64,000 nucleotides of DNA from Hydrogenothermus marinus (GCF_003688665.1 NZ_REFO01000010.1:310001-374000), one strand, 5' to 3'; numbered from the stretch's first letter, positions 1-64,000 are shown. The notes: a model not told the origin generated them from the letters alone. Numbers and translations: made by a program.

Positions 1-327
1 TAAGATTTTACCTTCTTCTTTTTCAAGTAGTTCTTTACCTTTTTTTATTTCAAAAATTTCTTCTATATATCCAGTTTTTATATACTCTGGAATTTTAGGA
101 AACTCAGTTAAAACTCTTCCTAAATTTTGTAAAGATTTTTTACCTATATTTAGCTTCCAATCTAAAGTTTTTTCAGGAAATGCAATATCTAAATTTTTTA
201 GTATAACCTTTTTTCTATATCCTAAATTCCAAAAGAGAGAGCCTATGCTCTCTCCTATTTTTAAATTTTTATCTCTTTCTAATTTAGAAACAATGCTAAA
301 AAATGATTTTGCCAAAAGATAAGACAT
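1..327 (-). CDS. lpxL: Lipid A biosynthesis acyltransferase (LpxL/HtrB family), N-terminal part
   Basis: Translating the reverse complement gives 109 residues open to the window edge, beginning MSYLLAKSFFSIVSK. The block NLDIAFPEK and the following KSLQNLGRVLTEF match the NLxxAFP and fxNxGrxxxE pattern at the start of lysophospholipid acyltransferases of the LpxL/HtrB family, which add a secondary acyl chain to Kdo2-lipid IVA at the inner membrane. The HX4D catalytic motif lies beyond the edge, so activity cannot be judged. The ATG overlaps the stop codon of the Nudix gene upstream, so the two are probably translationally coupled and this is the last visible gene of the elbB-hom-transporter-Nudix run. 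It implies a lipid A-containing outer membrane. LpxL versus LpxM/LpxP cannot be separated from this fragment. Confidence 0.82.
   Translation of the reverse strand, partial: MSYLLAKSFFSIVSKLERDKNLKIGESIGSLFWNLGYRKKVILKNLDIAFPEKTLDWKLNIGKKSLQNLGRVLTEFPKIPEYIKTGYIEEIFEIKKGKELLEKEEGKIL
235..254 (-). terminator. Terminator-like hairpin inside lpxL
   Basis: On the minus strand an 8-bp perfect stem (GAGAGAGC / GCTCTCTC) with a 4-nt ATAG loop is followed by TTTT, about 75 nt into the lpxL reading frame. It has the form of a weak intrinsic terminator but may be a coding coincidence. Confidence 0.3.
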
Positions 328-758
328 TATATTTTGCCGAGTGCTTTAAGCTCCTTTAAAGCTTTTTCAAAGATTTCTTTATCTGTTGGATAGCTTAATT
401 TTTTCTCTACTTCTTCCACAGGAACAAAAGCTACTTCATCTATTTCTTCTTTTTGAGGAACTAAATCCCCACCTTTATATTTCATAAGAAAATAATAAAC
501 AAATTTATGTATCCTTACTAATCCGCTACTATACCAATAATCAACTTCTCCAAGATATTTAATTATTTCTGCATCTGCTCCTGTCTCTTCTTTTACTTCT
601 CTTAAAGCAGCATTTTCTTTTGTTTCCCCTTTCTCAACATTTCCCTTAGGGAAACTCCACCTATTTTTTACTCTAATTAAAATAATTTCAAGTTTTCCTT
701 CTTCAGTTTCTCTAAAAACAATACCTCCTGCAGAAAATTCCCACTCTGTTTTATGCAT
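327..758 (-). CDS. Nudix hydrolase, probable diadenosine tetraphosphate (Ap4A) hydrolase
   Basis: This 143-residue protein is one Nudix fold. The complete Nudix box GX5EX7REVXEEXG is present at about residues 39-61 (GNVEKGE ... REVKEETGA), giving the Mg2+-binding glutamates. The segments FSAGGIVF, WSFPKGNVEKGE, YWYSSG and DKEIFEKALK resemble the Aquifex Ap4A hydrolase as I recall it, so cleavage of Ap4A to ATP and AMP, a damage-limiting reaction, is the likeliest role; RNA 5' pyrophosphohydrolase (RppH-like) activity is an alternative. GAGGTAAGTAA before the ATG is a good ribosome site. It follows the anion transporter by 9 bp and its stop overlaps the lpxL start. Confidence 0.88.
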   Translation of the reverse strand: MHKTEWEFSAGGIVFRETEEGKLEIILIRVKNRWSFPKGNVEKGETKENAALREVKEETGADAEIIKYLGEVDYWYSSGLVRIHKFVYYFLMKYKGGDLVPQKEEIDEVAFVPVEEVEKKLSYPTDKEIFEKALKELKALGKI

Positions 759-767
759 TTACTTACC

Positions 768-2267
768 TCACAAATGTATTATTACAAAAATTGTTAAAAT
801 GATGCTACCGATTATATTTAAAAAGAAACCTAATTTTACCATTTTTGAAATTTTTATCAACCCACTACCAAAAACAATTGCATTTGGTGGTGTTGCAATA
901 GGAAGCATAAAAGCAAAGCTGGAAGCAACTATAACTGCAATTACAGGAAAAAAAACATCTATATTTAATTGTTGTAAAGCACCAATTATTATTGGAACAA
1001 AAGTAATAGCAGTGGCAGTATTAGAGCTTATCTCTGTTAAGAAAATCATTGCTAAAATAATTACAAAAATAAATAAAATAGTCATATTTGAAGGTACTAA
1101 ACTTGCTATTTGTGTACCTATGTATTTTGCAAGGCCAGTTTGAATTATTATCTTACCAAGAGCAATTCCTCCTGCAAATAAAAGGACTGTATCCCAATCT
1201 ATCTGTTTTAAATCTTCGCTATTTAAAGTTGATTTTGAATTTTCTGTAGGTAGTAAAAAAAGTAGTATTGCTGCTAAGATAGCTACTATTCCTTCTGAAA
1301 AATGAGATTTTAAAAATAAATACGCTGTTTTATTTCCAACTAAATTTGCTATACCAGGTAAAAGCCAAAAAACTACAGCAAAAGAGAAAGCTAAAATTGT
1401 ATTCTTTTCTCCTTTAGATAAAGGTTTTAATTTATTTTTTTCAGATGATATTATCTGTTTTACTTGATGAAAATCAAATTTAAAATTTTTTATATTAAAT
1501 TTCATATATAAAAGTAAAACTATGTACATTGAAATAGATATAGGTGAAACTATCAAAAACCATTGTAGAAAATCTACATTATATCCGGTTTCTTCTAAAA
1601 AACCTACTCCAACAAGGTTAGTAGGAGTTCCTATAAGTGTAGCAGTACCTCCTATGGACGCAGTATAAGCTATAGATATAAGTAAAAAAATTCCAAAAGC
1701 TTTAGAATTTTTAATTTTATTATGAGAAAAAAGAGTAATTATCCCAAGGGCAAGTGGTAAAAGCATAGCAGTTGTAGCAGTATTACTTATCCACATAGAT
1801 AAGAAAAAGGAAATTAAAGTGAATGCAAAAAGTATAGATAAGAAAAAGGAAATTAAAGTGAATGCAAAAAGTATCCTAAATGGTGATTTTAAAAATATAT
1901 CTTTTGATAATAAATTTAAAGCAATTCTTTCATCTAAACCATATTTAGTCATAGCTTGAGCTATTAAAAAGCTACCTATGAAAAGTAAAATTACAGGATG
2001 TCCCATACTTAAAAAAGCTTTTTTAGCAGAAACTATTCCAAAAACAACAGCTAAAGAAACTCCTAAAAAAGCAGTAATTCCAAGAGGTAAAACCTCAAGT
2101 AGCCAAAATACAATACAAAAAACCATTATAGAAAGAATTATTTTTGCATCAGATTTAATGGAAAGTGGCAAAATATAAGTTAAAACTGCCAAAGTTGGTG
2201 CTAAAAATAGACCTATCTTTTTTTTCTTATTTTCTAAATCCTCTACCAACATTTCATCTTTCTTCAT
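768..2267 (-). CDS. DASS/SLC13-family Na+-coupled anion (dicarboxylate or sulfate) transporter
   Basis: A highly hydrophobic protein of about 499 residues with more than ten membrane segments. It carries both Ser-Asn-Thr signatures of divalent anion:Na+ symporters, SNTATTAMLLP in the first half and SSNTATAITFVP in the second, which bind Na+ and substrate in this inverted-repeat fold. Substrate (C4-dicarboxylate, sulfate, phosphate) cannot be read from sequence. The start is uncertain: TTG 2273, ATG 2267 and ATG 2252 are in frame; ATG 2252 follows the hom stop (TGA) by one base and has an AAGAAAGA ribosome site, while ATG 2267 overlaps hom. Odd: thirteen residues (ILFAFTLISFFLS) are exactly repeated in tandem just before the first SNT motif because of a 39-bp DNA duplication, which lengthens one membrane helix. 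Confidence 0.88.
   Translation of the reverse strand: MKKDEMLVEDLENKKKKIGLFLAPTLAVLTYILPLSIKSDAKIILSIMVFCIVFWLLEVLPLGITAFLGVSLAVVFGIVSAKKAFLSMGHPVILLFIGSFLIAQAMTKYGLDERIALNLLSKDIFLKSPFRILFAFTLISFFLSILFAFTLISFFLSMWISNTATTAMLLPLALGIITLFSHNKIKNSKAFGIFLLISIAYTASIGGTATLIGTPTNLVGVGFLEETGYNVDFLQWFLIVSPISISMYIVLLLYMKFNIKNFKFDFHQVKQIISSEKNKLKPLSKGEKNTILAFSFAVVFWLLPGIANLVGNKTAYLFLKSHFSEGIVAILAAILLFLLPTENSKSTLNSEDLKQIDWDTVLLFAGGIALGKIIIQTGLAKYIGTQIASLVPSNMTILFIFVIILAMIFLTEISSNTATAITFVPIIIGALQQLNIDVFFPVIAVIVASSFAFMLPIATPPNAIVFGSGLIKISKMVKLGFFLNIIGSIILTIFVIIHL
1795..1872. repeat. 39-bp perfect tandem duplication in the DASS transporter gene
   Basis: Positions 1795-1833 and 1834-1872 are identical, unit length 39 nt, so the frame is kept and 13 residues are doubled. 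The repeat has no divergence, which indicates a recent event or an assembly error. Confidence 0.93.
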
Positions 2268-3579
2268 GCTCAATTCTTATTAATACAGTTTTTTCATATG
2301 TAAATTTATTATCTTCTATTTCTTTTACTGCTTTTTGCAAATTATTTTCTGATGCAGTGTGAGTAAGAATTACTAAAGGAACTAATTTATCATTTTCAGT
2401 TTGTGTATATCTTAAAACTGTTTCTTTTTGTAAAACAGCAGCAATACTTATATTATATTTAGCAAAAACATTTGCAATTTTTGCAAGTATTCCTGTAATA
2501 TCTGGAACAGTAAACCTTAGATAATATCTTGTATAAAAATCAGAAACTTTTTTTAGGTTTATATCTTTATGTTTCCAATTCATAGAAGTTATTTCTATCT
2601 CTCTTCCTATACCTAAGGATATACTTTTTGCAATATCAACAATATCACTTACTACTGCACTTGCAGTTGGAAGACTTCCAGCCCCTTTTCCATAAAACAT
2701 AGTTTCTCCAACACTATCACCTTCAACCATAACTGCATTAAAAACTCCTTCTACTTTTGCTAAAGGATGGTCTGAAGGTAAAAAGGTAGGATGTACTCTT
2801 ACTTCTGCTTCACCATTTTGATTTTTAGCAATTGCAAGAAGTTTTAATGTATATCCAAGTTCCTTAGCAAGCTCAACATCTAATAGATTTATATTTTCTA
2901 TACCTTCTATATGAATTTTTGAAAAGTTTAAAAATCCTCCAAAAGAAAGAGATGCAAGTATAGCTATTTTATGGCCTGCATCTACTCCGTTTATATCAAG
3001 AGTTGGATCTGCTTCTGCATATCCAAGTTCTTTTGCTTCTTCAAGGGCAGTTTGGAAATCTTTTCCTTCTTTAAACATAGAAGTTAGAATATAATTTGTT
3101 GTTCCATTTAAAATTCCATAAATCTTTTCTATATTATTTGCTACAAGTCCTTCCCTTAAAGCCCTAATTATAGGTATTCCACCTGCTACTGCTGCTTCAA
3201 AACCTATTCTTATATTTTTTTCTTCTGCTTTTAAAAATATATCTTTTCCTTTTTCTGCAAGAAGTGCTTTATTTGCAGTAACAATATGTTTTCCTTTTTC
3301 TATAGCTTTTGTTAAAAGCTCATATGGAAAATCTATACCACCAGTAAGCTCAACAATTATTTTTATATCTTCATCTTCAAGAAGTTCTTCTAAACTTTTA
3401 GCTTTCTGATCTTCTTTTAAAGAAAAAGGAAATTCTTTATTCCAGTTTCTCGTAAATACTTTTTTTAGATTTATTTCAACTCCAGATTTATCTTTTATCA
3501 GCTCTTTTTTTTCTTCTAATATTTTTGCAGTTCCATTTCCTACAACGCCATAACCAACTATACCAATATCTATTTTCAA
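2254..3579 (-). CDS. hom: Homoserine dehydrogenase
   Basis: 441 residues catalysing NAD(P)H-dependent reduction of aspartate semialdehyde to homoserine, the branch point to threonine and methionine. Domains in order: Rossmann nucleotide site GYGVVGNGTAKIL near the N-terminus; catalytic domain with KGKHIVTANKALLAEKG, GILNGTTNYIL and GYAEADPTLDINGVDAGHK, all homoserine dehydrogenase signatures; and a C-terminal ACT domain from about residue 350 (LRFTVPDITGILAKIANVF), which usually allows threonine feedback control. There is no fused aspartokinase. The start is TTG, chosen because AGGAGGAGATA lies 5-6 nt upstream. It follows elbB by 16 bp and overlaps the transporter, so it belongs to one operon. 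Confidence 0.95.
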   Translation of the reverse strand: MKIDIGIVGYGVVGNGTAKILEEKKELIKDKSGVEINLKKVFTRNWNKEFPFSLKEDQKAKSLEELLEDEDIKIIVELTGGIDFPYELLTKAIEKGKHIVTANKALLAEKGKDIFLKAEEKNIRIGFEAAVAGGIPIIRALREGLVANNIEKIYGILNGTTNYILTSMFKEGKDFQTALEEAKELGYAEADPTLDINGVDAGHKIAILASLSFGGFLNFSKIHIEGIENINLLDVELAKELGYTLKLLAIAKNQNGEAEVRVHPTFLPSDHPLAKVEGVFNAVMVEGDSVGETMFYGKGAGSLPTASAVVSDIVDIAKSISLGIGREIEITSMNWKHKDINLKKVSDFYTRYYLRFTVPDITGILAKIANVFAKYNISIAAVLQKETVLRYTQTENDKLVPLVILTHTASENNLQKAVKEIEDNKFTYEKTVLIRIEHEER

Positions 3580-3595
3580 TATCTCCTCCTAAAAA

Positions 3596-4252
3596 TTAAC
3601 TTTTTGCAAGTCTTAAAACTTCATTTACAAGTTTTTCTATACCTTCTGCTACATCTTTAATAGTTTTTCCTTCCATATATGCAGGAGTAGAAACTATTTT
3701 ATTTTCCTCATCTACAAGAGCTTCAGATACTGGACATACTAAATGTTGTTGTCCCATAGCCTCTATAGCTTTTGCTACTTCTTCATCAGTTCCAATAGTT
3801 AATTTAACTTTTGCTTCTTTTAATGCTGCTGCAACAATTACAGGAGATATACAAACTGCTCCTATTGGTTTTTTCTTTTCAAACATTTCTACTAAAAGTC
3901 TTTTTACTTCAGGTATTACATCTGCATCTGCACCTTTTTCTAAAAAGTTTGAAAAGTTTTTAGCTACTCCATATCCACCAGGCATTATTAAAGCATCTAT
4001 ATCATCAGCAGAAACTTCATTTATATCTTTTATATTTCCTCTTGCAATTCTTGCTGCTTCAACAAGAACATTTCTTGTTTCATTAGTTTTTTCACCTGTT
4101 AAATGATTAATTACTTCTTTTTGAGGAATATTAGGAGCCATACATACAATTTCAACACCTGCTTTATCTAAAAAATATAAAGTTAAAGTCGCTTCATGAA
4201 TTTCTGCACCATCAAAAACACCACAACCAGAAAGCAATACACCTACTTTCAT
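3596..4252 (-). CDS. elbB: ElbB-like DJ-1/PfpI superfamily protein (glyoxalase-like)
   Basis: 218 residues of the class I glutamine amidotransferase-like/DJ-1 fold. MKVGVLLSGCGVFDGAEIHE at the N-terminus, ALIMPGGYGVAKNFSNF, and the nucleophile-elbow region GAVCISPV are typical of ElbB (isoprenoid biosynthesis protein with amidotransferase-like domain). E. coli ElbB has weak glyoxalase activity; the physiological substrate is unsettled. I place the start at the second ATG, because GGAGGTTTTGAAA precedes it and the first in-frame ATG (4267) is part of this ribosome site. It is the first gene of the minus-strand run that continues into hom, divergent from atpC across a 77-bp gap. Confidence 0.85.
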   Translation of the reverse strand: MKVGVLLSGCGVFDGAEIHEATLTLYFLDKAGVEIVCMAPNIPQKEVINHLTGEKTNETRNVLVEAARIARGNIKDINEVSADDIDALIMPGGYGVAKNFSNFLEKGADADVIPEVKRLLVEMFEKKKPIGAVCISPVIVAAALKEAKVKLTIGTDEEVAKAIEAMGQQHLVCPVSEALVDEENKIVSTPAYMEGKTIKDVAEGIEKLVNEVLRLAKS

Positions 4253-4329
4253 TTTCAAAACCTCCATCTTTAAAATATATATAAATTATTGTAAACTAAT
4301 TTACTAAAATGTTGAAATGGAGGCAAGAT

Positions 4330-4746
4330 ATGTATAAACTTGAGATAGTTACCCCTGAAGGTATTGTTTACAGTGGTGAAGCTTATCAAACAGTAGTCAA
4401 TACTGCAGATGGAGAAATAGGAATATTAGAAAATCATATGCTACTTTTAACAAATGTTATCCCTGGGAAGATAAGAATTGAAAAAGAAGGTGAAGAACCA
4501 ATAGAATATGCATCTACTTATGGAGTGATAGATGTAGCGGGAGATAAAGTAATTATACTTGCAGAAGAAATTTATGAAATAGATAAGATAGATGGAGTAA
4601 AAGAAACACAACTTTTAGAAGAAGCAGAAGCAAAATTAGAATCTGAAGAACTTTCTGAAGAAGAAAGAGAAAGATATGAAAAGCAAAAATTTAGAGCAGA
4701 AACACTTCTTAGAATTTTAGAAGAATCAAAACAAAAAGTTGGATAA
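4330..4746 (+). CDS. atpC: F0F1 ATP synthase epsilon subunit
   Basis: 138 residues: N-terminal beta-sandwich (MYKLEIVTPEGIVYSGEA ... GEIGILENH ... GVIDVAGDKVIILAE) followed by a two-helix C-terminal hairpin (about residues 85-138), the standard epsilon layout. Epsilon forms part of the rotor stalk and can inhibit ATP hydrolysis. The start is ATG 4330, seven bases after GGAGG; the earlier in-frame ATG at 4309 lies upstream of that site. The other ATP synthase genes are absent here, so atpC is detached from the rest of its complex. The stop overlaps the TTG start of the methyltransferase by 8 bp. Confidence 0.95.
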   Translation: MYKLEIVTPEGIVYSGEAYQTVVNTADGEIGILENHMLLLTNVIPGKIRIEKEGEEPIEYASTYGVIDVAGDKVIILAEEIYEIDKIDGVKETQLLEEAEAKLESEELSEEERERYEKQKFRAETLLRILEESKQKVG

Positions 4747-5461
4747 AAATAAACCTTCCCCTTTTATCAGGGGGAAGATTTTCCTTTATCAATCAGAAAA
4801 AGGTTATCGTTTTAATTTAGATTCAGTTTTACTTGCATCGTTTCCAAAATTTCAAAAAAAAGGAAAGTTAATAGATTTAGGCACAGGTAATGGAATTTTA
4901 ATTTTACTTCTTTCTTTAAAATATAAAAATTTAGACTTTTATGCTATAGAAGTTCAAGAAGAATTTTATAATTTAGCAAAAGTAAATTTTAAACTAAATA
5001 ATGTAAATGTAAACTTATTCAAAGAAGATATTAAAAATATAAAAAAAATATTTAAACCTAATAGTTTTGATTATGTAATAACAAATCCACCATATTTTAA
5101 AGAATATAAAACAGAAAATTTACAGCTTAAAATAGCAAGGAGTGAATATTTAGCAACTATTGAAGATTTTATAAAAGCAGGAAAATATCTTTTAAAAGAT
5201 AAAGGTAAATTTTATATGGTTTCACCTGTTAGTAGATTTTCAGAAATTATTCTTTATTTAAAAGAAAACAAATTACAACCAAAAAGATATAGATTTATAT
5301 ATCCTTCAGTAAACGAGAATGCAACTCATTTCTTATTGGAAGCCCATAAAAATGCAAAAGAAGGTGGAGAGATTATAGAAAAACCTTTAATTGTGTATGA
5401 AAATCCGAAAGATAAAATTTATACAGAAGAAGTTAAATTTATTTTAGAAGAGTTTATTTGA
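4739..5461 (+). CDS. TrmN6/YfiC-type tRNA1(Val) (adenine37-N6)-methyltransferase
   Basis: 240-residue SAM-dependent methyltransferase. Motif I reads DLGTGNGILILLLS (about residues 45-58), an acidic residue ends strand 2 (YAIEVQEE), and motif IV is NPPYFK (about 116-121), the N-P-P-Y signature of N6-adenine or glutamine methyltransferases. The N-terminal block IFLYQSEKGYRFNLDSVLLASF matches YfiC/TrmN6, where the enzyme methylates A37 of tRNA-Val; HemK-like activity is the alternative. The start is TTG inside the last codons of atpC (GTTGGATAA), with no later ATG before motif I, suggesting translational coupling. Confidence 0.8.
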   Translation: MDKNKPSPFIRGKIFLYQSEKGYRFNLDSVLLASFPKFQKKGKLIDLGTGNGILILLLSLKYKNLDFYAIEVQEEFYNLAKVNFKLNNVNVNLFKEDIKNIKKIFKPNSFDYVITNPPYFKEYKTENLQLKIARSEYLATIEDFIKAGKYLLKDKGKFYMVSPVSRFSEIILYLKENKLQPKRYRFIYPSVNENATHFLLEAHKNAKEGGEIIEKPLIVYENPKDKIYTEEVKFILEEFI

Positions 5462-5629
5462 AAATTTATGAAAATACTTATATGTACAAATTCATTAGAT
5501 TTAAGGAAATTATGCATGCTATAGCTTATAGATGGAAATATATGGATATTTTGAAATTTGATGTGGTTAATTTGGAAAAGGCTATATGTTAAGGTTAAAA
5601 ATAAAGGTTAGTAAGTACTTTAAAATTTT
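5462..5629. other. Non-coding stretch before the pilin gene
   Basis: I see only short reading frames (an 18-codon frame at 5468 and a 36-codon frame at 5480) without ribosome sites or recognisable products. It may be untranslated spacer or gene remnant. Confidence 0.4.
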
Positions 5630-5658
5630 TTGACAAATCCGATAATAAAAAGTATATT
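5630..5658 (+). promoter_or_regulatory. Strong sigma70-type promoter of the pilin-like gene
   Basis: TTGACA at 5630-5635 and TATATT at 5653-5658 are separated by exactly 17 bases, a near-consensus housekeeping promoter. A GGGAGG ribosome site follows at 5681-5686 ahead of the ATG at 5693. Confidence 0.78.
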
Positions 5659-5692
5659 TTATTGTTACAAAATATTTTTTGGGAGGTAAAAC

Positions 5693-6313
5693 ATGAAAAA
5701 CCAAAAAGGGTTTACATTAGTAGAGCTGGCTATTGTTCTTGTAATTATTGGTATTATTCTTGGAGCTGTTCTTAAAGGTAAAGATTTAATTAATAATGCT
5801 AAAGCTAAGAGGTTATTAAATGACTTGAAAGGATTTGAAGTTTTAGCTCTAACTTTTTATGACAGATATGGAAGATTACCTGGTGATGGAGATTTTAATG
5901 GTTTAATTGATGGAAATAATTTAAACTGGTCTCTACAAGCAAATTATGATGATAATCCTTCAAATACGTTTTTAACAGCTGCAAATGGTGACCCAGATGC
6001 ACCTTTAGCAGAACTTCAAGCAGCCAGATTATTATCTCCTGATACTCCGCATAGGATTTTAGCAAGACATGTTTTTAATGGTGGATTTTTTTATCTACAT
6101 ACTACTATAAATGGAGAAAACAAAAATGCAATTCTTGTTGAGCATGTACCATGTTATGCTGCCAAAATAATAGATACGGCAATTGATGGAACAGTTGAAG
6201 CTACAAAAGGTAGTATTATAGAAACAACAGGTGGTGCTATAAATACTTCTACTTCGGGATGGACATGTGCAAATGAAGATGATTTAGTTGAATTCATATA
6301 CTTATTAGATTAG
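5693..6313 (+). CDS. Type IV pilin-like protein (prepilin with GFTLVE leader)
   Basis: 206 residues. The leader MKNQKG is followed by FTLVELAIVLVIIGIILGAVLKG, a canonical class III signal: prepilin peptidase should cut between Gly6 and Phe7, and Glu5 of the mature protein is kept. The rest is a hydrophilic head with Cys pairs near the C-terminus (VPCYAAK and WTCANE) that may form a disulfide. GRLPGDGDFNG resembles pseudopilin-type heads in which an acidic loop may bind calcium; that is inference. It is monocistronic, between a strong promoter and a terminator. Major pilin, minor pilin and competence pseudopilin cannot be distinguished; no other pilus genes are nearby. Confidence 0.85.
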   Translation: MKNQKGFTLVELAIVLVIIGIILGAVLKGKDLINNAKAKRLLNDLKGFEVLALTFYDRYGRLPGDGDFNGLIDGNNLNWSLQANYDDNPSNTFLTAANGDPDAPLAELQAARLLSPDTPHRILARHVFNGGFFYLHTTINGENKNAILVEHVPCYAAKIIDTAIDGTVEATKGSIIETTGGAINTSTSGWTCANEDDLVEFIYLLD

Positions 6314-6331
6314 CGTTATATCTTATCTTAG

Positions 6332-6359
6332 AAGGGGGAAATCCCCTTTTCTTTTTTTT
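6332..6359 (+). terminator. Rho-independent terminator of the pilin-like gene
   Basis: Stem AAGGGG/CCCCTT (6332-6337 with 6343-6348), 5-nt loop, then TTCTTTTTTT. Confidence 0.8.
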
Positions 6360-6372
6360 ATAGAAAATATAC

Positions 6373-7122
6373 ATGAAAATTTCTCTTGTCTTATCCGGTG
6401 GTGCTGTTAGAGGGTTAGCACATATTGGAGTTTTAAAAGCTTTAGAAGAAGAAAATATAGAAATAGAAGCAATATCTGGTGTTAGTGCAGGAGCTATAAT
6501 AGGTTCTTTATATGCATCAGGATATAAAGCTAATCAGCTAGAAGAAATTGCATTAAAAGAAAATTTTTTAAAATGGTTTAAACCTTCAAAAACTTTTAAA
6601 TCTTTATTTTCCTTAGAAAATTTAGAGAGATTTCTAAAAAATCATATAAAAGAAGAAAAAATAGAAAATCTTCCTACTAAGCTTTTTGTTACAACAACAG
6701 ATTTAAATTATGGTAAATTCAGGATTTGGGAAAAAGGGAATTTATATAAAATAGTAAGAGCTTCTTCTTCAATACCTTTCTTTTTTGAACCTGTAGAAAT
6801 AGATGGCAGACAACATGTTGATGGTGGTGTGACAAATAATCTTCCTGTAGAACCTTTTATAGGTAGAGCAGATTTTATTATTGCTGTAGATGTAAACCCT
6901 ATAGAAAAGTCTGAGAATTTAAATAATATCTTTTCTATAACTTTAAGAAGTTTCAATATTTCTATTAGTGCTTATATAGAATTTAGAAAAAAATATGCAG
7001 ATATATTTTTACAGCCAAAAAAACTTTCTGAAATTGGCCTTTTTGATATAAGAAAAAGAAAGGAGCCTATAGAAATAGGCTACCTTGAAATGAAAAAGGT
7101 AATAAAAGCTATTATTCATTAA
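6373..7122 (+). CDS. Patatin-like phospholipase (RssA/NTE family)
   Basis: 249 residues with the full catalytic set of patatin acyl hydrolases: oxyanion loop SGGAVRGLAHIG (about residues 8-19), nucleophile elbow GVSAG (G-X-S-X-G, about 36-40) and the catalytic Asp in HVDGGVTNN (about 154). The Ser-Asp dyad should hydrolyse ester bonds of phospholipids or lysophospholipids. No signal peptide, so a cytoplasmic or membrane-associated enzyme is expected. There is no clear ribosome site before the ATG. The 3' end overlaps the converging protease gene by 11 bp. Confidence 0.9.
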   Translation: MKISLVLSGGAVRGLAHIGVLKALEEENIEIEAISGVSAGAIIGSLYASGYKANQLEEIALKENFLKWFKPSKTFKSLFSLENLERFLKNHIKEEKIENLPTKLFVTTTDLNYGKFRIWEKGNLYKIVRASSSIPFFFEPVEIDGRQHVDGGVTNNLPVEPFIGRADFIIAVDVNPIEKSENLNNIFSITLRSFNISISAYIEFRKKYADIFLQPKKLSEIGLFDIRKRKEPIEIGYLEMKKVIKAIIH

Positions 7123-8506
7123 TAATTGGTAATGTAGTATAAAATATTGAAGAACCTCTTCTAACTTTTAAAAGTACATCTGAAGCTTTTCTTTTCTCAG
7201 CTTTAACAATTAATTTCCAAAAGTCAGATACTGTTTTTACAGGTTTTTGATTTACAGAAATTATAATATCTCCACTTCTAAGACCTGCTTCATCTGCTAC
7301 AGAACCGTATTTTACTCCATATACTAAAACACCATAAGGAACTTTAGGGAGTTGATATTTTTCTCTAATTGCAGGAGATAAGTCTATAACTTTAAGACCA
7401 TATTTTTCTTCTAATTTCTCATAATCTCCAATATATTCATCTTCCCAAGAACCTAATATAGCTTTTACCGTTATTTTCTTTCCATCTCTATAAACTGTAA
7501 TATCTACTTTTGCCCCAGGACCTGCTCTCATTATATATTTTTGTAAATCATTAGGAGTTTTTACTTTATGTCCATTAACTGCAACTATTACATCTCCACT
7601 TTTTAATCCAGCTTTTTCAGCAGGGCTACCTTTTTGAACTTGTGTAATTATAACTCCATAATCTAACCCAAAATGTTTAGCAAGTTCAGGTGTTAAAGGT
7701 TGTATTACAACTCCAAGCTTTCCTCTTTTAACTTTTCCATATTTTAATATTTGATCCATAACCCATTTTGCTTGATTTATTGGAACAGCAAATCCAAGAC
7801 CTTGAGCCCCTGCAATAATTGCTGTGTTCATACCAACTACTTCACCTTTTACATTTATAAGTGGACCTCCAGAATTCCCTGGGTTTATAGCAGCATCTGT
7901 TTGGATAAAACCTTCTCCAGGATGTCCTTCTATTTCTCTATTTAATGCTGAAATAATTCCTTGAGTTACTGTATATTTAAATCCTAATGGACTACCTATA
8001 GCAAAAACAGTCATTCCAGGTTTTAGTTTATCTGAATTTCCAAGTTTCAAAGTATGTTTTTCTGCAAACTTTTCTATTCCTTCTTTAAATTTTACTGAAA
8101 CAACCGCAACATCACTTAGTTTATCTGTACCTACTATTTTCCCATTAAGAACTTTTCTATTTTTAAATTGAACTTTTATATTTGTTGCATTTTCTACAAC
8201 ATGGTTATTTGTTAGTATATATACTAATTTTTTATCTTTATCTACTTTTACTATAAACCCAGAGCCAAGACCTTCTATTCTTTGAGTAAAATTTCTATTT
8301 CCAGGAAATCCAAAAAAGTCTGAAAATGGTGTACCTGCAAAAGGATTAGGAACTTTAACTTCTTTAACTGTAAATATAGTTACAACTCCCGGTGAAACAG
8401 ATTGAACAATACTGACCCTTTCTTTTTCAATTTGCTCTAACAAAGAAGCAAAAGATAAATTAATCAGCATTAAAGCTAAAAAAACAGGATAAAAATATCT
8501 TTTCAT
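7112..8506 (-). CDS. degP: Periplasmic serine protease/chaperone of the DegP/HtrA (Do) family
   Basis: 464 residues: signal peptide MKRYFYPVFLALMLINLSFA; trypsin-like domain with catalytic triad His (TNNHVVENA), Asp (KLSDVAVV) and Ser (NPGNSGGPL); then two PDZ domains, the first near GLDYGVIITQVQKGSPAEKAG and the second near YGVLVYGVKYGSVADEAG. This is the DegP/DegQ/MucD layout, which degrades misfolded envelope proteins. The start is ATG 8506, with GGAGG five bases upstream; the TTG at 8518 would lie upstream of that ribosome site. An intergenic stretch of about 220 bp separates it from the divergent cytochrome peroxidase gene. Confidence 0.95.
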   Translation of the reverse strand: MKRYFYPVFLALMLINLSFASLLEQIEKERVSIVQSVSPGVVTIFTVKEVKVPNPFAGTPFSDFFGFPGNRNFTQRIEGLGSGFIVKVDKDKKLVYILTNNHVVENATNIKVQFKNRKVLNGKIVGTDKLSDVAVVSVKFKEGIEKFAEKHTLKLGNSDKLKPGMTVFAIGSPLGFKYTVTQGIISALNREIEGHPGEGFIQTDAAINPGNSGGPLINVKGEVVGMNTAIIAGAQGLGFAVPINQAKWVMDQILKYGKVKRGKLGVVIQPLTPELAKHFGLDYGVIITQVQKGSPAEKAGLKSGDVIVAVNGHKVKTPNDLQKYIMRAGPGAKVDITVYRDGKKITVKAILGSWEDEYIGDYEKLEEKYGLKVIDLSPAIREKYQLPKVPYGVLVYGVKYGSVADEAGLRSGDIIISVNQKPVKTVSDFWKLIVKAEKRKASDVLLKVRRGSSIFYTTLPIINE

Positions 8507-8729
8507 TTTTTCCTCCAAGATTTCATTTTTATTAAATTATCTTACATTAAAGATGAAAATCTTGTGAAAGAAGGTTTCTTGTTTTCTTTATTTGTTTTCG
8601 GAGAGTAAATTTATAATATTCAAAAACTGATGATTTTAAAATATAAGCAATGTAACCTTTTATTTTCATTAAAAATGATTTATTTTTATCAATATAAAAT
8701 TATAATAATACATATACTAGAGGGTAGCT

Positions 8730-9757
8730 ATGAAAAAATTATTACTTTCTTCTCTGATTTTTACAAGCTTCTCATTTGCATCTGATGTTTCATTATTAAA
8801 TGAAGCTAAAAAGTATTTTCAACCTTTACCTGATTTATTTCCTTCTGATAAGAATCCAATTACAAAAGAAAAAGTTAAATTAGGTAAAATTTTATTTTAT
8901 GAGCCAAGAGTATCTATCGATGGTGCTACAAGTTGTGCAAAATGCCATCCAATTAGTTTGTATGGTGCAGATGGTCTTCCAAAAGCTCAAGGGAATAATG
9001 GGAAAATAAATCCAAGAAATGCCCCTACTGTTTTAAATGCAGCAGGTCAGGTTTCAGAGCATTGGAGAGGAGATAGAGAAAATGTAGAAGATCAAGCTAA
9101 AAGAGCATTACTTGGTAAAGGTTCTTTTGGAGCACCTTCTTATAAATGGGTGGAAGATAAACTAAAAAGTATAAAAGGCTATAAAATCTTATTTAAAAAA
9201 GCATTCCCTAGGGATAAAAATCCTATAACTGTTGATAATTTTGCTAAAGCAATTGGAGCTTGGGAAAGAACTTTATCAACTCCTTCTAGATTTGATGAAT
9301 TTTTAAAAGGTCATGTAAATGCTTTAACAAAAAAAGAAAAGAAAGGACTTAAAAAATTTATAGAAATAGGTTGTGCATCTTGCCATCAAGGAGCATTACT
9401 TGGTGGAACAATGTACCAAAAATTTGGTATAGTTGAACCTTATTGGAAATATACAAAAAGTAAAAAAATAGATGAAGGTAGATATAATGTAACTAAAATA
9501 ATGTAACTAAAAATCCTGCAGATAAATATGTATTTAAAGTACCACCTTTAAGAAATGTTGCGATGACTGCTCCTTATTTCCATGATGGTAGTGTATAGTC
9601 TTTAAAAGATGCTATAAAAATAATGGCAAAGGTTCAACTTGGCAAAGATTTATCTAAAGAAGATATAGATGATATTTATGCAATTTTAAAATCCCTTACA
9701 GGAAAATTATCTGAAGATATTAAGACTGTTCCTATACTTCCATCATATAATCAATAA
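8730..9757 (+). pseudogene. Di-haem cytochrome c peroxidase (CcpA/MauG family), broken
   Basis: An intact 5' part encodes 258 residues: signal peptide (MKKLLLSSLIFTSFSFA), first haem site SCAKCH, a block typical of CcpA (RNAPTVLNAAGQ, HWRGDRENVEDQA) and second haem site GCASCHQG. After GRYNVTK the frame is lost because ATAATGTAACTAAA is tandemly duplicated (9484-9497 and 9498-9511), adding 14 nt. Removing one copy restores NPADKYVFKVPPLRNVAMTA and PYFHDGSV, the conserved C-terminal part with the haem-binding Met region, but an in-frame TAG at 9596-9598 stands where the family normally has Trp (TGG). The remnant runs to TAA at 9755-9757. Such enzymes reduce periplasmic H2O2 using cytochrome c. 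Either the gene is dead or both lesions are sequencing errors. Confidence 0.88.
9484..9511. repeat. 14-bp tandem duplication that frameshifts the peroxidase gene
   Basis: The 14-mer ATAATGTAACTAAA occurs twice without a gap. The unit is not a multiple of three, so it destroys the reading frame. Confidence 0.93.
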
Positions 9758-9763
9758 CATAAA

Positions 9764-9780
9764 GCCTGCTTTATGCAGGC
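9764..9780. terminator. Hairpin between converging peroxidase and aldo/keto reductase genes
   Basis: GCCTGC (9764-9769) pairs with GCAGGC (9775-9780) over a 5-nt loop; flanking T or A runs are short on both sides. It overlaps the stop codon of the reductase gene and could serve both strands weakly. Confidence 0.55.
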
Positions 9781-10787
9781 TCTTTAAAAAGATTATCAAT
9801 CTCTTCTGGTTTTAAAGGATTTATATTTTCAATCTCTAAATTTTCAAGAAGATGTTCTTTTTTACTCATTCCTATCAAAGCTGTCCCAACTCCTTTTGTA
9901 CTTCTTACAAACTGGATTGCTGCATGAACTTGTTTTTCAACACCTAATTTTTTAAGTATATTTTCAGGAATTCTTCCTAAAATTCTAGTTTGCATTAAAC
10001 TTGCACTTATATATGTATAAATATTAAGTTTTTCACAAGCTTCTAAAGTTGATAAGTTTTTTCCATCTATATTTTGATTTTTTAAAGTATAAGCCTCAGG
10101 CATTGCCATATTATATGGCAGTTGTATAAACCTAAAATGGTGATTTTCTCCTCCAGTATCTGTAGCAATATCATAAATATCTTTTAAGTTTAAATACTGC
10201 TTTTCTGTTTGTAAAACTCTAAAACCATTCCATGTTGCAAGTCCATAATATCTTAATTTTCCTTCGTTTACTTTTCCTTCTAAAAGTCTAAAAACATTTC
10301 TTAATTTTTTATAAAAAGTTTCTCTATCAAAATTTAAAAGCTGGTCTTCTGGATTATGTAAAAAGTAAACATCTATATAATTGGTATTAAGATTTTCTAA
10401 ACTTTTATTAAAAGCCCAATCTATATATTTTGCCGTAATTATATTTCCAGTTTGAGTTATATCTTGAGGTTGTATTATTCCTTTTTCTACAAGTTCTTTT
10501 TTAAACCAAGATGAAGCATCTTTTATATCTGGTGGAACTGCTATATATCCACCTTTTGTTGATATTATTACCTTTTTTCTATCTATTTCCTTAATTACTT
10601 TGCCGATTACAATCTCACTTCTCATATTTCTATAATTTATTGCAGTATCAATGACATTTATTCCTTTTTCTATTGCAAGTTTTATAGTCTCAAAATAATT
10701 TTTATCTGTTTCTTCATCAATATTTCCAAGATATGTACCTACTCCTATTTCTGAAAGTTTTAAATCTAAAAAATCTTTATATCTCAT
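9771..10787 (-). CDS. Aldo/keto reductase
   Basis: 338-residue TIM-barrel oxidoreductase. The catalytic tetrad is recognisable: Asp and Tyr in NVIDTAINYRNMRSE, Lys in IISTKGGY and His in VYFLHNPE. The C-terminal part (IQFVRSTKGVGTALIGMSK) fits the NADPH-binding end of the barrel. The substrate is unknown; such enzymes reduce aldehydes and ketones. AAGGAGAAAATT precedes the ATG. The start overlaps the murJ stop by 4 bp, so it is probably co-translated from the same mRNA. Confidence 0.9.
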   Translation of the reverse strand: MRYKDFLDLKLSEIGVGTYLGNIDEETDKNYFETIKLAIEKGINVIDTAINYRNMRSEIVIGKVIKEIDRKKVIISTKGGYIAVPPDIKDASSWFKKELVEKGIIQPQDITQTGNIITAKYIDWAFNKSLENLNTNYIDVYFLHNPEDQLLNFDRETFYKKLRNVFRLLEGKVNEGKLRYYGLATWNGFRVLQTEKQYLNLKDIYDIATDTGGENHHFRFIQLPYNMAMPEAYTLKNQNIDGKNLSTLEACEKLNIYTYISASLMQTRILGRIPENILKKLGVEKQVHAAIQFVRSTKGVGTALIGMSKKEHLLENLEIENINPLKPEEIDNLFKEPA

Positions 10788-12298
10788 AATTTTCTCCTTA
10801 CTTTTTCAAATATTTTTAAAACTAATTTTTCTTTTAACACATAAAGAGTAGAAAAATAAATGATTATTGATATAAAAATCATTCCAAATACAAGTATTGC
10901 TAAATTTGAGATAAAAGGTTTTAGTAAAAGTATTACAAAAGACATTAAAAAAGCAGAAAATAAAGCTTTTAAAAAGGTTTTAAATATATCTTTTTTTAAA
11001 ATTTCATAAGGATAGAAATAAAAAAGATAAATAAGACTTATTAAACCGGATATAGAAGATGCAAAAGAAAGTCCAAAAACACCAAGATTAAAAATAAAAA
11101 CAAATATAATTGCAAAAAGTATTCCTCCTAAAATACCAGCTATTGTAGAATATAAAGGGGTTTTCACATCTTCTATAGCAAAAAAGGCACTTTTTAAAGG
11201 TCTTGTCATAGTATAAAAAATAAGGCCTATAGAGTATCCAGTAAGGGCATAAAATGTATAAATTGTATCTTTTTCACTAAACTTTCCATGAGCAAACAAA
11301 AGCTGGATTATCTCTTTACCAAGAACTATCATTCCAAAGCTTGCAGGAATAGAAATTATTAAAGAAAGTTTCAAACCTTCATTTAAATCTTTACTAAAAG
11401 CTTTCAAATTATTTTCTGCATAATGTCTTGACAAAGAAACTAAAAGAGCATTTCCAAGGCCAATTGCAAAAATACCAATAGGAAGTTGAAATATTCTATT
11501 TCCATAATATAAATAAGAAATAGCTCCTGCCATTATTAAAGATGCAAGGATTGTATCTATTACAAAGCCAAACTGACTTACACCAAAAGAAGCAAAAGCT
11601 GGCAAAATCCTTTTTAAAGTAGTTTTTAGTTCTACGACTTTTTGAAAGTTTGGTTTTAGATAAAAACCTTCTTTTTTAAAAAGAGTGTATGTAAGTAAAA
11701 TTTGTAAAAATCCACCAAATAACGCTCCAAAAGCAATTGAATAAATTCCAAAATAAGAAGATAAAAATAAAGCAAAAAATATAAAAGAAAGATTTAAAAA
11801 AGCAGGTGAAACTGCAGGAATAAAAAATTTATCTTTTGTATTTAAAACTGCCATAAAAAAAGAAACTATTCCAACTAAAATAAGATAAGGAAAAACAATT
11901 TTTACTAAATTTGAGGCTAAATTTAAAATTTCAGGACTTTTTGAAAATCCTGGTGCTAAAATTAAAATCAAAATCTTTGAAAATATAACTGCAAAAAATG
12001 TGATTATAGATAATATCAAAACATAATAAGAAAATAAGGAAGATAAATAAGCTTTTGCTTTATCGGGATTTTTTTTTATTAAATTTGTATAAATTGGAAT
12101 AAATGCAGCATTAAAACTTCCTTCTGCTACAAGTTGTCTTAAAGTATTTGGAAGTCTCCAAGCAACAAAAAATGCATCTGTTAAATAAGATGCCCCAAAA
12201 ACATAAGCAATAGTTGCATCTCTAACATATCCTAAAATTCTACTTATAAATGTAGCAATAGAAAATACAAAAGTATTTTTGAAAAAACTACTTTGCAT
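10784..12298 (-). CDS. murJ: Lipid II flippase MurJ (MviN)
   Basis: 504 residues with about 14 membrane helices of the MOP superfamily. The N-terminal block, SIATFISRILGYVRDATIAY followed by TDAFFVAWRLPNTLRQL and EGSFNAAFIPIY, is the MurJ signature, including the conserved arginines lining the cavity. It moves the peptidoglycan precursor lipid II to the outer face of the inner membrane. The ATG lies within the last codons of the upstream small secreted-protein gene (11-bp overlap). Confidence 0.95.
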   Translation of the reverse strand: MQSSFFKNTFVFSIATFISRILGYVRDATIAYVFGASYLTDAFFVAWRLPNTLRQLVAEGSFNAAFIPIYTNLIKKNPDKAKAYLSSLFSYYVLILSIITFFAVIFSKILILILAPGFSKSPEILNLASNLVKIVFPYLILVGIVSFFMAVLNTKDKFFIPAVSPAFLNLSFIFFALFLSSYFGIYSIAFGALFGGFLQILLTYTLFKKEGFYLKPNFQKVVELKTTLKRILPAFASFGVSQFGFVIDTILASLIMAGAISYLYYGNRIFQLPIGIFAIGLGNALLVSLSRHYAENNLKAFSKDLNEGLKLSLIISIPASFGMIVLGKEIIQLLFAHGKFSEKDTIYTFYALTGYSIGLIFYTMTRPLKSAFFAIEDVKTPLYSTIAGILGGILFAIIFVFIFNLGVFGLSFASSISGLISLIYLFYFYPYEILKKDIFKTFLKALFSAFLMSFVILLLKPFISNLAILVFGMIFISIIIYFSTLYVLKEKLVLKIFEKVRRKL

Positions 12299-12686
12299 CA
12301 GAATAGTCAGAAACTATTTTAACTTTAAAAGTTGCAAACTTTCTTTTGCCATTTTCAAAATAAGTAATTCTTATAGTATATTCACCAGCTGAAACTTTTT
12401 TATTTTTAAAATTTTCTTGTTTCCAACACCATTTTTTTTCTTGATTAGGATTTAACTTTACTATTACTTGACTACTAATTGGTGAATATATTATTTTTTC
12501 AAATTTTTCATCTTCAAAAACTGCCCAAGGTGCTGAAGATGGTAAAAATATAATATTATTAGAATTATTTTTTAAGTAAAAACATATATTTTCATTTTCC
12601 TTATATTCTTTTTTTTCAGAATTGAAAATAACTGTAGCAAAAGATAAATTGAAAATAAATAAAGTTAATACAAGAATTATTCTCAT
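12288..12686 (-). CDS. Small secreted protein with BsuPI-like beta-sandwich domain
   Basis: 132 residues: signal peptide (MRIILVLTLFIFNLSFA), then one all-beta domain. The pattern of a strand with NICFYLKNNSNN, a central W/SSAPW region, WCWKQ and a closing SAGEYTIRITYF ... KFATFKVKI resembles the intracellular proteinase inhibitor BsuPI domain, an Ig-like fold often found in exported proteins of unknown role. The assignment is by pattern memory only. TAGAGAGGAAATAA gives a ribosome site. It is first in the murJ-reductase operon. Confidence 0.62.
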   Translation of the reverse strand: MRIILVLTLFIFNLSFATVIFNSEKKEYKENENICFYLKNNSNNIIFLPSSAPWAVFEDEKFEKIIYSPISSQVIVKLNPNQEKKWCWKQENFKNKKVSAGEYTIRITYFENGKRKFATFKVKIVSDYSDAK

Positions 12687-12704
12687 TTATTTCCTCTCTA
12701 ATTA

Positions 12705-12910
12705 AAATTTTTCCATTTATTATAACTTAATTAAATCAGTTAAGCTTATAGTTTGTTATAATTATGATTATGATTAGAATCTTCATTAAAGATAACTTAC
12801 AAATAAGAAATTTTTCCATTTATTATAACTTAATTAAATCAGTTAAGCTTATAGTTTGTTATAATTATGATTATGATTAGAATCTTCATTAAAGATAACT
12901 TACAAATAAG
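12705..12910. repeat. 103-bp perfect tandem duplication over the corA promoter and start
   Basis: Positions 12705-12807 and 12808-12910 are identical (period 103). Each copy has an AT-rich upstream part, a TATAAT box and the first 13-15 codons of corA. Copy 1 yields a short frame that ends in TAG 38 codons after its ATG; only copy 2 continues into full corA. Confidence 0.93.
12860..12865 (+). promoter_or_regulatory. -10 box of corA giving a probable leaderless mRNA
   Basis: TATAAT ends one base before the first in-frame ATG (12867) and seven before the second (12873). A start site about 7 nt downstream falls on the second ATG. No Shine-Dalgarno sequence is seen. The same box is present in the upstream duplicate copy at 12757-12762. 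Confidence 0.5.
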
Positions 12911-13817
12911 AATATTAAATGAAATTACAGAAGATATAGAAACAGACAAAATTTTATGGATAGATTTATTATCTCCTATTGAAGAAGAAAAAGAATGGGT
13001 TGAAAATACTTTTAATATAGAACTTCCAACAAAACAAGAAATGGAAGAAATAGAAGTAAGTTCAAGGTATTGGGAAGATGAAGAAAATATAAATATTAAT
13101 GCATATTTTTTAATAAAAGAAAAAGAAAACTTTATAAATGAGACAGTATCTTTTTTCTTAACAAAAAATATTCTTATTACAATTAGATATAGAGAATTAA
13201 CTACTTTTTCTGAAACCGCTAAAAAAGTTCTTTCTAATCCCCGTTTTTATGAAAATGGATTTTATATTCTCATAACAATTTTAGAGATTAGAATAGATAC
13301 AGATGCAGATACTTTAGAGTTTATTACAAGAGAAATAAATAAATTAAGTAAAATTGTGTTTACTGGGATAGATATTACTGAAAAACTTCTTGAGACTATC
13401 TCTTACTATGAAGATTATAATATGACAATAAGAGAAAGTTTAACTGATAAACAAAGATTAGTTTCTTCATTATTAAAAAGTCATAAAATACCTCAAGATT
13501 TAAGAGAAGAACTAAGAATAATGATAAAAGATATAAACTCATTAATTGATTATACAAACTTTAATTTTGAAAGATTAGATTATTTACAAAATACATTTTT
13601 AGGACTTATTAATATTAAACAGAATAAAGTAATGAAAATTTTTACTTTAATGTCTGTTATCTTTCTTCCTCCAACTTTAATTGCCGCTATTTATGGTATG
13701 AACTTTAAATATATGCCTGAACTACAATGGAAAATTGGATATCCATTTTCATTATTATTAATGGTATTGTCAGCTATAATACCTTTATTTATATTTAAAA
13801 AGAAAGGGTGGTTGTAA
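12867..13817 (+). CDS. corA: CorA-family magnesium/divalent cation channel
   Basis: 316 residues (314 from the second ATG at 12873). A large N-terminal alpha/beta cytoplasmic domain and long stalk helix (about 150-255) are followed by two C-terminal membrane helices; the signature YGMNFKYMPE sits between them as the pore-mouth GMN motif, and the protein ends with basic FKKKGWL. CorA forms a pentameric Mg2+ channel; Co2+ and Ni2+ may also pass. Because the -10 box is so close, ATG 12873 (MIRIFIKDN) is the more plausible start of a leaderless message. The promoter and first codons are duplicated in tandem upstream. Confidence 0.92.
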   Translation: MIMIRIFIKDNLQIRILNEITEDIETDKILWIDLLSPIEEEKEWVENTFNIELPTKQEMEEIEVSSRYWEDEENININAYFLIKEKENFINETVSFFLTKNILITIRYRELTTFSETAKKVLSNPRFYENGFYILITILEIRIDTDADTLEFITREINKLSKIVFTGIDITEKLLETISYYEDYNMTIRESLTDKQRLVSSLLKSHKIPQDLREELRIMIKDINSLIDYTNFNFERLDYLQNTFLGLINIKQNKVMKIFTLMSVIFLPPTLIAAIYGMNFKYMPELQWKIGYPFSLLLMVLSAIIPLFIFKKKGWL

Positions 13818-13819
13818 AA

Positions 13820-14089
13820 ATGGATGAAACAAAAGATTATTTATTAAATCGTAGAGTTACTGTAATTTTTGGCATTTCTTTTTTATTTATTTTCTTTGCT
13901 GCTGTAGTTTCAGAAATTCTTAGTTTAATACTTGATGAGGGGCTTTTATCTCCACCAATAGTTGCTTTCCATGTTATTGCCTTTATTGGATATATCTTAA
14001 CTTTAAGATATGTTTTAAAAAAACAACCTTGGGTAGAAAGGAAAAATAGAGAAATTATAAAAGAAGATATGGAAAAGGACAGGAATTAA
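13820..14089 (+). CDS. Small membrane protein, two predicted helices
   Basis: 89 residues (MDETKDYLLNRRVTVIFGIS...). Two hydrophobic segments (about 14-36 and 47-66) are followed by a charged tail ending EDMEKDRN. I recognise no family. The ATG at 13820 is preferred over an in-frame GTG at 13808 because the AAAGGGTGG ribosome site includes that GTG. It starts 2 bp after corA and is probably co-transcribed; a link to cation transport is only suggested by position. It converges with htpX with a 4-bp overlap. Confidence 0.72.
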   Translation: MDETKDYLLNRRVTVIFGISFLFIFFAAVVSEILSLILDEGLLSPPIVAFHVIAFIGYILTLRYVLKKQPWVERKNREIIKEDMEKDRN

Positions 14090-14958
14090 GCCTGTCCCAT
14101 TTTTTGTGCTAACTCTATAAGTCTTCTAATTCTTTCTTCTGTTGGTGGATGAGTAGAAAATAATTTTGCTATGAAATCTCCTTTAAAAGGATTTACAATC
14201 ATCATATGAGCTGTTCCAGGATTAACTTCCCTTTCTGCTATAGGTGTTAACTGTTTTGCATATTCTTCCAATTTCTGTAAAGCATTAGCAAGACATAAAG
14301 GACATCTTGAAATTTCTGCACCAGCCTTATCTGCAGCAAATTCTCTAGATCTTGATATTGCCATTTGTATAATCATTGCTGCAATAGGTGCAAGAATAAA
14401 TAATAAAAACGTACCTATAATATCACCTATTCCATTTCCTTCTTCTTCATCATGGCTACCAAATAGATTAGACCAAAATGCCATTTCAGCAATCATAGAT
14501 ATAGCACCACCAATTGTTGCGGCAATTGTAGAAATCAATATATCTCTATTTTTTATATGTCCAAGTTCATGAGCTAAAACTCCCCTAAGCTCATCTTCAG
14601 TTAATATATCTAATATAGCAGTTGTAACTGCAACTGCTGCATGGTTTGGATCTCTTCCTGTAGCAAAAGCATTAGGAACATCTAAATTAACAATATAAAT
14701 TTTTGGTTTAGGAATACCTGCATTTCTTGCAAGTTCCTCTACCATATCATGAAGCCAAGGTGCTTCTTCATAAGGAACCTCTTGAGCTCCATACATTGAA
14801 AGTACCATTTTATCAGAGAACCAATAAGCAAAAAAGTTCATACCCATTGCAAGAATGAAAGCGATAATCATACCTGTCTGGCCACCAAGAATTTTACCTA
14901 CTACAAGAAATAAACCTGTTAATATTCCAAGTAGCAGTACAGTTTTCAGATTATACAT
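14086..14958 (-). CDS. htpX: Membrane zinc metalloprotease HtpX (M48 family)
   Basis: 290 residues. Two N-terminal membrane helices are followed by the Zn site HELGHIKNRD (HEXXH) and two further hydrophobic segments; the third Zn ligand is in SRSREFAADKAGAE. This is the HtpX layout, in which the enzyme degrades damaged inner-membrane proteins together with FtsH. The start is ATG 14958, with GAGGAGGGAATAT immediately upstream; the in-frame TTG at 14973 precedes that site. It is transcribed alone. Confidence 0.95.
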   Translation of the reverse strand: MYNLKTVLLLGILTGLFLVVGKILGGQTGMIIAFILAMGMNFFAYWFSDKMVLSMYGAQEVPYEEAPWLHDMVEELARNAGIPKPKIYIVNLDVPNAFATGRDPNHAAVAVTTAILDILTEDELRGVLAHELGHIKNRDILISTIAATIGGAISMIAEMAFWSNLFGSHDEEEGNGIGDIIGTFLLFILAPIAAMIIQMAISRSREFAADKAGAEISRCPLCLANALQKLEEYAKQLTPIAEREVNPGTAHMMIVNPFKGDFIAKLFSTHPPTEERIRRLIELAQKMGQA

Positions 14959-15035
14959 ATATTCCCTCCTCAAATTTCATTATATAAATAATAATTTTGT
15001 ACGAGATTTTAGAAAAGCAATATGATATATATTCA

Positions 15036-15063
15036 GAAAAATAAAAAGGGGAAAGAAATCCCC
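15036..15063 (-). terminator. Rho-independent terminator after gltD
   Basis: On the minus strand GGGGA pairs with TCCCC over a 6-nt loop (15047-15063) and is followed by TTTTTATTTTT. It closes the long ispH-to-gltD minus-strand gene run. Confidence 0.8.
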
Positions 15064-15072
15064 TAAGATGAT

Positions 15073-16533
15073 TTAAGCTTTAACTTCTTCCTCTTCTTCC
15101 CCATATGCCCAAACACCAGTAGTTAAATACTCATGTATAGATTGAGCTGCTTTTTTTCCATGAGCTATTGCTGTAACTACAGTATCACCACCATTAACTA
15201 CATCTCCACCTGCAAAAATTCCTTCTACATTTGTTCTAAATTTAGAATCTACAGTTGATAAATTATTCCATTTATCTATTTTTAAGTTTGGTACATCTTT
15301 ATATGCAGTTGGATTATCTCCTTGCCCTACTGCCATAATAACAACATCACATTCAATAATATGCTCTGATCCTTCTACTGGTTTAGGTCTTGGTCTTCCT
15401 CCTTTTTCATCAGGAACAAGCTCCATTTTTACACATTTTAAACCTACTACTTCTCCTTTTTCATTTCCTATTACTTCTATAGGTTGAGTTAACCAATGTA
15501 AAATTACACCTTCTTCTGCCACATGATCCCATTCTTCATCTCTTGCTGAAGATGTTTCTCTTGTTCTTCTATATATAAGATGAGTTTCATTTCCAAGTCT
15601 AACTGAAGTAATTAAACAATCAACTGCTGTAAATCCACCACCTATTACAGCTACTCTTTTATTTCTTGGAAGTTCTATATCTTCTTCAGGAGCAAGCATA
15701 GGATCTATATAATCTGTATTTACTTTCATTAAATAGCCTATTGCAGTGTAAACACCTTTCAAATCTTCACCGGGAATACCCATTTTCTTTCCTCTTCCTG
15801 AACCAGCAGCTATAAATACTGCATCATGAGCATTTCTTATATCTTCAAAAGGAATATCAACACCTACTTTTACTCCTGTTTTTATTTTTACTCCAAGTTT
15901 TTTAATAAGTTCTATTTCAAAATCTAAAGCTCTTCTATCAAGCCTTGCTTCAGGAATACCATATCTCATAACTCCACCAGCAAATGGTAAAGCTTCATAT
16001 ACAGTAACATCATGTCCTTTTCTTGCTAAGAAATAAGCAGCTGATAATCCAGCAGGACCAGCTCCTATAATTCCAACTGATTTACCTGTAGGTGGTTCTT
16101 TTTCATCTATCCAATCTATTCCAGACATTCTTATACTATCACCTACAAATCTCTCAAGTCCTCCTATTCCTACAGAAAGGCCATTATCTTTAAATGTTAA
16201 AACACAAGTACTTTCACAAAGTCTTTCTTGTGGACATACTCTACCACATACAGAGCTAAATGGATTGTTTCTTCTAAGGATTTTATAAGCTTCAAATACG
16301 TTTTGTTTTTGTATTTCTTCAATCCATTTTTCCATTTCTGAGTTTACAGGACATGATGGAGTACATGGAGCTTTTTTACATAAAATACATCTATCTGCTT
16401 CATCAAGGGCTACTGTATGTCCATATCCTAGAGCATACTCTTTATTTAAATATTTTTTTCTTATTTCAGGATCTAAAAGAGGCATCTCATTTCTATCATG
16501 CCTTCTATAAACAACTTTTTTTCTTTTTTTCAT
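15073..16533 (-). CDS. gltD: NADPH-dependent glutamate synthase small subunit-like flavoprotein
   Basis: 486 residues. The N-terminal Cys-rich domain (CILCKKAPCTPSCPVN ... VCGRVCPQERLC) binds two [4Fe-4S] clusters; an FAD Rossmann site follows (SVGIIGAGPAGLSAAYFLA) and a second nucleotide site is near RVAVIGGGFTAVDCL; the C-terminal IFAGGDVVNGGDTVVTAIA closes the FAD site. This is the GltD/GltA family; without a large subunit here it could be glutamate synthase beta, a homotetrameric GltA, a sulfide dehydrogenase subunit or NfnB. Its ATG overlaps the argF stop (TAATG), with GGAGG inside argF, so it is translationally coupled. Confidence 0.85.
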   Translation of the reverse strand: MKKRKKVVYRRHDRNEMPLLDPEIRKKYLNKEYALGYGHTVALDEADRCILCKKAPCTPSCPVNSEMEKWIEEIQKQNVFEAYKILRRNNPFSSVCGRVCPQERLCESTCVLTFKDNGLSVGIGGLERFVGDSIRMSGIDWIDEKEPPTGKSVGIIGAGPAGLSAAYFLARKGHDVTVYEALPFAGGVMRYGIPEARLDRRALDFEIELIKKLGVKIKTGVKVGVDIPFEDIRNAHDAVFIAAGSGRGKKMGIPGEDLKGVYTAIGYLMKVNTDYIDPMLAPEEDIELPRNKRVAVIGGGFTAVDCLITSVRLGNETHLIYRRTRETSSARDEEWDHVAEEGVILHWLTQPIEVIGNEKGEVVGLKCVKMELVPDEKGGRPRPKPVEGSEHIIECDVVIMAVGQGDNPTAYKDVPNLKIDKWNNLSTVDSKFRTNVEGIFAGGDVVNGGDTVVTAIAHGKKAAQSIHEYLTTGVWAYGEEEEEVKA

Positions 16534-17453
16534 TAATTACTACCTCCTTTATATAAAAAGTTTAATAAAGATTTTTGAGCATGTAGTCTATTTTCTGCTT
16601 GATCAAATATAATATCAGCAAACATCTCAAAAACTTCTTCTGTTATTTCTTCACCTTTATGTGCTGGAAGACAATGCATTACAATAGCATTTTTATTTGC
16701 TTTAGATAAAAGATTTTTATTTATGGTAAAACCTTCAAAAACATTTTTTTTATTTGATTCATTTTCTTGTCCCATACTTACCCAAACATCAGTGTATAAA
16801 ATATCAGATTCTTTTACTGCTTCTTCTGGATTATTTGTTATTTCAATATTAACTCCTGTTTCTTTTGCAAAATCTAAAGCAGTCTTGATAGCTTTTCCAT
16901 TTGGTTCATACATTGGAGGTGTAGCAACTGATATATTTATTCCCATCATTGAACAAGCTATCAATAAAGTATTTGCCATATTATTTCCATCACCAATATA
17001 TGTTAGTTTTAAACCTTCTAACTTACCAAATCTTTCTTTTATTGTTTGTAAATCTGCCAAAACCTGACATGGATGTTGATAATCTGTAAGAGCATTTATT
17101 ACGGGGACATTTCCATACCTTGCTAAATCTTCTACTTCTTGATGGCTATATGTTCTTATTACAATGCCATCTAAGTATCTTGACATTACTCTTGCAGTAT
17201 CTTTTATATCTTCACCTCTACTTAACTGAGTAGAAGAACCAAGAATATAAATAGGTTGTCCGCCAAGATGCTTAACTCCAACTTCAAAAGAAAGTCTTGT
17301 TCTTGTAGATTGTTTCATAAAAATTAATCCAATAGATTTATTTTTTAAAATATTATTAGCAAAAGGATTTTTTTTAATATAAAATGCATAATCTAAAATT
17401 TCTAAAACTTCGTCCCTGCTTAAGTCTTCAAAATTAACAAAATCCCTTTTCAA
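16533..17453 (-). CDS. argF: Ornithine carbamoyltransferase
   Basis: 306 residues. The carbamoyl phosphate loop is KQSTRTRLSFE, the second substrate region is HPCQVLADLQTI, and the ornithine-binding end has HCLPAHKGEEI, which together mark ornithine rather than aspartate carbamoyltransferase. It makes citrulline in arginine synthesis. I place the start at TTG 17453 (MKRDFVNFEDLSRDE), eight bases after GGAGG; the in-frame ATG at 17468 contains that ribosome site in its own codons. It lies 72 bp after the second motB gene. Confidence 0.95.
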   Translation of the reverse strand: MKRDFVNFEDLSRDEVLEILDYAFYIKKNPFANNILKNKSIGLIFMKQSTRTRLSFEVGVKHLGGQPIYILGSSTQLSRGEDIKDTARVMSRYLDGIVIRTYSHQEVEDLARYGNVPVINALTDYQHPCQVLADLQTIKERFGKLEGLKLTYIGDGNNMANTLLIACSMMGINISVATPPMYEPNGKAIKTALDFAKETGVNIEITNNPEEAVKESDILYTDVWVSMGQENESNKKNVFEGFTINKNLLSKANKNAIVMHCLPAHKGEEITEEVFEMFADIIFDQAENRLHAQKSLLNFLYKGGSN

Positions 17454-17525
17454 GAATATTTCCTCCATTTATTTAGGAAGTAAAAAATATAACATTGTTT
17501 GATTTTTTCTTCAAGAGTTTTTGAA

Positions 17526-18230
17526 TTATTTTTTCTCTTTTAATATATCTGGTCTTTCTTGCTTAACTTCTAAGAATATTTCTACTCTATCATTCATTCT
17601 TTGAAGGATAGGATTTTTCCATTTATAAATAGGTCTTGTATCTCCATAAGCTTCAAGTATTATTTTTTTTCTATCAATTCCATTTTTTATCAGAATATTA
17701 GCTATAACTTCTGCTCTTTTAATTGATAAATCCCAGCTATCTTTTATTCCAGGTGGTAGTTTTGACTTATTTTTTATAAAAGCATGTCCTATTATTTTTA
17801 TATTATCAAAGTAATTTTGATATTTTTTTATTGCTTTTGCAATTTCTGGAATTGCTTTTTGTGCATCTGGTGTTAATATATAACTATCTTGTTTAAATGC
17901 TATATCATTAAAAAGTCTAATTAATACATAATTTTCAATACTATCAATTTGATATGCATAAATTGGAAGAACTCTTTTTAATCTTTGCTTTACTTTCTTT
18001 GCAACATCTTCTTGTAAAAGACTAATTGGAGGAACTACTGCTACTGTAATTGAATATTCTTTTATTTTTTCACCTTGGAAATACCACAAAAATTTCATAA
18101 GTTTTTTGACATCTAATACAGACATTGCATATAACAAAATAAAAAAAGTTAGAAGTAAAGACATTAAATCACTAAAACTTATAAGCCATCCAGGAGCTGC
18201 AGGACATTCTTCTTTTTTCTTTCTTGCCAT
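17526..18230 (-). CDS. Second MotB-like stator protein with altered OmpA domain
   Basis: 234 residues. A single N-terminal helix, GWLISFSDLMSLLLTFFILL, carries the proton/sodium-carrying Asp21 of MotB. The C-terminal OmpA-like domain keeps DLSIKRAEVIANILIKNGID and EAYGDTRP ... MNDRVEIFLEV, but where the family has GHTDN it reads GHAFIKNKSKLPPG: the Asp that binds diaminopimelate in OmpA-type domains is missing and a short insertion follows. It may therefore act as a partner of the first MotB in a mixed stator rather than as an independent peptidoglycan anchor. AGAGGAGAAA precedes the ATG; it lies 8 bp after motB. Confidence 0.83.
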   Translation of the reverse strand: MARKKKEECPAAPGWLISFSDLMSLLLTFFILLYAMSVLDVKKLMKFLWYFQGEKIKEYSITVAVVPPISLLQEDVAKKVKQRLKRVLPIYAYQIDSIENYVLIRLFNDIAFKQDSYILTPDAQKAIPEIAKAIKKYQNYFDNIKIIGHAFIKNKSKLPPGIKDSWDLSIKRAEVIANILIKNGIDRKKIILEAYGDTRPIYKWKNPILQRMNDRVEIFLEVKQERPDILKEKK

Positions 18231-18238
18231 TTTCTCCT

Positions 18239-18937
18239 CTAAAAATCTTTAACTTGTATTACAAATTCAACCCTTCTATTTTTCATTCTTCCTTCTGGTG
18301 TATTATTAGGGGCTATAGGTCTTGAAGGTCCATATCCTCTAACATTTAATAAATCAGGATCATATCCACAGTTTATGAACAATTTCATAATATATAAAGC
18401 TCTTTTTAAAGAAAGATCTAAATTTAATTTATAACTTCCTTGATTATCTGTATGGCCTTCTATTGTTAATGGAAGGCCAAGTTCTTGCAGATTTTTACAT
18501 ATTGTCATTATATAAGGTATTGCAGATTTATAAGGAATTTCACTTCCAACTGGAAACATTTTATCAGTATTTACTCTAAATCTTATAATAGAACCATGCT
18601 CTTCAACTTCTGAATTTATTCCAGCTTTCTTTAATGATTCTTTTAAGGCTCTTAATTTATTTTTTAATTTTTTTCTTTTATTTTTTATTTTTGGATACAT
18701 ATTTTTAAATTCTACAGGTATATTGCTTTCCTTTAATAACTTTTCTTCAAATTGAACCTTTCTTCCACCTAAGTATTCAGTAAAACCTTTTATTAACATA
18801 TGGAACTTTTGTAAAGAAATAGTACCCATAGAAAAAAGTAATATAAAGAATGTAAGAACAAGAGACATTAAGTCCCCAAAACTTATAAGCCATGCAGGAA
18901 TTGTTTTACATTCCTGCTTTTTTTCTTTTCGAGGCAA
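18239..18937 (-). CDS. motB: Flagellar motor stator protein MotB
   Basis: 232 residues: short basic N-terminus, one membrane helix AWLISFGDLMSLVLTFFILL with the ion-carrying Asp22, a charged linker, and a C-terminal OmpA-like peptidoglycan-binding domain with intact IEGHTDNQGS and LDLSLKRALYIMKLF plus GYGPSRPIAPN. It should pair with MotA just upstream and anchor the stator to the cell wall. The start codon is TTG, three bases after the motA stop, with only a weak GGCGGTGA ribosome site inside motA, which suggests coupling. Confidence 0.92.
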   Translation of the reverse strand: MPRKEKKQECKTIPAWLISFGDLMSLVLTFFILLFSMGTISLQKFHMLIKGFTEYLGGRKVQFEEKLLKESNIPVEFKNMYPKIKNKRKKLKNKLRALKESLKKAGINSEVEEHGSIIRFRVNTDKMFPVGSEIPYKSAIPYIMTICKNLQELGLPLTIEGHTDNQGSYKLNLDLSLKRALYIMKLFINCGYDPDLLNVRGYGPSRPIAPNNTPEGRMKNRRVEFVIQVKDF

Positions 18938-18940
18938 ATA

Positions 18941-19699
18941 TTATTCACCGCCTTTTATACCAAATAAGGTATTTAATGTTCCTCTAAACAAGTTAGGGTT
19001 AGTTCCTTTATCTATAGCATTAACAGTAAGTATATAACTTTCTTTAACTATCATTTCTACATCTTTGTAATATTTCAATTTTTTTGTAATTGGTATAGCA
19101 AATGCATTGGCTAAAACGGCACCATATAAAGTTGTAATCATAGCAACAGCCATACCTGGACCAAGAGCAGAAGGATCATTTAAGTTTTGGAGCATCTGAA
19201 TAAGTCCTATTAAAGTACCAATCATACCAAAAGCTGGGAATAACTCTCCTAAAGCATCCCATATAGCTATTTCTGTAGACAAATCTTGCTCATATTTTGT
19301 AAGAGCAGCTTCTGCATTTTCCTTTATCTGTTCTATTTCTATACCATCAACAAGCATTCTCATTAAATCTCCAAAAAATGGATCTCGTTCATAAAATGAA
19401 TCAATCTCTGCTTCTAAGGATAATATTCCATCTTTTCTAACTTTTGTAAGTATATTTACTAAAAAATCTATATGCTCTTGTATATTAGGAACTGTAGGCT
19501 TAAATGCTTTTACTATTGCTTTTAAACCTTTTATAAATTCCGGTAGAGGATAAGACGCTAAAGATGCAGAAAGACCTCCTCCTATAACAATAAGGATAGA
19601 AGGTATATTTACAAAGGCCATTGGGCTTCCGCCCATTACTATTGAAACAATTATCAATAAAAATGCAGCTATAATACCAATTAGTGTAGCTATATCCAT
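18941..19699 (-). CDS. motA: Flagellar motor stator protein MotA/PomA
   Basis: 252 residues with four membrane helices: two N-terminal (MDIATLIGIIAAFLLIIVSI and a second near IPSILIVIGGG), a large cytoplasmic loop, and two C-terminal helices in the conserved region (FPAFGMIGTLIGLIQMLQNL, PGMAVAMITTLYGAVLANAF). The loop carries the charged residues that contact FliG. The length and the PGMAVA(M/L)ITTLYG block fit the PomA/MotA group; H+ or Na+ use cannot be assigned. AAGGGATAATCA precedes the ATG. No other flagellar genes occur in the window. Confidence 0.93.
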   Translation of the reverse strand: MDIATLIGIIAAFLLIIVSIVMGGSPMAFVNIPSILIVIGGGLSASLASYPLPEFIKGLKAIVKAFKPTVPNIQEHIDFLVNILTKVRKDGILSLEAEIDSFYERDPFFGDLMRMLVDGIEIEQIKENAEAALTKYEQDLSTEIAIWDALGELFPAFGMIGTLIGLIQMLQNLNDPSALGPGMAVAMITTLYGAVLANAFAIPITKKLKYYKDVEMIVKESYILTVNAIDKGTNPNLFRGTLNTLFGIKGGE

Positions 19700-19702
19700 T
19701 GA

Positions 19703-20740
19703 TTATCCCTTTGTTTTTTTATATTGTTTTAAAAATTCCATCTGCTTTACTTTTATAAAATCTTCAAGAATTTTAGAATACTCTTTTTTAAGATTTATAA
19801 ATTGAATTCCAAAGCAAATTCTATCTTCTCTGTCATAGATATTTTTTATTTTCCCTTCTGTTTCTATGATTTTATTTTCTATATATATTTCTAAATTCAA
19901 CTCAGCTCCGAGATTGAATATTTTTATATTATTATCTTCGGTTTTAGGAATACAAAATTTTAATCCACTTATACTAAGATCTTCTGTTTTAAAAGAAAAG
20001 CTTAAATCTTTAATATAAATTTTAATTGGAATAGTTACTGGAATTCTAATGTCTTTTCTCCTTTGGATTCTTTCCAAATGGAAAGTATGTGGCAATTTTA
20101 GTATAGTTCTATCATTTTCTTTGTATATATCTTCTATGATAGATTCAAATCTATAAATAGCATCGTTATTTCTTATAAAGGAAATTAATACTTTTTCTCC
20201 TTTTTCAATTCTAACAGGAACTGGATCTAATACTGCCCAGTACATATAAAGTTCATCTTTATCAACTAATGCAACATCTACCCTTCTATCTTCTAAAATA
20301 AGATTTCCTGACTGAAATAAATCAATATCTTTTGTAGTAGTTAAAGGCATAAATGGAGGAACAATATCAAATCCTAAAACTTTTCTCATATGTCTTATTT
20401 TTTCTTGATCAAAATTAGGATTTTCCTTGATATATGTATCTATTATCTTTTCAAAAGTTTGTTTAACTTCTAATGCAAGATAAGGATCTCTATTTATTTT
20501 GTGAGCTGTATTCCATAAAATTTCTACCTCTTCAGTTGTAAGTCCTATTTCTCTTGCTGTATCTATAAATAATTTTTTTAATCTTCTTTTTTCTAATATA
20601 TTTTTAAAATTGTAAGAAAATAAAATAATCCCTGCAATTGCTGAAAATAGGAATATTACAATTAGTATTCCTTCTATAGAAACACCTTTTTCTGTAGTCC
20701 TTTTAAAAGCCTCTACTAAAATATTTACTCTTTCATCCAT
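19703..20740 (-). CDS. Membrane-anchored PilZ domain protein, predicted c-di-GMP receptor
   Basis: 345 residues. One N-terminal membrane helix (about 22-43, GILIVIFLFSAIAGIILFSY) is followed by a helical cytoplasmic segment, a YcgR-N-like beta domain (about 140-225) and a C-terminal PilZ domain with both c-di-GMP motifs, RRKDIR (RxxxR) and DLSISGLKF (DxSxxG). It sits between ispH (TAATG overlap) and motA (3-bp gap). By analogy with YcgR, which brakes the motor when c-di-GMP is bound, it probably adjusts the adjacent stators; the membrane anchor is unlike E. coli YcgR and would place the brake beside them. Confidence 0.85.
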   Translation of the reverse strand: MDERVNILVEAFKRTTEKGVSIEGILIVIFLFSAIAGIILFSYNFKNILEKRRLKKLFIDTAREIGLTTEEVEILWNTAHKINRDPYLALEVKQTFEKIIDTYIKENPNFDQEKIRHMRKVLGFDIVPPFMPLTTTKDIDLFQSGNLILEDRRVDVALVDKDELYMYWAVLDPVPVRIEKGEKVLISFIRNNDAIYRFESIIEDIYKENDRTILKLPHTFHLERIQRRKDIRIPVTIPIKIYIKDLSFSFKTEDLSISGLKFCIPKTEDNNIKIFNLGAELNLEIYIENKIIETEGKIKNIYDREDRICFGIQFINLKKEYSKILEDFIKVKQMEFLKQYKKTKG

Positions 20741-21594
20741 TATTTTGTTATTTCCTTAATTCTTTCTACAACTTCATTTATTATCCAATCTGGTGTAGAT
20801 GCACCAGCACTTATTCCTACTCTTTCTTTACCTTCAAACCATTTAGGCTGTAATTCATCTGCTTTTTCTATATGGTAAGTATTTGGATTTAAAGCTCTGG
20901 ATATTTGAGCTAATCTATTTGTATTTCCACTATGTTTTCCCCCTATTATTATCATAATATCGACATTTGGAGCTATTTTTTTTACCTCTTCTTGTCTAAC
21001 AGATGTTGCATCACATATTGTATTAAATATTTTTACTTCTTCTGTATTTTCTGCTATATATCCAACTGCTTCTCTAAAGAAGTCTTCACTTTGTGTAGTT
21101 TGAGATACAATTCCTATTCTTTTTTTATTTGGTAAGTTTTTTATAAGCTCTTCCATATTAGATACTACTATTCCTTTGCCTCCTGACTCTTCCAAATGCC
21201 CTAAAATACCAATCACTTCTGGATGTTTATGCTCTCCTATTATTACTACAAAATATCCTTCTTCTACAAGCTGTCTTACTTTTTCATGTACTTTTTTAAC
21301 AAAAGGGCAAGTGGCATCTATTACATTTACTCCTGCCTCTTTTAATCTTCTTTCTTCTTTTGGTGGTACTCCATGGGATCTTATTAATACTGTATCTCCT
21401 TCTTTTAACTGTTGGCCTTCTTCTAATTCTCTAACATTTAAACTTTCTAAGAACTGAACAACCTGTTTATTATGAATAATAGGGCCATCTGTATAAGCTC
21501 CTCCAAGTTCTTCTCCTGCTTTTTTTGCTGCATCAACAGCTATTTTTACTCCAAAGCAAAAACCTGCACTTTCTGCTAATATTATTTGAGCCAT
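20740..21594 (-). CDS. ispH: 4-hydroxy-3-methylbut-2-enyl diphosphate reductase IspH (LytB)
   Basis: 284 residues. Three [4Fe-4S]-binding cysteines are in conserved blocks: SAGFCFGVKIAV (about Cys13), DATCPFVKKVH (about Cys96) and NTICDATSVRQEE (about Cys193). Substrate-binding histidines are in IRSHGVPP and IGEHKHPE, and the C-terminal SAGASTPDW is present. It makes IPP and DMAPP in the last step of the MEP pathway; ispF of the same pathway is at 57844. AGGAGGAAAAATA precedes the ATG. It heads the run that continues into the pilZ-mot genes, an unusual neighbourhood for ispH. Confidence 0.97.
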   Translation of the reverse strand: MAQIILAESAGFCFGVKIAVDAAKKAGEELGGAYTDGPIIHNKQVVQFLESLNVRELEEGQQLKEGDTVLIRSHGVPPKEERRLKEAGVNVIDATCPFVKKVHEKVRQLVEEGYFVVIIGEHKHPEVIGILGHLEESGGKGIVVSNMEELIKNLPNKKRIGIVSQTTQSEDFFREAVGYIAENTEEVKIFNTICDATSVRQEEVKKIAPNVDIMIIIGGKHSGNTNRLAQISRALNPNTYHIEKADELQPKWFEGKERVGISAGASTPDWIINEVVERIKEITK

Positions 21595-21667
21595 TATTTT
21601 TCCTCCTATTTATTTTGAAAATTTTTAGCTTAAATTTAAATTATAAAATAAAATTGAGGATACAAGT

Positions 21668-21859
21668 ATGGATTATAAAAATCTTAAAAAAGTAGAAGAT
21701 AAGAATGAAGAATGCTTCAAATGTGGCTCTAAAAAAGAGCTTTATGAAGATCCCAATATAGAAGGTCTTGTTTTTTGTAAAGAATGTTGGCAAGAAAGAA
21801 TAAAGACAGAAAAGCTTGAAGAATGGGGAATGGAAGAAGAAATTCCTTATGAAGACTGA
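21668..21859 (+). CDS. Small zinc-ribbon protein (CxxC...CxxC)
   Basis: 63 acidic residues with two CxxC pairs, CFKCG and CKECW, spaced like a treble-clef or zinc ribbon. No other family is recognised. A weak TTGAGGA ribosome site lies before the ATG. It is divergent from ispH, and its 3' end overlaps the uvrA 3' end by 13 bp. Such small ribbons often assist transcription, translation or metal handling, but nothing here selects one role. Confidence 0.7.
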
Positions 21860-24597
21860 AGATATTTTTTCAAAAATTTACCTGTCCAAGATTTTTCATT
21901 TTTAACTATATCTTCTGGGGTTCCAGTGGCTACAATCTGGCCACCTTTATCTCCTCCTTCTGGACCTAAATCTATAATCCAGTCTGCATTTTTAATTACA
22001 TCAAGGTTATGCTCAATTACAACAACTGTATTTCCTTTATCTACTAATTTATTTAAAACATCTATAAGTTTTTTTACATCATTAGAATGAAGGCCTGTAG
22101 TTGGCTCATCAAGAAGATATAAAGTTCTTCCTGTATCTCTTTTTGAAAGTTCCCTTGATAGTTTTATTCTTTGAGCTTCTCCACCTGACAAGGTAGTAGC
22201 AGGTTGTCCTAATTTTATATAATCAAGTCCAACATCATATAAAAGTTTTAGCTTACTTTTTATAGATGGAATATTTTTGAAAAATTCTAATGCCTCTGCT
22301 ACAGTCATGTCTAAAACATCTGCTATGTTTTTGCCTTTATACTCAATAGATAAAGTTTCCTTGTTATATCTTTTTCCTTGACATACATCACATACAACAT
22401 AAACATCTGGTAAAAAATGCATCTCTATTTTTATTACTCCCTCTCCTTTACAAGCTTCACATCTACCACCTTTTACATTAAAGGAAAATCTTCCTGGTTT
22501 ATATCCTCTAAGCTTTGCTTCTGGTGTTGATGCAAATAAATTTCTAATAAGATCAAAAACCTTTGTATATGTAGCTGGATTGGATCTTGGCGTTTTTCCT
22601 ATAGGAGATTGATCAACATTTATTACTTTGTCTATATTTCCCCAACCATCTATCTTATCGTGTTTTCCAATATAATCTGTTTTATATCCAAAATGTTTTT
22701 TGGATGCATTCCATAAAATATCATATATTAAAGTTGATTTACCACTTCCTGAAACTCCTGTAATTGCTACAAATAATCCAAGAGGTATTTCCACATCTAT
22801 ATTTTTTAAATTATGTTCTTTTGCTCCTTTTATTACTAACTTTTTAGAAAAATCTGGTTTCCTTCTTTTTTTCGGAAAAGGAATTTTTAATTTTCCACTT
22901 AAATACTTTCCAGTTAAAGAGTTTGGATTTTCTGCTATTTCAGAAGGAGTTCCTATTGCTGTTATCTGTCCTCCATTTATTCCACTACCCGGCCCTATAT
23001 CTACTATAAAATCTGCTTCTTCTATAGTTTCTGGATCATGTTCTACTACTATTACTGTATTATCTAAGTCTCTAAGATGTTTTAAAGTTTTTATAAGTTT
23101 TGCAGTATCTCTTGGATGAAGTCCTATAGATGGCTCATCTAATACATATAAAACTCCACTTAATTTAGAACCTATTTGTGTTGCAAGTCTTATTCTTTGA
23201 CTTTCTCCACCTGAAAGAGTTGTAGCTTTTCTATCTAATGTTAAGTAATCAAGTCCAACATCAAGTAAAAATTTAAGTCTTTCTTTTATCTCTTTTATTA
23301 TTTTTGAGGATATAACTCTATCTTTTTCTGACATTGGGCTTTTTTCAAACTCTTCAAAAAAAGAATAAGCCTTTTTAATATCCATCTGAGTAATTTGCCA
23401 TATATTTTTACCATTTATAAGAATATATAAAGCTTCTTTTTTTAGCCTTGAACCTTTACATACAGGACAGACTACTTCTTTAATATATTTTTCAAGTTCT
23501 TGTCTTTGCTTTTCATTTTCTGTTTCTAAATATTTTCTTTCTAAATGAGAAACTATATCAAATAAAAGTTCATCTTGAAGATGCGTAGGTAAATCATTAA
23601 ATTTTGTGAATTTATCTATTCCATGATAATAAATAAAATCATAAATCATTCCTTTAATATATTTAAAATAAAAGCTATCAGTTATTCTAAAACTTTCAAT
23701 TACTGATCTATTTTTATCAACAAGTAAATCAATATCTATTTTATGAATAACTCCTAATCCTTTACATTCAGGACAAGCACCATAAGGACTATTAAAAGAA
23801 AAAAGCCTTGGAGATATTTCTGCTATTGAAAAGCCATGCTCTGGACATGCAAATTTTTCACTAAATATTAAATCTTCATTATTTTCAAGTTTATTTATTA
23901 TTACAATTCCTTCTCCAAGCTTTAAAGCTTGTTCTACACTGTCAACTAATCTTGATCTTATTCCTTCTTTAATTATTATTCTGTCAACAACTACCTCTAT
24001 AGTATGTTTTTTATTTTTTTCAAGTTCAGGCACCTCTTCAACTAAATAAATCTTTCCATCAATCCTTACCCTTGGATAACCCATCTTTATTATTTTTTCT
24101 AATATTTCTTTGTGTTTTCCTTTTTTTCCTCTAATAATAGGAGCAAGAATTTGAATTTTACTACCTTCTTTAAATTTTAAAATCTGCTCTACAATCTCTT
24201 CTGGAGACTGGGAAGTAATAGGAGCATTACATTCAGGACAATAAGGTTTTCCAACTCTCGCAAATAAAAGTCTTAAATAATCATAAATTTCTGTAATTGT
24301 TCCAACAGTAGAACGGGGATTTTTAGAGGTTGTTTTTTGATCTATTGCTATAGCAGGAGATAGGCCTTCTATATTATCTACATCTGGCTTTTCCATTAGT
24401 CCTAAAAACTGCCTTGCATATGCAGAAAGACTTTCTACATATCTTCTTTGCCCTTCTGCATAGATAGTATCAAAAGCAAGAGAAGATTTTCCTGAACCGG
24501 AAGGGCCAGTAATAACAATTAATTTATTTTTTGGAAGTTCAAGATTTATATTTTTTAAATTATGTTGTCTTGCTCCTATTATTTTTATTTTATCCAT
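21847..24597 (-). CDS. uvrA: Excinuclease ABC subunit A
   Basis: 916 residues with two ABC ATPase modules. Walker A motifs are [14 protein letters not shown] (about 32) and [13 protein letters not shown]; both [12 protein letters not shown] and [12 protein letters not shown] signatures are present, with Walker B regions [13 protein letters not shown] and [12 protein letters not shown]. Zinc-binding cysteines lie in [19 protein letters not shown] and CEACKGEG ... CDVCQG. UvrA recognises distorted DNA and loads UvrB in nucleotide excision repair. CTGGAGTTTTA precedes the ATG. No uvrB or uvrC in the window. Confidence 0.97.
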
Positions 24598-24794
24598 TAA
24601 AACTCCAGTTTAAAATTTAAAACAGATAAAAAGATAGGAAAATAAATAATTAATGTCAATAACTTAAGGTAATTATATTTTTACAAAACCATTAAATCCT
24701 AAAGATGGATACAATATTTATGAGAATAAATTATCTACTCTTTAAATAAATGCCAAGAGATTTTATATTTGCTGGAAGAATTTTACTCCCCATC

Positions 24795-25253
24795 TTACCT
24801 TCTATATAATCCTATAAGCTCTGCTTTATCTATAATATGACCATTTATAGCTTTAATAAGTTCATTTTTAGTGGCTCCAGGTGCAAGTCCTACATTTTGA
24901 ATATTTAGAGCAACTAAAATAAAGAAATATCTATGAGGTTTTCCAGGTGGTGGACAAGGTCCATTATAGCCAATTTTATCAAAATCATTTATTCCTTGTT
25001 TTATGCCATATTCTAATAATGGTTCTTTTGGCATACCTTCAGGAAAACCAGTTATATTTGGTGGAATATCATAAACTACCCAATGGGTAAAAACTCCTAT
25101 CGGTGCATCAGGATCCTCCACAATCAAAGCTAAACTTTTTGTATTTTCAGGGATATCTATAAATTTAAGAGCTGGGGAAATGTCAATACCATCACATGTA
25201 TATTTTTCAGGAATAAATTCACCATTTTCAAAAGCATTACTTAATATTTTCAT
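24795..25253 (-). CDS. YbhB/YbcL-family PEBP-like protein
   Basis: 152 residues of the phosphatidylethanolamine-binding (Raf kinase inhibitor-like) family. Conserved blocks YTCDGIDISPAL, LIVEDPDAPIGVFTHWVVYDI and NGPCPPPGKPHRYFF form the anion-binding pocket (Asp-Pro-Asp-Ala-Pro, His-Trp, Gly-Pro-x-Pro-Pro). The bacterial function is unknown; no signal peptide. The start is ATG 25253, since GGAGGGATTTAAC lies directly upstream; the ATG at 25268 precedes that site. It stands alone, flanked by about 200 bp (upstream of uvrA) and 157 bp of non-coding DNA. Confidence 0.9.
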   Translation of the reverse strand: MKILSNAFENGEFIPEKYTCDGIDISPALKFIDIPENTKSLALIVEDPDAPIGVFTHWVVYDIPPNITGFPEGMPKEPLLEYGIKQGINDFDKIGYNGPCPPPGKPHRYFFILVALNIQNVGLAPGATKNELIKAINGHIIDKAELIGLYRR

Positions 25254-25410
25254 GTTAAATCCCTCCATTTTTTAATTTTAAATATATAGTTTATGGCAAT
25301 AATTGTAAAGACTTAATTAATACTACTTTGAAATAAACTAAATAAAGCTTGCTTTAATGTTAAATAAGTTATATATTTAGATATAACGATAAAAAAAGGA
25401 GGGATATTTT

Positions 25411-25704
25411 ATGAAGAAAGAAGCACTTTTAGTAGCTATTGGTTCACTTATTGGAGCTGTTGGAGCTTATGTTGCACTTAATAAAAAAGAAGAGATTTTA
25501 AACAAGCTTTCAGAGATTGAAAATACTATTAAAGAAACAGATTTTACAGAAAAAGCAAAAACAGCATTAACTGAAGCAGTAGATAAGATTAAAAATCTTG
25601 TAAGCAAAGGTGAGGAACTATCTCCAGAAGAAAAGGAGAAAGCTCTTGCAGAAGTTGAAGAAAAAATTCAACAAATAGAGGAAGCTGTAAAATCTGAAAC
25701 TTAA
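25411..25704 (+). CDS. Small membrane-anchored coiled-coil protein (YtxH-like)
   Basis: 97 residues. An N-terminal hydrophobic helix (ALLVAIGSLIGAVGAYVAL) is followed by charged, coiled-coil-prone sequence rich in Lys, Glu and Ala. The layout resembles YtxH/gas-vesicle-protein-like stress proteins, but there is no diagnostic motif. AAGGAGGGATATTTT gives a strong ribosome site. A hairpin follows the stop. Confidence 0.68.
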   Translation: MKKEALLVAIGSLIGAVGAYVALNKKEEILNKLSEIENTIKETDFTEKAKTALTEAVDKIKNLVSKGEELSPEEKEKALAEVEEKIQQIEEAVKSET

Positions 25705-26563
25705 TATTTTTTCTAAGAGTCTCTTTTTAGAGGCTCTTTTTAAAGCAATTTTAGATTATTTTTTTAAAGGATATGGTTTTTATGCAGCAGCTGTATCCTT
25801 TTATACATTAATGTCTATAGTGCCTTTATTTATTGTACTAACTGTTATTATTTCTTTTTTTACTTTAAATCCTGATTTTCTAGTTACAACAATTATTAAA
25901 TTTTTCCCCACGATAACTTCTCAATTTTTAGATTTTATAACTTATCTTTCAAATCAAAGAACAATTTTTGGAATTTTTGGATTTTTAGTTGCTTTTTATT
26001 TTGCAAACAATATATTTACATCTCTTCATAACTCAATTGTTAAAGTTTTTGAAAAAGAAGTAGGATTTAAAAGAACTGCTTTTATTTATCTTGTAGGTGT
26101 TCCTATTTTTACTGCTTTATTAATACTAATTTATATTGCTATTTTTTTATCTTCTTCTTTATTTGAGATTTTACTTCACTCTAAAATTTTGGAAAATTTC
26201 TCAGCAATTTTAGAAAAATTTGAGATAAAAAAACTTATCCTCTTTTTTGCAGATATATCTAAAATTACAAATTTTGTTGCTTTTTTTATACTTCTTTTCG
26301 GGGTTTATTACTATTTTCCACCTGTAGAAGAAAAAAATAAAAAATATATTTTTAATATAACCTTTTTTATATCTATTTTTATGGTTTTGTTTAAATTAGC
26401 ATTTAATTATTACATTGTGTTTGCATCAAAAACAAACCCAGTTTATGGTTCTTTATCTGGCATTTTTGCATTTTTAGCTTGGCTATATATATCTTATAGC
26501 GTCATTCTAATTGGTGCTAGAGCTTTATATTATTTATATGAAAATTTAAAACCTATAGATTAA
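25694..26563 (+). CDS. YihY/BrkB-family (UPF0761) inner membrane protein, non-ATG start
   Basis: A membrane protein with about six helices. From the ATG at 25811 the product is 250 residues, but the family's N-terminal amphipathic region continues upstream in the same open frame (KAILDYFFKGYGFYAAAVSF, matching the AAxxFYtllSxxP pattern of YihY). The frame is open from 25691 with no ATG, GTG or TTG. A GAGGAAG ribosome site nine bases before CTG 25694 makes that codon the best candidate, overlapping the preceding gene by 11 bp. The role is unknown; the old name ribonuclease BN is wrong for this family. Converges with dcd, 4-bp overlap. Confidence 0.75.
   Translation: MKLNIFSKSLFLEALFKAILDYFFKGYGFYAAAVSFYTLMSIVPLFIVLTVIISFFTLNPDFLVTTIIKFFPTITSQFLDFITYLSNQRTIFGIFGFLVAFYFANNIFTSLHNSIVKVFEKEVGFKRTAFIYLVGVPIFTALLILIYIAIFLSSSLFEILLHSKILENFSAILEKFEIKKLILFFADISKITNFVAFFILLFGVYYYFPPVEEKNKKYIFNITFFISIFMVLFKLAFNYYIVFASKTNPVYGSLSGIFAFLAWLYISYSVILIGARALYYLYENLKPID
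25715..25741 (+). terminator. Terminator-like hairpin within the YihY start region
   Basis: A 9-bp stem with one G-T pair (25715-25723 with 25730-25738), 6-nt loop and a short T run. It lies 11 bp after the YtxH-like gene and inside the N-terminal codons of the YihY frame. Confidence 0.6.
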
Positions 26564-27108
26564 ACATCTTTATCCATGAAAATTCTTGAAACTGTAGTTC
26601 CTTTTTGTCCTTGATATTTGCCTTGATATGGTTTTTCTGCTGGTTGTTTCATTTGAGCAAAAACAAGCTGACATATTCTCATCTCTGGATATATCCTTAT
26701 TGGTCTTGAGTTTGCATTATAAAACTCAAGGGTTATATTTCCTTCAAAACCTGCATCAACCCAACCAGCATTTTCAATAAAAAGTCCAAGCCTTCCAAGA
26801 GAAGATCTACCTTCTACAAAAGCTGTAATATCATCAGAAAGTTTAACATATTCTAAAGTTGTAGCTAATACAAACTGTTTTGGTTGTATTATAAATCCTT
26901 TTTCTTTTGAAACTTTTATATTTTCCATTTTATCTGTATAGGTTTTATCTTTAACATCAAGTATCTTTATACTATCTGAATAAATTAAAAACTCATAACC
27001 AAGCCTTAAATCAACAGAAGATGGTTGAATCTGATAATCTTCAATAGGCTCAATTAAAAGTCTTCCTGTATTTAAATATTCTTTAATTGTTTTATCATTT
27101 AGTATCAA
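26560..27108 (-). CDS. dcd: dCTP deaminase
   Basis: 182 residues of the dUTPase/dCTP deaminase trimer fold. VEGRSSLGRLGLFIENAG carries the catalytic-site Arg and Ser, followed by WVDAGFEGNITLEF with the active-site Glu and RIYPEMRICQLVF; the C-terminal YQGQKGTTVSR closes over substrate. It converts dCTP to dUTP for dTTP synthesis. A bifunctional DCD-DUT activity cannot be excluded. The start codon is TTG, five bases after GAGGT. Confidence 0.94.
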   Translation of the reverse strand: MILNDKTIKEYLNTGRLLIEPIEDYQIQPSSVDLRLGYEFLIYSDSIKILDVKDKTYTDKMENIKVSKEKGFIIQPKQFVLATTLEYVKLSDDITAFVEGRSSLGRLGLFIENAGWVDAGFEGNITLEFYNANSRPIRIYPEMRICQLVFAQMKQPAEKPYQGKYQGQKGTTVSRIFMDKDV

Positions 27109-27140
27109 TTTTTACCTCTAATTATTATTTTTTTTCATAT

Positions 27141-27146
27141 TATAAT
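27141..27146 (+). promoter_or_regulatory. -10 box giving a probable leaderless bioW mRNA
   Basis: TATAAT ends seven bases before the bioW ATG at 27154, so transcription should begin at or next to the start codon. There is no Shine-Dalgarno sequence between them. Confidence 0.5.
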
Positions 27147-27153
27147 AGAATTT

Positions 27154-27888
27154 ATGGATTTATACAGCATTAAAGTTAGAGCTTCAAAAGAAAATAAACA
27201 TATTTCAGGTTCAGAAAGAATTGTCTCTAAAGAAAATATACCAAATGTAGTGAAGCAGCTTTTAGAAAGACAACAAAATAAAGATTTTGATTTTTCAAAT
27301 ATAAAGATTGAAAAGCTAAAGCAAGAACCTATTTATATAGAAAAGTCTTTAAAAATAGTTCAATTTAAGTATGAAAATTATAAAAAATCTTTAAAAAAAG
27401 CTATTGATATTCTTTCAAAAGAGTTAAAAAAAGATGAAAACTGGATAAAAAGTTATATAGAGCTTTTATATAAAGGTGCAGGGGAAAATGGAGAAAATTT
27501 AAAGGGTGCTATGATTATTGATTTAAATGGCAATAGACTTGATGAAAAAGGAATAAGAACTGTTTTAGTTGATTTTGTAGATAGGGAAAAAATAACAGAA
27601 AAACTTGAAAAAAATGGATTTACAAAAAGAACTGTAGATGCTTTAGCTTTAACAACTAAAAATCTAAATTATCCTAATATTGTTGCAGAATTTTGTATAT
27701 CAGATGATTCTGATTATACAATAGGATATGTATCTACTAAAAAATATTACTATAGATTTATTCCTTTAAAAGAGTATCAACTTGATAAAGGTGGCAGGAT
27801 TTATTTTGTAAAAAATGATACAAATAAAGAAAAGTTAATAAAATATCTAAGAGAAACACCAGTTTTAATAAAGGATGTTGATTTATGA
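27154..27888 (+). CDS. bioW: 6-carboxyhexanoate-CoA ligase (pimeloyl-CoA synthetase) BioW
   Basis: 244 residues. YSIKVRASKENKHISGSERIV at the N-terminus, GAGENGENLKGAMIIDLNG in the middle and GRIYFVKN near the C-terminus are the conserved blocks of BioW, which adenylates pimelate and makes pimeloyl-CoA for biotin synthesis. Its fold is unlike other acyl-CoA ligases, so the assignment is fairly specific. The next gene, a BioH-like hydrolase, overlaps by 4 bp (ATGA). The rest of the biotin genes are not in the window. Confidence 0.9.
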   Translation: MDLYSIKVRASKENKHISGSERIVSKENIPNVVKQLLERQQNKDFDFSNIKIEKLKQEPIYIEKSLKIVQFKYENYKKSLKKAIDILSKELKKDENWIKSYIELLYKGAGENGENLKGAMIIDLNGNRLDEKGIRTVLVDFVDREKITEKLEKNGFTKRTVDALALTTKNLNYPNIVAEFCISDDSDYTIGYVSTKKYYYRFIPLKEYQLDKGGRIYFVKNDTNKEKLIKYLRETPVLIKDVDL

Positions 27889-28553
27889 ATATATTTATTC
27901 ATGGTTGGAGTTTTGATAAAACAATATGGAAAGATTTTTATAATTTAGAAAATTCTCTTTTTTTTAATTTGCCTTTTCATGGAGATTTTAAAGATTTTGA
28001 AGATAAAAATATTATAGAAAACTATATAGAGTATATAAAGGAAAAGATAAAAAAATCCTCTACTTTAATAGGTTGGTCCTTAGGGGCAACTATTTCTGTT
28101 TTATTTTATCTAAAATATCCTGAGAAAGTGAAAAAGCTTATATTAATTGGGTTTTCTCCAAAATTTAAAGATGAAAAACTTGGACATAATCCAAAAAATG
28201 TAAGGGCATTTATGATTTCATTAAAGAAGGATTTTAAAAACACAGTTTTTAATTTTAGAAAATCTTCTACTAACTGTTATTTTAAAAGTATTCCTTTGCC
28301 TGAGGAGAAAGGAAGTTATAATCTCTTAAATGAGTATATAAATTTAGATATTACTTCAGAAATTGAAAAAATAGATGTTCCTACTACTTTAATTCATGGA
28401 AAAAAAGATAAAATTATAAATCCACTGGCAAGTATATTTTCAAATCAGAAAATAAAAAATAGTAAATTAATTCAGATAAATTCTCATCATGCACCATTTT
28501 TAGAAGATAAGCAGATTATTCTAAATGAAATCTATCCTGATTTAAGTATATAA
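27885..28553 (+). CDS. BioH-like alpha/beta hydrolase
   Basis: 222 residues of the alpha/beta hydrolase fold. The oxyanion-hole region is IFIHGWSFDKTIW, the nucleophile elbow is GWSLG (Ser at about residue 68), the Asp lies in IHGKKDKIINP and the His in INSHHAPFLED. Size, the HGW opening and GWSLGA resemble BioH, which cleaves pimeloyl-ACP methyl ester. The tight overlap with bioW supports a biotin role, perhaps releasing pimelate for BioW; that coupling is inference. Its 3' end overlaps the converging regulator gene by 38 bp. Confidence 0.8.
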   Translation: MNIFIHGWSFDKTIWKDFYNLENSLFFNLPFHGDFKDFEDKNIIENYIEYIKEKIKKSSTLIGWSLGATISVLFYLKYPEKVKKLILIGFSPKFKDEKLGHNPKNVRAFMISLKKDFKNTVFNFRKSSTNCYFKSIPLPEEKGSYNLLNEYINLDITSEIEKIDVPTTLIHGKKDKIINPLASIFSNQKIKNSKLIQINSHHAPFLEDKQIILNEIYPDLSI

Positions 28554-29175
28554 ACTTTTTCTTTGTTTTGATTAGATTTTCTTTTTTTAATTTATTTATC
28601 AGTTTTGAAACAGTTTCTCTTGTTGACCCTATCATATCTGCTATATCTTGATGTGTAAGAAGAATATTAATTTTAATAAAATCTTCTTCTTTTTCTTTAA
28701 CCCCAAATTTAGAGGAAAGTCTTGATAAAATAGATATTAATCTTTCTTCTACAGATTTAAAAATAATATCTGAAAAATTTAACTCAATATGATACCTTTT
28801 TAAACCAAGATATTTTCTTATTTTTATATTTAAAGTTAAATCTTTTGTTATAAGATTTTCAAAAAATTTTTTGTTAATCATACACAAAACAACATCTGTT
28901 AAAGCTACTGCATACTCTTTTTCCAAATCTGTCAAACAACCAAAGATTTCCCCTTCTTTTAGAATATCTGTAATTAATCTTTTTCCATTATTTTCAATAT
29001 ATATTGCGACTTTACCATATTTTATCACATATATATAATCTCTATTTTCAGGAGTTGTAATTACAGTATTTTTTTTCATTTCTTTTAAAAAGGAGTTATC
29101 CTCTAAATCATTGATCATATTTTCAGGAAGATTTTTGAATATATCAAGCCTTTTTATAAACCATATCTTTTCCAT
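28516..29175 (-). CDS. Crp/Fnr-family transcriptional regulator
   Basis: 219 residues from the preferred ATG (MEKIWFIKRLDIF). An N-terminal cyclic-nucleotide-type beta-roll (VIKYGKVAIYI ... LKEGEIFGC) and dimer helix are followed by a winged helix, LTHQDIADMIGSTRETVSKL, whose STRETVS recognition helix is typical of Crp/Fnr proteins. It lacks the four-Cys cluster of FNR and shows no PBC signature for cAMP, so the signal is unknown. An in-frame ATG exists at 29214, but then the perfect palindrome at 29178-29193 would be coding; the shorter start leaves it as an operator three bases upstream. Divergent from the DoxX-RiPP operon, which it probably controls. Confidence 0.88.
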   Translation of the reverse strand: MEKIWFIKRLDIFKNLPENMINDLEDNSFLKEMKKNTVITTPENRDYIYVIKYGKVAIYIENNGKRLITDILKEGEIFGCLTDLEKEYAVALTDVVLCMINKKFFENLITKDLTLNIKIRKYLGLKRYHIELNFSDIIFKSVEERLISILSRLSSKFGVKEKEEDFIKINILLTHQDIADMIGSTRETVSKLINKLKKENLIKTKKKFIYLNQDRFHLE

Positions 29176-29177
29176 TT

Positions 29178-29193
29178 TGTAATCCAGATTACA
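29178..29193. promoter_or_regulatory. Crp/Fnr-type operator, perfect palindrome TGTAATC-CA-GATTACA
   Basis: Seven-base arms with a 2-bp centre form TGTA-N8-TACA, the half-site geometry of Crp/Fnr/NtcA regulators. It lies between the divergent Crp/Fnr gene and the doxX-RiPP operon. Its centre is about 41-42 bp upstream of the start expected from the plus-strand TATATT box, an activating position, and it covers the ribosome-site region of the regulator gene, a repressing position. Confidence 0.7.
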
Positions 29194-29214
29194 GTTTTTA
29201 TTTTTATTTTTCAT

Positions 29215-29225
29215 TATATTATACT
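29215..29225 (+). promoter_or_regulatory. -10 region of the doxX-RiPP operon
   Basis: TATATT (29215-29220) and an overlapping TATACT (29220-29225) lie 23-33 bp before the ATG at 29249, with no good -35 box, as expected for an activator-dependent promoter. The reverse strand here reads TATAAT (29223-29218), a candidate -10 for the regulator gene. Confidence 0.5.
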
Positions 29226-29248
29226 ATGACATTATGTAGGAGAAAATT

Positions 29249-29704
29249 ATGATTAAAGAAATATATAAAAAGTATGAAGAAATTTTAAATAAAAGTAGTG
29301 ATTTTTTCTTATTGGCTATTAGATTATACTGGGGATGGTTATTTTTTAGAGCTGGTTTTTGGAAATTTACCCATTATCCACAAGCAACTAAATTTTTTGA
29401 TTATTTAGGCTTACCATATCCAGAATATTTTGTAATTTTTATAGCAACTGTTGAAACAGTAGGTGGAATTTTATTGTTTTTTGGAATATTCTCCCGAATT
29501 ACAGCTTTAATCTTAACCTTTAATATGATTGGAGCATTTATAGTAGGACATAAAGATGCTCTTTTATCTATATTCTCAAAACCTGAAGATTTTTACATGG
29601 CACAGCCTTTAACTTTTTTAATTGCTTCATTAATAGTTTTATTTTTTGGAGCAGGTAAATTTTCTATTGACTATTTAATATTAAATAAGTATTTTAAAAA
29701 CTAA
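29249..29704 (+). CDS. DoxX-family membrane protein of the RiPP operon (BufD/HvfD-like)
   Basis: 151 residues with four membrane helices. AIRLYWGWLFFRAGFWKF near the N-terminus, FFDYLGLPYPEYF and ETVGGILLFFGIFSRITALIL are typical of DoxX proteins. DoxX proteins are a regular part of bufferin/HvfABCD operons, where their role (perhaps quinone-linked redox at the membrane) is not settled. TAGGAGAAAATT precedes the ATG. It is first in the operon, just downstream of the palindromic operator, and 20 bp before the precursor gene; in most described operons the DoxX gene comes last. Confidence 0.85.
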   Translation: MIKEIYKKYEEILNKSSDFFLLAIRLYWGWLFFRAGFWKFTHYPQATKFFDYLGLPYPEYFVIFIATVETVGGILLFFGIFSRITALILTFNMIGAFIVGHKDALLSIFSKPEDFYMAQPLTFLIASLIVLFFGAGKFSIDYLILNKYFKN

Positions 29705-29724
29705 TTATCGTAGGAGGTATTATT

Positions 29725-30060
29725 ATGAAGAAAGAAATAACAGCTATTTCAGCTGCAGTAGGAATGATTGCTTCAACTGCAATGGCAGATCAGCTTGTAA
29801 GCTACCAACAAGGTAAGGTATCAGATAGTAGATATTTGCTTGCATCTGCAGATGGTATGACTTGTGGAAAAGAGATGAAGGAAAAAATGAAAGAGTGTAA
29901 GAAAATGATGAAAGAGGCAAGTTACGGTTCTAAAATGAAAGAATGTAAAAAACTTCTAAAAGAAAAGAGTAAAGAAGGAAATGGTGGAGCAATGATGAAA
30001 AAAGGCACTAAAGAAAAAGCTAAGGAAATGGCTTGTGGCCAATGTGGAGCAATGAAATAA
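29725..30060 (+). CDS. Cys/Lys/Met-rich exported peptide, candidate MNIO-modified RiPP precursor
   Basis: 111 residues. A Sec signal peptide (MKKEITAISAAVGMIASTAMA, cut after Ala21) is followed by a linker and a core with five cysteines: Cys47 (DGMTCGKEM), Cys58 (MKECKKMM), Cys74 (MKECKKLL) and Cys104/Cys107 (ACGQCGAMK) at the C-terminus. LLASADGMTCG resembles the LAxxDGkCG start of HvfA-type proteins, but the usual dense EGKCG repeats are missing and the two MKECKK units are different. It is upstream of and overlaps a DUF692 oxidase and is followed by a DUF2063 protein, the enzyme pair that converts Cys to oxazolone/thioamide or thiooxazole groups. Copper or other metal sequestration in the periplasm is the likely purpose, by analogy. 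GTAGGAGG is a strong ribosome site. Confidence 0.8.
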   Translation: MKKEITAISAAVGMIASTAMADQLVSYQQGKVSDSRYLLASADGMTCGKEMKEKMKECKKMMKEASYGSKMKECKKLLKEKSKEGNGGAMMKKGTKEKAKEMACGQCGAMK

Positions 30061-30875
30061 TTAAAGGTGCAGGTCTTGGCCTTAGAACAGCTTTTATTGA
30101 AGAGATTTATGATTATAATTTAAAGCCAAACTGGTTTGAAGTTGCTCCTGAAAACTGGATAAAAAAAGGTGGTTATTTAAAAAAACTTTTTGAAAAAATA
30201 AGGCAAGATTTTCCATTTATATGTCATGGGCTTTCTCTTTCCATAGGAAGCCCTGACCCTATAAATTTTTCTTTTTTAAAAGAACTTAAAGATTTTTTAG
30301 ATTATTATGAAATAAAGCTTTACTCAGAGCATTTAAGCTTTTCATATTTTAAGGGTAGTAATACTTATGATCTTTTGCCACTTCCTTTTACAAAAGAAGT
30401 TGCAGACAATATTATAGAAAAGCTAAAAATAGTTCAAGATTTTTTAAATAGACAGATAGCTATAGAAAATGCATCTATATATTTAATATTAGAAAAAGAG
30501 ATGGAAGAGTATGAGTTTATCCAATATATAATTGAGAATGCAAACTGTAAGCTACTTCTTGATATTAATAATGTTTATGTAAATTCTGTTAATCATGGTT
30601 TTAATCCTTATGATTTTATAGATAAGATTAATCCAGAATGGGTTATGTATTATCATATAGCAGGCCATGATAGAATAGAAGAAAATTTAATAATAGATAC
30701 CCATGGACAAAATGTTATAGATGAAGTTTATGATCTTTTAAGATATACTCTTGAAACTATTGGAAATAAACCTGTATTACTTGAAAGAGATAATAATATT
30801 CCTCCTTATAAAGAGCTGTTAAAAGAGTATAAAAAAGTAAAAGATATTGTTGAAAATGAAAAAAAATTCGTTTGA
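30042..30875 (+). CDS. DUF692 multinuclear non-haem iron oxidase (MNIO; BufB/HvfB/MbnB-like)
   Basis: 277-residue TIM barrel of the MNIO family. It opens GAGLGLRTAFIEEI, and all metal-ligand blocks of MbnB/TglH-type enzymes are present: FICHGLSLSIGS, YSEHLSFS, AIENAS, LLLDINNVYVNSVNHGFNP, YYHIAGHD, DTHGQNV and a final LLERDNNIP. These hold two or three irons that oxidise peptide cysteines with O2. The start is ATG 30042 or TTG 30033, both inside the precursor gene (19-28 bp overlap), with no strong ribosome site of its own, so enzyme synthesis is probably coupled to precursor translation. The substrate should be the peptide encoded just upstream. Confidence 0.9.
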   Translation: MWSNEIIKGAGLGLRTAFIEEIYDYNLKPNWFEVAPENWIKKGGYLKKLFEKIRQDFPFICHGLSLSIGSPDPINFSFLKELKDFLDYYEIKLYSEHLSFSYFKGSNTYDLLPLPFTKEVADNIIEKLKIVQDFLNRQIAIENASIYLILEKEMEEYEFIQYIIENANCKLLLDINNVYVNSVNHGFNPYDFIDKINPEWVMYYHIAGHDRIEENLIIDTHGQNVIDEVYDLLRYTLETIGNKPVLLERDNNIPPYKELLKEYKKVKDIVENEKKFV

Positions 30876-31563
30876 GATTATAGAAAAGTTTTACAAATCT
30901 ATTATTTATGGAGAAAATCTATTAAATCTTCCAGAAAATAGACTTTCTATTTACCAAAGTTTAGTTTATAACAATATAGAAGATTCATGTGCCAAAGCTT
31001 TTCCTTTAACTAAAAAAATTTTAGAAGATAAATGGGAAAAGCTTATATCCGATTTCTTAAAAAATCATAAATTTAAGTCTCCTTATCTTTGGGAAGTTCC
31101 TAAGGAGTTTATTTCTTTTTTAAAAAATAAAGGAATTTTTGAGGAAAAATCCTTTTTATATGAGTTAATGCTTTATGAATGGTTAGAAATAGAGATTTTT
31201 AATGAAGATATACCATCTGTAAATAGAGAGTTTAATTGGTATGAAAAATATAATTTTTCAAAAACTTCCAAGCTACTGAATTTCAAGTATCCTATACATA
31301 AGATTTCAGAGATTGATATAAAAAAGATAGAAGATTTAAAAGCTGATTACTTTTTAATAATATTTCAAAATCCAGATACTTATGAAATAGAGTATTTAGA
31401 AATAACACCTTTTTTATATCAAATACTTGATAATATAAATTCAGAAAAACTTATAAATCAAGTAAAACAAGTTTGTAAAAGTTTTAATATTAATTATGAA
31501 GATATACTTCCTAAATTGGAAAATTTCTTTAAAATGCTTATAAAAAATAAAATTTTAATTTAA
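30856..31563 (+). CDS. DUF2063 RiPP partner protein (BufC/HvfC-like)
   Basis: 235 residues. RLSIYQSLVYNNIEDSCAKA then FPLTKKIL is the characteristic N-terminal helical block of DUF2063 (annotated putative DNA-binding domain), followed by SPYLWEVPKEFISFL. In characterised MNIO systems this protein binds the precursor and presents it to the oxidase, so the DNA-binding label is probably misleading. The ATG lies inside the MNIO gene (20-bp overlap), and in-frame TTGs at 30847 and 30850 are alternatives; no Shine-Dalgarno is evident, implying coupling. It closes the operon, followed by a strong hairpin. Confidence 0.85.
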   Translation: MKKNSFEIIEKFYKSIIYGENLLNLPENRLSIYQSLVYNNIEDSCAKAFPLTKKILEDKWEKLISDFLKNHKFKSPYLWEVPKEFISFLKNKGIFEEKSFLYELMLYEWLEIEIFNEDIPSVNREFNWYEKYNFSKTSKLLNFKYPIHKISEIDIKKIEDLKADYFLIIFQNPDTYEIEYLEITPFLYQILDNINSEKLINQVKQVCKSFNINYEDILPKLENFFKMLIKNKILI

Positions 31564-31564
31564 A

Positions 31565-31585
31565 AGAGGGAGAAAAACTCCCTCT
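31565..31585. terminator. Hairpin shared by the converging RiPP operon and acs
   Basis: Perfect 8-bp stem AGAGGGAG/CTCCCTCT with an AAAAA loop. On the minus strand it is followed by TTTAAATT, a better terminator for acs; on the plus strand the following ACTAATTA is a poor T tract. Confidence 0.7.
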
Positions 31586-31590
31586 ACTAA

Positions 31591-33501
31591 TTAATCTTCT
31601 AAAGTTGAAGTGTCTCCAAGAGGTAAGCCTAATTCTTTAGCTCTTAGAACTCTTCTCATTATCTTTCCACTTCTTGTTTTTGGAAGTTTTTCTACAAACT
31701 CTATTTCATCTGGAACAGCTATTGGTCCAAGCTCATGTTTTACATGTTCTTTTATTTCTTTTTTCAGTTCTTCTGAAGGTTCATAACTTGTTTTAAGAAT
31801 TATAAATGCTTTGATTGATTGACCTTTTATTTCATGAGGTTTACCAATAACTGCCGCTTCTGCTACAGCTGGATGAGAAACAAGGGCACTCTCAACTTCT
31901 GCTGTTCCTATTCTATGACCTGAAACATTTAATACATCATCAGCTCTTCCAAGAATCATTATATATCCATCTTCATCTTTAGTTGCCACATCTTCAGGAA
32001 GATACCATTGTTTTCCTTTTATCTGTGTCCAGTATTTTTCAAATCTTTCTGGTTCTCCCCAACATGTTCTTAAAGCTGATGGCCAAGGTTTTTTGATTAC
32101 AAGATAACCTTCTGCATTTGGAGGAAGTGGATTTCCTTCTTCATCTACAACATCTGCTTCTATTCCAAAGAAAGGTTTTCCTGCTTTACCTGGTTTTTGA
32201 GGATAAGAAGGAATTGTAGTTATCATATGTCCTCCTGTTTCTGTTTGCCACCAAGTATCAACTATTGAGCATTGTTTTCTTCCAATATTCTCATAATACC
32301 AAATCCAAGCTTCAGGATTTATAGGCTCTCCAACTGAACCAAGAACTCTTAGAGATGATAAATCATATTTAGCTGGCCATTCTTCCCCATATTTCATAAA
32401 AAGTCTTACTGCTGTTGGTGCTGTATAGAAAATATTTACTCTGTATTTTTCAACTATTGACCACCATCTGCCTGGATCTGGATAGTCAGGTGCTCCTTCT
32501 GCTATTATAGATGTGGTACCAACAGATAAAGGGCCATATACTATATAGCTATGTCCTGTTATCCACCCGGTATCTGCAGTACACCAATAAATATCATCTT
32601 CATTAATATCAAATACATATTTTGTTGTTATATGAGTATAAAGATTATATCCGCCAATTGTATGTAAAACCCCTTTAGGCTTTCCTGTAGAACCTGATGT
32701 ATATAAGATAAATAAAGGATCTTCTGCATCCATTATTTCAGGCTCACAGTTTGGGGATTGTTTTTCTATAAGCTCATAAAAATCAAGTTCATTCTCTTGA
32801 AGTTCTAACTCACCTTTATCTCTTTGATGTATCACAACCTTTTCAACACAATCACATTCTTGGGCTAAAGCTTCATCTACCACAGATTTTAGATTTATTT
32901 TTTTACCTCTTCTTTTAGTCCATGTTGATGTAAATACTACTTTAGCTTCTGCATCGCTTATTCTCATTCTTAAAGCATTAGCACTAAATCCTGCAAAAAC
33001 TACAGAATGAATAACTCCTATTCTTGCACAAGCAAGCATTATAACTATCTGCTCTATAGTAAGAGGCATATAAATAACTACTCTATCTCCTTTCTTTAAA
33101 CCAAGCTCTTTTAAAGCATTTGCAGTTTTATTTACTAGCTCTAAAAGCTCTCCATAAGTTATCTTTTTCTCAATTCCATCTTCATCTACCCATATATAAG
33201 CAAGCTTATTTCTTTTCCCATTTTGAACATGTCTATCAAGACAGTTATAAGTTATATTTATTTTTCCACCTATAAACCATTTATAATATGGAAAGTTCCA
33301 TTCAAAAACCTTATCCCATTTTTTATACCAATGAAGTTCTTTTTCTGCCAATTCTGCCCAAAATCCTTCTGGATCCTCAATAGATTTTTTATACATATCA
33401 TCAAACTGCTCTTTTGTAAGTAAAGCTTTTTCTAAAACTTTTTTTGGTGGATTATAAACTTTATTAATTTTTAGAAGAACCTCATCTACTTTTTTTGACA
33501 T
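31591..33501 (-). CDS. acs: Acetyl-CoA synthetase
   Basis: 636 residues, the normal length of Acs. The adenylate-forming motifs are YTSGSTGKPKGVLHT (P-loop-like A3), DTWWQTETGGHMIT (A5), the hinge region LGRADDVLNVSGHRIGTAEVE (A8) and the catalytic Lys in PKTRSGKIMRRVLRA (A10). The N-terminal FEWNFPYYKWFIGGKINITY block is typical of Acs rather than other acyl-CoA synthetases. It activates acetate to acetyl-CoA. ATAGGAGGTTCAATATT precedes the ATG. Confidence 0.96.
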   Translation of the reverse strand: MSKKVDEVLLKINKVYNPPKKVLEKALLTKEQFDDMYKKSIEDPEGFWAELAEKELHWYKKWDKVFEWNFPYYKWFIGGKINITYNCLDRHVQNGKRNKLAYIWVDEDGIEKKITYGELLELVNKTANALKELGLKKGDRVVIYMPLTIEQIVIMLACARIGVIHSVVFAGFSANALRMRISDAEAKVVFTSTWTKRRGKKINLKSVVDEALAQECDCVEKVVIHQRDKGELELQENELDFYELIEKQSPNCEPEIMDAEDPLFILYTSGSTGKPKGVLHTIGGYNLYTHITTKYVFDINEDDIYWCTADTGWITGHSYIVYGPLSVGTTSIIAEGAPDYPDPGRWWSIVEKYRVNIFYTAPTAVRLFMKYGEEWPAKYDLSSLRVLGSVGEPINPEAWIWYYENIGRKQCSIVDTWWQTETGGHMITTIPSYPQKPGKAGKPFFGIEADVVDEEGNPLPPNAEGYLVIKKPWPSALRTCWGEPERFEKYWTQIKGKQWYLPEDVATKDEDGYIMILGRADDVLNVSGHRIGTAEVESALVSHPAVAEAAVIGKPHEIKGQSIKAFIILKTSYEPSEELKKEIKEHVKHELGPIAVPDEIEFVEKLPKTRSGKIMRRVLRAKELGLPLGDTSTLED

Positions 33502-33577
33502 AATATTGAACCTCCTATAGAAGTTTTATAAATTGATATAATTAACTTATAATAAATTACGGAGGTTGGCAAATATT

Positions 33578-34768
33578 ATGATAGACAAGGATTTTACACC
33601 TGAAGAAAGGAAGGCCACATTAGGCCTTGCTGGAGTTTTCTCCTTACGTATGCTTGGATTATTTTTAGTTTTACCTGTTTTATCTATTTATGCTTCTAAA
33701 TTTCCAGGAGCAACATCATTTTTAGTAGGTATTGCTATTGGTGCTTATGGTTTAACTCAAGCTTTTTTCCAAATACCTTATGGTCTTTGGAGTGATAAGT
33801 ATGGAAGAATACCTATATTAATATTTTCAACTATTATATTTTTCTTGGGTAGTGGCCTTGCTGCTTATGCATCTTATGAGCAAAATATATACCTTTTAAT
33901 TGTTGGTAGATTTTTACAAGGTATGGGAGCAGTTTCTTCAGTTGTTATTGCATTAATAGCAGACCTTACAAGAGAAGAAATAAGAACAAGAGCCATGGCT
34001 ACAATAGGTGCTTCTATTGGAATGGCTTTTGCTTTTGGTATGGTTTTAGGTCCATTAATAGCATCTCATTTTGGGCTTGGAGGAGTCTTTTTATTTACTG
34101 CAATTCTTGCTTTAATATCTCTTCCATATATTATTTGGGGTATTCCAAGACCTGAAAAAATTGTTCATCATGAAGATGCAGAGTTTACAAGTTCATATCT
34201 TGGACCTGTTTTAAAAGATTCAAATTTATTAAAAATGGATTTTGGTATGTTTACTCTCCATATGGGACTGACTGCTGTATTTACTGTTTCTCCTTTAATT
34301 CTTGAGAAATTTATCTCTCCTTCTGATATATGGAAAGTCTATTTAGTAATGTTTTTAGTTGGTTTAATAGTAATGGTACCTTCTACAATTATTGCAGAAA
34401 AAAAAGGCTTAATTAAAGAAGTAAAAATAGCGGCTATAATTATTCTTTTAATATCTTTTGGATTGTTTGTAAAATTTGAAAATAGTTTTGTACCTGCTGT
34501 AATAGCTATTATTGTTTATTTTAGTGGATTTATGATGCTTGAACCTATTATGCCTTCATTAATGAGTAAATATGCTCCAAAACATTTAAAAGGAACTGCA
34601 TCAGGGGTATTTAATACATCTCAGTTTTTAGGGGCTTTTGTTGGTGGTGCTTCTGCAGGATTTTTATTAAAATATGGAGAGTTTGCAGTATTTGTTTTTG
34701 TTGGAATAATAACAGTTATATGGCTTCTTTTAGTATTAACTATGCAAATGCCTCAAAAGAGAGTTTGA
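33578..34768 (+). CDS. Major facilitator superfamily transporter
   Basis: 396 residues with 12 membrane helices. The MFS motif A appears in loop 2-3 as GLWSDKYGRIPILI, and helix 4 has GRFLQGMGAVSSVVIALIADLTREEIR. The sequence resembles the YajR/multidrug-type proton antiporters; YajR normally carries an extra C-terminal domain that is absent here. Substrate unknown. I use ATG 33578, twelve bases after GGAGG; the in-frame TTG at 33566 is only one base from that site. It is divergent from acs and followed by a strong hairpin terminator. Confidence 0.88.
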   Translation: MIDKDFTPEERKATLGLAGVFSLRMLGLFLVLPVLSIYASKFPGATSFLVGIAIGAYGLTQAFFQIPYGLWSDKYGRIPILIFSTIIFFLGSGLAAYASYEQNIYLLIVGRFLQGMGAVSSVVIALIADLTREEIRTRAMATIGASIGMAFAFGMVLGPLIASHFGLGGVFLFTAILALISLPYIIWGIPRPEKIVHHEDAEFTSSYLGPVLKDSNLLKMDFGMFTLHMGLTAVFTVSPLILEKFISPSDIWKVYLVMFLVGLIVMVPSTIIAEKKGLIKEVKIAAIIILLISFGLFVKFENSFVPAVIAIIVYFSGFMMLEPIMPSLMSKYAPKHLKGTASGVFNTSQFLGAFVGGASAGFLLKYGEFAVFVFVGIITVIWLLLVLTMQMPQKRV

Positions 34769-34801
34769 TTTTTTAATTTCAATTAATTAACTTTATCCAT
34801 T

Positions 34802-34972
34802 ATGGATAGTTTTGAAATAGAAAAACCTCTTGAAGTTGAGCCTATATCTGATAGAAGAAGGAGCCATAGAACTTGGCTCCTTTTTAAGAAAAAAAAGAAA
34901 AATAAAATTAAAAATTTAAAAAAAGATTTAAAAGAAAAAAAGAAAAATAGATTGATAGATATTTATGTTTAA
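34802..34972 (+). CDS. Possible small basic protein spanning a terminator
   Basis: A 56-codon frame (MDSFEIEKPLEVEPISDRRR..., ending LIDIYV) with an acidic N-terminal third and a Lys-rich remainder. It has no clear ribosome site and is crossed by the 9-bp terminator hairpin at 34858-34882. The amino-acid composition is protein-like, but the Lys-rich half is just A-rich DNA. I recognise no family. Confidence 0.35.
   Translation: MDSFEIEKPLEVEPISDRRRSHRTWLLFKKKKKNKIKNLKKDLKEKKKNRLIDIYV
34858..34885 (+). terminator. Rho-independent terminator downstream of the MFS gene
   Basis: Perfect 9-bp stem AAGGAGCCA/TGGCTCCTT with a 7-nt loop, followed by further T residues (five in a row). Confidence 0.8.
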
Positions 34973-34995
34973 AAAAGGGGAAAAGATTTCCCCTT
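34971..34995 (-). terminator. Rho-independent terminator of the DUF505-like gene
   Basis: On the minus strand AAGGGGAAA pairs with TTTCCCCTT over a 3-nt loop and is followed by TTTT and AAAC. Confidence 0.8.
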
Positions 34996-35004
34996 CTGTA
35001 TTTA

Positions 35005-36957
35005 TTATTGATTCATAAGCTCTACTGCTTCTAATATCTCAAGAGCTGATTCATGTAATGAAGTTTTACCAATATATCCTGCAAGTCTTGCAACTGCTAT
35101 CTCTTTTTCAAATGTCTCTTTATCTACACCTGATTTTTTAATAGCTTCTTCCCAGTTTTTAGGTAAGATTCTAACTTTTCTTTCTTTTACATAAAGATTA
35201 CCTACTTCTTTTATAGCTTGTAATATTCTGACTAATACAGGATTTATTGGGTTAGCAATACCTTCCGGAACTCCTGATAAAGCTTTTTTAATAAGTTTCC
35301 CCGCTTCTGTTAATACAATTGCTTTATTCGGAAGAACATCTAATATATATCTTGCTTCAAGTTTATTAACTGCATATTGAACTTCTTCTTTTAAAGTTTC
35401 ATCAAATTCTTTAAATAAATCATTTAAAAACATTCCATATTCAGGAATTTTATGTAAAACCATAAGTTCAAATCTTGTTAAGTGTGGAAGTCTATAAATG
35501 TTATATGCTAAATTCTCATAAAGTTGTCCTGCTTTTGTTGGATAACCTCCACCAACAAGATGTTCATTTACTGCTTCTTCATACCATTCATAGTTTGGAA
35601 CACCAAACTGAGTTTTTGTAATTGAAATAGCTTTTACTGCAGTTGATTTTATTTCTCTTACTCCTCTTTCTTTAATATCTTTTAATACTTCTATTCCATG
35701 TTTAGTAAATTTATATACTGTTTTTCCTGTTTTTTCGTCTAACTCTGCTTTTATGAGGTTAAAAGCTTCTAAGGAATAAAGAGATTCTTTTATTGTATCA
35801 AATAATTTTTCATACCATTCATTTCCTTTTTCCCAGAAATGTTTGAATAATTCTTCAATGTTTTTAAGTTCTGACCATTTTTTGTTAAGTTCCTCTTTCT
35901 TTTGATAACCCATAGCTTGATTAAGCATTCTTCCATAATATTCTTTGAGATGTTTATACTCTTTTAAAGGTTTTTCAAGTAAGAAATGAACTATCTCTTC
36001 ATCAGTAGGAACAATTTCAGGATTTTCTTTGTGTTTTTCCCAAACTTTTTCTATTCCAATTAAAAGTTCTTCATCTAAGGTTTCAAGATTAAATGTTTTA
36101 ACAGGTCTGTATATTTTTTCACTCCAAAGTTTATAAACTTCTAATAAAGCTTCACCTGCAGGTAATAATTCACCTTCATCATCTATTAAAGCTAAGCTTT
36201 CAAGAATTTCTTTTTCTTGCTCGGATAAAGCTTCTATTCCTGAATCTAAAACTTTTAATAATGAATACATATAATCTTCATTTATTACTGTTTCATAAGC
36301 AGGTGCCATTGTTTGTAAAGCTTTTTGAACTGCTTGACCAAGACCAGATAAAGTATATACATCTGAGTTTGGAACAGAGAAAGATATTAATCTCATAGAC
36401 TCAAGTAATAAAGGAAATCTTCCGTGTTCTGGTAACATTTTTGTTTCAGCAGGACCTGTAGGCATTCCTGTTATGTAGCTTGCAAGTTCTTTAGATATTT
36501 CAAGTCTTGGTTTTGCATTTTGATAAATTTCATAAACGGCTTTAGCATAATCATTTATCTTTTTAAACCAACCTTTTTTCTCTTCATGAACTTCTTCAGC
36601 AAAACCTCTTTCTTTTAAAGCATCAAAAATTTCTTCACCGGTTAAATCACCACTTCTAATAGAAGCTTCTATCATTGCTATTACTTCAGAACCTATCCAT
36701 CTAAATCTTTCATCCCATTCAGAAGGATGTTTAATAAGTCCTTTTTGAATCATTTCTTCCATAAGATAAACAAGGTTTCTACCCCAATAGGTTAAAGTAA
36801 ATTCTATAGGACTTGAACCTTGTTCTAGCAAGTTTTGAAGTTCTAATTCTACATAAGGTTCTTCTTCTGCTTTTACTCTTATTTGACATGCAAGACCTTT
36901 TTCTTCTTGAGATTTTGCATTTAAAAGTGCAAGTGCATGTTCTTTTCTGATTATCAT
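35005..36957 (-). CDS. Large DUF505-like protein of unknown function
   Basis: 650 soluble, Glu/Lys-rich residues without signal peptide or membrane helix. MIIRKEHALALLNAKSQEE at the start and several later blocks such as FTKHGIEVLKDIK, LTEAGKLIKKAL and LSGLGQAVQKAL look like repeated winged-helix wing segments, suggesting an array of winged-helix-like domains. As I remember it, this matches DUF505, a family restricted largely to Aquificae and some thermophilic archaea; I cannot verify this here. The function is unknown. GGAGGTATCTAA gives a good ribosome site; monocistronic with its own terminator. Confidence 0.7.
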   Translation of the reverse strand: MIIRKEHALALLNAKSQEEKGLACQIRVKAEEEPYVELELQNLLEQGSSPIEFTLTYWGRNLVYLMEEMIQKGLIKHPSEWDERFRWIGSEVIAMIEASIRSGDLTGEEIFDALKERGFAEEVHEEKKGWFKKINDYAKAVYEIYQNAKPRLEISKELASYITGMPTGPAETKMLPEHGRFPLLLESMRLISFSVPNSDVYTLSGLGQAVQKALQTMAPAYETVINEDYMYSLLKVLDSGIEALSEQEKEILESLALIDDEGELLPAGEALLEVYKLWSEKIYRPVKTFNLETLDEELLIGIEKVWEKHKENPEIVPTDEEIVHFLLEKPLKEYKHLKEYYGRMLNQAMGYQKKEELNKKWSELKNIEELFKHFWEKGNEWYEKLFDTIKESLYSLEAFNLIKAELDEKTGKTVYKFTKHGIEVLKDIKERGVREIKSTAVKAISITKTQFGVPNYEWYEEAVNEHLVGGGYPTKAGQLYENLAYNIYRLPHLTRFELMVLHKIPEYGMFLNDLFKEFDETLKEEVQYAVNKLEARYILDVLPNKAIVLTEAGKLIKKALSGVPEGIANPINPVLVRILQAIKEVGNLYVKERKVRILPKNWEEAIKKSGVDKETFEKEIAVARLAGYIGKTSLHESALEILEAVELMNQ

Positions 36958-37162
36958 TTAGATACCTCCATTTTGTTTTTTTATATAAGATAAACTATTA
37001 ATATTATTTTGTCAAATAATTTTAGTCCTTTTATATAAAATTTAATCAAAACTATATACTACTAAATTATCAATAAAAAAGAATGTAAATAATTTTAAAG
37101 CATTTGAACTATAAAAAAAAAGATATAAAATTATTGAATAAATCTTTATAATGAGGTGAAAA

Positions 37163-38395
37163 ATGCAAAAAAATCCATTTAGTACTATAGAAGAAGCTAT
37201 AGAAGATATAAAAAATGGAAAAATGGTAATAGTTGTTGATGATCCAGATAGAGAAAATGAAGGAGATTTAGTTATAGCTGCAGAAAAAATAACACCAGAA
37301 GCTATAAATTTTATGGCAAAAGAAGGAAGAGGATTAATATGTCTATCTTTATTAAAAGAAAGATGTGAAGAATTAAATATACCTTTAATGACTCAGGAAA
37401 ATACAGATCCAAAAGGAACTGCTTTTTGTGTTTCAATAGATGCTCATCCAAAATTTGGAACAACAACAGGAATTTCAGCCCATGATAGAGCAATTACAAT
37501 AAAACTTGCAGTTAGTCCAGATGCAAAACCTCAGGACTTTGTAAGACCAGGTCATGTGTTTCCTTTAATGGCAAAATCAGGAGGTGTTTTAGAAAGAACA
37601 GGGCATACAGAAGCATCTATTGATTTAGCTAAACTTGCAGGTTTGTATCCGGCAGGTGTGATATGTGAAATAATGAAAGAAGATGGAACTATGGCAAGAC
37701 TTCCAGATTTAATAAAATTTGCAAAAAAACATAATTTAAAAATAATAACAATAGCAGATTTAGTACATTATAGACTAAAAAAAGAAAAATTAGTAAAAAG
37801 AGAAGCAGAGGCTTTTCTACCTACAAAATTTGGAACATTTAAAATTTATGGATATAAAAGCTTAGTAGATGGAATAGAACATGTAGCTCTTGTTATGGGG
37901 GAAATAAAGGAAGATGAGCCTGTATTGGTTAGAGTTCATTCAGAATGTTTAACAGGAGATGTTTTTGGTTCTTTAAGATGTGATTGCCAATCTCAACTTC
38001 ATAAAGCTCTTGAGATGATAGCAAAAGAAGGAAAAGGTGTTCTTGTATATATGAGAGGGCATGAAGGTAGAGGAATAGGAATTGTAAATAAAATAAAAGC
38101 TTATAAACTGCAAGAAGAAGGATATGACACAGTAGAAGCAAATCATAAACTTGGGTTTGGTACAGATTTAAGGGATTTTGGAACAGGAGCTCAGATTCTT
38201 CTTGATTTAGGTGTTAGAAAAATGAGATTAATGACAAATAATCCAAGAAAAATAGTAGCATTAGATGGTTTTGATCTTGAGATAGTTGAAAGAGTTCCAA
38301 TAGAAATTGAGCCAAATCCTCATAATGCATGTTATATTTTTACAAAAAGAGATAAGTTAGGTCATATTTATGATGTTAACAAAAAGGAAGATTAG
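37163..38395 (+). CDS. ribBA: Bifunctional 3,4-dihydroxy-2-butanone-4-phosphate synthase / GTP cyclohydrolase II
   Basis: 410 residues. The N-terminal RibB half (1 to about 205) has [28 protein letters not shown] and [16 protein letters not shown]. The C-terminal RibA half has the zinc site [37 protein letters not shown] and the GTP-binding [12 protein letters not shown]. The two halves supply both precursors for riboflavin. GAGGTG lies five bases before the ATG, and no FMN riboswitch-like structure is visible in the 200 bp upstream. Its last 26 bp overlap the cytochrome gene, the start of a ribBA-cytochrome-rimI-dapF-uvrD run. Confidence 0.97.
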
Positions 38396-39311
38396 TTTGT
38401 TAATATTTTTATCCTTTTTTCTTTTATCTTGTGATAGTAATAGCAAAATATGGACTATCTTTAGAGAAGATGATCTTTTAGAGCATCCACCAGCAAAAAG
38501 ATGTGCAGAATGCCATCAAGAAATCTATAAACAATGGAATAAATCAAGACATGCAGTTTCTTATATAAGTGAAGATTATAAAAAAGCAACAAATCATTAT
38601 GCAAAGACAAAATGTTTAGCATGCCATATTCCTCTTGAAATGAGCATAGCAGAAAAACCTGAGATTAGAGAAATCCATAGAGAAGATGGAATTAACTGTG
38701 TATCATGTCATTTTTCATCAAAGGATAAAGCAATGCATGGACCTTATGATGTTTTCTCACCACCACATCCATCAATGCAAGATAAAAACTTTAAAAAATC
38801 TATAGTTTGTTCTTCTTGTCATCAAGAAACTTACAAACAATGGAAAAAGTCTAATGTATCTAAAACCTGTCAAGAATGTCATATGAAACCAGTTAAAAAA
38901 ATGGATTTAATACAAAAATTTCCTTTTGATTTATTTCATTTAGCAAAAAAGGTTTATAATCATTCTTTCCCTACTACAATTGCAAAGCAAGAAGATTTAC
39001 ATTTAACAGCAAAGAAAACTGAAGATTCGTTAATAATTATCTTAGAAAATATTTCTATTCCCCATAATCTTCCTACTGCAGATAATGGAAACCCTAAATT
39101 TTATGTTTTAGCAACAACTTATAAAAATGGAGAAAAAAAAGAAAATTTTACTGAAGTAATTACACCTAAGTATGCCCTTGAATATAAGAAACCCAAAAAG
39201 ATAGAATTTATAACCTTTGAAGATTTTGATAAGGTAAATATAAAAGTATTAAGAAAATTATCGTGGAAAAAACAGAAAGAGTTAATAAAATCAGTAAACA
39301 TAAAATTTTAA
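38370..39311 (+). CDS. Pentahaem c-type cytochrome lipoprotein (cytochrome c554-like)
   Basis: 313 residues. The signal [21 protein letters not shown] ends in a lipobox (LLSC), so it should be lipid-anchored. Five CXXCH haem sites follow: CAECH, CLACH, CVSCH, CSSCH and [17 protein letters not shown] and [10 protein letters not shown] resemble cytochrome c554-type multihaem proteins that carry electrons between periplasmic oxidoreductases. The C-terminal third is haem-free and probably beta-rich. The ATG lies inside ribBA (26-bp overlap). The redox partner is unknown and nothing links it to flavin synthesis beyond position. Confidence 0.87.
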
Positions 39312-39730
39312 TAAAAGATTTTGAAGATAAATATATAGAAGAAGTTCTAAATATAATAAAAGAAAATTTTGATAAACCTTGGAATAAATATTTATTAATC
39401 AATAAAAATAGATTTTCATACAAAAAAGTTTATCTTATAAAGGACAAGATAGTAGGGTTTTTAGATTCAAATATAATTTTTGATGAAGCAGAAATCAATT
39501 TAATAGTTGTAAGAAAAGACTTTCAAGGAAAAAAGATAGGAAGTTTTATTTTAGAAAATTTTATAAATGAGTTAAAAGAAAAAAATAAAAAAACTATATT
39601 TTTAGAAGTAGATGAGAAAAATAAAAAAGCTATAAATCTTTATAAGAAATTTGGATTTGAAGAATACTCAATTCGTAAAAACTACTATAAAAACAAAAGT
39701 AATGCTATATTAATGAGAAAATTTTTATAA
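39263..39730 (+). CDS. GNAT-family N-acetyltransferase, RimI-like
   Basis: About 155 residues. The acetyl-CoA loop is RKDFQGKKIGSFIL (R/QxxGxG/A type) and the C-terminal EVDEKNKKAINLYKKFGFEE is the RimI-like block. RimI acetylates the N-terminus of ribosomal protein S18, though many relatives have other targets. The frame starts at GTG inside the cytochrome gene (49-bp overlap) with no evident ribosome site; the exact start is uncertain because there is no internal ATG before the last few codons. Confidence 0.78.
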   Translation: MEKTERVNKISKHKILIKDFEDKYIEEVLNIIKENFDKPWNKYLLINKNRFSYKKVYLIKDKIVGFLDSNIIFDEAEINLIVVRKDFQGKKIGSFILENFINELKEKNKKTIFLEVDEKNKKAINLYKKFGFEEYSIRKNYYKNKSNAILMRKFL

Positions 39731-39740
39731 AGGAGAGAAG

Positions 39741-40622
39741 ATGGAAAAAAATTTTTTTGTAAAATCCCATGGACTTGGTAATGAATATATAGTTTTAGAT
39801 AAAGAAAATATAGATTTTGAATTGACAAAAAAAGCAATACAAACATTATGTAATGTACATTTTGGAATAGGAAGTGATGGAATTCTACTAAAAGTTCCTT
39901 CTGAAAAAGCAGATTTTGGACTTAGAATATTTAATCCAGATGGTTCAGAAGCAGAAAAAAGTGGTAATGGACTTCGTATATTTTGTAAATTTTTATATGA
40001 TTATGGCTTTACAAAAGGGAGTAAAGAGTTTTCAGTAGAAACAAAAGGTGGAATAGTAAAAGCAAAAATAGAAAAAGAAGAAAAAGGAAAAGCAAAAATA
40101 ATAACTATTGATATGGGAAAAGCAGTATTTGATACAGATAAAATCCCTGTGAATATAAATGATAAAGAATGCATAGATTACCCTTTAAAAGTAGAAGATA
40201 AAGAGTTTAAAATAAACTGTGTTTCAGTAGGTAATCCTCATTGTGTAATATTAGTAGATAATGTACCTGAAATGTTTGATGAAAAACAAGTAAAAAAATA
40301 TGGACCAAAGATAGAGAATAATCCAATATTTCCAAATAGAACAAATGTTCAGTTTGTAAAGGTTATAGATAAAAATACTGCAGAGATAAAAATATGGGAA
40401 AGAGGAGCAGGATATACTTTAGCATCAGGAAGCTCATCTTCAGCAGTAGCATCTGTTTTATATAAAAAAGGATTAACAGATTCAGATATTACAATAAAAA
40501 TGGAAGGCGGAGAATTAAAAATATCCTTAGATAAGGATTTTAATATTAAAATGACTGGAGAAGTTCAAGAAATATGCAAAGGAACTTTGAGTGAAGAATT
40601 AATAGAAAATATTAAGGAGTAA
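39741..40622 (+). CDS. dapF: DapF-family isomerase lacking both catalytic cysteines
   Basis: 293 residues with the two-lobed diaminopimelate epimerase fold: HGLGNEYIVLD at the N-terminus, the substrate loop NPDGSEAEKSGNGLRIF, SVGNPHCVILVDN, and WERGAGYTLASGSSSSAVAS. In true DapF the two catalytic bases are Cys in CGNG and in ACGTG/ACGSG; here both are Ser (AGT and TCA codons read in the DNA) and the substrate-contacting Glu of GAGET is Tyr. It is therefore either a variant with another mechanism or an enzyme with a different substrate. AAGGAGAGAAG precedes the ATG. It lies between the rimI-like gene and uvrD. Confidence 0.85.
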   Translation: MEKNFFVKSHGLGNEYIVLDKENIDFELTKKAIQTLCNVHFGIGSDGILLKVPSEKADFGLRIFNPDGSEAEKSGNGLRIFCKFLYDYGFTKGSKEFSVETKGGIVKAKIEKEEKGKAKIITIDMGKAVFDTDKIPVNINDKECIDYPLKVEDKEFKINCVSVGNPHCVILVDNVPEMFDEKQVKKYGPKIENNPIFPNRTNVQFVKVIDKNTAEIKIWERGAGYTLASGSSSSAVASVLYKKGLTDSDITIKMEGGELKISLDKDFNIKMTGEVQEICKGTLSEELIENIKE

Positions 40623-40630
40623 ATAAAATA

Positions 40631-42721
40631 ATGAGTGATATATTAGAAGGATTAAACGAATCTCAAAAAGAAGCAGTTTTATATTTTTCATCACCTTTAC
40701 TTGTGCTCGCAGGAGCAGGTTCAGGAAAAACAAGAGTAATAACCCATAAAATAATGTTTTTAAATAAAGAACTTGGAATACCTGTTAATAGAATTCTTGC
40801 CATTACCTTTACAAATAAAGCAGCAAAAGAGATGAAAGAAAGAGTTGTAAATGCTTTAAATCTTGAGGAAGAGCCTCAATGGATAACAACATTTCATAGT
40901 TTATCAGCAAAAATATTAAGATATGAAGCAGAAAATATAGGATATGGAAAAGATTTTGTAATATATGATGAAGAAGATAGCAAAAAACTTATAAAAGATA
41001 TTGTTGAAGAATCAAACTTAGATAAAGATTTATACAAACCAGATAGAGTAAAAAATATAATTTCTCAAATAAAACAGAATTTAGATGAATCAGTTCTTGA
41101 TTTTTATGCAATGCAACTTCCACATATAAAAGCAATATATCAAAAATATCAAGAAGGTTTAATATTTTCAAATGCTATGGATTTTGATGATTTACTTTTA
41201 AATGTAGTTAAACTTTTTACAGAAAATGAAGATATTAAACAAAAATGGCAAAATAAATTTGATTATATACTTGTAGATGAGTATCAAGATACAAATAAAA
41301 TTCAGCATCAGATCTTAAAACTTCTTGTTGGAAATAGAGATTGTATTACAGTAGTTGGAGATCCTCAGCAGTGTATTTATACTTGGAGAGGAGCTCATCC
41401 GGAAAATATACTTTCTTTTGAAGAAGACTTTCCAAATACAAAAATTATAAAACTTGAAAGAAATTATCGCTCAACTCAAAAAATATTAGAAGCAGCAAAT
41501 AAAGTAATATCTCATTCAAAAGGAAGATGGAAAGAAAAAGTATTAAAACTTTGGACAGATAAAAATAAAGGAGAAGACTTAAAACTTGTAAAACTTGAAT
41601 CAGATAAACAAGAAGCAGCATTTATTGCTTATCAGATAAAAGAACTTATAAAACAAGGATATAAATATTCAGATATAGCAGTTTTAATGAGAATGTCTTT
41701 TTTATCAAGAAATATAGAAGAAGCATTTGTAAGAATGTCTATCCCTTATCAGATTATAGCAGGTTTAAAATTCTATGAAAGAGCAGAAATTAAAGATATT
41801 CTTGCATATTTAAGATTTGCATTTAATCCAAAAGATACTCAAGCATTTAAAAGAATAATAAATCTTCCATCAAGAGGAATAGGGAAATCTACACTAAATA
41901 AAATACAAAAATCTTATGTAGAAGATTGGTATCAAGCTTTAAAAGATAGCTATGAAACATTATCTAAAAAAGTTAAATATAATTTGCAAACCTTTTTTGA
42001 AGTTATTGATTTTATAAAAAAATATGGAAATGAAAAGCCGGCAGAAACTGCCAAATATCTTTATGACAGTATAGATTACGAAGAATATCTTATATCTAAG
42101 TATCCAAAAGATTATGAAGATAGAATAGCAAACGTACAAGAACTTTTTACTGCATTTGAAGAAATAGAAAAAAGAGGAAAAACATTACAAGAATTTTTAG
42201 AGGAAACTTCTTTAGAACAAGCCCAAGACAATATAGAAGATTCAAACTCTGTAAAAGTAATGACAGTTCATGCATCTAAAGGTTTAGAATATCCAGTTGT
42301 ATTTATAGCAGGTGTTGAAGATGGAATATTTCCAAGTGGAAGAGCTTTTGAAGATGTAGAACAGATGGAAGAAGAGAGAAGGCTTTTTTATGTTGCTATC
42401 ACAAGAGCAAAAGAGCATGTTTACCTAACACTTGCAAAATATAGAAGTAGTTTTGGAAATAGCTTTAATGAAACAAAACCTTCAAGATTTATAAAAGATA
42501 TAAAAGAATATCTTAAAGTTTTATCAAGTAAACCGAAGAAGAAAACAGATAATTCTTTATCAGCCACTTCTACAAATACAGGAATTAGAGTAGGTTCTCT
42601 TGTAAAGCATGAAGTTTTTGGCAAAGGTGTTGTAAAAGAATTAAAACCGCCAAAAGCAAAAGTAATATTTGAAAAAGTAGGAGAAAAAGAGCTTTTAACT
42701 AAGTTTTTAAAAGCTATTTAA
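40631..42721 (+). CDS. uvrD: UvrD/PcrA/Rep-type superfamily 1 DNA helicase
   Basis: 696 residues. Walker A is AGAGSGKTRVITHKI, motif II is VDEYQDTNKIQH, motif III is VVGDPQQCIYTWRGAHPENI, motif IV is LERNYRSTQ, and motifs V/VI are VKVMTVHASKGLEYPVVFIAG and RRLFYVAITRAKEHV. The C-terminal Tudor-like tail (GSLVKHEVFGKGVVKEL) is as in PcrA, where it contacts RNA polymerase. It acts as a 3'-5' helicase in excision repair and replication restart. AAGGAGTAAATAAA precedes the ATG, 8 bp after dapF. Confidence 0.95.
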   Translation: MSDILEGLNESQKEAVLYFSSPLLVLAGAGSGKTRVITHKIMFLNKELGIPVNRILAITFTNKAAKEMKERVVNALNLEEEPQWITTFHSLSAKILRYEAENIGYGKDFVIYDEEDSKKLIKDIVEESNLDKDLYKPDRVKNIISQIKQNLDESVLDFYAMQLPHIKAIYQKYQEGLIFSNAMDFDDLLLNVVKLFTENEDIKQKWQNKFDYILVDEYQDTNKIQHQILKLLVGNRDCITVVGDPQQCIYTWRGAHPENILSFEEDFPNTKIIKLERNYRSTQKILEAANKVISHSKGRWKEKVLKLWTDKNKGEDLKLVKLESDKQEAAFIAYQIKELIKQGYKYSDIAVLMRMSFLSRNIEEAFVRMSIPYQIIAGLKFYERAEIKDILAYLRFAFNPKDTQAFKRIINLPSRGIGKSTLNKIQKSYVEDWYQALKDSYETLSKKVKYNLQTFFEVIDFIKKYGNEKPAETAKYLYDSIDYEEYLISKYPKDYEDRIANVQELFTAFEEIEKRGKTLQEFLEETSLEQAQDNIEDSNSVKVMTVHASKGLEYPVVFIAGVEDGIFPSGRAFEDVEQMEEERRLFYVAITRAKEHVYLTLAKYRSSFGNSFNETKPSRFIKDIKEYLKVLSSKPKKKTDNSLSATSTNTGIRVGSLVKHEVFGKGVVKELKPPKAKVIFEKVGEKELLTKFLKAI

Positions 42722-42804
42722 TTTTATTGTGAGGAATATCATTCTATTTGCATAAATATATTTTAAGATTAATTAGTATTAAATCTTAAAATTAGGAGAT
42801 AAAG

Positions 42805-43131
42805 ATGATTATAAAACCAGATATAACTAAATTTTCAGATGAAAAGGTTTTAACAGAACTGATTATATCTGTAAATGAGTTTAGATTGGTTCATTTTTAT
42901 TTAAAGACAGGGCAAAAAGTAAATCTTCATGCATCAAAATCACATGTATTGACAACAGTCTTGGTAGGAAAAGGAAAGTTTTTTATAGATAATGAAGAAA
43001 ATTTTGAAATTCTTAATACTGGACAATCAATATATTATAAACCTCAGCAACCTCATGGATTTGAAGCATTAGAAGATATGATAGTCCAAGCAATCATATC
43101 TCCTAATCCTCAACAAAAGCTATCTTTATGA
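42805..43131 (+). CDS. Single-domain cupin protein
   Basis: 108 residues forming one cupin barrel: the first motif region is HASKSHVLTTVLVGKGKF and the second is GQSIYYKPQQPHGFEA, with histidines suited to bind a divalent metal. The function of such small cupins ranges from enzymes to metal or metabolite sensors. TAGGAGATAAAG precedes the ATG. It is 83 bp after uvrD and converges with the reverse gyrase gene. Confidence 0.8.
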   Translation: MIIKPDITKFSDEKVLTELIISVNEFRLVHFYLKTGQKVNLHASKSHVLTTVLVGKGKFFIDNEENFEILNTGQSIYYKPQQPHGFEALEDMIVQAIISPNPQQKLSL

Positions 43132-43152
43132 AGATAACTATTTTCTACTTTT

Positions 43153-46100
43153 TTATAATTTTTTCTTACTTACTTTTAAAATAGGTTTAAGGCTATCTAT
43201 AATTTCTTGGTAATTAGCTTCTGCTGTTTCAACTTTATCCATTATAGCTTCAAGCTCTCTTGTAAATTCTTCTGAAGTATATTCTGGAAAATGTTTAGAA
43301 AGATATTCGTAAATTTCTATTCCAAGTTTTGTTGGATATAAGAATCTACCTTTTTCTACTGCATATCTTCTATCAAGAATAGTTTGAACTATTTTTGCAT
43401 ATGTTGAAGGTCTTCCTATCTTTCTATTTCTCATTTCTTCAACAAGTTCTCCTTGAGTATATGGATATACCTTAGGAATTTCTCTTTTTGTATATGAAAT
43501 AACATCAAAAGAATAAGCTTTTCCTTCATCCAAGTCTATTGGTAAAGGTTCTAATTTTAAATACTCAATTAAATTCCATCCATTTTTTATGATTTTTGTT
43601 AATCTTTCTTCTTCTATCTCTTTTCCAATAGGAAAAAGTTTTACAATGATGCTGATTTTCTCAACTTCTACAGGTATCATCTGAGATGCTATAAATCTTC
43701 TAAATATTAAGTCATAAACTTTAAAATGATTTTTTGTTATTTTCGAAGTTGAACCAGAAACCATTATTAAGGATTGTAGTTCTTCTGTATCTAACGCTCT
43801 TGTAGGTCTTATACATTCATGGGCTCCACCTTCACCCCATGGTCTTAATTTGACAAAATCTGCTCCAAATTTTTCTGATATATACTCTTTTGCAATACCC
43901 ATTCCTGCTGTGGAAACTCTTGTTGAATCTGTTCTATGGTATGTAATAAATCCACTTTCAAAAAGGTCTTGTGCAATATTCATAGTTTCATCTGCTGAAA
44001 GTCCTAATCTATTTGAGGATTCTCTTAAAAGCTCTCCAGTATTAAAAGGTGGAAGTGGATTTTTTTCTATTATAGATTTTTCCTTTAGCTTAATCTCTAT
44101 TTTCTCAGGAATTACTTTATTAAACTCTTTTAAATCTTCAAACTCAAATCTAAATTTACCAGCTTTAGTTTCTACATTTATTACTCCTTTTTTTTCTTTT
44201 CCTTGTTTATATCTATCTATAATCCAGCCAAGTACTGGTGTTTGAACTCTTCCTGCAGAAAGCCAGTTTTTCTTAAAAACTTTCCATAAATGTTGACTAA
44301 GTGAAAAACCTACCCATCTATCAGCTACTCTTCTAACAATCTGAGCCTTTACAAGATTTTCATCTATATTTCTTGGATTTTCTAAAGCTTCCATAAAGGC
44401 CCATTTTGTAACTTCATGAAATTCCATTCTTTTCATTTTATTTTGATAAGGTTTTAGTACTGTTCCAACATCCCAACCAATTTTTTCTCCTTCTGTATCA
44501 GGATCACTTGCTATATAAATTTCATCTATTTCAAGCCCAAGCTGTCTTAATGCTTCAACTATTGTTATCTTATCAATATCTGGTTTTCCTTTACATTTTG
44601 TGCAAAATGGTTCTGTTGTTTGTTCATTACATTTACTGCAGTATTTTATAGTGTCATATACTGGAATATAGTAATGATTTTCTTCTTTAACTCCCCATAT
44701 TCCATCTCGTGTTGTAATATCAAAAACATGGCCTTTTGATGCAGTTAGTAAAAGAAGTTTATTACCAATATTTATTTCATAAGCATCTATATCTAAAACT
44801 TTTCTTCTTATAGGTTTTCCAAAGAAGTTAGCTATTGTTCTTGCTTTATTTGGAGATTCTACAACTACAAGAGCAGTTCTTACCAGATTTTTAGTTTCTG
44901 ATTTTATTTTTCCTTCTAAAATCTCTTTTACTCTTTCTCTATCCTTATCTACTACTTCAAATATTTTATTTAGGTCTTCTTCTTTTATTAACTCAAAACC
45001 TAATCTTTCTGATAGTTCTTTTCCTTTATCATAATCTAAAACTTTAAAACTAATATCTTCAAGGAAGAAAGAAAGTCTTTTTTTAAGAGAGTTTAAAGCT
45101 TTTAAATCATCAACAAACATAAGACTTACACCTTTTGTAAGTCCACCTGCAAACATCCTTGATGTTCTTCCTGATGCTTGAATATATCCAGTAGCATCTC
45201 CTATAACTACCAAAAGCTCTCCATCTTTTTCTTTTAAAGAAATATCTTCAGAATTTTTAATTTTTTCTAAAAATTCAGGATTGCTTAAATGTATTTCAAT
45301 AAAGTTTTTTATTTCTTCAAGTTTTTCTTTTATTTTTGGATATTTATCAACAAGTTCCTCTTTTAATGTTAAATATTTTTTTAAATAAGTAAGATAAGAC
45401 ATTACCTTAGTTTTATCTTCTATAAGCCCTCTTAAAACAAGGAGCATTCCAAAAAGCTTTATAGGAGATAAAGAAAGATTAGCACTAAATTCCATTTTTG
45501 GAATTCCTAAAAAGATAGCATATCTAACTGCTTGAGGAAGATCAATCCCTCTTGCAAGAGGATTTCTATAGCTTGCTATTCCAACTACCGCCTGAATTTT
45601 ACCTTCAATAAACTTTTCTTGATTTTCTGGTGTAAAATTTTCATAAGATAGAGTAGAAATTCCTTTTTTATTTAAATAATCAACAACAACATTTACATAA
45701 TCTTTACCTAAATCTTCAGATATAAAAACAAAAACGCCATTTCCATATTTTTTTATAAATTTTACAGACTCTTCTAAATAATCTTTATCTGTATATATAA
45801 GAATATCTTCTACATTTCTAAGAGATGCTCCTGATTTCCCAACTTCAAAACCTAAAATCTCTCTAAAAAGTTTTACTCTTTTTGATTTAGGTTGAGATGT
45901 TGCAGAAGAAACAACAAGAACATTGTTTATCTCTTTTCTTCTTTTTTCAAGAATTGTTTCAAGTTTTTTTATTGTTTCAAACAACTTCTCATTAGCTTTT
46001 TCTCCAAGCTTTGCAACCTTAGATTTTAAATCTAAAAGCTTTAAAGCTATTTCTATATCTTTATCTGTAAAACCAAGAAGTTTTATAACCTTATCAACAT

Positions 46101-46707
46101 TCCTTGCACTTTTTAAAAGAGAATCTACATCGTCAACAAATACAAAATCAAAAGGTTTAGGAATATTATCAAAATTTTTATAAAGAAAATTTGTAGTTGT
46201 AATTAAAATATCAAAATTTCCAGCTTGTATTTCTTCTTTTTCTTGTTTTTTTCCTGTATATGCAATAATCTTTTTATCTGTAATTTTAGAAAGTTTTTCT
46301 ACAGTTTGCATTACAAGTAGTTTTGTTGGAACTAATATATATACTTTACCTTTTATATATGCAGATGTAATTAAACCCCAAGTAGTTTTTCCTACACCTG
46401 TTGGAGCAATCATTGTAAATGATTTTTTTAAAGCAACCCTTTTTGCCCACATTATTTGAAGAGTCCAAGGAGTAAAACCTGTTTTTTCTTTGAAAAATTT
46501 TGTAAAATCCTCTGTGAATTCTTCTAACCAGCATATATGTTTAAACTCTTTTAATTTTCCATTAAGAGCATCACATATATCTTTTTTTTCAGTATAATCT
46601 ATTTCATTTGGTAAACATTTTTCACAAGGAAGTCCTAATTTCAACCTTTCATCAGAGATTATGCCTTTACAGTTAGGACACATTCTATGAAACTCAGCTA
46701 TTTTCAT
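43153..46707 (-). CDS. rgy: Reverse gyrase
   Basis: 1184 residues joining a helicase-like half to a type IA topoisomerase. Order: N-terminal zinc finger (CPNCKG ... CEKC), Walker A APTGVGKTTWG, DEAD-like VFVDDVDS, a RecA-like second domain ending SGRTSRMFAGG, Toprim ALVVVESPNKARTIA with ASDPDTEGE, a second zinc finger (CSKC ... CTKC), and the catalytic Tyr in ITYHRTDSTRVS. It introduces positive supercoils and is practically restricted to thermophiles. The start is ATG 46707, with GGAGGAAATT upstream; the TTG at 46719 precedes that site. Length is normal and both fingers are intact. Confidence 0.97.
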   Translation of the reverse strand: MKIAEFHRMCPNCKGIISDERLKLGLPCEKCLPNEIDYTEKKDICDALNGKLKEFKHICWLEEFTEDFTKFFKEKTGFTPWTLQIMWAKRVALKKSFTMIAPTGVGKTTWGLITSAYIKGKVYILVPTKLLVMQTVEKLSKITDKKIIAYTGKKQEKEEIQAGNFDILITTTNFLYKNFDNIPKPFDFVFVDDVDSLLKSARNVDKVIKLLGFTDKDIEIALKLLDLKSKVAKLGEKANEKLFETIKKLETILEKRRKEINNVLVVSSATSQPKSKRVKLFREILGFEVGKSGASLRNVEDILIYTDKDYLEESVKFIKKYGNGVFVFISEDLGKDYVNVVVDYLNKKGISTLSYENFTPENQEKFIEGKIQAVVGIASYRNPLARGIDLPQAVRYAIFLGIPKMEFSANLSLSPIKLFGMLLVLRGLIEDKTKVMSYLTYLKKYLTLKEELVDKYPKIKEKLEEIKNFIEIHLSNPEFLEKIKNSEDISLKEKDGELLVVIGDATGYIQASGRTSRMFAGGLTKGVSLMFVDDLKALNSLKKRLSFFLEDISFKVLDYDKGKELSERLGFELIKEEDLNKIFEVVDKDRERVKEILEGKIKSETKNLVRTALVVVESPNKARTIANFFGKPIRRKVLDIDAYEINIGNKLLLLTASKGHVFDITTRDGIWGVKEENHYYIPVYDTIKYCSKCNEQTTEPFCTKCKGKPDIDKITIVEALRQLGLEIDEIYIASDPDTEGEKIGWDVGTVLKPYQNKMKRMEFHEVTKWAFMEALENPRNIDENLVKAQIVRRVADRWVGFSLSQHLWKVFKKNWLSAGRVQTPVLGWIIDRYKQGKEKKGVINVETKAGKFRFEFEDLKEFNKVIPEKIEIKLKEKSIIEKNPLPPFNTGELLRESSNRLGLSADETMNIAQDLFESGFITYHRTDSTRVSTAGMGIAKEYISEKFGADFVKLRPWGEGGAHECIRPTRALDTEELQSLIMVSGSTSKITKNHFKVYDLIFRRFIASQMIPVEVEKISIIVKLFPIGKEIEEERLTKIIKNGWNLIEYLKLEPLPIDLDEGKAYSFDVISYTKREIPKVYPYTQGELVEEMRNRKIGRPSTYAKIVQTILDRRYAVEKGRFLYPTKLGIEIYEYLSKHFPEYTSEEFTRELEAIMDKVETAEANYQEIIDSLKPILKVSKKKL

Positions 46708-46768
46708 AATTTCCTCCAATAAAATTAAAAACTTTATTTTTCTTTTTTAAAACCTTATTATTAGTATA

Positions 46769-47320
46769 ATGGATTATAAGCAAAATGTTATTAAAATTTT
46801 TGTTATAGGTTTTATTTTTATTACTTTTTTAAGCATATCTAGTTGTATTCATAAAAATAATCAAATAAAGAATTCAGAAGATATAAATAAAGAATGCCTC
46901 CAAGCTACTATTAAAGCAATAAATTTAGAGATAGAAAGATTCCAAGAATGGTTAAAAATGCCTGAAAAAAATTTATCTCAAGGAGCTTTAAGTAAGAAAG
47001 ATATTAAATATAAACTGGATAAATTAAAAGCAGACCTAATTAAGTATAAAAATATGAAAATAAAAAATTATAAATGTCCTAAAAAGAAAGAAGTAATAGG
47101 TTGGATAGAACAACCTTATAAAGAAAATATACTTTTATATACTAAAAAAATGAGTAGATCAGGACCTTTTTATCATATTTTAGGAATTCATGATAATAAT
47201 TTTATTTTTATAAAACCTAATATAAAATACAAAATGAAAATATATCTTATATATCCTAGATTTTATCCTTTCCCAAGCTATTATATCTTTATAGAAAAAT
47301 TTAAACCAATAGCTAATTAA
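46769..47320 (+). CDS. Putative lipoprotein of unknown function
   Basis: 183 residues. A signal peptide with lipobox (FLSISSC) suggests lipid attachment at about Cys27. The mature part has a helical, charged region (about 45-110) and a Tyr/Phe-rich basic C-terminus ending FIEKFKPIAN. I recognise no family. The -10-like TATAAT overlaps the ATG itself, so its promoter is unclear. The 3' end overlaps the converging gene by 4 bp. Confidence 0.6.
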   Translation: MDYKQNVIKIFVIGFIFITFLSISSCIHKNNQIKNSEDINKECLQATIKAINLEIERFQEWLKMPEKNLSQGALSKKDIKYKLDKLKADLIKYKNMKIKNYKCPKKKEVIGWIEQPYKENILLYTKKMSRSGPFYHILGIHDNNFIFIKPNIKYKMKIYLIYPRFYPFPSYYIFIEKFKPIAN

Positions 47321-48267
47321 TTATGAGGTGCTACGTGATATAGTTTTTTCCCAAGTTCTACAATCTTTTTATATTCTTTTAAAGATTTTTTCCATTTTTC
47401 AGGTATACTTTCTTCACCATTATAAGCTCCTGCAAAAGCACCTGCTATTAAAGCTATTGAATCTGTGTCTCCTCCATAATTACCATAAGAGTTTGCTGCA
47501 TTAATTATTACTGTTTCTGTTTGAGAAGGAGTTTTTAAAAATATAAATAAAGCTTGAGAAAAAGCTTCCAGGGCAAAAGAACCATTCCCAAGTTCATTAA
47601 TAGCTTCTTCATAAGATGCATCTTCTTTTAAGAGATTTTCTACTTTTTCTAAATATTTAATAGTATCTCTTTGAGAAACAAAAGTCTTTAAAAGCTCTAA
47701 AAAATAATGATATTCATCTTCAAGATAGAACTTTCCTTCTAAAATTTCTCCTATAGAAACTGCCATGGCAGAGGCAACATCTAAAACTATTTCATGTCTA
47801 TGGGTAAGCATAACAACTGCTTTTGTACCTTCTACTGCAAGAGCAGGATTTGTATAATGATACATACCTATAGGGATTGCAGGTAAAGCTCCTTCTATTG
47901 AAAAACCACCTTTTGATATATCTTTTCCTTCTTTTAAGGCTTCAATAGCTACTAAAAAATGTGGATCTGCATAATTATGAATCTCTTCCTTTTCTTCCCA
48001 TTTTATATATCTTTCTATAATATCTCTTATATCAAGCCTGCCTTTTTCAACTAATGAAGTAGCTATCATTTTTACAATCTCAAACTCACTTGAAGTTTCT
48101 CCTTCTCTTAAAAATGAAGCAGGAGAAGATGGATGAGGTTTTTCAAGATCAGAAATTTTATTACCATAATGAAGTATTACTTCATCTATAGGAAGTTCTT
48201 CTACACACATTCCCATAGAATCTCCAATTGCCGCTCCAAGTAAAGCTCCTACAAATCTGTTTTTCAA
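47317..48267 (-). CDS. ADP-ribosylglycohydrolase family protein (DraG-like)
   Basis: 316 all-helical residues. GALLGAAIGDSMGM at the N-terminus and NSYGNYGGDTDSIALIAGAFAG near the C-terminus hold the Mg2+-binding acidic residues (GDSMG and GGDTDS) of ADP-ribosylhydrolases. DraG-type enzymes remove ADP-ribose from arginine of target proteins, but other members act on free ADP-ribosyl compounds, and no nitrogenase or DraT gene is nearby. The start is TTG with GAGGT eight bases upstream. It is 12 bp behind lysS and probably co-transcribed. Confidence 0.87.
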   Translation of the reverse strand: MKNRFVGALLGAAIGDSMGMCVEELPIDEVILHYGNKISDLEKPHPSSPASFLREGETSSEFEIVKMIATSLVEKGRLDIRDIIERYIKWEEKEEIHNYADPHFLVAIEALKEGKDISKGGFSIEGALPAIPIGMYHYTNPALAVEGTKAVVMLTHRHEIVLDVASAMAVSIGEILEGKFYLEDEYHYFLELLKTFVSQRDTIKYLEKVENLLKEDASYEEAINELGNGSFALEAFSQALFIFLKTPSQTETVIINAANSYGNYGGDTDSIALIAGAFAGAYNGEESIPEKWKKSLKEYKKIVELGKKLYHVAPHN

Positions 48268-48279
48268 AACTTATACCTC

Positions 48280-50019
48280 TTAATCTTTTTCTGGTCTTAA
48301 AGTTGGGAAAAGTATAACTTCTCTTATAGAAGGCGTATCTACAAGCATCATTACAAGTCTATCTATTCCAATACCTTCCCCACCTGTTGGCGGTAGTCCA
48401 TATTCAAGAGCCATAAGAAAGTTTTCATCTACTTCCATAGCTTCTTCATCACCTTCTGCTTTCTCTTTTAATTGTTGTAAAAATCTTTTTCTTTGCTCTT
48501 CTGGATCGTTAAGCTCTGTATATGCATTTGCTATCTCTTTTTTATTTACTATAAGCTCAAATCTTTCTACTAAATCTTCATCTTCTCTATGGGTTTTCGC
48601 AAGTGGCGATAAAACTTTTGGAAAATCTATTACAAATGTTGGTTGTATTAAATCTTCTTCTATAAAATGTTCAAAAAGTTTATCAAGAAGTTTAGAATGG
48701 GTTAAACTTTCTGCTTTTGGAATATTTAATTCTTTAGCAAATTCTCTTGCTTTATCTTCATCTAAGAAAAATTCTTTATCTTTACCTGTTTTTTCTTTTA
48801 AAGCATCAAAAAATCTTAATCTTCTAAATGGCTTTTCAAAATCAAGTTCTTGTCCTTCCCAGGTAATTTTCAATGTTCCAACTGTATCAAGTAATATTTT
48901 TCTAATCAATTCTTCTGTCATCTCCATTAAATCATTATAATCAAGATAAGCTCCATAAAACTCAACCATTGTAAATTCTGGATTGTGAGTTGTATCTATA
49001 CCTTCATTTCTGAAATTTCTACCTATTTCATAAACTCTATTAAATCCACCAACAACAAGCATTTTAAGATATAACTCTGGAGCAATTCTTAAAAATAGAT
49101 CCATATCAAGGGCATTATGATGAGTAATAAATGGTTTTGCCATTGCTCCTGATGCTACTGATTGTAGAATAGGAGTTTCAACTTCCATAAATCCTTTACT
49201 ATCAAGATACTCTCTTAAACTTTTTATTGCTTTTGATCTTATTTTAAATATCTCTCGTGCTTTTTTATTTGCAATTAAATCTAAATATCTATGTCTATAT
49301 CTTTGTTCTACATCTTTTAATCCATGCCATTTTTCAGGCAAAGCTCTTAAAGATTTTGCTAAAAGAGTTGCTTCTTTAACTTCAACAGTAAGCTCTCCTG
49401 TCATTGTTCTAAAAAGTTCACCTTTTACACCAATAATATCTCCAATATCTAAAATATCCATTATTTCTTTATATTTTTCTTCACCTAAGTTATCTTTATT
49501 AAAGTAAACCTGAAGTTTTCCATCTGCATCTTGGATATGTCCAAAAGCTGCTTTTCCTTGATCTCTTAATGCTATTAATCTTCCTGCAACAGAAACTTTT
49601 TCCCTATTTGGATCAAGGTCAAACTGATTTTTTATAGCAATAACATCTTCAGCTTCTTCTACAGGAATAGCTTTATCTGCAATTAAAGTTAATTTCCCAT
49701 CTATTCTTTCTAATTTTCCTTCAAAAGCTACTTCTTGTTTTGGGGCAAATTTACCTACAGATTGAGGTATAGAAACTTGAATTTCTATAGGCTCATTTAA
49801 ATCTGCAAGTCTTATTAAGTATTTATCTTCTCTTTTTGAAACTCTTTTTATTCTTCCTTTTATTTTAAATACTTTATCTTTTGGAACAGATTTTTCATAT
49901 CTTTCTCTTATTTTATCTAAGGTTGTTGTTATTTCATACTTATAAGGATATGGATTTTTCCCTTCTTTTTTCATATTTTCAACTAACTCTTTTCTACTTT
50001 CTATAATCTCTTCAGGCAT
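48280..50019 (-). CDS. lysS: Lysyl-tRNA synthetase, class II
   Basis: 579 residues. An N-terminal OB-fold anticodon-binding domain (about 60-210) is followed by the class II catalytic core with motif 1 ([11 protein letters not shown]), motif 2 ([20 protein letters not shown]) and motif 3 ([11 protein letters not shown]). It charges tRNA-Lys. It is longer than the roughly 500 residues common in bacteria, because of extra sequence in the catalytic half (about 385-450, [13 protein letters not shown]), as I recall also for the Aquifex enzyme. GGAGGAAATAA precedes the ATG. Confidence 0.96.
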
Positions 50020-50076
50020 TTATTTCCTCCAACATTTGTTAAAATATAATTATATCAATTTTATAAGGAGTATTTT

Positions 50077-50481
50077 ATGGTTTTAAGATTAACTGCTTTT
50101 TTATTAGCTATATTATTTAGTTTAAATATATCCTTCGCTGAAGAAAAGAAAATATTAGCAGAGGTATTAGAAATAAAATTTGCTACTAAAATAGAAAATA
50201 GAGAACCTATTAATATATATGATGAATTTCCAAAAGATATTAAAAAGATTTATTGCTGGACAAAGATTAAAGCTTATCAAATACCAACATTTGTAATTCA
50301 TGAATGGTATTACAATAATAGATTAATGGCATCAGTTAAACTTCCTATCACTTATTACATATTTAGAACTTGGAGTTCAAAAAGGATACTTCCTATCTGG
50401 ACTGGAAAATGGAAAGTAATAGTAAAAGATGAAAGAGGAAATATTATTGCTGAAAAAGAGTTTTTTATAAAAGAAAAATAA
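50077..50481 (+). CDS. Exported DUF2914-family protein
   Basis: 134 residues with a signal peptide (MVLRLTAFLLAILFSLNISFA). The remainder, with YCWTKIKAYQ, IHEWYYNNRLMASVKL, FRTWSSKRILP and TGKWKVIVKDERGNIIAE, fits the DUF2914 pattern, a small beta-domain seen in exported or membrane proteins with unknown function. ATAAGGAGTATTTT precedes the ATG. Stand-alone, divergent from lysS. Confidence 0.75.
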   Translation: MVLRLTAFLLAILFSLNISFAEEKKILAEVLEIKFATKIENREPINIYDEFPKDIKKIYCWTKIKAYQIPTFVIHEWYYNNRLMASVKLPITYYIFRTWSSKRILPIWTGKWKVIVKDERGNIIAEKEFFIKEK

Positions 50482-50659
50482 ATTTCAAGCATATTATAAT
50501 TTGGTCTTTATAGATCTTTAAGATAAAAAACGTAAGTTTTTTCTTCATATTTCCAGTTTTAAACTTTAAAAAGGATATTGGAACTTTTAAAAATATCTGT
50601 TTATCCTACTACTATCAAAGTTAATAAGTTTAAGTATGAATTTATGGTTTAACTTTCAA

Positions 50660-50688
50660 TTTACAATTTAGTATAAAATTAGTATAAA
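50660..50688 (+). promoter_or_regulatory. Candidate promoter of the bc1 operon
   Basis: TTTACA (50660-50665) and TATAAA (50683-50688) are 17 bases apart, in the 271-bp gap before the Rieske gene. A near-repeat GTATAAAAT just upstream (50671 on) could offer an overlapping -10. The rest of this gap holds no other recognisable feature. Confidence 0.5.
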
Positions 50689-50752
50689 ATATAGCTTAAG
50701 TATATCTTTGATACTAATTATATTTGTTATAAAAATCTTTCGGAGAGCAATT

Positions 50753-51259
50753 ATGAGTGAAAAAAAGGTTTCCAGAAGGGATTTTCTTTTATATGCAATA
50801 GGAGGATGGGCTGCTGTTGGAGCAGGAGCTACTTTATATGCAATGTATAAAACATGGGAGCCACTTCCTGAAGTTAAAGCAGCTGGAATTGTTGAATTTG
50901 ATTTGGCTACCGTAAAACCGGGAGAAGTAAAAGTTATAGAATGGAGAAAAAAACCAGTTTTTATACTTCATAGAACGCCAGAAATGAAAGAAGACTGTAC
51001 AAAAAGAACAATAAAAACCTCTTCAGGTGAATACACAGTTGTTATTGGAATATGTACTCATCTTGGATGTATTCCGAACTGGGAGCCAGAAAATAATATA
51101 TGGCATTGTCCTTGTCATGGTGGAAAGTATAATGCTTGTGGTATAAATATATTTGGTCCTCCTCCAAAGCCTTTATATATCCCGCCATTTAAATTAGAAG
51201 GAACAAAAATCGTTCTTGGAGAAGAGGGGCCTGAATACAAACAAATGGTATCTGGATAA
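50753..51259 (+). CDS. petA: Rieske iron-sulfur subunit of cytochrome bc1 complex
   Basis: 168 residues. A twin-Arg-like leader (VSRRDFLLYAIGGWAAVGAG) forms the N-terminal membrane anchor. The [2Fe-2S] ligands are in CTHLGC and CPCHGGKYN, with GPPPKPLYIPPF closing the cluster domain. It passes electrons from quinol to the c-type subunit. The start is the ATG following CGGAGAGCAATT; an in-frame upstream ATG at 50708 would add 15 hydrophobic residues ahead of the leader and lies before the ribosome site. First of three tight genes, 12 bp before cytochrome b. Confidence 0.96.
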   Translation: MSEKKVSRRDFLLYAIGGWAAVGAGATLYAMYKTWEPLPEVKAAGIVEFDLATVKPGEVKVIEWRKKPVFILHRTPEMKEDCTKRTIKTSSGEYTVVIGICTHLGCIPNWEPENNIWHCPCHGGKYNACGINIFGPPPKPLYIPPFKLEGTKIVLGEEGPEYKQMVSG

Positions 51260-51271
51260 GGAGGAGAGTAT

Positions 51272-52447
51272 ATGAGATTTATAGACTGGCTTGATGAAAG
51301 ACTTGAAATTAGAAAATTAATAAAAGTAAGCCTTACAGACTATAAGGTGCCTAAGAATATAAACTTTCTTTGGTCTTTTGGAATGCTTCTTGTTTTAACT
51401 TTTGCAATTTTGTTTATCAGCGGCCTTTTTCTCCTAATGTATTATAAACCTGACGCAAAGCTTGCCTTTGATAGTGTAAATAAAACTATTATAATGGATG
51501 TTTCTTATGGATGGCTTTTTAGACATGTCCATGCAGTTGCCGCAAGTATTGTCTTTTTACTTATGTTTATACATATTGGGAGGGGTATTTATTATGGTTC
51601 TTATAAATCTCCAAGAGAAATAGTATGGATAACAGGTTATATTCTCTTTATATTATTTGCAGCTACTGCTTTTACAGGTTATCTATTACCTTGGGGGCAG
51701 ATGTCATATTGGGCAGCTCAAACAATAACAACCTTATTTGAGAAAATTCCTTTTATTGGTCCACAACTTGTAATATGGTTAAGAGGAGATTATGCAGTTT
51801 CAGATCCAACTCTTACAAGATTTTTTGCTTTGCATGTTACTTTACTACCGGTTCTTATAATGATAGTTATGGGTATTCATTTATATTCAGTAAGAATTGT
51901 TGGAAGTAATAATGAAGATGGAAAACCAATTGATAAGAAAAAAGAAGGAGTTCCATTTTGGCCTGTTTTTATGTCTAAGGAATTTTTTGTAATGAGTGTA
52001 TTTTTGTTATTTTTCTTTTATTTAGTATTTTTCAAATTTGATTTTGCAATGGATAGAGTTAATTTTGAACCTGCAAATCCTTTACAAACTCCAACTCATA
52101 TATATCCTGAATGGTATTTTTTAGCATTTTATGAAGTATTAAGAGGTTTTTTCTTTAGTCAGAATTTAGGTTTGATAGCTTTTGCTTTAAGTATGGTAAT
52201 GATATTATTCTTACCATGGCTTGATAAATCCCCTACGGTTAGTGGAAAAAATAGACCTTTATTCCAGATTGCATTCTGGATTTTTGTGATAGATGTTCTT
52301 GTTTTAACAATTCTAGGTAAACTTCCTCCAACAGGCCTTTATGCATGGGTTGGGTTTTTTGCAGCTTTAGTTTTTTTTGGATTTTTTATATCACTTCCAA
52401 TAATTGCAAGAATAGAAAAGAAACAGCTTGAAGGGGATAAAAAATGA
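51272..52447 (+). CDS. petB: Cytochrome b subunit of bc1 complex
   Basis: 391 residues, a full-length cytochrome b with eight membrane helices rather than split b6/subunit IV. Haem-ligating histidine pairs are in FRHVHAVAASIVFLLMFIHIG and FALHVTLLPVLIMIVMGIHL; the quinol-oxidation site PEWY is present (PEWYFLAFYEVLRG). It oxidises quinol at the membrane. AAGGAGGAGAGTAT precedes the ATG, and the stop overlaps the next start (ATGA). Confidence 0.97.
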   Translation: MRFIDWLDERLEIRKLIKVSLTDYKVPKNINFLWSFGMLLVLTFAILFISGLFLLMYYKPDAKLAFDSVNKTIIMDVSYGWLFRHVHAVAASIVFLLMFIHIGRGIYYGSYKSPREIVWITGYILFILFAATAFTGYLLPWGQMSYWAAQTITTLFEKIPFIGPQLVIWLRGDYAVSDPTLTRFFALHVTLLPVLIMIVMGIHLYSVRIVGSNNEDGKPIDKKKEGVPFWPVFMSKEFFVMSVFLLFFFYLVFFKFDFAMDRVNFEPANPLQTPTHIYPEWYFLAFYEVLRGFFFSQNLGLIAFALSMVMILFLPWLDKSPTVSGKNRPLFQIAFWIFVIDVLVLTILGKLPPTGLYAWVGFFAALVFFGFFISLPIIARIEKKQLEGDKK

Positions 52448-53283
52448 TAAAAGAATTAAAAATTTTATTTGCTATAGTAGTAATAGTACTTATTGGCTAC
52501 TATGGTATTGAAGATTTAGCTCACCATGAAATGTATGGAAACATACCTAAACCTGATTTTAATTATCTTGATCTTCAATATGATATAAAAGAAAAAGGTA
52601 ATCCTCAAAATGGGGAAAATTTATTTAAACAAAACTGTTTATCTTGTCATAGTTTAAAAGTTAAAAATCTAAAAGCTATGATGGATGAAAATACTGCTAT
52701 GCACGCTTTTAATGTAGTTCCACCAGATTTATCAAATAGAGCAAATATTGTAGAAGAACATTTTTTATTTAATTTTATAAAAAACCCTCAAAATGCTACA
52801 AAAAACCCTAAATTTGCAATGCCTCCTCAACCACAACTTACAGATAAACAGATAACAGATATAGTATCTTTTTTAAAAACAGTAGCTAAAAAAGATATTC
52901 AAGGAGAAGAAATTATAGAAGATGCATGTACTAGATGTCATAACATAAAATACCAAAAGATAGAAGCTCATACAAACCCTGAAAATCTAAAAAAATACCT
53001 TGGTAAAATACCTCCAGATCTTTCTTTGAAAGGTAAATCAAGAGATAAAGAATATTTAGTTGCTTTCATAAATAATCCTCAAACTGTTTTACCTGGCACT
53101 TCTATGCCAAGACTTGGATTAACAAAAGAATCAACAGAAAAAGTTGTTAATTACCTTGAACATATAGCAGATCCTCATAAAGAAGAAAGAAATAAAATAG
53201 GAATGTGGGTTTTAATATATATGTTAATAGGAGTAATTCTTACTTATAGCTGGAAAAAGAAAATATGGAAAAGCTTAAAGTGA
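52444..53283 (+). CDS. petC: Di-haem cytochrome c1-type subunit of bc1 complex
   Basis: 279 residues. An N-terminal membrane segment (IKELKILFAIVVIVLIGYYG) and a C-terminal one (GMWVLIYMLIGVILTYSW) enclose two cytochrome c domains, with haem sites CLSCH and CTRCH and axial-ligand regions AMPPQP and GTSMPRLGL. Two haems make it like the c1 subunits of Campylobacterota rather than mitochondrial c1. It takes electrons from the Rieske protein and passes them to a terminal oxidase. It overlaps petB by 4 bp and is followed by a terminator. Confidence 0.92.
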   Translation: MIKELKILFAIVVIVLIGYYGIEDLAHHEMYGNIPKPDFNYLDLQYDIKEKGNPQNGENLFKQNCLSCHSLKVKNLKAMMDENTAMHAFNVVPPDLSNRANIVEEHFLFNFIKNPQNATKNPKFAMPPQPQLTDKQITDIVSFLKTVAKKDIQGEEIIEDACTRCHNIKYQKIEAHTNPENLKKYLGKIPPDLSLKGKSRDKEYLVAFINNPQTVLPGTSMPRLGLTKESTEKVVNYLEHIADPHKEERNKIGMWVLIYMLIGVILTYSWKKKIWKSLK

Positions 53284-53304
53284 GGATTAATATTCCTCTT
53301 TTTT
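53282..53304 (+). terminator. Rho-independent terminator of the bc1 operon
   Basis: GAGGA (53282-53286) pairs with TCCTC (53294-53298), loop of 7, then TTTTTT. It overlaps the petC stop codon. Confidence 0.75.
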
Positions 53305-55705
53305 AAGCAACTGTTGAAAGTTCAAATCTATCTCCATATTTATCAAATAAAAGCTGTCTTAGCTGGGGATAATCTTTTAATTGAGGGTCTTCCTCTATAA
53401 TTTTTTTCGCTTCTTCTTTTGCAAATTTTATTATTCTTCTATCTAAAGGTCTATCTAAGTCTGCTATAGAAAAATTAAATCTTCCTGATTGGGCTGTTCC
53501 TACTAAATCTCCACTTCCTCTAAACTCTAAATCTTTTTCTGCTATCTTAAATCCATCTGTCGTTTTTACTAATACTTTTAATCTTTCTAAGGTTCTTCTT
53601 CTTTGATTTTCTTTAGTTTTGTCTTCTGAAGGCTTCCTAAATTCTGAAGGTATTATTAAAAAACAGTATCCTTCATACTGTCCTCTTCCTATTCTTCCTC
53701 TAAGCTGGTGAATCTGAGAAAGTCCAAATCTATGAGCTTCTTCTATTACCATTATAGATGCATTTGGTACATCTACTCCTACTTCTATTACAGTTGTTGA
53801 AACAAGAATATCTGCTTTTTTATTTTTAAAATCTTCCATAATTTTATCTTTTTCTTCTTGTTTCATTTTTCCATGTAGCATAACTACTTTTTTATCTGGA
53901 AAAGCTTCTTGATAATGCTTAAAACCCTCTTCTGCTGATTTTAAATCTGTTTTTTCTGATTCTTCAATTAAAGGGTAAACTACAAATGCTTGTCTTCCTT
54001 TATCAAGTTCTTCTTTCATCATTTTGTATAAGTTTTTTCTTTCATCTTCATAAAGAAGGAATGTTTTAACTGGTTTTCTCCCTTTTGGCAGTTCATTTAT
54101 AATTGAAACATCTAAGTCTCCATAATATGTCATTGCTAAGGTTCTTGGAATTGGTGTAGCTGTCATTACTAATGTATGTGGTGATTTATGGGATTTTTCT
54201 GTTAAGATTTTTCTTTGTTCTACTCCAAATCTGTGTTGCTCGTCAACTATTACAAGTGATAAATTTTTAAATTCTACATTATCTTGTATTAATGCATGGG
54301 TTCCTATTACTATATCTATATCTCCATTTTTTATATGTTTTAAAAGATTTTTTTTCTCTTTTCCGGTTATACTTCCTGTTAAAAGGGCTATTTTTATTCC
54401 AAGAGGTTCAAGTATATTCTTAAAATTATTAAAATGCTGTTTTGCAAGTATCTCTGTAGGTGCCATTACTGCTACTTGTTTTTTATTTAAAGCCGTAGCA
54501 TAGCTTGCTGCCATTGCTACTATTGTTTTACCGCTTCCAACATCTCCTTGCACCATCCTATTCATAGGAATAGGCTTTTTTATATCTTCTAAAATCTCTT
54601 TTATTGCTTTTTTTTGGGCATTTGTAAGTTCAAAAGGAAGTTTTTCTTCAAACTTTTCTATAAAATCTTCATTTGTTATAATCTGCTCTGCTTGTTCCTG
54701 CATTAACATATATCTTCTATACTCTTGGGCAAGCTGAAGTAAAAATAACTCTTCAAATATAAATCTTATTTGGTATCTTGTTTCATAATCATTTAAAAGG
54801 TCTATATTCTCACTACTTAAAGGAAAATGTATTCTTCTTATAGCTTCAACTATTTCTGGCAGTTTATATTTTTCTAGGATATACTTAGGCATATACTCAT
54901 CTATATATTTTGAGTATCTTTTTAGTAATTTAAAAATAGCTCTTCTTAAGTGATTTATAGTTTGGGAACTTGTTTTTATTGAGCTATCTCCTCTTAAAGA
55001 ATATACAGGTACAATTCTATCTATGATTATACTATCTTCAATATTATAAACTTCAGGCTGGAATATATTTTTTTCTCCTCTAAATATACTTACTTTTCCA
55101 CCTACTAAAAGCTTTTTTCCTTTTGTGAATATATTAAATAAAAATGGCTTATCATGGACAAAATAGGCTTTTAAACTCCCTGTATCATCTTTTAATAAAA
55201 CTTCTACTTTTATTCTTCCTCTATTTACTTTTTTTATACTTTCAACTTCTACTTTAAAAACCCCTGATTCACCTTCTTTTACCTGTTTTATCTTTTTTAT
55301 TCTTTTATCTTCATATCTTACTGGAAAGTAGTATAAAGCTTTTCTTATATTTGTTGCTCCTACTTTTTTTAAGGCTTTTTTTTCTATAGGTTTTAATATT
55401 TTTAGGTTTTCTATTAATATTTTTTCAAGTTCATTTATAGATAGCTTTTCAAAGAAAATTGTTTCTTTCTCTTTTTCTTCTTTTTTTATAGTCTCTAAAA
55501 TATTTAGAATATATTTTAAAAAAGCTCTCTTTTTTGCTGAAGAAAGACCATCTATATATTTAATATCATCTTTTATAGTTTTTGGAATTTCTTCATTTTT
55601 TAAAAGAGTTTCTAAAGCTTCTGAGATTTTTACTTTTTCAATAGTATTGTCATCATATTGTAAAACTTTTTTTATTATATTCTTTGCTTTTTCTATATTT
55701 TCCAT
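53303..55705 (-). CDS. recG: ATP-dependent DNA helicase RecG
   Basis: 800 residues. An N-terminal extension of about 100 residues precedes the wedge OB domain (about 140-215), then the helicase domains: Walker A GDVGSGKTIVAMAA, DEQH box VDEQHRFGVEQR, MTATPIPRTLAM, and motif VI region QLRGRIGRGQYEGYCFL. RecG remodels stalled forks and Holliday junctions. The N-terminal extension is longer than in E. coli and is seen in other deep-branching thermophiles. The ATG directly follows the stop codon of the upstream gene without its own ribosome site, which suggests coupling. Confidence 0.95.
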   Translation of the reverse strand: MENIEKAKNIIKKVLQYDDNTIEKVKISEALETLLKNEEIPKTIKDDIKYIDGLSSAKKRAFLKYILNILETIKKEEKEKETIFFEKLSINELEKILIENLKILKPIEKKALKKVGATNIRKALYYFPVRYEDKRIKKIKQVKEGESGVFKVEVESIKKVNRGRIKVEVLLKDDTGSLKAYFVHDKPFLFNIFTKGKKLLVGGKVSIFRGEKNIFQPEVYNIEDSIIIDRIVPVYSLRGDSSIKTSSQTINHLRRAIFKLLKRYSKYIDEYMPKYILEKYKLPEIVEAIRRIHFPLSSENIDLLNDYETRYQIRFIFEELFLLQLAQEYRRYMLMQEQAEQIITNEDFIEKFEEKLPFELTNAQKKAIKEILEDIKKPIPMNRMVQGDVGSGKTIVAMAASYATALNKKQVAVMAPTEILAKQHFNNFKNILEPLGIKIALLTGSITGKEKKNLLKHIKNGDIDIVIGTHALIQDNVEFKNLSLVIVDEQHRFGVEQRKILTEKSHKSPHTLVMTATPIPRTLAMTYYGDLDVSIINELPKGRKPVKTFLLYEDERKNLYKMMKEELDKGRQAFVVYPLIEESEKTDLKSAEEGFKHYQEAFPDKKVVMLHGKMKQEEKDKIMEDFKNKKADILVSTTVIEVGVDVPNASIMVIEEAHRFGLSQIHQLRGRIGRGQYEGYCFLIIPSEFRKPSEDKTKENQRRRTLERLKVLVKTTDGFKIAEKDLEFRGSGDLVGTAQSGRFNFSIADLDRPLDRRIIKFAKEEAKKIIEEDPQLKDYPQLRQLLFDKYGDRFELSTVA

Positions 55706-56089
55706 TTAGTCTGTGTTTTTATTTTTTATAAAGAATATAAGCTCAAACAATGAAAAAACAATTAGATAACTCCACATAAATGTTTCCATATAAAGGACTT
55801 TTTTATATGAAGCTATTATCAAAATAATAATTAAAGCTATACTATATATTGAGAAAGCAAAAGCTTCAGATGAGTTCTCTGCAATTAAACCAGGGCTATA
55901 TTCTCCATCTTTTATCATTTTAATTATATAAATAGATGCTATACTACCAATTATTAGTGATAAAAAATAAACTATCTCATTTTGAAGTTTTGGATATAAT
56001 CCCATAATTAAAGAAAGCCAAAGGGGAATATCTTGTGTAATTTCTGCTACAAATATTTTGTCAAATTTATTTAATTTTTGGAATCTCAT
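55706..56089 (-). CDS. Small integral membrane protein of unknown function
   Basis: 127 residues with about four hydrophobic helices (near 21-35, 37-57, 75-95 and 98-120), charged ends and a tail FIKNKNTD. No family recognised. Its start overlaps the upstream 518-residue gene by 23 bp and its stop abuts the recG ATG, so it is made from the same message. Confidence 0.65.
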   Translation of the reverse strand: MRFQKLNKFDKIFVAEITQDIPLWLSLIMGLYPKLQNEIVYFLSLIIGSIASIYIIKMIKDGEYSPGLIAENSSEAFAFSIYSIALIIILIIASYKKVLYMETFMWSYLIVFSLFELIFFIKNKNTD

Positions 56090-57623
56090 ATTTAAAATTA
56101 ATACCTGCTATTTTGTAAAATCTTTCTTCAAATGGATAAAAAGCTATAAGTTCTATAGCTAAATTTTTTGATTCTATCAAAATTTCATCAAGGATAATTT
56201 CTGCAAGGATATTTTCAGGAATTAGATTTTCTATATTTTCTTTTCCTTCAAACAAAAGATTAAATACAAAAAGATTCATATTTTTTTCATCTATTTTAGA
56301 ATAGTCTGATTTAAGATAATAGATTAAAAATTTAATAGCATTTAACTTTAATTCATCTATACTTTCATCTTTTCCTATGACTTTCTCTATATTTTTAGCA
56401 GTTTCTTCTTTTGTTTGTTTTTCTAAAAATAGTTTAGAAAGTTCAAACTGGATAAAAGTATCTATGTAAAAATTTTCATTTTCCTCAAAATTTTCTAAAA
56501 ATTTCTCATGCTGAAATGTCCTAAAATAAGCATTTAGAGAAAGTTCTTTTAAAAGGCTTTCTTTAAAACCTGTTTCTTTAATAATCTCAAACAAAATATC
56601 TTTATTTTGGTACTTTTTTGATATATAAGGAAGGTCTAATATAGATAAAACAAAATTTTCTAAATTTTCTTTTAGATTTTCATTATTTTTTAGCTCTTTT
56701 ACTATTTGTAATGTATTTGAAAGTATTAAATCATAATCAAAGAATATAGATAAAAGATGAAAGTTTATATTTTCAAGTCCAAAAAAGTAAACTAAGTTAT
56801 AAACTCCATCTTCATTATTTTGTTCTATCTGGAATATCTCTTCTTCTTCATCTTCAAAGATTGTATAAAACACCATTTCAAGCTGTGCTACTTTTATAAG
56901 AAATTGAAGTTCTGAGATATTCTCTATATTATCTTGAATAACAGTTAAATACTCTTTTTCTATTTTTTTTGGTTTTAAATCTTTTTTTAGATACCTAATT
57001 GAAAACTCATTGAGTATATTTTCATAAACATCTTTAATATAGTTTTCATTTAAAACAAAATCTTTGCCTTTCTTTTTAAGAACTTTATGAGGAAAATCTT
57101 CTGGATAGTAATATAAAATTTTGTTAAAGATATAATCAAAAAGTTTAAATAAGACTTTTCCTTGATAAAATAAACCATTTTTTATTATTGTATCTTTTAA
57201 AAATAGTCTTTCTGTAAGTTCAAAAATAGTTTCATCATCTACAATATAAAGCTCTGAAATAGGGAAAACAGGTAAAAGCTCTTTTTCTATTATTAAAAAC
57301 TCAAATATTGGATGATTTACAGTAATTAAAAAACTTTCAATATCTAAATTTTCTACTAAAGGAATAGGAAAAGCTGAAGGTCTTACTTTTTGTATAAATT
57401 CTACTATTTTCGTTAAAAATAAAAATTTAACAGGTTCTTTTACTGTTCTTGAAAAATGGAAAAAATTATTTCTTATCTGTTCAATAGGTGCTTCTTTAAA
57501 ATGTTCCAAATAAAATTGTTCAATATCTTTTTCAAGACTATTTAGCTGATTTTCTGATAAATTATCAATATTTTTGTATTTTTGTTCTAAATTGTTTAAA
57601 AAATCATTTAATATTTTCATCAT
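56067..57623 (-). CDS. Large cytoplasmic protein of unknown function
   Basis: 518 residues, very rich in Glu, Asn, Leu, Phe and Ile, with no signal peptide, membrane helix or Cys pairs. It seems all-helical, with regular amphipathic stretches, perhaps a repeat solenoid; no catalytic motif is visible. I do not recognise the family. The start overlaps the DUF1858 gene by 4 bp. Embedded in the rpiB-glyA-nadK-ispF-recG run, so it is expressed with housekeeping genes. Confidence 0.7.
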   Translation of the reverse strand: MMKILNDFLNNLEQKYKNIDNLSENQLNSLEKDIEQFYLEHFKEAPIEQIRNNFFHFSRTVKEPVKFLFLTKIVEFIQKVRPSAFPIPLVENLDIESFLITVNHPIFEFLIIEKELLPVFPISELYIVDDETIFELTERLFLKDTIIKNGLFYQGKVLFKLFDYIFNKILYYYPEDFPHKVLKKKGKDFVLNENYIKDVYENILNEFSIRYLKKDLKPKKIEKEYLTVIQDNIENISELQFLIKVAQLEMVFYTIFEDEEEEIFQIEQNNEDGVYNLVYFFGLENINFHLLSIFFDYDLILSNTLQIVKELKNNENLKENLENFVLSILDLPYISKKYQNKDILFEIIKETGFKESLLKELSLNAYFRTFQHEKFLENFEENENFYIDTFIQFELSKLFLEKQTKEETAKNIEKVIGKDESIDELKLNAIKFLIYYLKSDYSKIDEKNMNLFVFNLLFEGKENIENLIPENILAEIILDEILIESKNLAIELIAFYPFEERFYKIAGINFKYEIPKIK

Positions 57624-57847
57624 TTAATCTTCTTTATTTTTGATTGTTTACTTTTTATAAATTCTTTTAATTGGTTTAAAAACTCTTCTGGGTCTAAACC
57701 ATAATAGGTAGCTGAATAAAAAATTGTTTCATGTTTTTTTCCTTTACAAGTCCAGCAGTACATTCCTTTACTCTCAAAAAACTCTCTTGTTTCCGGAAAT
57801 CTATTTAAAACTTCTTCTATGGTAGTAGTTAACTTTATATTTTTCAT
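57620..57847 (-). CDS. DUF1858 redox-disulfide domain protein
   Basis: 75 residues. TTTIEEVLNRFPETREFFESK, GMYCWTCKG and HETIFYSATYYGLDPEEFLN give the DUF1858 pattern (mtIeevlxxyPexxxvfxxxGxxCxxC ... Etlxxaaxxxgxd), a small helical domain with a CxxC that is found with hybrid-cluster proteins and may form a redox disulfide or bind a metal. AAAAGGAGGAATAC precedes the ATG. Overlaps ispF and the next gene by 4 bp each. Confidence 0.85.
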   Translation of the reverse strand: MKNIKLTTTIEEVLNRFPETREFFESKGMYCWTCKGKKHETIFYSATYYGLDPEEFLNQLKEFIKSKQSKIKKIK

Positions 57848-58323
57848 GTATTCCTCCTTTTTAAAAGAACAATGGCCTCACACGCACCTGCTTTTCCTTG
57901 TCCTATATCTCCAAGTTTTTCAAATGTTTTACCTTTTAAAAATATATTACTACATTTAGTTATTTTTGATGTATTTTTTATAATTTTATCTCTATATGGT
58001 AAAAGTTTTGGCTTTTCAAGAAGTATATAACTATCTATATTTATTATCTCATATCCTTCATTTTCAGATATTTCTACTGCTTTTCTTAAAAAAATATCAC
58101 TTGAAAGATTTTTATTTTTTTCATCTGTATCTGGGAAAAGCTGTCCTATATCTCCTTTTCCTATAGCTCCAAGTATTGCATCTGTTAAAGCATGGAAAAA
58201 TATATCTCCATCAGAATGAGCTACCCATCCTTTTTCAAAAGGAATTTCAATGCCACCAATAATAAGTTTTTTACCTTTTTCTAATCTGTGAATATCAAAT
58301 CCTATTCCTACTTTAAAATCCAT
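57844..58323 (-). CDS. ispF: 2-C-methyl-D-erythritol 2,4-cyclodiphosphate synthase
   Basis: 159 residues. GIGFDIHRLEKGKKLIIGGI holds the Asp-x-His zinc site, and VAHSDGDIFFHALTDAILGAIG supplies the third His ligand and substrate loop; FPDTDEKNKN follows. The C-terminal region reads GQGKAGACEAIVLL. It forms the cyclodiphosphate of the MEP isoprenoid pathway, four steps before dimethylallyl diphosphate made by IspH (20740-21594). Its ATG overlaps the nadK stop (TAATG). Confidence 0.95.
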   Translation of the reverse strand: MDFKVGIGFDIHRLEKGKKLIIGGIEIPFEKGWVAHSDGDIFFHALTDAILGAIGKGDIGQLFPDTDEKNKNLSSDIFLRKAVEISENEGYEIINIDSYILLEKPKLLPYRDKIIKNTSKITKCSNIFLKGKTFEKLGDIGQGKAGACEAIVLLKRRNT

Positions 58324-59171
58324 TATGACCAGTTTAGTTTTTCTCTTAAAATATCAAAATAATTTTTATCAGGTTTTCTTACAAGATATGTATAATAAGG
58401 TGATTGTTTTACAATTATTTTATCTTTATATTTAAGCTCTGTACCTTCTTGTCCATCAAGGGTAAGCCATGCATCTTTATCTTTTGCTACAAGTTCTATA
58501 GTTATTGGTTCAAATGGTGGTAGCATTAAAGGTCTATCTGTTAATGTATGAGGACATATTGGTACAACTAAAAAGTTTTCCATCATAGGATAAACTATAG
58601 GTCCTCCTGCAGATAAAGCATAACCTGTAGAACCTGTAGGTGTTGCTATTATTATTCCATCACCATTATAGGTTGTAATATATCTATCTCCAACATAAAC
58701 TGCCACATCTACAATTCTGGCTAAAATAGCTTTATTTACAACAACATCATTTAAAACATCTGCTTTTAAAATCTCTTTTCCATCTCTAATTAATGTAGCT
58801 CTTAGCATCATTCTTCTTGATATACAAAGAGGCTTAGATAAGATCTGAGCTAAAACATCAAATGCTTCATCTTCATTTACTTCTGTTAAAAATCCAAGTC
58901 TTCCTAAATTAATTCCAAGTATAGGAATACCCCATTTGGCTACTCTTCTTGCTGTTATAAGTAAAGAACCATCTCCTCCAACAACTAAAAGAAGTTCTGT
59001 TCCTTTTATATTTTCTTCTTTTTCTAAATCTGCTAAATTTTCAAAAATTTTAGATTCTATTGCATAACTATTTAGCCAGTTTTTAAGTCTTACAGAAAAC
59101 TGTCTTGCTTCTTCACTTGCTTTTGTAAAAATATTTACCTTTTTAAATAAAGGATAAAGTTCTACTTTCAT
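58323..59171 (-). CDS. nadK: NAD kinase
   Basis: 282 residues. The ATP/NAD site carries VVGGDGSLLITAR (GGDG motif), GINLGRLGFLTEV, the NE/D block as DVLNDVVVNKAI, and NGDGIIIATPTGSTGYALSAGGPIV. It makes NADP from NAD. The start is ATG 59171, seven bases after GGAG; the in-frame TTG at 59183 is part of that ribosome site. A 9-bp hairpin lies directly upstream of the ribosome site. Confidence 0.96.
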   Translation of the reverse strand: MKVELYPLFKKVNIFTKASEEARQFSVRLKNWLNSYAIESKIFENLADLEKEENIKGTELLLVVGGDGSLLITARRVAKWGIPILGINLGRLGFLTEVNEDEAFDVLAQILSKPLCISRRMMLRATLIRDGKEILKADVLNDVVVNKAILARIVDVAVYVGDRYITTYNGDGIIIATPTGSTGYALSAGGPIVYPMMENFLVVPICPHTLTDRPLMLPPFEPITIELVAKDKDAWLTLDGQEGTELKYKDKIIVKQSPYYTYLVRKPDKNYFDILREKLNWS

Positions 59172-59181
59172 TTTTTTCTCC

Positions 59182-59204
59182 AAGGAAGGAAAAAATCCTT
59201 CCTT
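59182..59204 (-). promoter_or_regulatory. Hairpin between glyA stop and nadK ribosome site
   Basis: AAGGAAGGA (59182-59190) pairs with TCCTTCCTT (59196-59204), loop of 5. On the minus strand it starts right after the glyA stop and ends at the nadK ribosome site, with no T run after it, so it is more likely an mRNA-processing, stability or translation element than a terminator. Confidence 0.5.
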
Positions 59205-60467
59205 TTAGCTTAAATAATACTTAGTCCATTCTGGATATAAAGGATATGTAGAACATAAAGATAAAACATCTTCTTTAACTTCATTTATAACTTTTTCATT
59301 GTCAATATTTTTCAATACTTTAACAATATTTTTAGCTATTCTTCTCATATCATTTTCTTTCATACCTCTTGTTGTAAGAGCCGCTGTACCAAGTCTAATT
59401 CCTGATGTTACCATTGGTTTTTCTGGATCAAATGGGATTGCATTTTTATTTACAGTAATATTTGCTTTTCCAAGGGCTTCTTCTGCTTGATTTCCTTTTA
59501 CATTTAAAGGTCTTAAATCAACAAGAACAATATGAGAATCTGTTCCACCTGATACTATTCTAAGCCCTTCTGCTTTTAACTCTTCTGCTAAAACTTTTGC
59601 ATTTTTAACTGTCTGCTCTGCATACTTTTTAAACTCATCTGTTAAAGCTTGTTTAAATGCTACTGCTTTAGCTGCTATCACATGCATTAAAGGACCACCT
59701 TGAAGTCTTGGAAATACCCATTTATCTATATCTTTTCCATATTCTGCTTTAGATAAAATAAATCCACCTCTTGGGCCTCTTAAAGTTTTATGAGTTGTTG
59801 AAGTTACAAAATCTGCATAAGGAACCGGTGAAGGATAAGCACCTCCAGCTATAATCCCTGCATAATGGGCCATATCAACCATAAATAAAGCTCCAACTTC
59901 ATCAGCTATCTCTTTAAATTTAGCCCAGTCTATAATTCTTGAATATGCAGATGCGCCTGCAACTATCATTTTAGGTTTATGTTCTTTTGCAAGTTTATAA
60001 ACTTCATCATAATCTATTAATTCTGTTTCAGGATTTACTCCATATTGGACAGAGTTAAATACTATCCCAGAAAGATTTACTTTTGCTCCATGGGTTAAAT
60101 GGCCACCATGAGCAAGGCTCATTCCCATTATAGTATCTCCTGCTTTAAGCTGTGAGAAATAAACTGCTTGATTTGCTTGAGAACCTGAATGAGGTTGAAC
60201 ATTTGCATGTTCTGCACCAAATATTTTTTTAACCCTTTCTATAGCTAAATCTTCAACTATATCTACATATTCACATCCACCATAATATCTTTTATGTGGA
60301 AGTCCTTCTGCATATTTATTTGTTAAAACAGAACCTTGAGCTTCCATTACAGCATAAGATGTATAATTCTCAGAAGCTATCATCTCAAGATGTTCTTGTT
60401 GTCTTTTAAACTCTTTTGAAACTGCTTCAAAAACTTCTTTGTCTTCAGATTTTAAATGTTCTAACAA
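59205..60467 (-). CDS. glyA: Serine hydroxymethyltransferase
   Basis: 420 residues, normal length. Conserved blocks are [64 protein letters not shown] and the PLP lysine in [15 protein letters not shown]. It interconverts serine and glycine and feeds one-carbon units to folate. The start is TTG with GGAGGTCAAATAA in front. It lies 20 bp after rpiB. Confidence 0.97.
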
Positions 60468-60487
60468 TTATTTGACCTCCAGATTAT

Positions 60488-60937
60488 TTATTGACAATAA
60501 CTTTCCTCAATCTGATGAATAAGTTCAATTCTTTTTTCGTGTCTTCCACCTTCAAAATGTTCTGAGAAAAAAGCATCTACTATATTTATAGCTAAATCTT
60601 GACCTAATACTCTTCCACCAAGAGCTAAAATGTTTGCGTTGTTATGTCTAATTGCCATTCTTGCCATATACTCATTTGTGCATAAAGCGGCTCTTATTCC
60701 TTTTACTTTATTTGCAGATATAGATATTCCTATACCTGTTCCACATATTACTATTCCTTTATCTGCTTCTCCACTTACAACACTTTCAGCAACTGCTTTT
60801 CCATAAACTGGATAATCAACTCTTTCTTTTGAATAAGTTCCTTTGTCTATTACTTCAAAACCTTTTTCTTCAAGATGTTTTTTAATTACTTCTTTTAGAT
60901 CAAAACCAGCATGATCAGAGCCTATAGCTACTTTCAA
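60488..60937 (-). CDS. rpiB: Ribose-5-phosphate isomerase B
   Basis: 149 residues. AIGSDHAGFDLKEVI at the N-terminus, DYPVYGKAVAESV, the active-site Cys in GIVICGTGIGISISANKVKGIRAAL, and RHNNANILALGGRVLG give the RpiB/LacAB fold. It interconverts ribose-5- and ribulose-5-phosphate. The start is TTG, with GGAGG five bases upstream. First gene of the minus-strand run ending in recG; divergent from the DsbC-like gene. Confidence 0.96.
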   Translation of the reverse strand: MKVAIGSDHAGFDLKEVIKKHLEEKGFEVIDKGTYSKERVDYPVYGKAVAESVVSGEADKGIVICGTGIGISISANKVKGIRAALCTNEYMARMAIRHNNANILALGGRVLGQDLAINIVDAFFSEHFEGGRHEKRIELIHQIEESYCQ

Positions 60938-61026
60938 AATTTCCTCCGAAAATATAAATATTTCACAGCAATTTCATAAAAAATATTATACTATAATAAA
61001 AAAACATTTATTATTAAGGAGGACTT

Positions 61027-61932
61027 ATGAAAGTTTTAAAACTCTTTTCTATTGTTTTAGCTCTATCTTTAATCTCTATTTCAGTAAAAGCACAAGAATC
61101 TTGTTTATCTAATAGTGATGTATCTATAAAAGATGTAAAAAAGGCTTTAGCTCCACTTCTTGGAAATGCAAAAGTATTATCTGTTTCTGATTCTCCAGTA
61201 GATGGTTTATATGAAGTTATTGTTGAAGTAAATGGGAAAAAAATCCCTGTATATTTAGATTGTTCAATGGAATATTTAATAAGTGGAGAGATTATATCTA
61301 TAAAAGAAAGAAAAAGTTTAACAAGAGAAAAGGTTACAAAGCTAAATCAACAAGATTTAAAAGAAAAATTAGCGAAGTTAGAAAAAAGAATTGGTAAAGA
61401 AAAAGCTGAAAAGCTTAAAAAAATATTAGGAGAAAGAGGTTTATCAAGGATAAGACTTATTGATGAAAATGCTATGCCAACAAAAGCAGATGTTATTTTA
61501 GGAAATAAAAATGCTAAATTTGTAATTTATGAAATAACAGATCCTCAATGTCCTTTCTGTAAAAGATTCCATGAAGAGATGAAAAAAGTTCTTGCTAAAA
61601 GAAATGATGTTCAGTTTAGAGTTATACTATTTCCTCTTCCATTCCATAAATATGCGAAACCTGTATCTAAAGCTATAATATGTCAGCCAACAAAAGAGGC
61701 ATCAGCTAAACTTTTAAATAAAGCATTTGAAAAACAAACAGATAAAGAAGAATTTAAAAAGCTTGGAGAAAAAGCTTGTGATAAAGCAGAAGAAGCATTA
61801 AATCAAAATATGGAAATTGCTCAAAAGTTAGGTATTAGAGGAACTCCTACGTTAATATTCCCACATGGTATTGTTATATCTGGAGCTATTCCAGCAGATA
61901 TGTTAAATAAGATAATAGATGCTCTCAAATAA
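61027..61932 (+). CDS. DsbC/DsbG-like periplasmic thiol-disulfide isomerase
   Basis: 301 residues: signal peptide (MKVLKLFSIVLALSLISISVKA), a DsbC-like N-terminal dimerisation region (about 28-100, with VDGLYEVIVEVNGKKIPVYL), a long charged helix (about 108-142), then a thioredoxin fold with active site DPQCPFCKRFHEEM and cis-Pro region GIRGTPTLIFPHG. It probably isomerises or reduces disulfides and may help haem attachment, given the many c-type cytochromes. The linker helix is longer than in E. coli DsbC. AAGGAGGACTT precedes the ATG. Confidence 0.9.
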   Translation: MKVLKLFSIVLALSLISISVKAQESCLSNSDVSIKDVKKALAPLLGNAKVLSVSDSPVDGLYEVIVEVNGKKIPVYLDCSMEYLISGEIISIKERKSLTREKVTKLNQQDLKEKLAKLEKRIGKEKAEKLKKILGERGLSRIRLIDENAMPTKADVILGNKNAKFVIYEITDPQCPFCKRFHEEMKKVLAKRNDVQFRVILFPLPFHKYAKPVSKAIICQPTKEASAKLLNKAFEKQTDKEEFKKLGEKACDKAEEALNQNMEIAQKLGIRGTPTLIFPHGIVISGAIPADMLNKIIDALK

Positions 61933-62746
61933 ATATAAAAGAGGGGATTATCCCCTCTTATCTGTAAAAAATCTAAAGGTTAATTTTATTTCAGAAAATC
62001 AAACTATATCAGCCTTAAAAGGTATCTCTTTTGAAGTTTATCCAAATGAGATAGTTGCTTTAGTTGGTGAATCAGGAAGTGGTAAAAGTGTAAGTTGTTA
62101 TTCAATCTTAAAACTTCTTCCAAGGTATGCAAAGGTAGAAGGAAAAATATCTTTAAATACTAAAAGATATAATATAGATAACCTTTTAAATCTAAATAAT
62201 GAAGATATAAGAAAGATTAGAGGCTATGATATTTCTTTAATTTTTCAAGAACCATCTTCAGTATTAAATCCTTTATTAACTATAAGAGAGCAGATAGTAG
62301 AAACTATTTTAGCCCATAGAAATGTTTCTAAAGAAGAAGCTACAGAAATAGCATTAAGAGCTCTAAGAGATGTACATATTCCAGAAGAAGAAAAAAGATT
62401 TTATCAATATCCCCATGAACTTTCAGGTGGATTAAAACAAAGAGTAGCTATAGCCATAGCCACAGTTAATGAGCCTTCTGTTATTCTTGCTGATGAGCCG
62501 ACTACCGCATTAGATGTAACAGTTGCTTCAAAAATTTTAGATTTATTTAAAAAACAAAAAGAAAAAGATAGAGGAGTACTTCTTATTACTCACGATTTTG
62601 GAGTAGTAGCAGAAGTAGCAGATTATGTTTATGTAATAAAAGATGGAGAAATTTTAGAACATAATAATGTTTATGAAATTTTTGAAAATCCAAAGCATCC
62701 ATATACAATAAAACTTCTAGAGTCAAGACCTATTTTTTTGAGATAG
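61919..62746 (+). CDS. ABC transporter ATP-binding protein, peptide/nickel (DppD/OppD) type
   Basis: 275 residues. Walker A is VGESGSGKSVSC, Q-loop IFQEPSSVLNPLL, signature LSGGLKQRVAIAIA, Walker B VILADEPTTALDV and H-loop LLITHDFG; ENPKHPYTIKLLES is the DppD/OppD-type C-terminal block. It ends soon after that block, lacking the usual Cys-containing oligopeptide-type extension. No permease or binding protein is adjacent. The ATG lies in the last codons of the DsbC-like gene (14-bp overlap), and a 9-bp hairpin falls within its first codons. Confidence 0.9.
   Translation: MLSNKYKRGDYPLLSVKNLKVNFISENQTISALKGISFEVYPNEIVALVGESGSGKSVSCYSILKLLPRYAKVEGKISLNTKRYNIDNLLNLNNEDIRKIRGYDISLIFQEPSSVLNPLLTIREQIVETILAHRNVSKEEATEIALRALRDVHIPEEEKRFYQYPHELSGGLKQRVAIAIATVNEPSVILADEPTTALDVTVASKILDLFKKQKEKDRGVLLITHDFGVVAEVADYVYVIKDGEILEHNNVYEIFENPKHPYTIKLLESRPIFLR
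61939..61959 (+). terminator. Hairpin just after the DsbC-like gene, inside the ABC gene start
   Basis: Perfect 9-bp stem AAGAGGGGA/TCCCCTCTT with a 3-nt loop, 7 bp after the DsbC-like stop. No T run follows, so termination would be weak on its own. Confidence 0.45.
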
Positions 62747-63131
62747 GAAGTCCTTCTTTTTTCCATTCTATAATTCCACCATTTATATTATAAACTTTAT
62801 AGCCTAGGGAAGATAATAATCTTGAGGCAGAAATACTTCTATTACCACTCCTACAATAAACAAGAATTTTTTTATTTTTCGGAATTTTATCTACTTTTTT
62901 AGGAAGCTCATAAAGAGGAATTAAATGAGATTTTGGGATTTTACCATCAGTTTTAACTTCAGCAGGAGTTCTAACATCTAATATATAGATATCTTTTTCT
63001 TTTTTAATCATTTGATAAGCTTCTTTTGGATCTACTTTTTCAAAGTTTGCAAGTATAATTCCTTTTTTGTATAAAAAGAATAAAACTAATCCAGCAATTA
63101 AAACTACAAAAATTATATTAGACCAGTTCAT
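62730..63131 (-). CDS. Membrane-anchored rhodanese-domain protein
   Basis: 133 residues. One N-terminal helix (NIIFVVLIAGLVLFFLYKKG) is followed by a single rhodanese domain, with YILDVRTPAEVKTDGKIPKS, active-site loop VYCRSGNRS (catalytic Cys) and NINGGIIEWKKEGLP. Such domains move sulfane sulfur and fit a sulfur-oxidising lifestyle; topology (domain inside or outside) is not certain. I use ATG 63131 with GAGGTGAAA directly before it; GTG 63137 is within that site. Its 3' end overlaps the ABC gene by 17 bp. Confidence 0.88.
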   Translation of the reverse strand: MNWSNIIFVVLIAGLVLFFLYKKGIILANFEKVDPKEAYQMIKKEKDIYILDVRTPAEVKTDGKIPKSHLIPLYELPKKVDKIPKNKKILVYCRSGNRSISASRLLSSLGYKVYNINGGIIEWKKEGLPISKK

Positions 63132-63137
63132 TTTCAC

Positions 63138-63515
63138 CTCAATCTTTTAAAATGTAATTAAGAATAATTTATCATATAAAAAATTTCTTTGTTTTTCATC
63201 TCTATACATATCTGTTTTTATTATGTAGTTTAGAATATAATGTCTATTATATTTCATAAATTTTAAGATTTTATATTTTTTTATGACTTTCATCTTAACT
63301 TAATAATTAAAAGTCAGGAAAATAAAATGGAAATAGGTTCATTAAGTGTTTTATTTATAGAGAAAAGAAATAGTTTTTATAATACTTAATAAAAAGCATG
63401 TACCATCTTAATTCAGTTAGTATACAGTTAATCTTGTTTTTACTTCTTAAATTTCTGTAATAGGGAAATTTGATTTAATATCTAAATAAAAAAAAGTGTA
63501 GATATCTACTCTTTA
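63138..63515. other. Non-coding stretch
   Basis: About 378 AT-rich bases with no credible reading frame (longest ATG frame about 20 codons) and no tRNA-like fold that I can see. The 12-bp palindrome GTAGATATCTAC at 63498-63509, followed on the minus strand by a long T run, could be a weak terminator for the cytochrome gene to its right. Confidence 0.45.
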
Positions 63516-64000
63516 CTAATCTTGATGCCAAGCATTTCCTTCTCTTGGTTTCATAATCCACATCTGATATAAAGATATTAGTATCATAATTACAGATGCA
63601 GTAAAGTATCCAAAACCTCCGATTATCACAAACCATGCAAAATCTGGCCAATATTTTGTAAGCCACCAAGCACTAATATCTATAAACTGGAATGCAAATG
63701 GTGTAAAGATTAAAATAGATTTTACTATCTTGTTTATACCTATTGAAAATGAAAACACAAAACCAAGAAGCATGAAAATAAAAGCCATTCCAAATAAATG
63801 AATATGCGAAACTCGTGTTAATTGCTCTATTGTAGCACCAGTATCAACCTTTGCCAGTTCTTTAATGACTTCTTTCTTTGTTAAATCAGGTATAGATGGA
63901 ATTACTCCATGACATTTAGCACAATTTTTTTCAACAATTGGTTTTACAACATTTTTCCATTCTTTATCTGGAGCACCTTTTCTAACCCATTCTATTAATT
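63516..64000 (-). CDS. Membrane-bound c-type cytochrome, C-terminal part
   Basis: The frame is open from the window edge: 160 residues starting in frame with LIEWVRKGAPDKEW. A haem site CAKCHGVIPS (about residue 26) is followed by DLTKKEVIKELAKVDTG and then four membrane helices beginning VSHIHLFGMAFIFMLLGFVF, ending WIMKPREGNAWHQD. An ATG at 63788 gives only the last 90 residues and would omit the haem site, so it is internal. The fused haem plus four-helix layout is seen in membrane cytochromes of sulfur-oxidising Campylobacterota and Aquificota; its partner is unknown. The N-terminal part is beyond the window. Confidence 0.72.
   Translation of the reverse strand, partial: LIEWVRKGAPDKEWKNVVKPIVEKNCAKCHGVIPSIPDLTKKEVIKELAKVDTGATIEQLTRVSHIHLFGMAFIFMLLGFVFSFSIGINKIVKSILIFTPFAFQFIDISAWWLTKYWPDFAWFVIIGGFGYFTASVIMILISLYQMWIMKPREGNAWHQD

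Follow-up and report, generated by a model that had tools for sequence, protein, structure and literature searches.

A probable captophorin-type MNIO operon with a five-cysteine precursor and a divergent Crp/Fnr-family regulator in Hydrogenothermus marinus

Gene content of the locus

The window analysed here is a stretch of 64,000 nucleotides from Hydrogenothermus marinus (GCF_003688665.1, NZ_REFO01000010.1:310001-374000), in which positions 28516-31563 hold four plus-strand genes, in the order doxX, precursor, MNIO and DUF2063 partner, and a divergent gene for a Crp/Fnr-family regulator (Table 1). The genes flanking this system on both sides are biotin-type and acetyl-CoA-synthetase-like, as read by eye from their translations. 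The first-pass annotation had described an operon of overlapping reading frames for a DoxX membrane protein, a Sec-exported five-cysteine peptide, a complete MNIO and a DUF2063 protein; all four are present, and overlaps of 19 bp (precursor and MNIO) and 20 bp (MNIO and partner) connect the last three, whereas doxX is separated from the precursor gene by a gap of 20 bp. For the MNIO, the ATG at 30042 was judged a better start than the TTG at 30033 given in the ORF list. All five genes have pN/pS values of 0.14-0.31 in the comparison of the window with genome G005, indicating purifying selection, and the genome-neighbourhood survey that had been proposed as a check recovered the precursor-MNIO-partner order in eight genomes of the family. 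Because this order recurs and selection is purifying, the locus is not a product of chance.

Table 1. Features of the system in the window, with the Pfam-confirmed CxxCxxCC genes of second-group loci in the last row
Feature	Position	Strand	Basis or remark
Crp/Fnr-family regulator	28516..29175 (start ~29175, MEKIWF; ORF list reaches upstream to 29214)	-	PF13545 58 bits, PF00027 49 bits
Candidate operator TGTAATCCAGATTACA	29178..29193	.	perfect 7+7 palindrome, Crp-type spacing, TGTAA-N6-TTACA
doxX / HvfX-like membrane protein, 151 aa	29249..29704	+	PF07681 66.9 bits, cut-off 23.6
Precursor peptide, 111 aa, five Cys	29725..30060	+	no family model above cut-off
Signal peptide MKKEITAISAAVGMIASTAMA, residues 1-21	29725..29787	+	sequence reading; cleavage by eye
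Cys47, Cys-Gly site (GMTCG), predicted substrate	29863..29865	+	invariant 8/8
Cys58, KEC[K/R]-type, predicted unmodified	29896..29898	+	invariant 8/8
Cys74, KEC[K/R/Q]-type, predicted unmodified	29944..29946	+	invariant 8/8
Cys104 and Cys107 in EMACGQCG, Cys-Gly, predicted substrates	30034..30045	+	invariant 8/8
MNIO (DUF692), HvfB-like, 277 aa	30042..30875	+	PF05114 326.4 bits, 1.6e-97
DUF2063 partner (PME1 / HvfC-like), 235 aa	30856..31563	+	PF09836 54 bits, cut-off 27.2
CxxCxxCC genes	L055:3182-3805, L058:2604-3287, L060:2633-3307		PF03692

The DUF692, DUF2063 and DoxX assignments all passed the profile check, the MNIO matching positions 1-262 of the 263 of PF05114 (cut-off 25 bits). Scores against the NCBIfam equivalogs lie under the cut-offs throughout: 344.6 bits for HvfB (NF003818, cut-off 360) and 287.9 for BufB (NF050167, cut-off 310) with the MNIO, 135.5 for HvfC (NF050145, cut-off 142) with the partner, and 56.6 for HvfX (NF050144, cut-off 80) with DoxX. 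Structural relatives are the HvfB-like PDB entry 3bww for the MNIO (1.7e-63; 45% identity over the aligned part) and 3dee for the partner (4e-11). Among the features that mark captophorin clusters (PMC13097082), the locus has a PF05114 MNIO gene and a Cys-rich precursor directly 5′ of it; a DUF2063 partner with an RRE was judged present as well, PF09836 passing and the NGO1945_C/RRE part, at 24.7 bits, falling slightly short of its cut-off of 27. The placement of doxX at the head of the operon, which had been taken as a trait of the system, is real in the window but is not general: in the ten loci examined first, doxX is first in three, absent in five and 3′ of the precursor gene in two.

All tested iron-site and catalytic residues are present in the window MNIO (residue table), among them the equivalents of HvfB N175, D242 and H244 (site 3), which are required for activity (PMC13419390), and of D249, the catalytic base of FonB (PMC13097082). 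Arg15, Arg16 and Phe250 (FonB numbering) mark the Lys-Cys class of enzymes (PMC13097082). Of these selectivity positions, the window MNIO keeps Arg15, has Thr for Arg16 and has Asn (Asn251) for Phe250, which places it outside the Lys-Cys class; nor does it carry the Asp at the Phe250 site that distinguishes the Cys-Lys class, this site being Asn in 17/17 aligned Aquificota enzymes, among which the Arg16 site is variable. The reference set behaved according to the published rule, with Phe at the Phe250 site in Lys-Cys enzymes, Asp in Buf2-type enzymes and mixed residues in DUF2282-type enzymes. Asn at this site is not unique to Aquificota, as it also occurs in an Escherichia albertii enzyme and one DUF2282-type enzyme. 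Because Arg16 and Phe250 of the Lys-Cys class are absent, site selectivity is not transferable with confidence.

Sequence identity of the window MNIO is 45% with a Lys-Cys type from Acinetobacter and 32-39% with ten other plasmid-borne MNIOs. In the tree, the 17 Aquificota enzymes group together with moderate support (81/84) on the 3bww/Acinetobacter side, which is split from the BufB types at 100/100; the E. albertii row is a long branch. Judged from the tree, the MNIOs are an Aquificota clade on the HvfB/FonB side. The initial designation as a bufferin/Hvf-type system thus stands for the MNIO/DUF2063 class and has to be narrowed to the HvfB/FonB side, not BufB, for an enzyme that lies under both equivalog cut-offs.

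The precursor family and its distribution

MNIO genes were found in 17 of 136 Aquificota genomes, eight in the family of the window and the others all within a single genus of a second family. The precursor family occurs in exactly the eight MNIO-bearing genomes of the window's family (8/136), always directly 5′ of the MNIO gene and with 59-74% identity (n=8, window included), and a sequence search found it in none of the 119 MNIO-free Aquificota genomes. The co-occurrence gives a Fisher value of 1e-8, which is indicative only because related genomes are not independent. A contig search returned at least four named precursor matches among the matches listed, all from Hydrogenothermaceae MAGs, in agreement with the Aquificota-like host first proposed; tblastn of the precursor against plasmids gave no match. 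The profile search found a single MNIO in the window genome.

The precursor consists of a Sec-type N-terminus that ends in an A-M-A cleavage motif (by eye), a conserved GKVSDSR linker, a Cys/Met/Lys-rich region and the C-terminal KAKEMACGQCGAMK. Common to all eight precursors in the alignment are a signal peptide, the invariant linker GKVS-[D/E]-[S/T]-R, a region resembling CGKEMKEKMKEC and, at the C-terminus, K-x-KEM-x-CG-x-CG. The invariant cysteines of the family (47, 58, 74, 104 and 107; n=8) are exactly the five of the window, and the relatives have six to eight cysteines, the extra ones all at Cys-Gly sites. In the window precursor, which has the lowest Cys count of its family, Tyr and Gly replace, within 29920-29990, two Cys-Gly cysteines that are kept in relatives.

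Two kinds of cysteine can be distinguished. Cys-Gly accounts for 37 of the 53 cysteines in the eight precursors (24/37 with Glu at -3), with three to six such sites per precursor, mostly of a degenerate EGKCG form (E-x-x-C-G); Cys47 of the window has Gly, not Glu, at -3. In the other 16 of the 53, exactly two in each precursor, the next residue is K, R or Q. Exact EGKCG is found at one of the 53 cysteines and nowhere in the window precursor. The second Aquificota group and a second locus in genome G006 have shorter precursors with only Cys-Gly or Cys-Ala sites (EGKCA, EATCA, EMTCG), and the second group has a related C-terminal KEM-[A/T]-C...CGG motif. Because the sites are mostly E-x-x-C-G and the shorter kin are of the Cys-Gly/Cys-Ala kind, the precursors look like degenerate EGKCG-type relatives to which two cysteines would have been added in Hydrogenothermaceae. 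The earlier remark that the peptide resembles neither BufA1 nor HvfA is correct in that none of the eight members matches the DUF2282 profile of Buf1 bufferin precursors and the window peptide has no EGKCG repeats, but the degenerate E-x-x-C-G is retained.

No Pfam or NCBIfam model recognises any of the eight members above cut-off, and weak zinc-ribbon and AKNA matches were dismissed as chance or composition. A CxxxxC motif is absent from the window precursor, as judged by the motif itself and not by the published profile (PMC12452194). With no match to a Pfam or NCBIfam model, the precursor thus represents a family that appears to be undescribed so far. Hundreds of unsorted small Cys-containing precursors 5′ of MNIO genes have already been reported (PMC12452194), and the window family may be one of them. 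AlphaFold prediction from the eight sequences gave a mean pLDDT of 47, unusable for a fold search, with two weak helices (49-64 and 70-83).

Several neighbouring observations concern the same genomes. The second MNIO locus of G006 (L012:2545-4261) has a divergently oriented precursor gene of the Cys-Gly/Cys-Ala kind followed by doxX, its MNIO branches beside the Hydrogenothermaceae clade, and an exact TGTAA-N6-TTACA operator belongs to this locus too. Next to the precursor gene or doxX, the second Aquificota group has a CxxCxxCC gene (PF03692, putative zinc- or iron-chelating); besides the Pfam-confirmed cases, it was read by eye in loci L053, L054, L057 and L059, and it may be an extra component of these operons. 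Two copper P-type ATPase genes pass the cut-off in the window genome, which counts in favour of the pathway proposed below; one is adjoined by an HMA domain on another contig (G000:C1:1185-3319), and the other is at C10:240784-242514.

The Crp/Fnr regulator and its candidate operator

The divergent regulator gene, which the first-pass annotation had assigned to the operon, is real, and its orthologs (128-488 bits) occur in six Aquificota genomes, all six with an MNIO; MNIO-free genomes give at most 73 bits. At one alignment column a cysteine is present in all six orthologs and in none of 24 other Crp proteins from the phylum. Iron-sulfur sensing of the FNR type is unlikely, as no N-terminal Cys cluster was seen by eye.

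Exact TGTAA-N6-TTACA lies 5′ of the operon in 4/4 family loci whose genome has the regulator and in 0/5 of those without it (Fisher p 0.008), and dinucleotide shuffles reached it in 0-2 of 2000 cases per locus. Four loci of the second family have near-matches (9 of 10); two of these belong to genomes in which no ortholog was found, so the regulator-operator link is weaker there. The window genome contains 14 exact sites. Of these, 13 are inside ORFs, on which ground a wider regulon was rejected; only the one at the operon is between genes, suggesting a local switch dedicated to the operon. Immediately next to this operator is the start codon of the regulator gene, an arrangement consistent with autoregulation. 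A dedicated Crp/Fnr regulator with a single-operon operator is a new part of such a system and appears to be undescribed.

Proposed maturation pathway and its alternatives

MNIO and partner systems form a class termed captophorins that comprises bufferins, oxazolin/HvfA and fontiphorin, and characterised members convert Cys to a copper-binding 5-thiooxazole (PMC13097082). The present system, taken together with the chemistry, Cu(I) binding and regulation set out below, is probably a captophorin-type RiPP operon of an MNIO and a DUF2063 partner; its gene content, families, orthology, intact active site, Cys pattern and regulator-operator association are read from sequence.

Of the closest known systems, oxazolin/HvfABCX of Haemophilus influenzae and fontiphorin FonABC share the Sec-exported Cys-rich precursor, the HvfB-clade MNIO, the HvfC-type partner, DoxX and Cys-Gly sites mostly with Glu at -3. 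The window differs from them in the absence of EGKCG repeats, two added KEC[K/R]-type cysteines, an MNIO with Asn for Phe and without Arg16, the leading position of doxX and the dedicated regulator. Bufferins Buf1 (DUF2282) and Buf2 (6/12 Cys) resemble it in the precursor-MNIO-partner order, signal peptide, DoxX and probable periplasmic metal binding, whereas the window precursor has no DUF2282 match, the operon has no sigma factor/NrsF, and the window MNIO scores lower against BufB and branches off the BufB types. The one CxxxxC-type locus compared, which lies next to an MBL-fold gene on Escherichia albertii plasmid p1RM10507 (L102), encodes an MNIO that likewise has Asn for Phe250 and is 39% identical to the window MNIO; the window precursor has neither the CxxxxC motif nor an adjoining MBL-fold gene.

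Maturation probably starts when the partner binds the N-terminal part of the precursor, where the signal peptide and possibly also the linker GKVSDSR would be recognised. Using O2 and a diiron centre of mixed valence, the MNIO would then convert the cysteines in E-x-x-C-G contexts (Cys47, Cys104 and Cys107) to 5-thiooxazole, and Cys58 and Cys74 would most likely stay thiols, perhaps forming the disulfide of a short helical hairpin or serving as extra metal ligands. The modified peptide would be exported by Sec and bind a soft metal in the periplasm, most likely Cu(I). The regulator, by binding the single operator that separates its gene from the operon, would control both, and it would sense a signal, perhaps through its one private Cys. 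Recruitment via the signal peptide region, diiron/O2 chemistry, Sec export and periplasmic copper follow the model from HvfBC, FonBC and BufBC (PMC13419390, PMC13097082, PMC12452194). We infer the chemistry, the reacting cysteines, the disulfide, copper binding, the inducer and the direction of regulation, copper as the function being assumed by homology.

That the Cys-Gly sites react is the simplest reading, because FonBC favours cysteines that precede a small residue and did not accept the charged residues tested there (PMC13097082), and because both Aquificota groups share the Asn enzyme although only one has KEC[K/R]. Sparing of two cysteines has a precedent in Buf1, in which a disulfide links the first Cys to the last and the central Cys are modified (PMC12452194). 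The two weak helices would each carry one spared Cys; the confidence is too low for reliance, and the hairpin idea is weak because AlphaFold gave no confident fold. It is also conceivable, if rather unlikely, that all five cysteines are modified (-20 Da), Asn at the Phe250 site broadening specificity to Cys-Gly and Cys-Lys contexts. The resemblance of KEC[K/R] to Cys-Lys (Buf2) substrates, the invariance of all five cysteines and the loss of Arg16, as in Cys-Lys and DUF2282 enzymes (PMC13097082), speak for such broad modification, but the second Aquificota group combines the same Asn with only Cys-Gly/Cys-Ala sites, Cys-Lys enzymes have Asp at this position, and exactly two non-Gly cysteines per precursor suggest a pair.

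The first-pass annotation anticipated a loss of 2-4 H per Cys; the product expected for the DUF2063-partner class is now 5-thiooxazole, -4 Da per Cys, and not oxazolone/thioamide (PMC13097082, PMC13419390). A different chemistry of the latter kind is improbable here: the diversity of MNIOs and an active-site signature, Asn251, not characterised in the literature consulted speak for it, but partner type and clade are those of 5-thiooxazole makers, all tested members of the HvfB/FonB clade make this product (PMC13097082), and the iron-site and catalytic-base residues are the same. With regard to function, a role with other metals or in other stresses is conceivable for some members (PMC12452194). 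The invariant Cys of the regulator, the lack of a copper-sensor family beside the operon and a DoxX homologue tied to oxidative or sulfur stress (PMC12452194) would suit a peptide for another metal or for redox or oxygen stress, to which DoxX and Crp/Fnr point; such a role is unlikely, as characterised 5-thiooxazole peptides generally bind Cu (PMC13097082) and the precursor is rich in Met and Cys. That the peptide is an ordinary metallothionein-like one which stays unmodified, with the MNIO acting elsewhere, would fit the Cys/Met/Lys-rich composition and the weak zinc-ribbon matches, yet it is very improbable, because in 8/8 genomes the peptide strictly accompanies the MNIO and its gene adjoins or overlaps the MNIO gene, and because the window genome has a single MNIO.

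The preferred reading, with modified Cys-Gly sites and a copper-binding product, can be extended tentatively: the enzymes with Asn at the Phe/Asp site may be a third specificity class of 5-thiooxazole-forming MNIO, acting on a two-kind precursor whose KEC[K/R] pair serves as thiol or disulfide, under a single-operon Crp/Fnr switch that senses via one private Cys. This combination is possible and falls well short of probable.

The class, the enzyme type and the chemistry are already known, and the system is not the first thermophilic member, since fontiphorin comes from Fontimonas thermophila. The novelty lies in a precursor family with two kinds of Cys, in the group of Asn enzymes, and in a Crp/Fnr regulator dedicated to the operon, together with its operator; a literature search pairing MNIO with Aquific* found no paper. 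The thiooxazole-metallophore class is now placed in Aquificota, with a precursor family missed by current models. Since one short peptide combines two Cys contexts, the site selectivity of MNIOs can be tested on it directly, the Asn active site can naturally be set against the Phe and Asp classes already published, and the regulator-operator pair is a route to the inducing signal. Heat-stable enzymes from these organisms may also aid structural work on the MNIO-partner-precursor complex.
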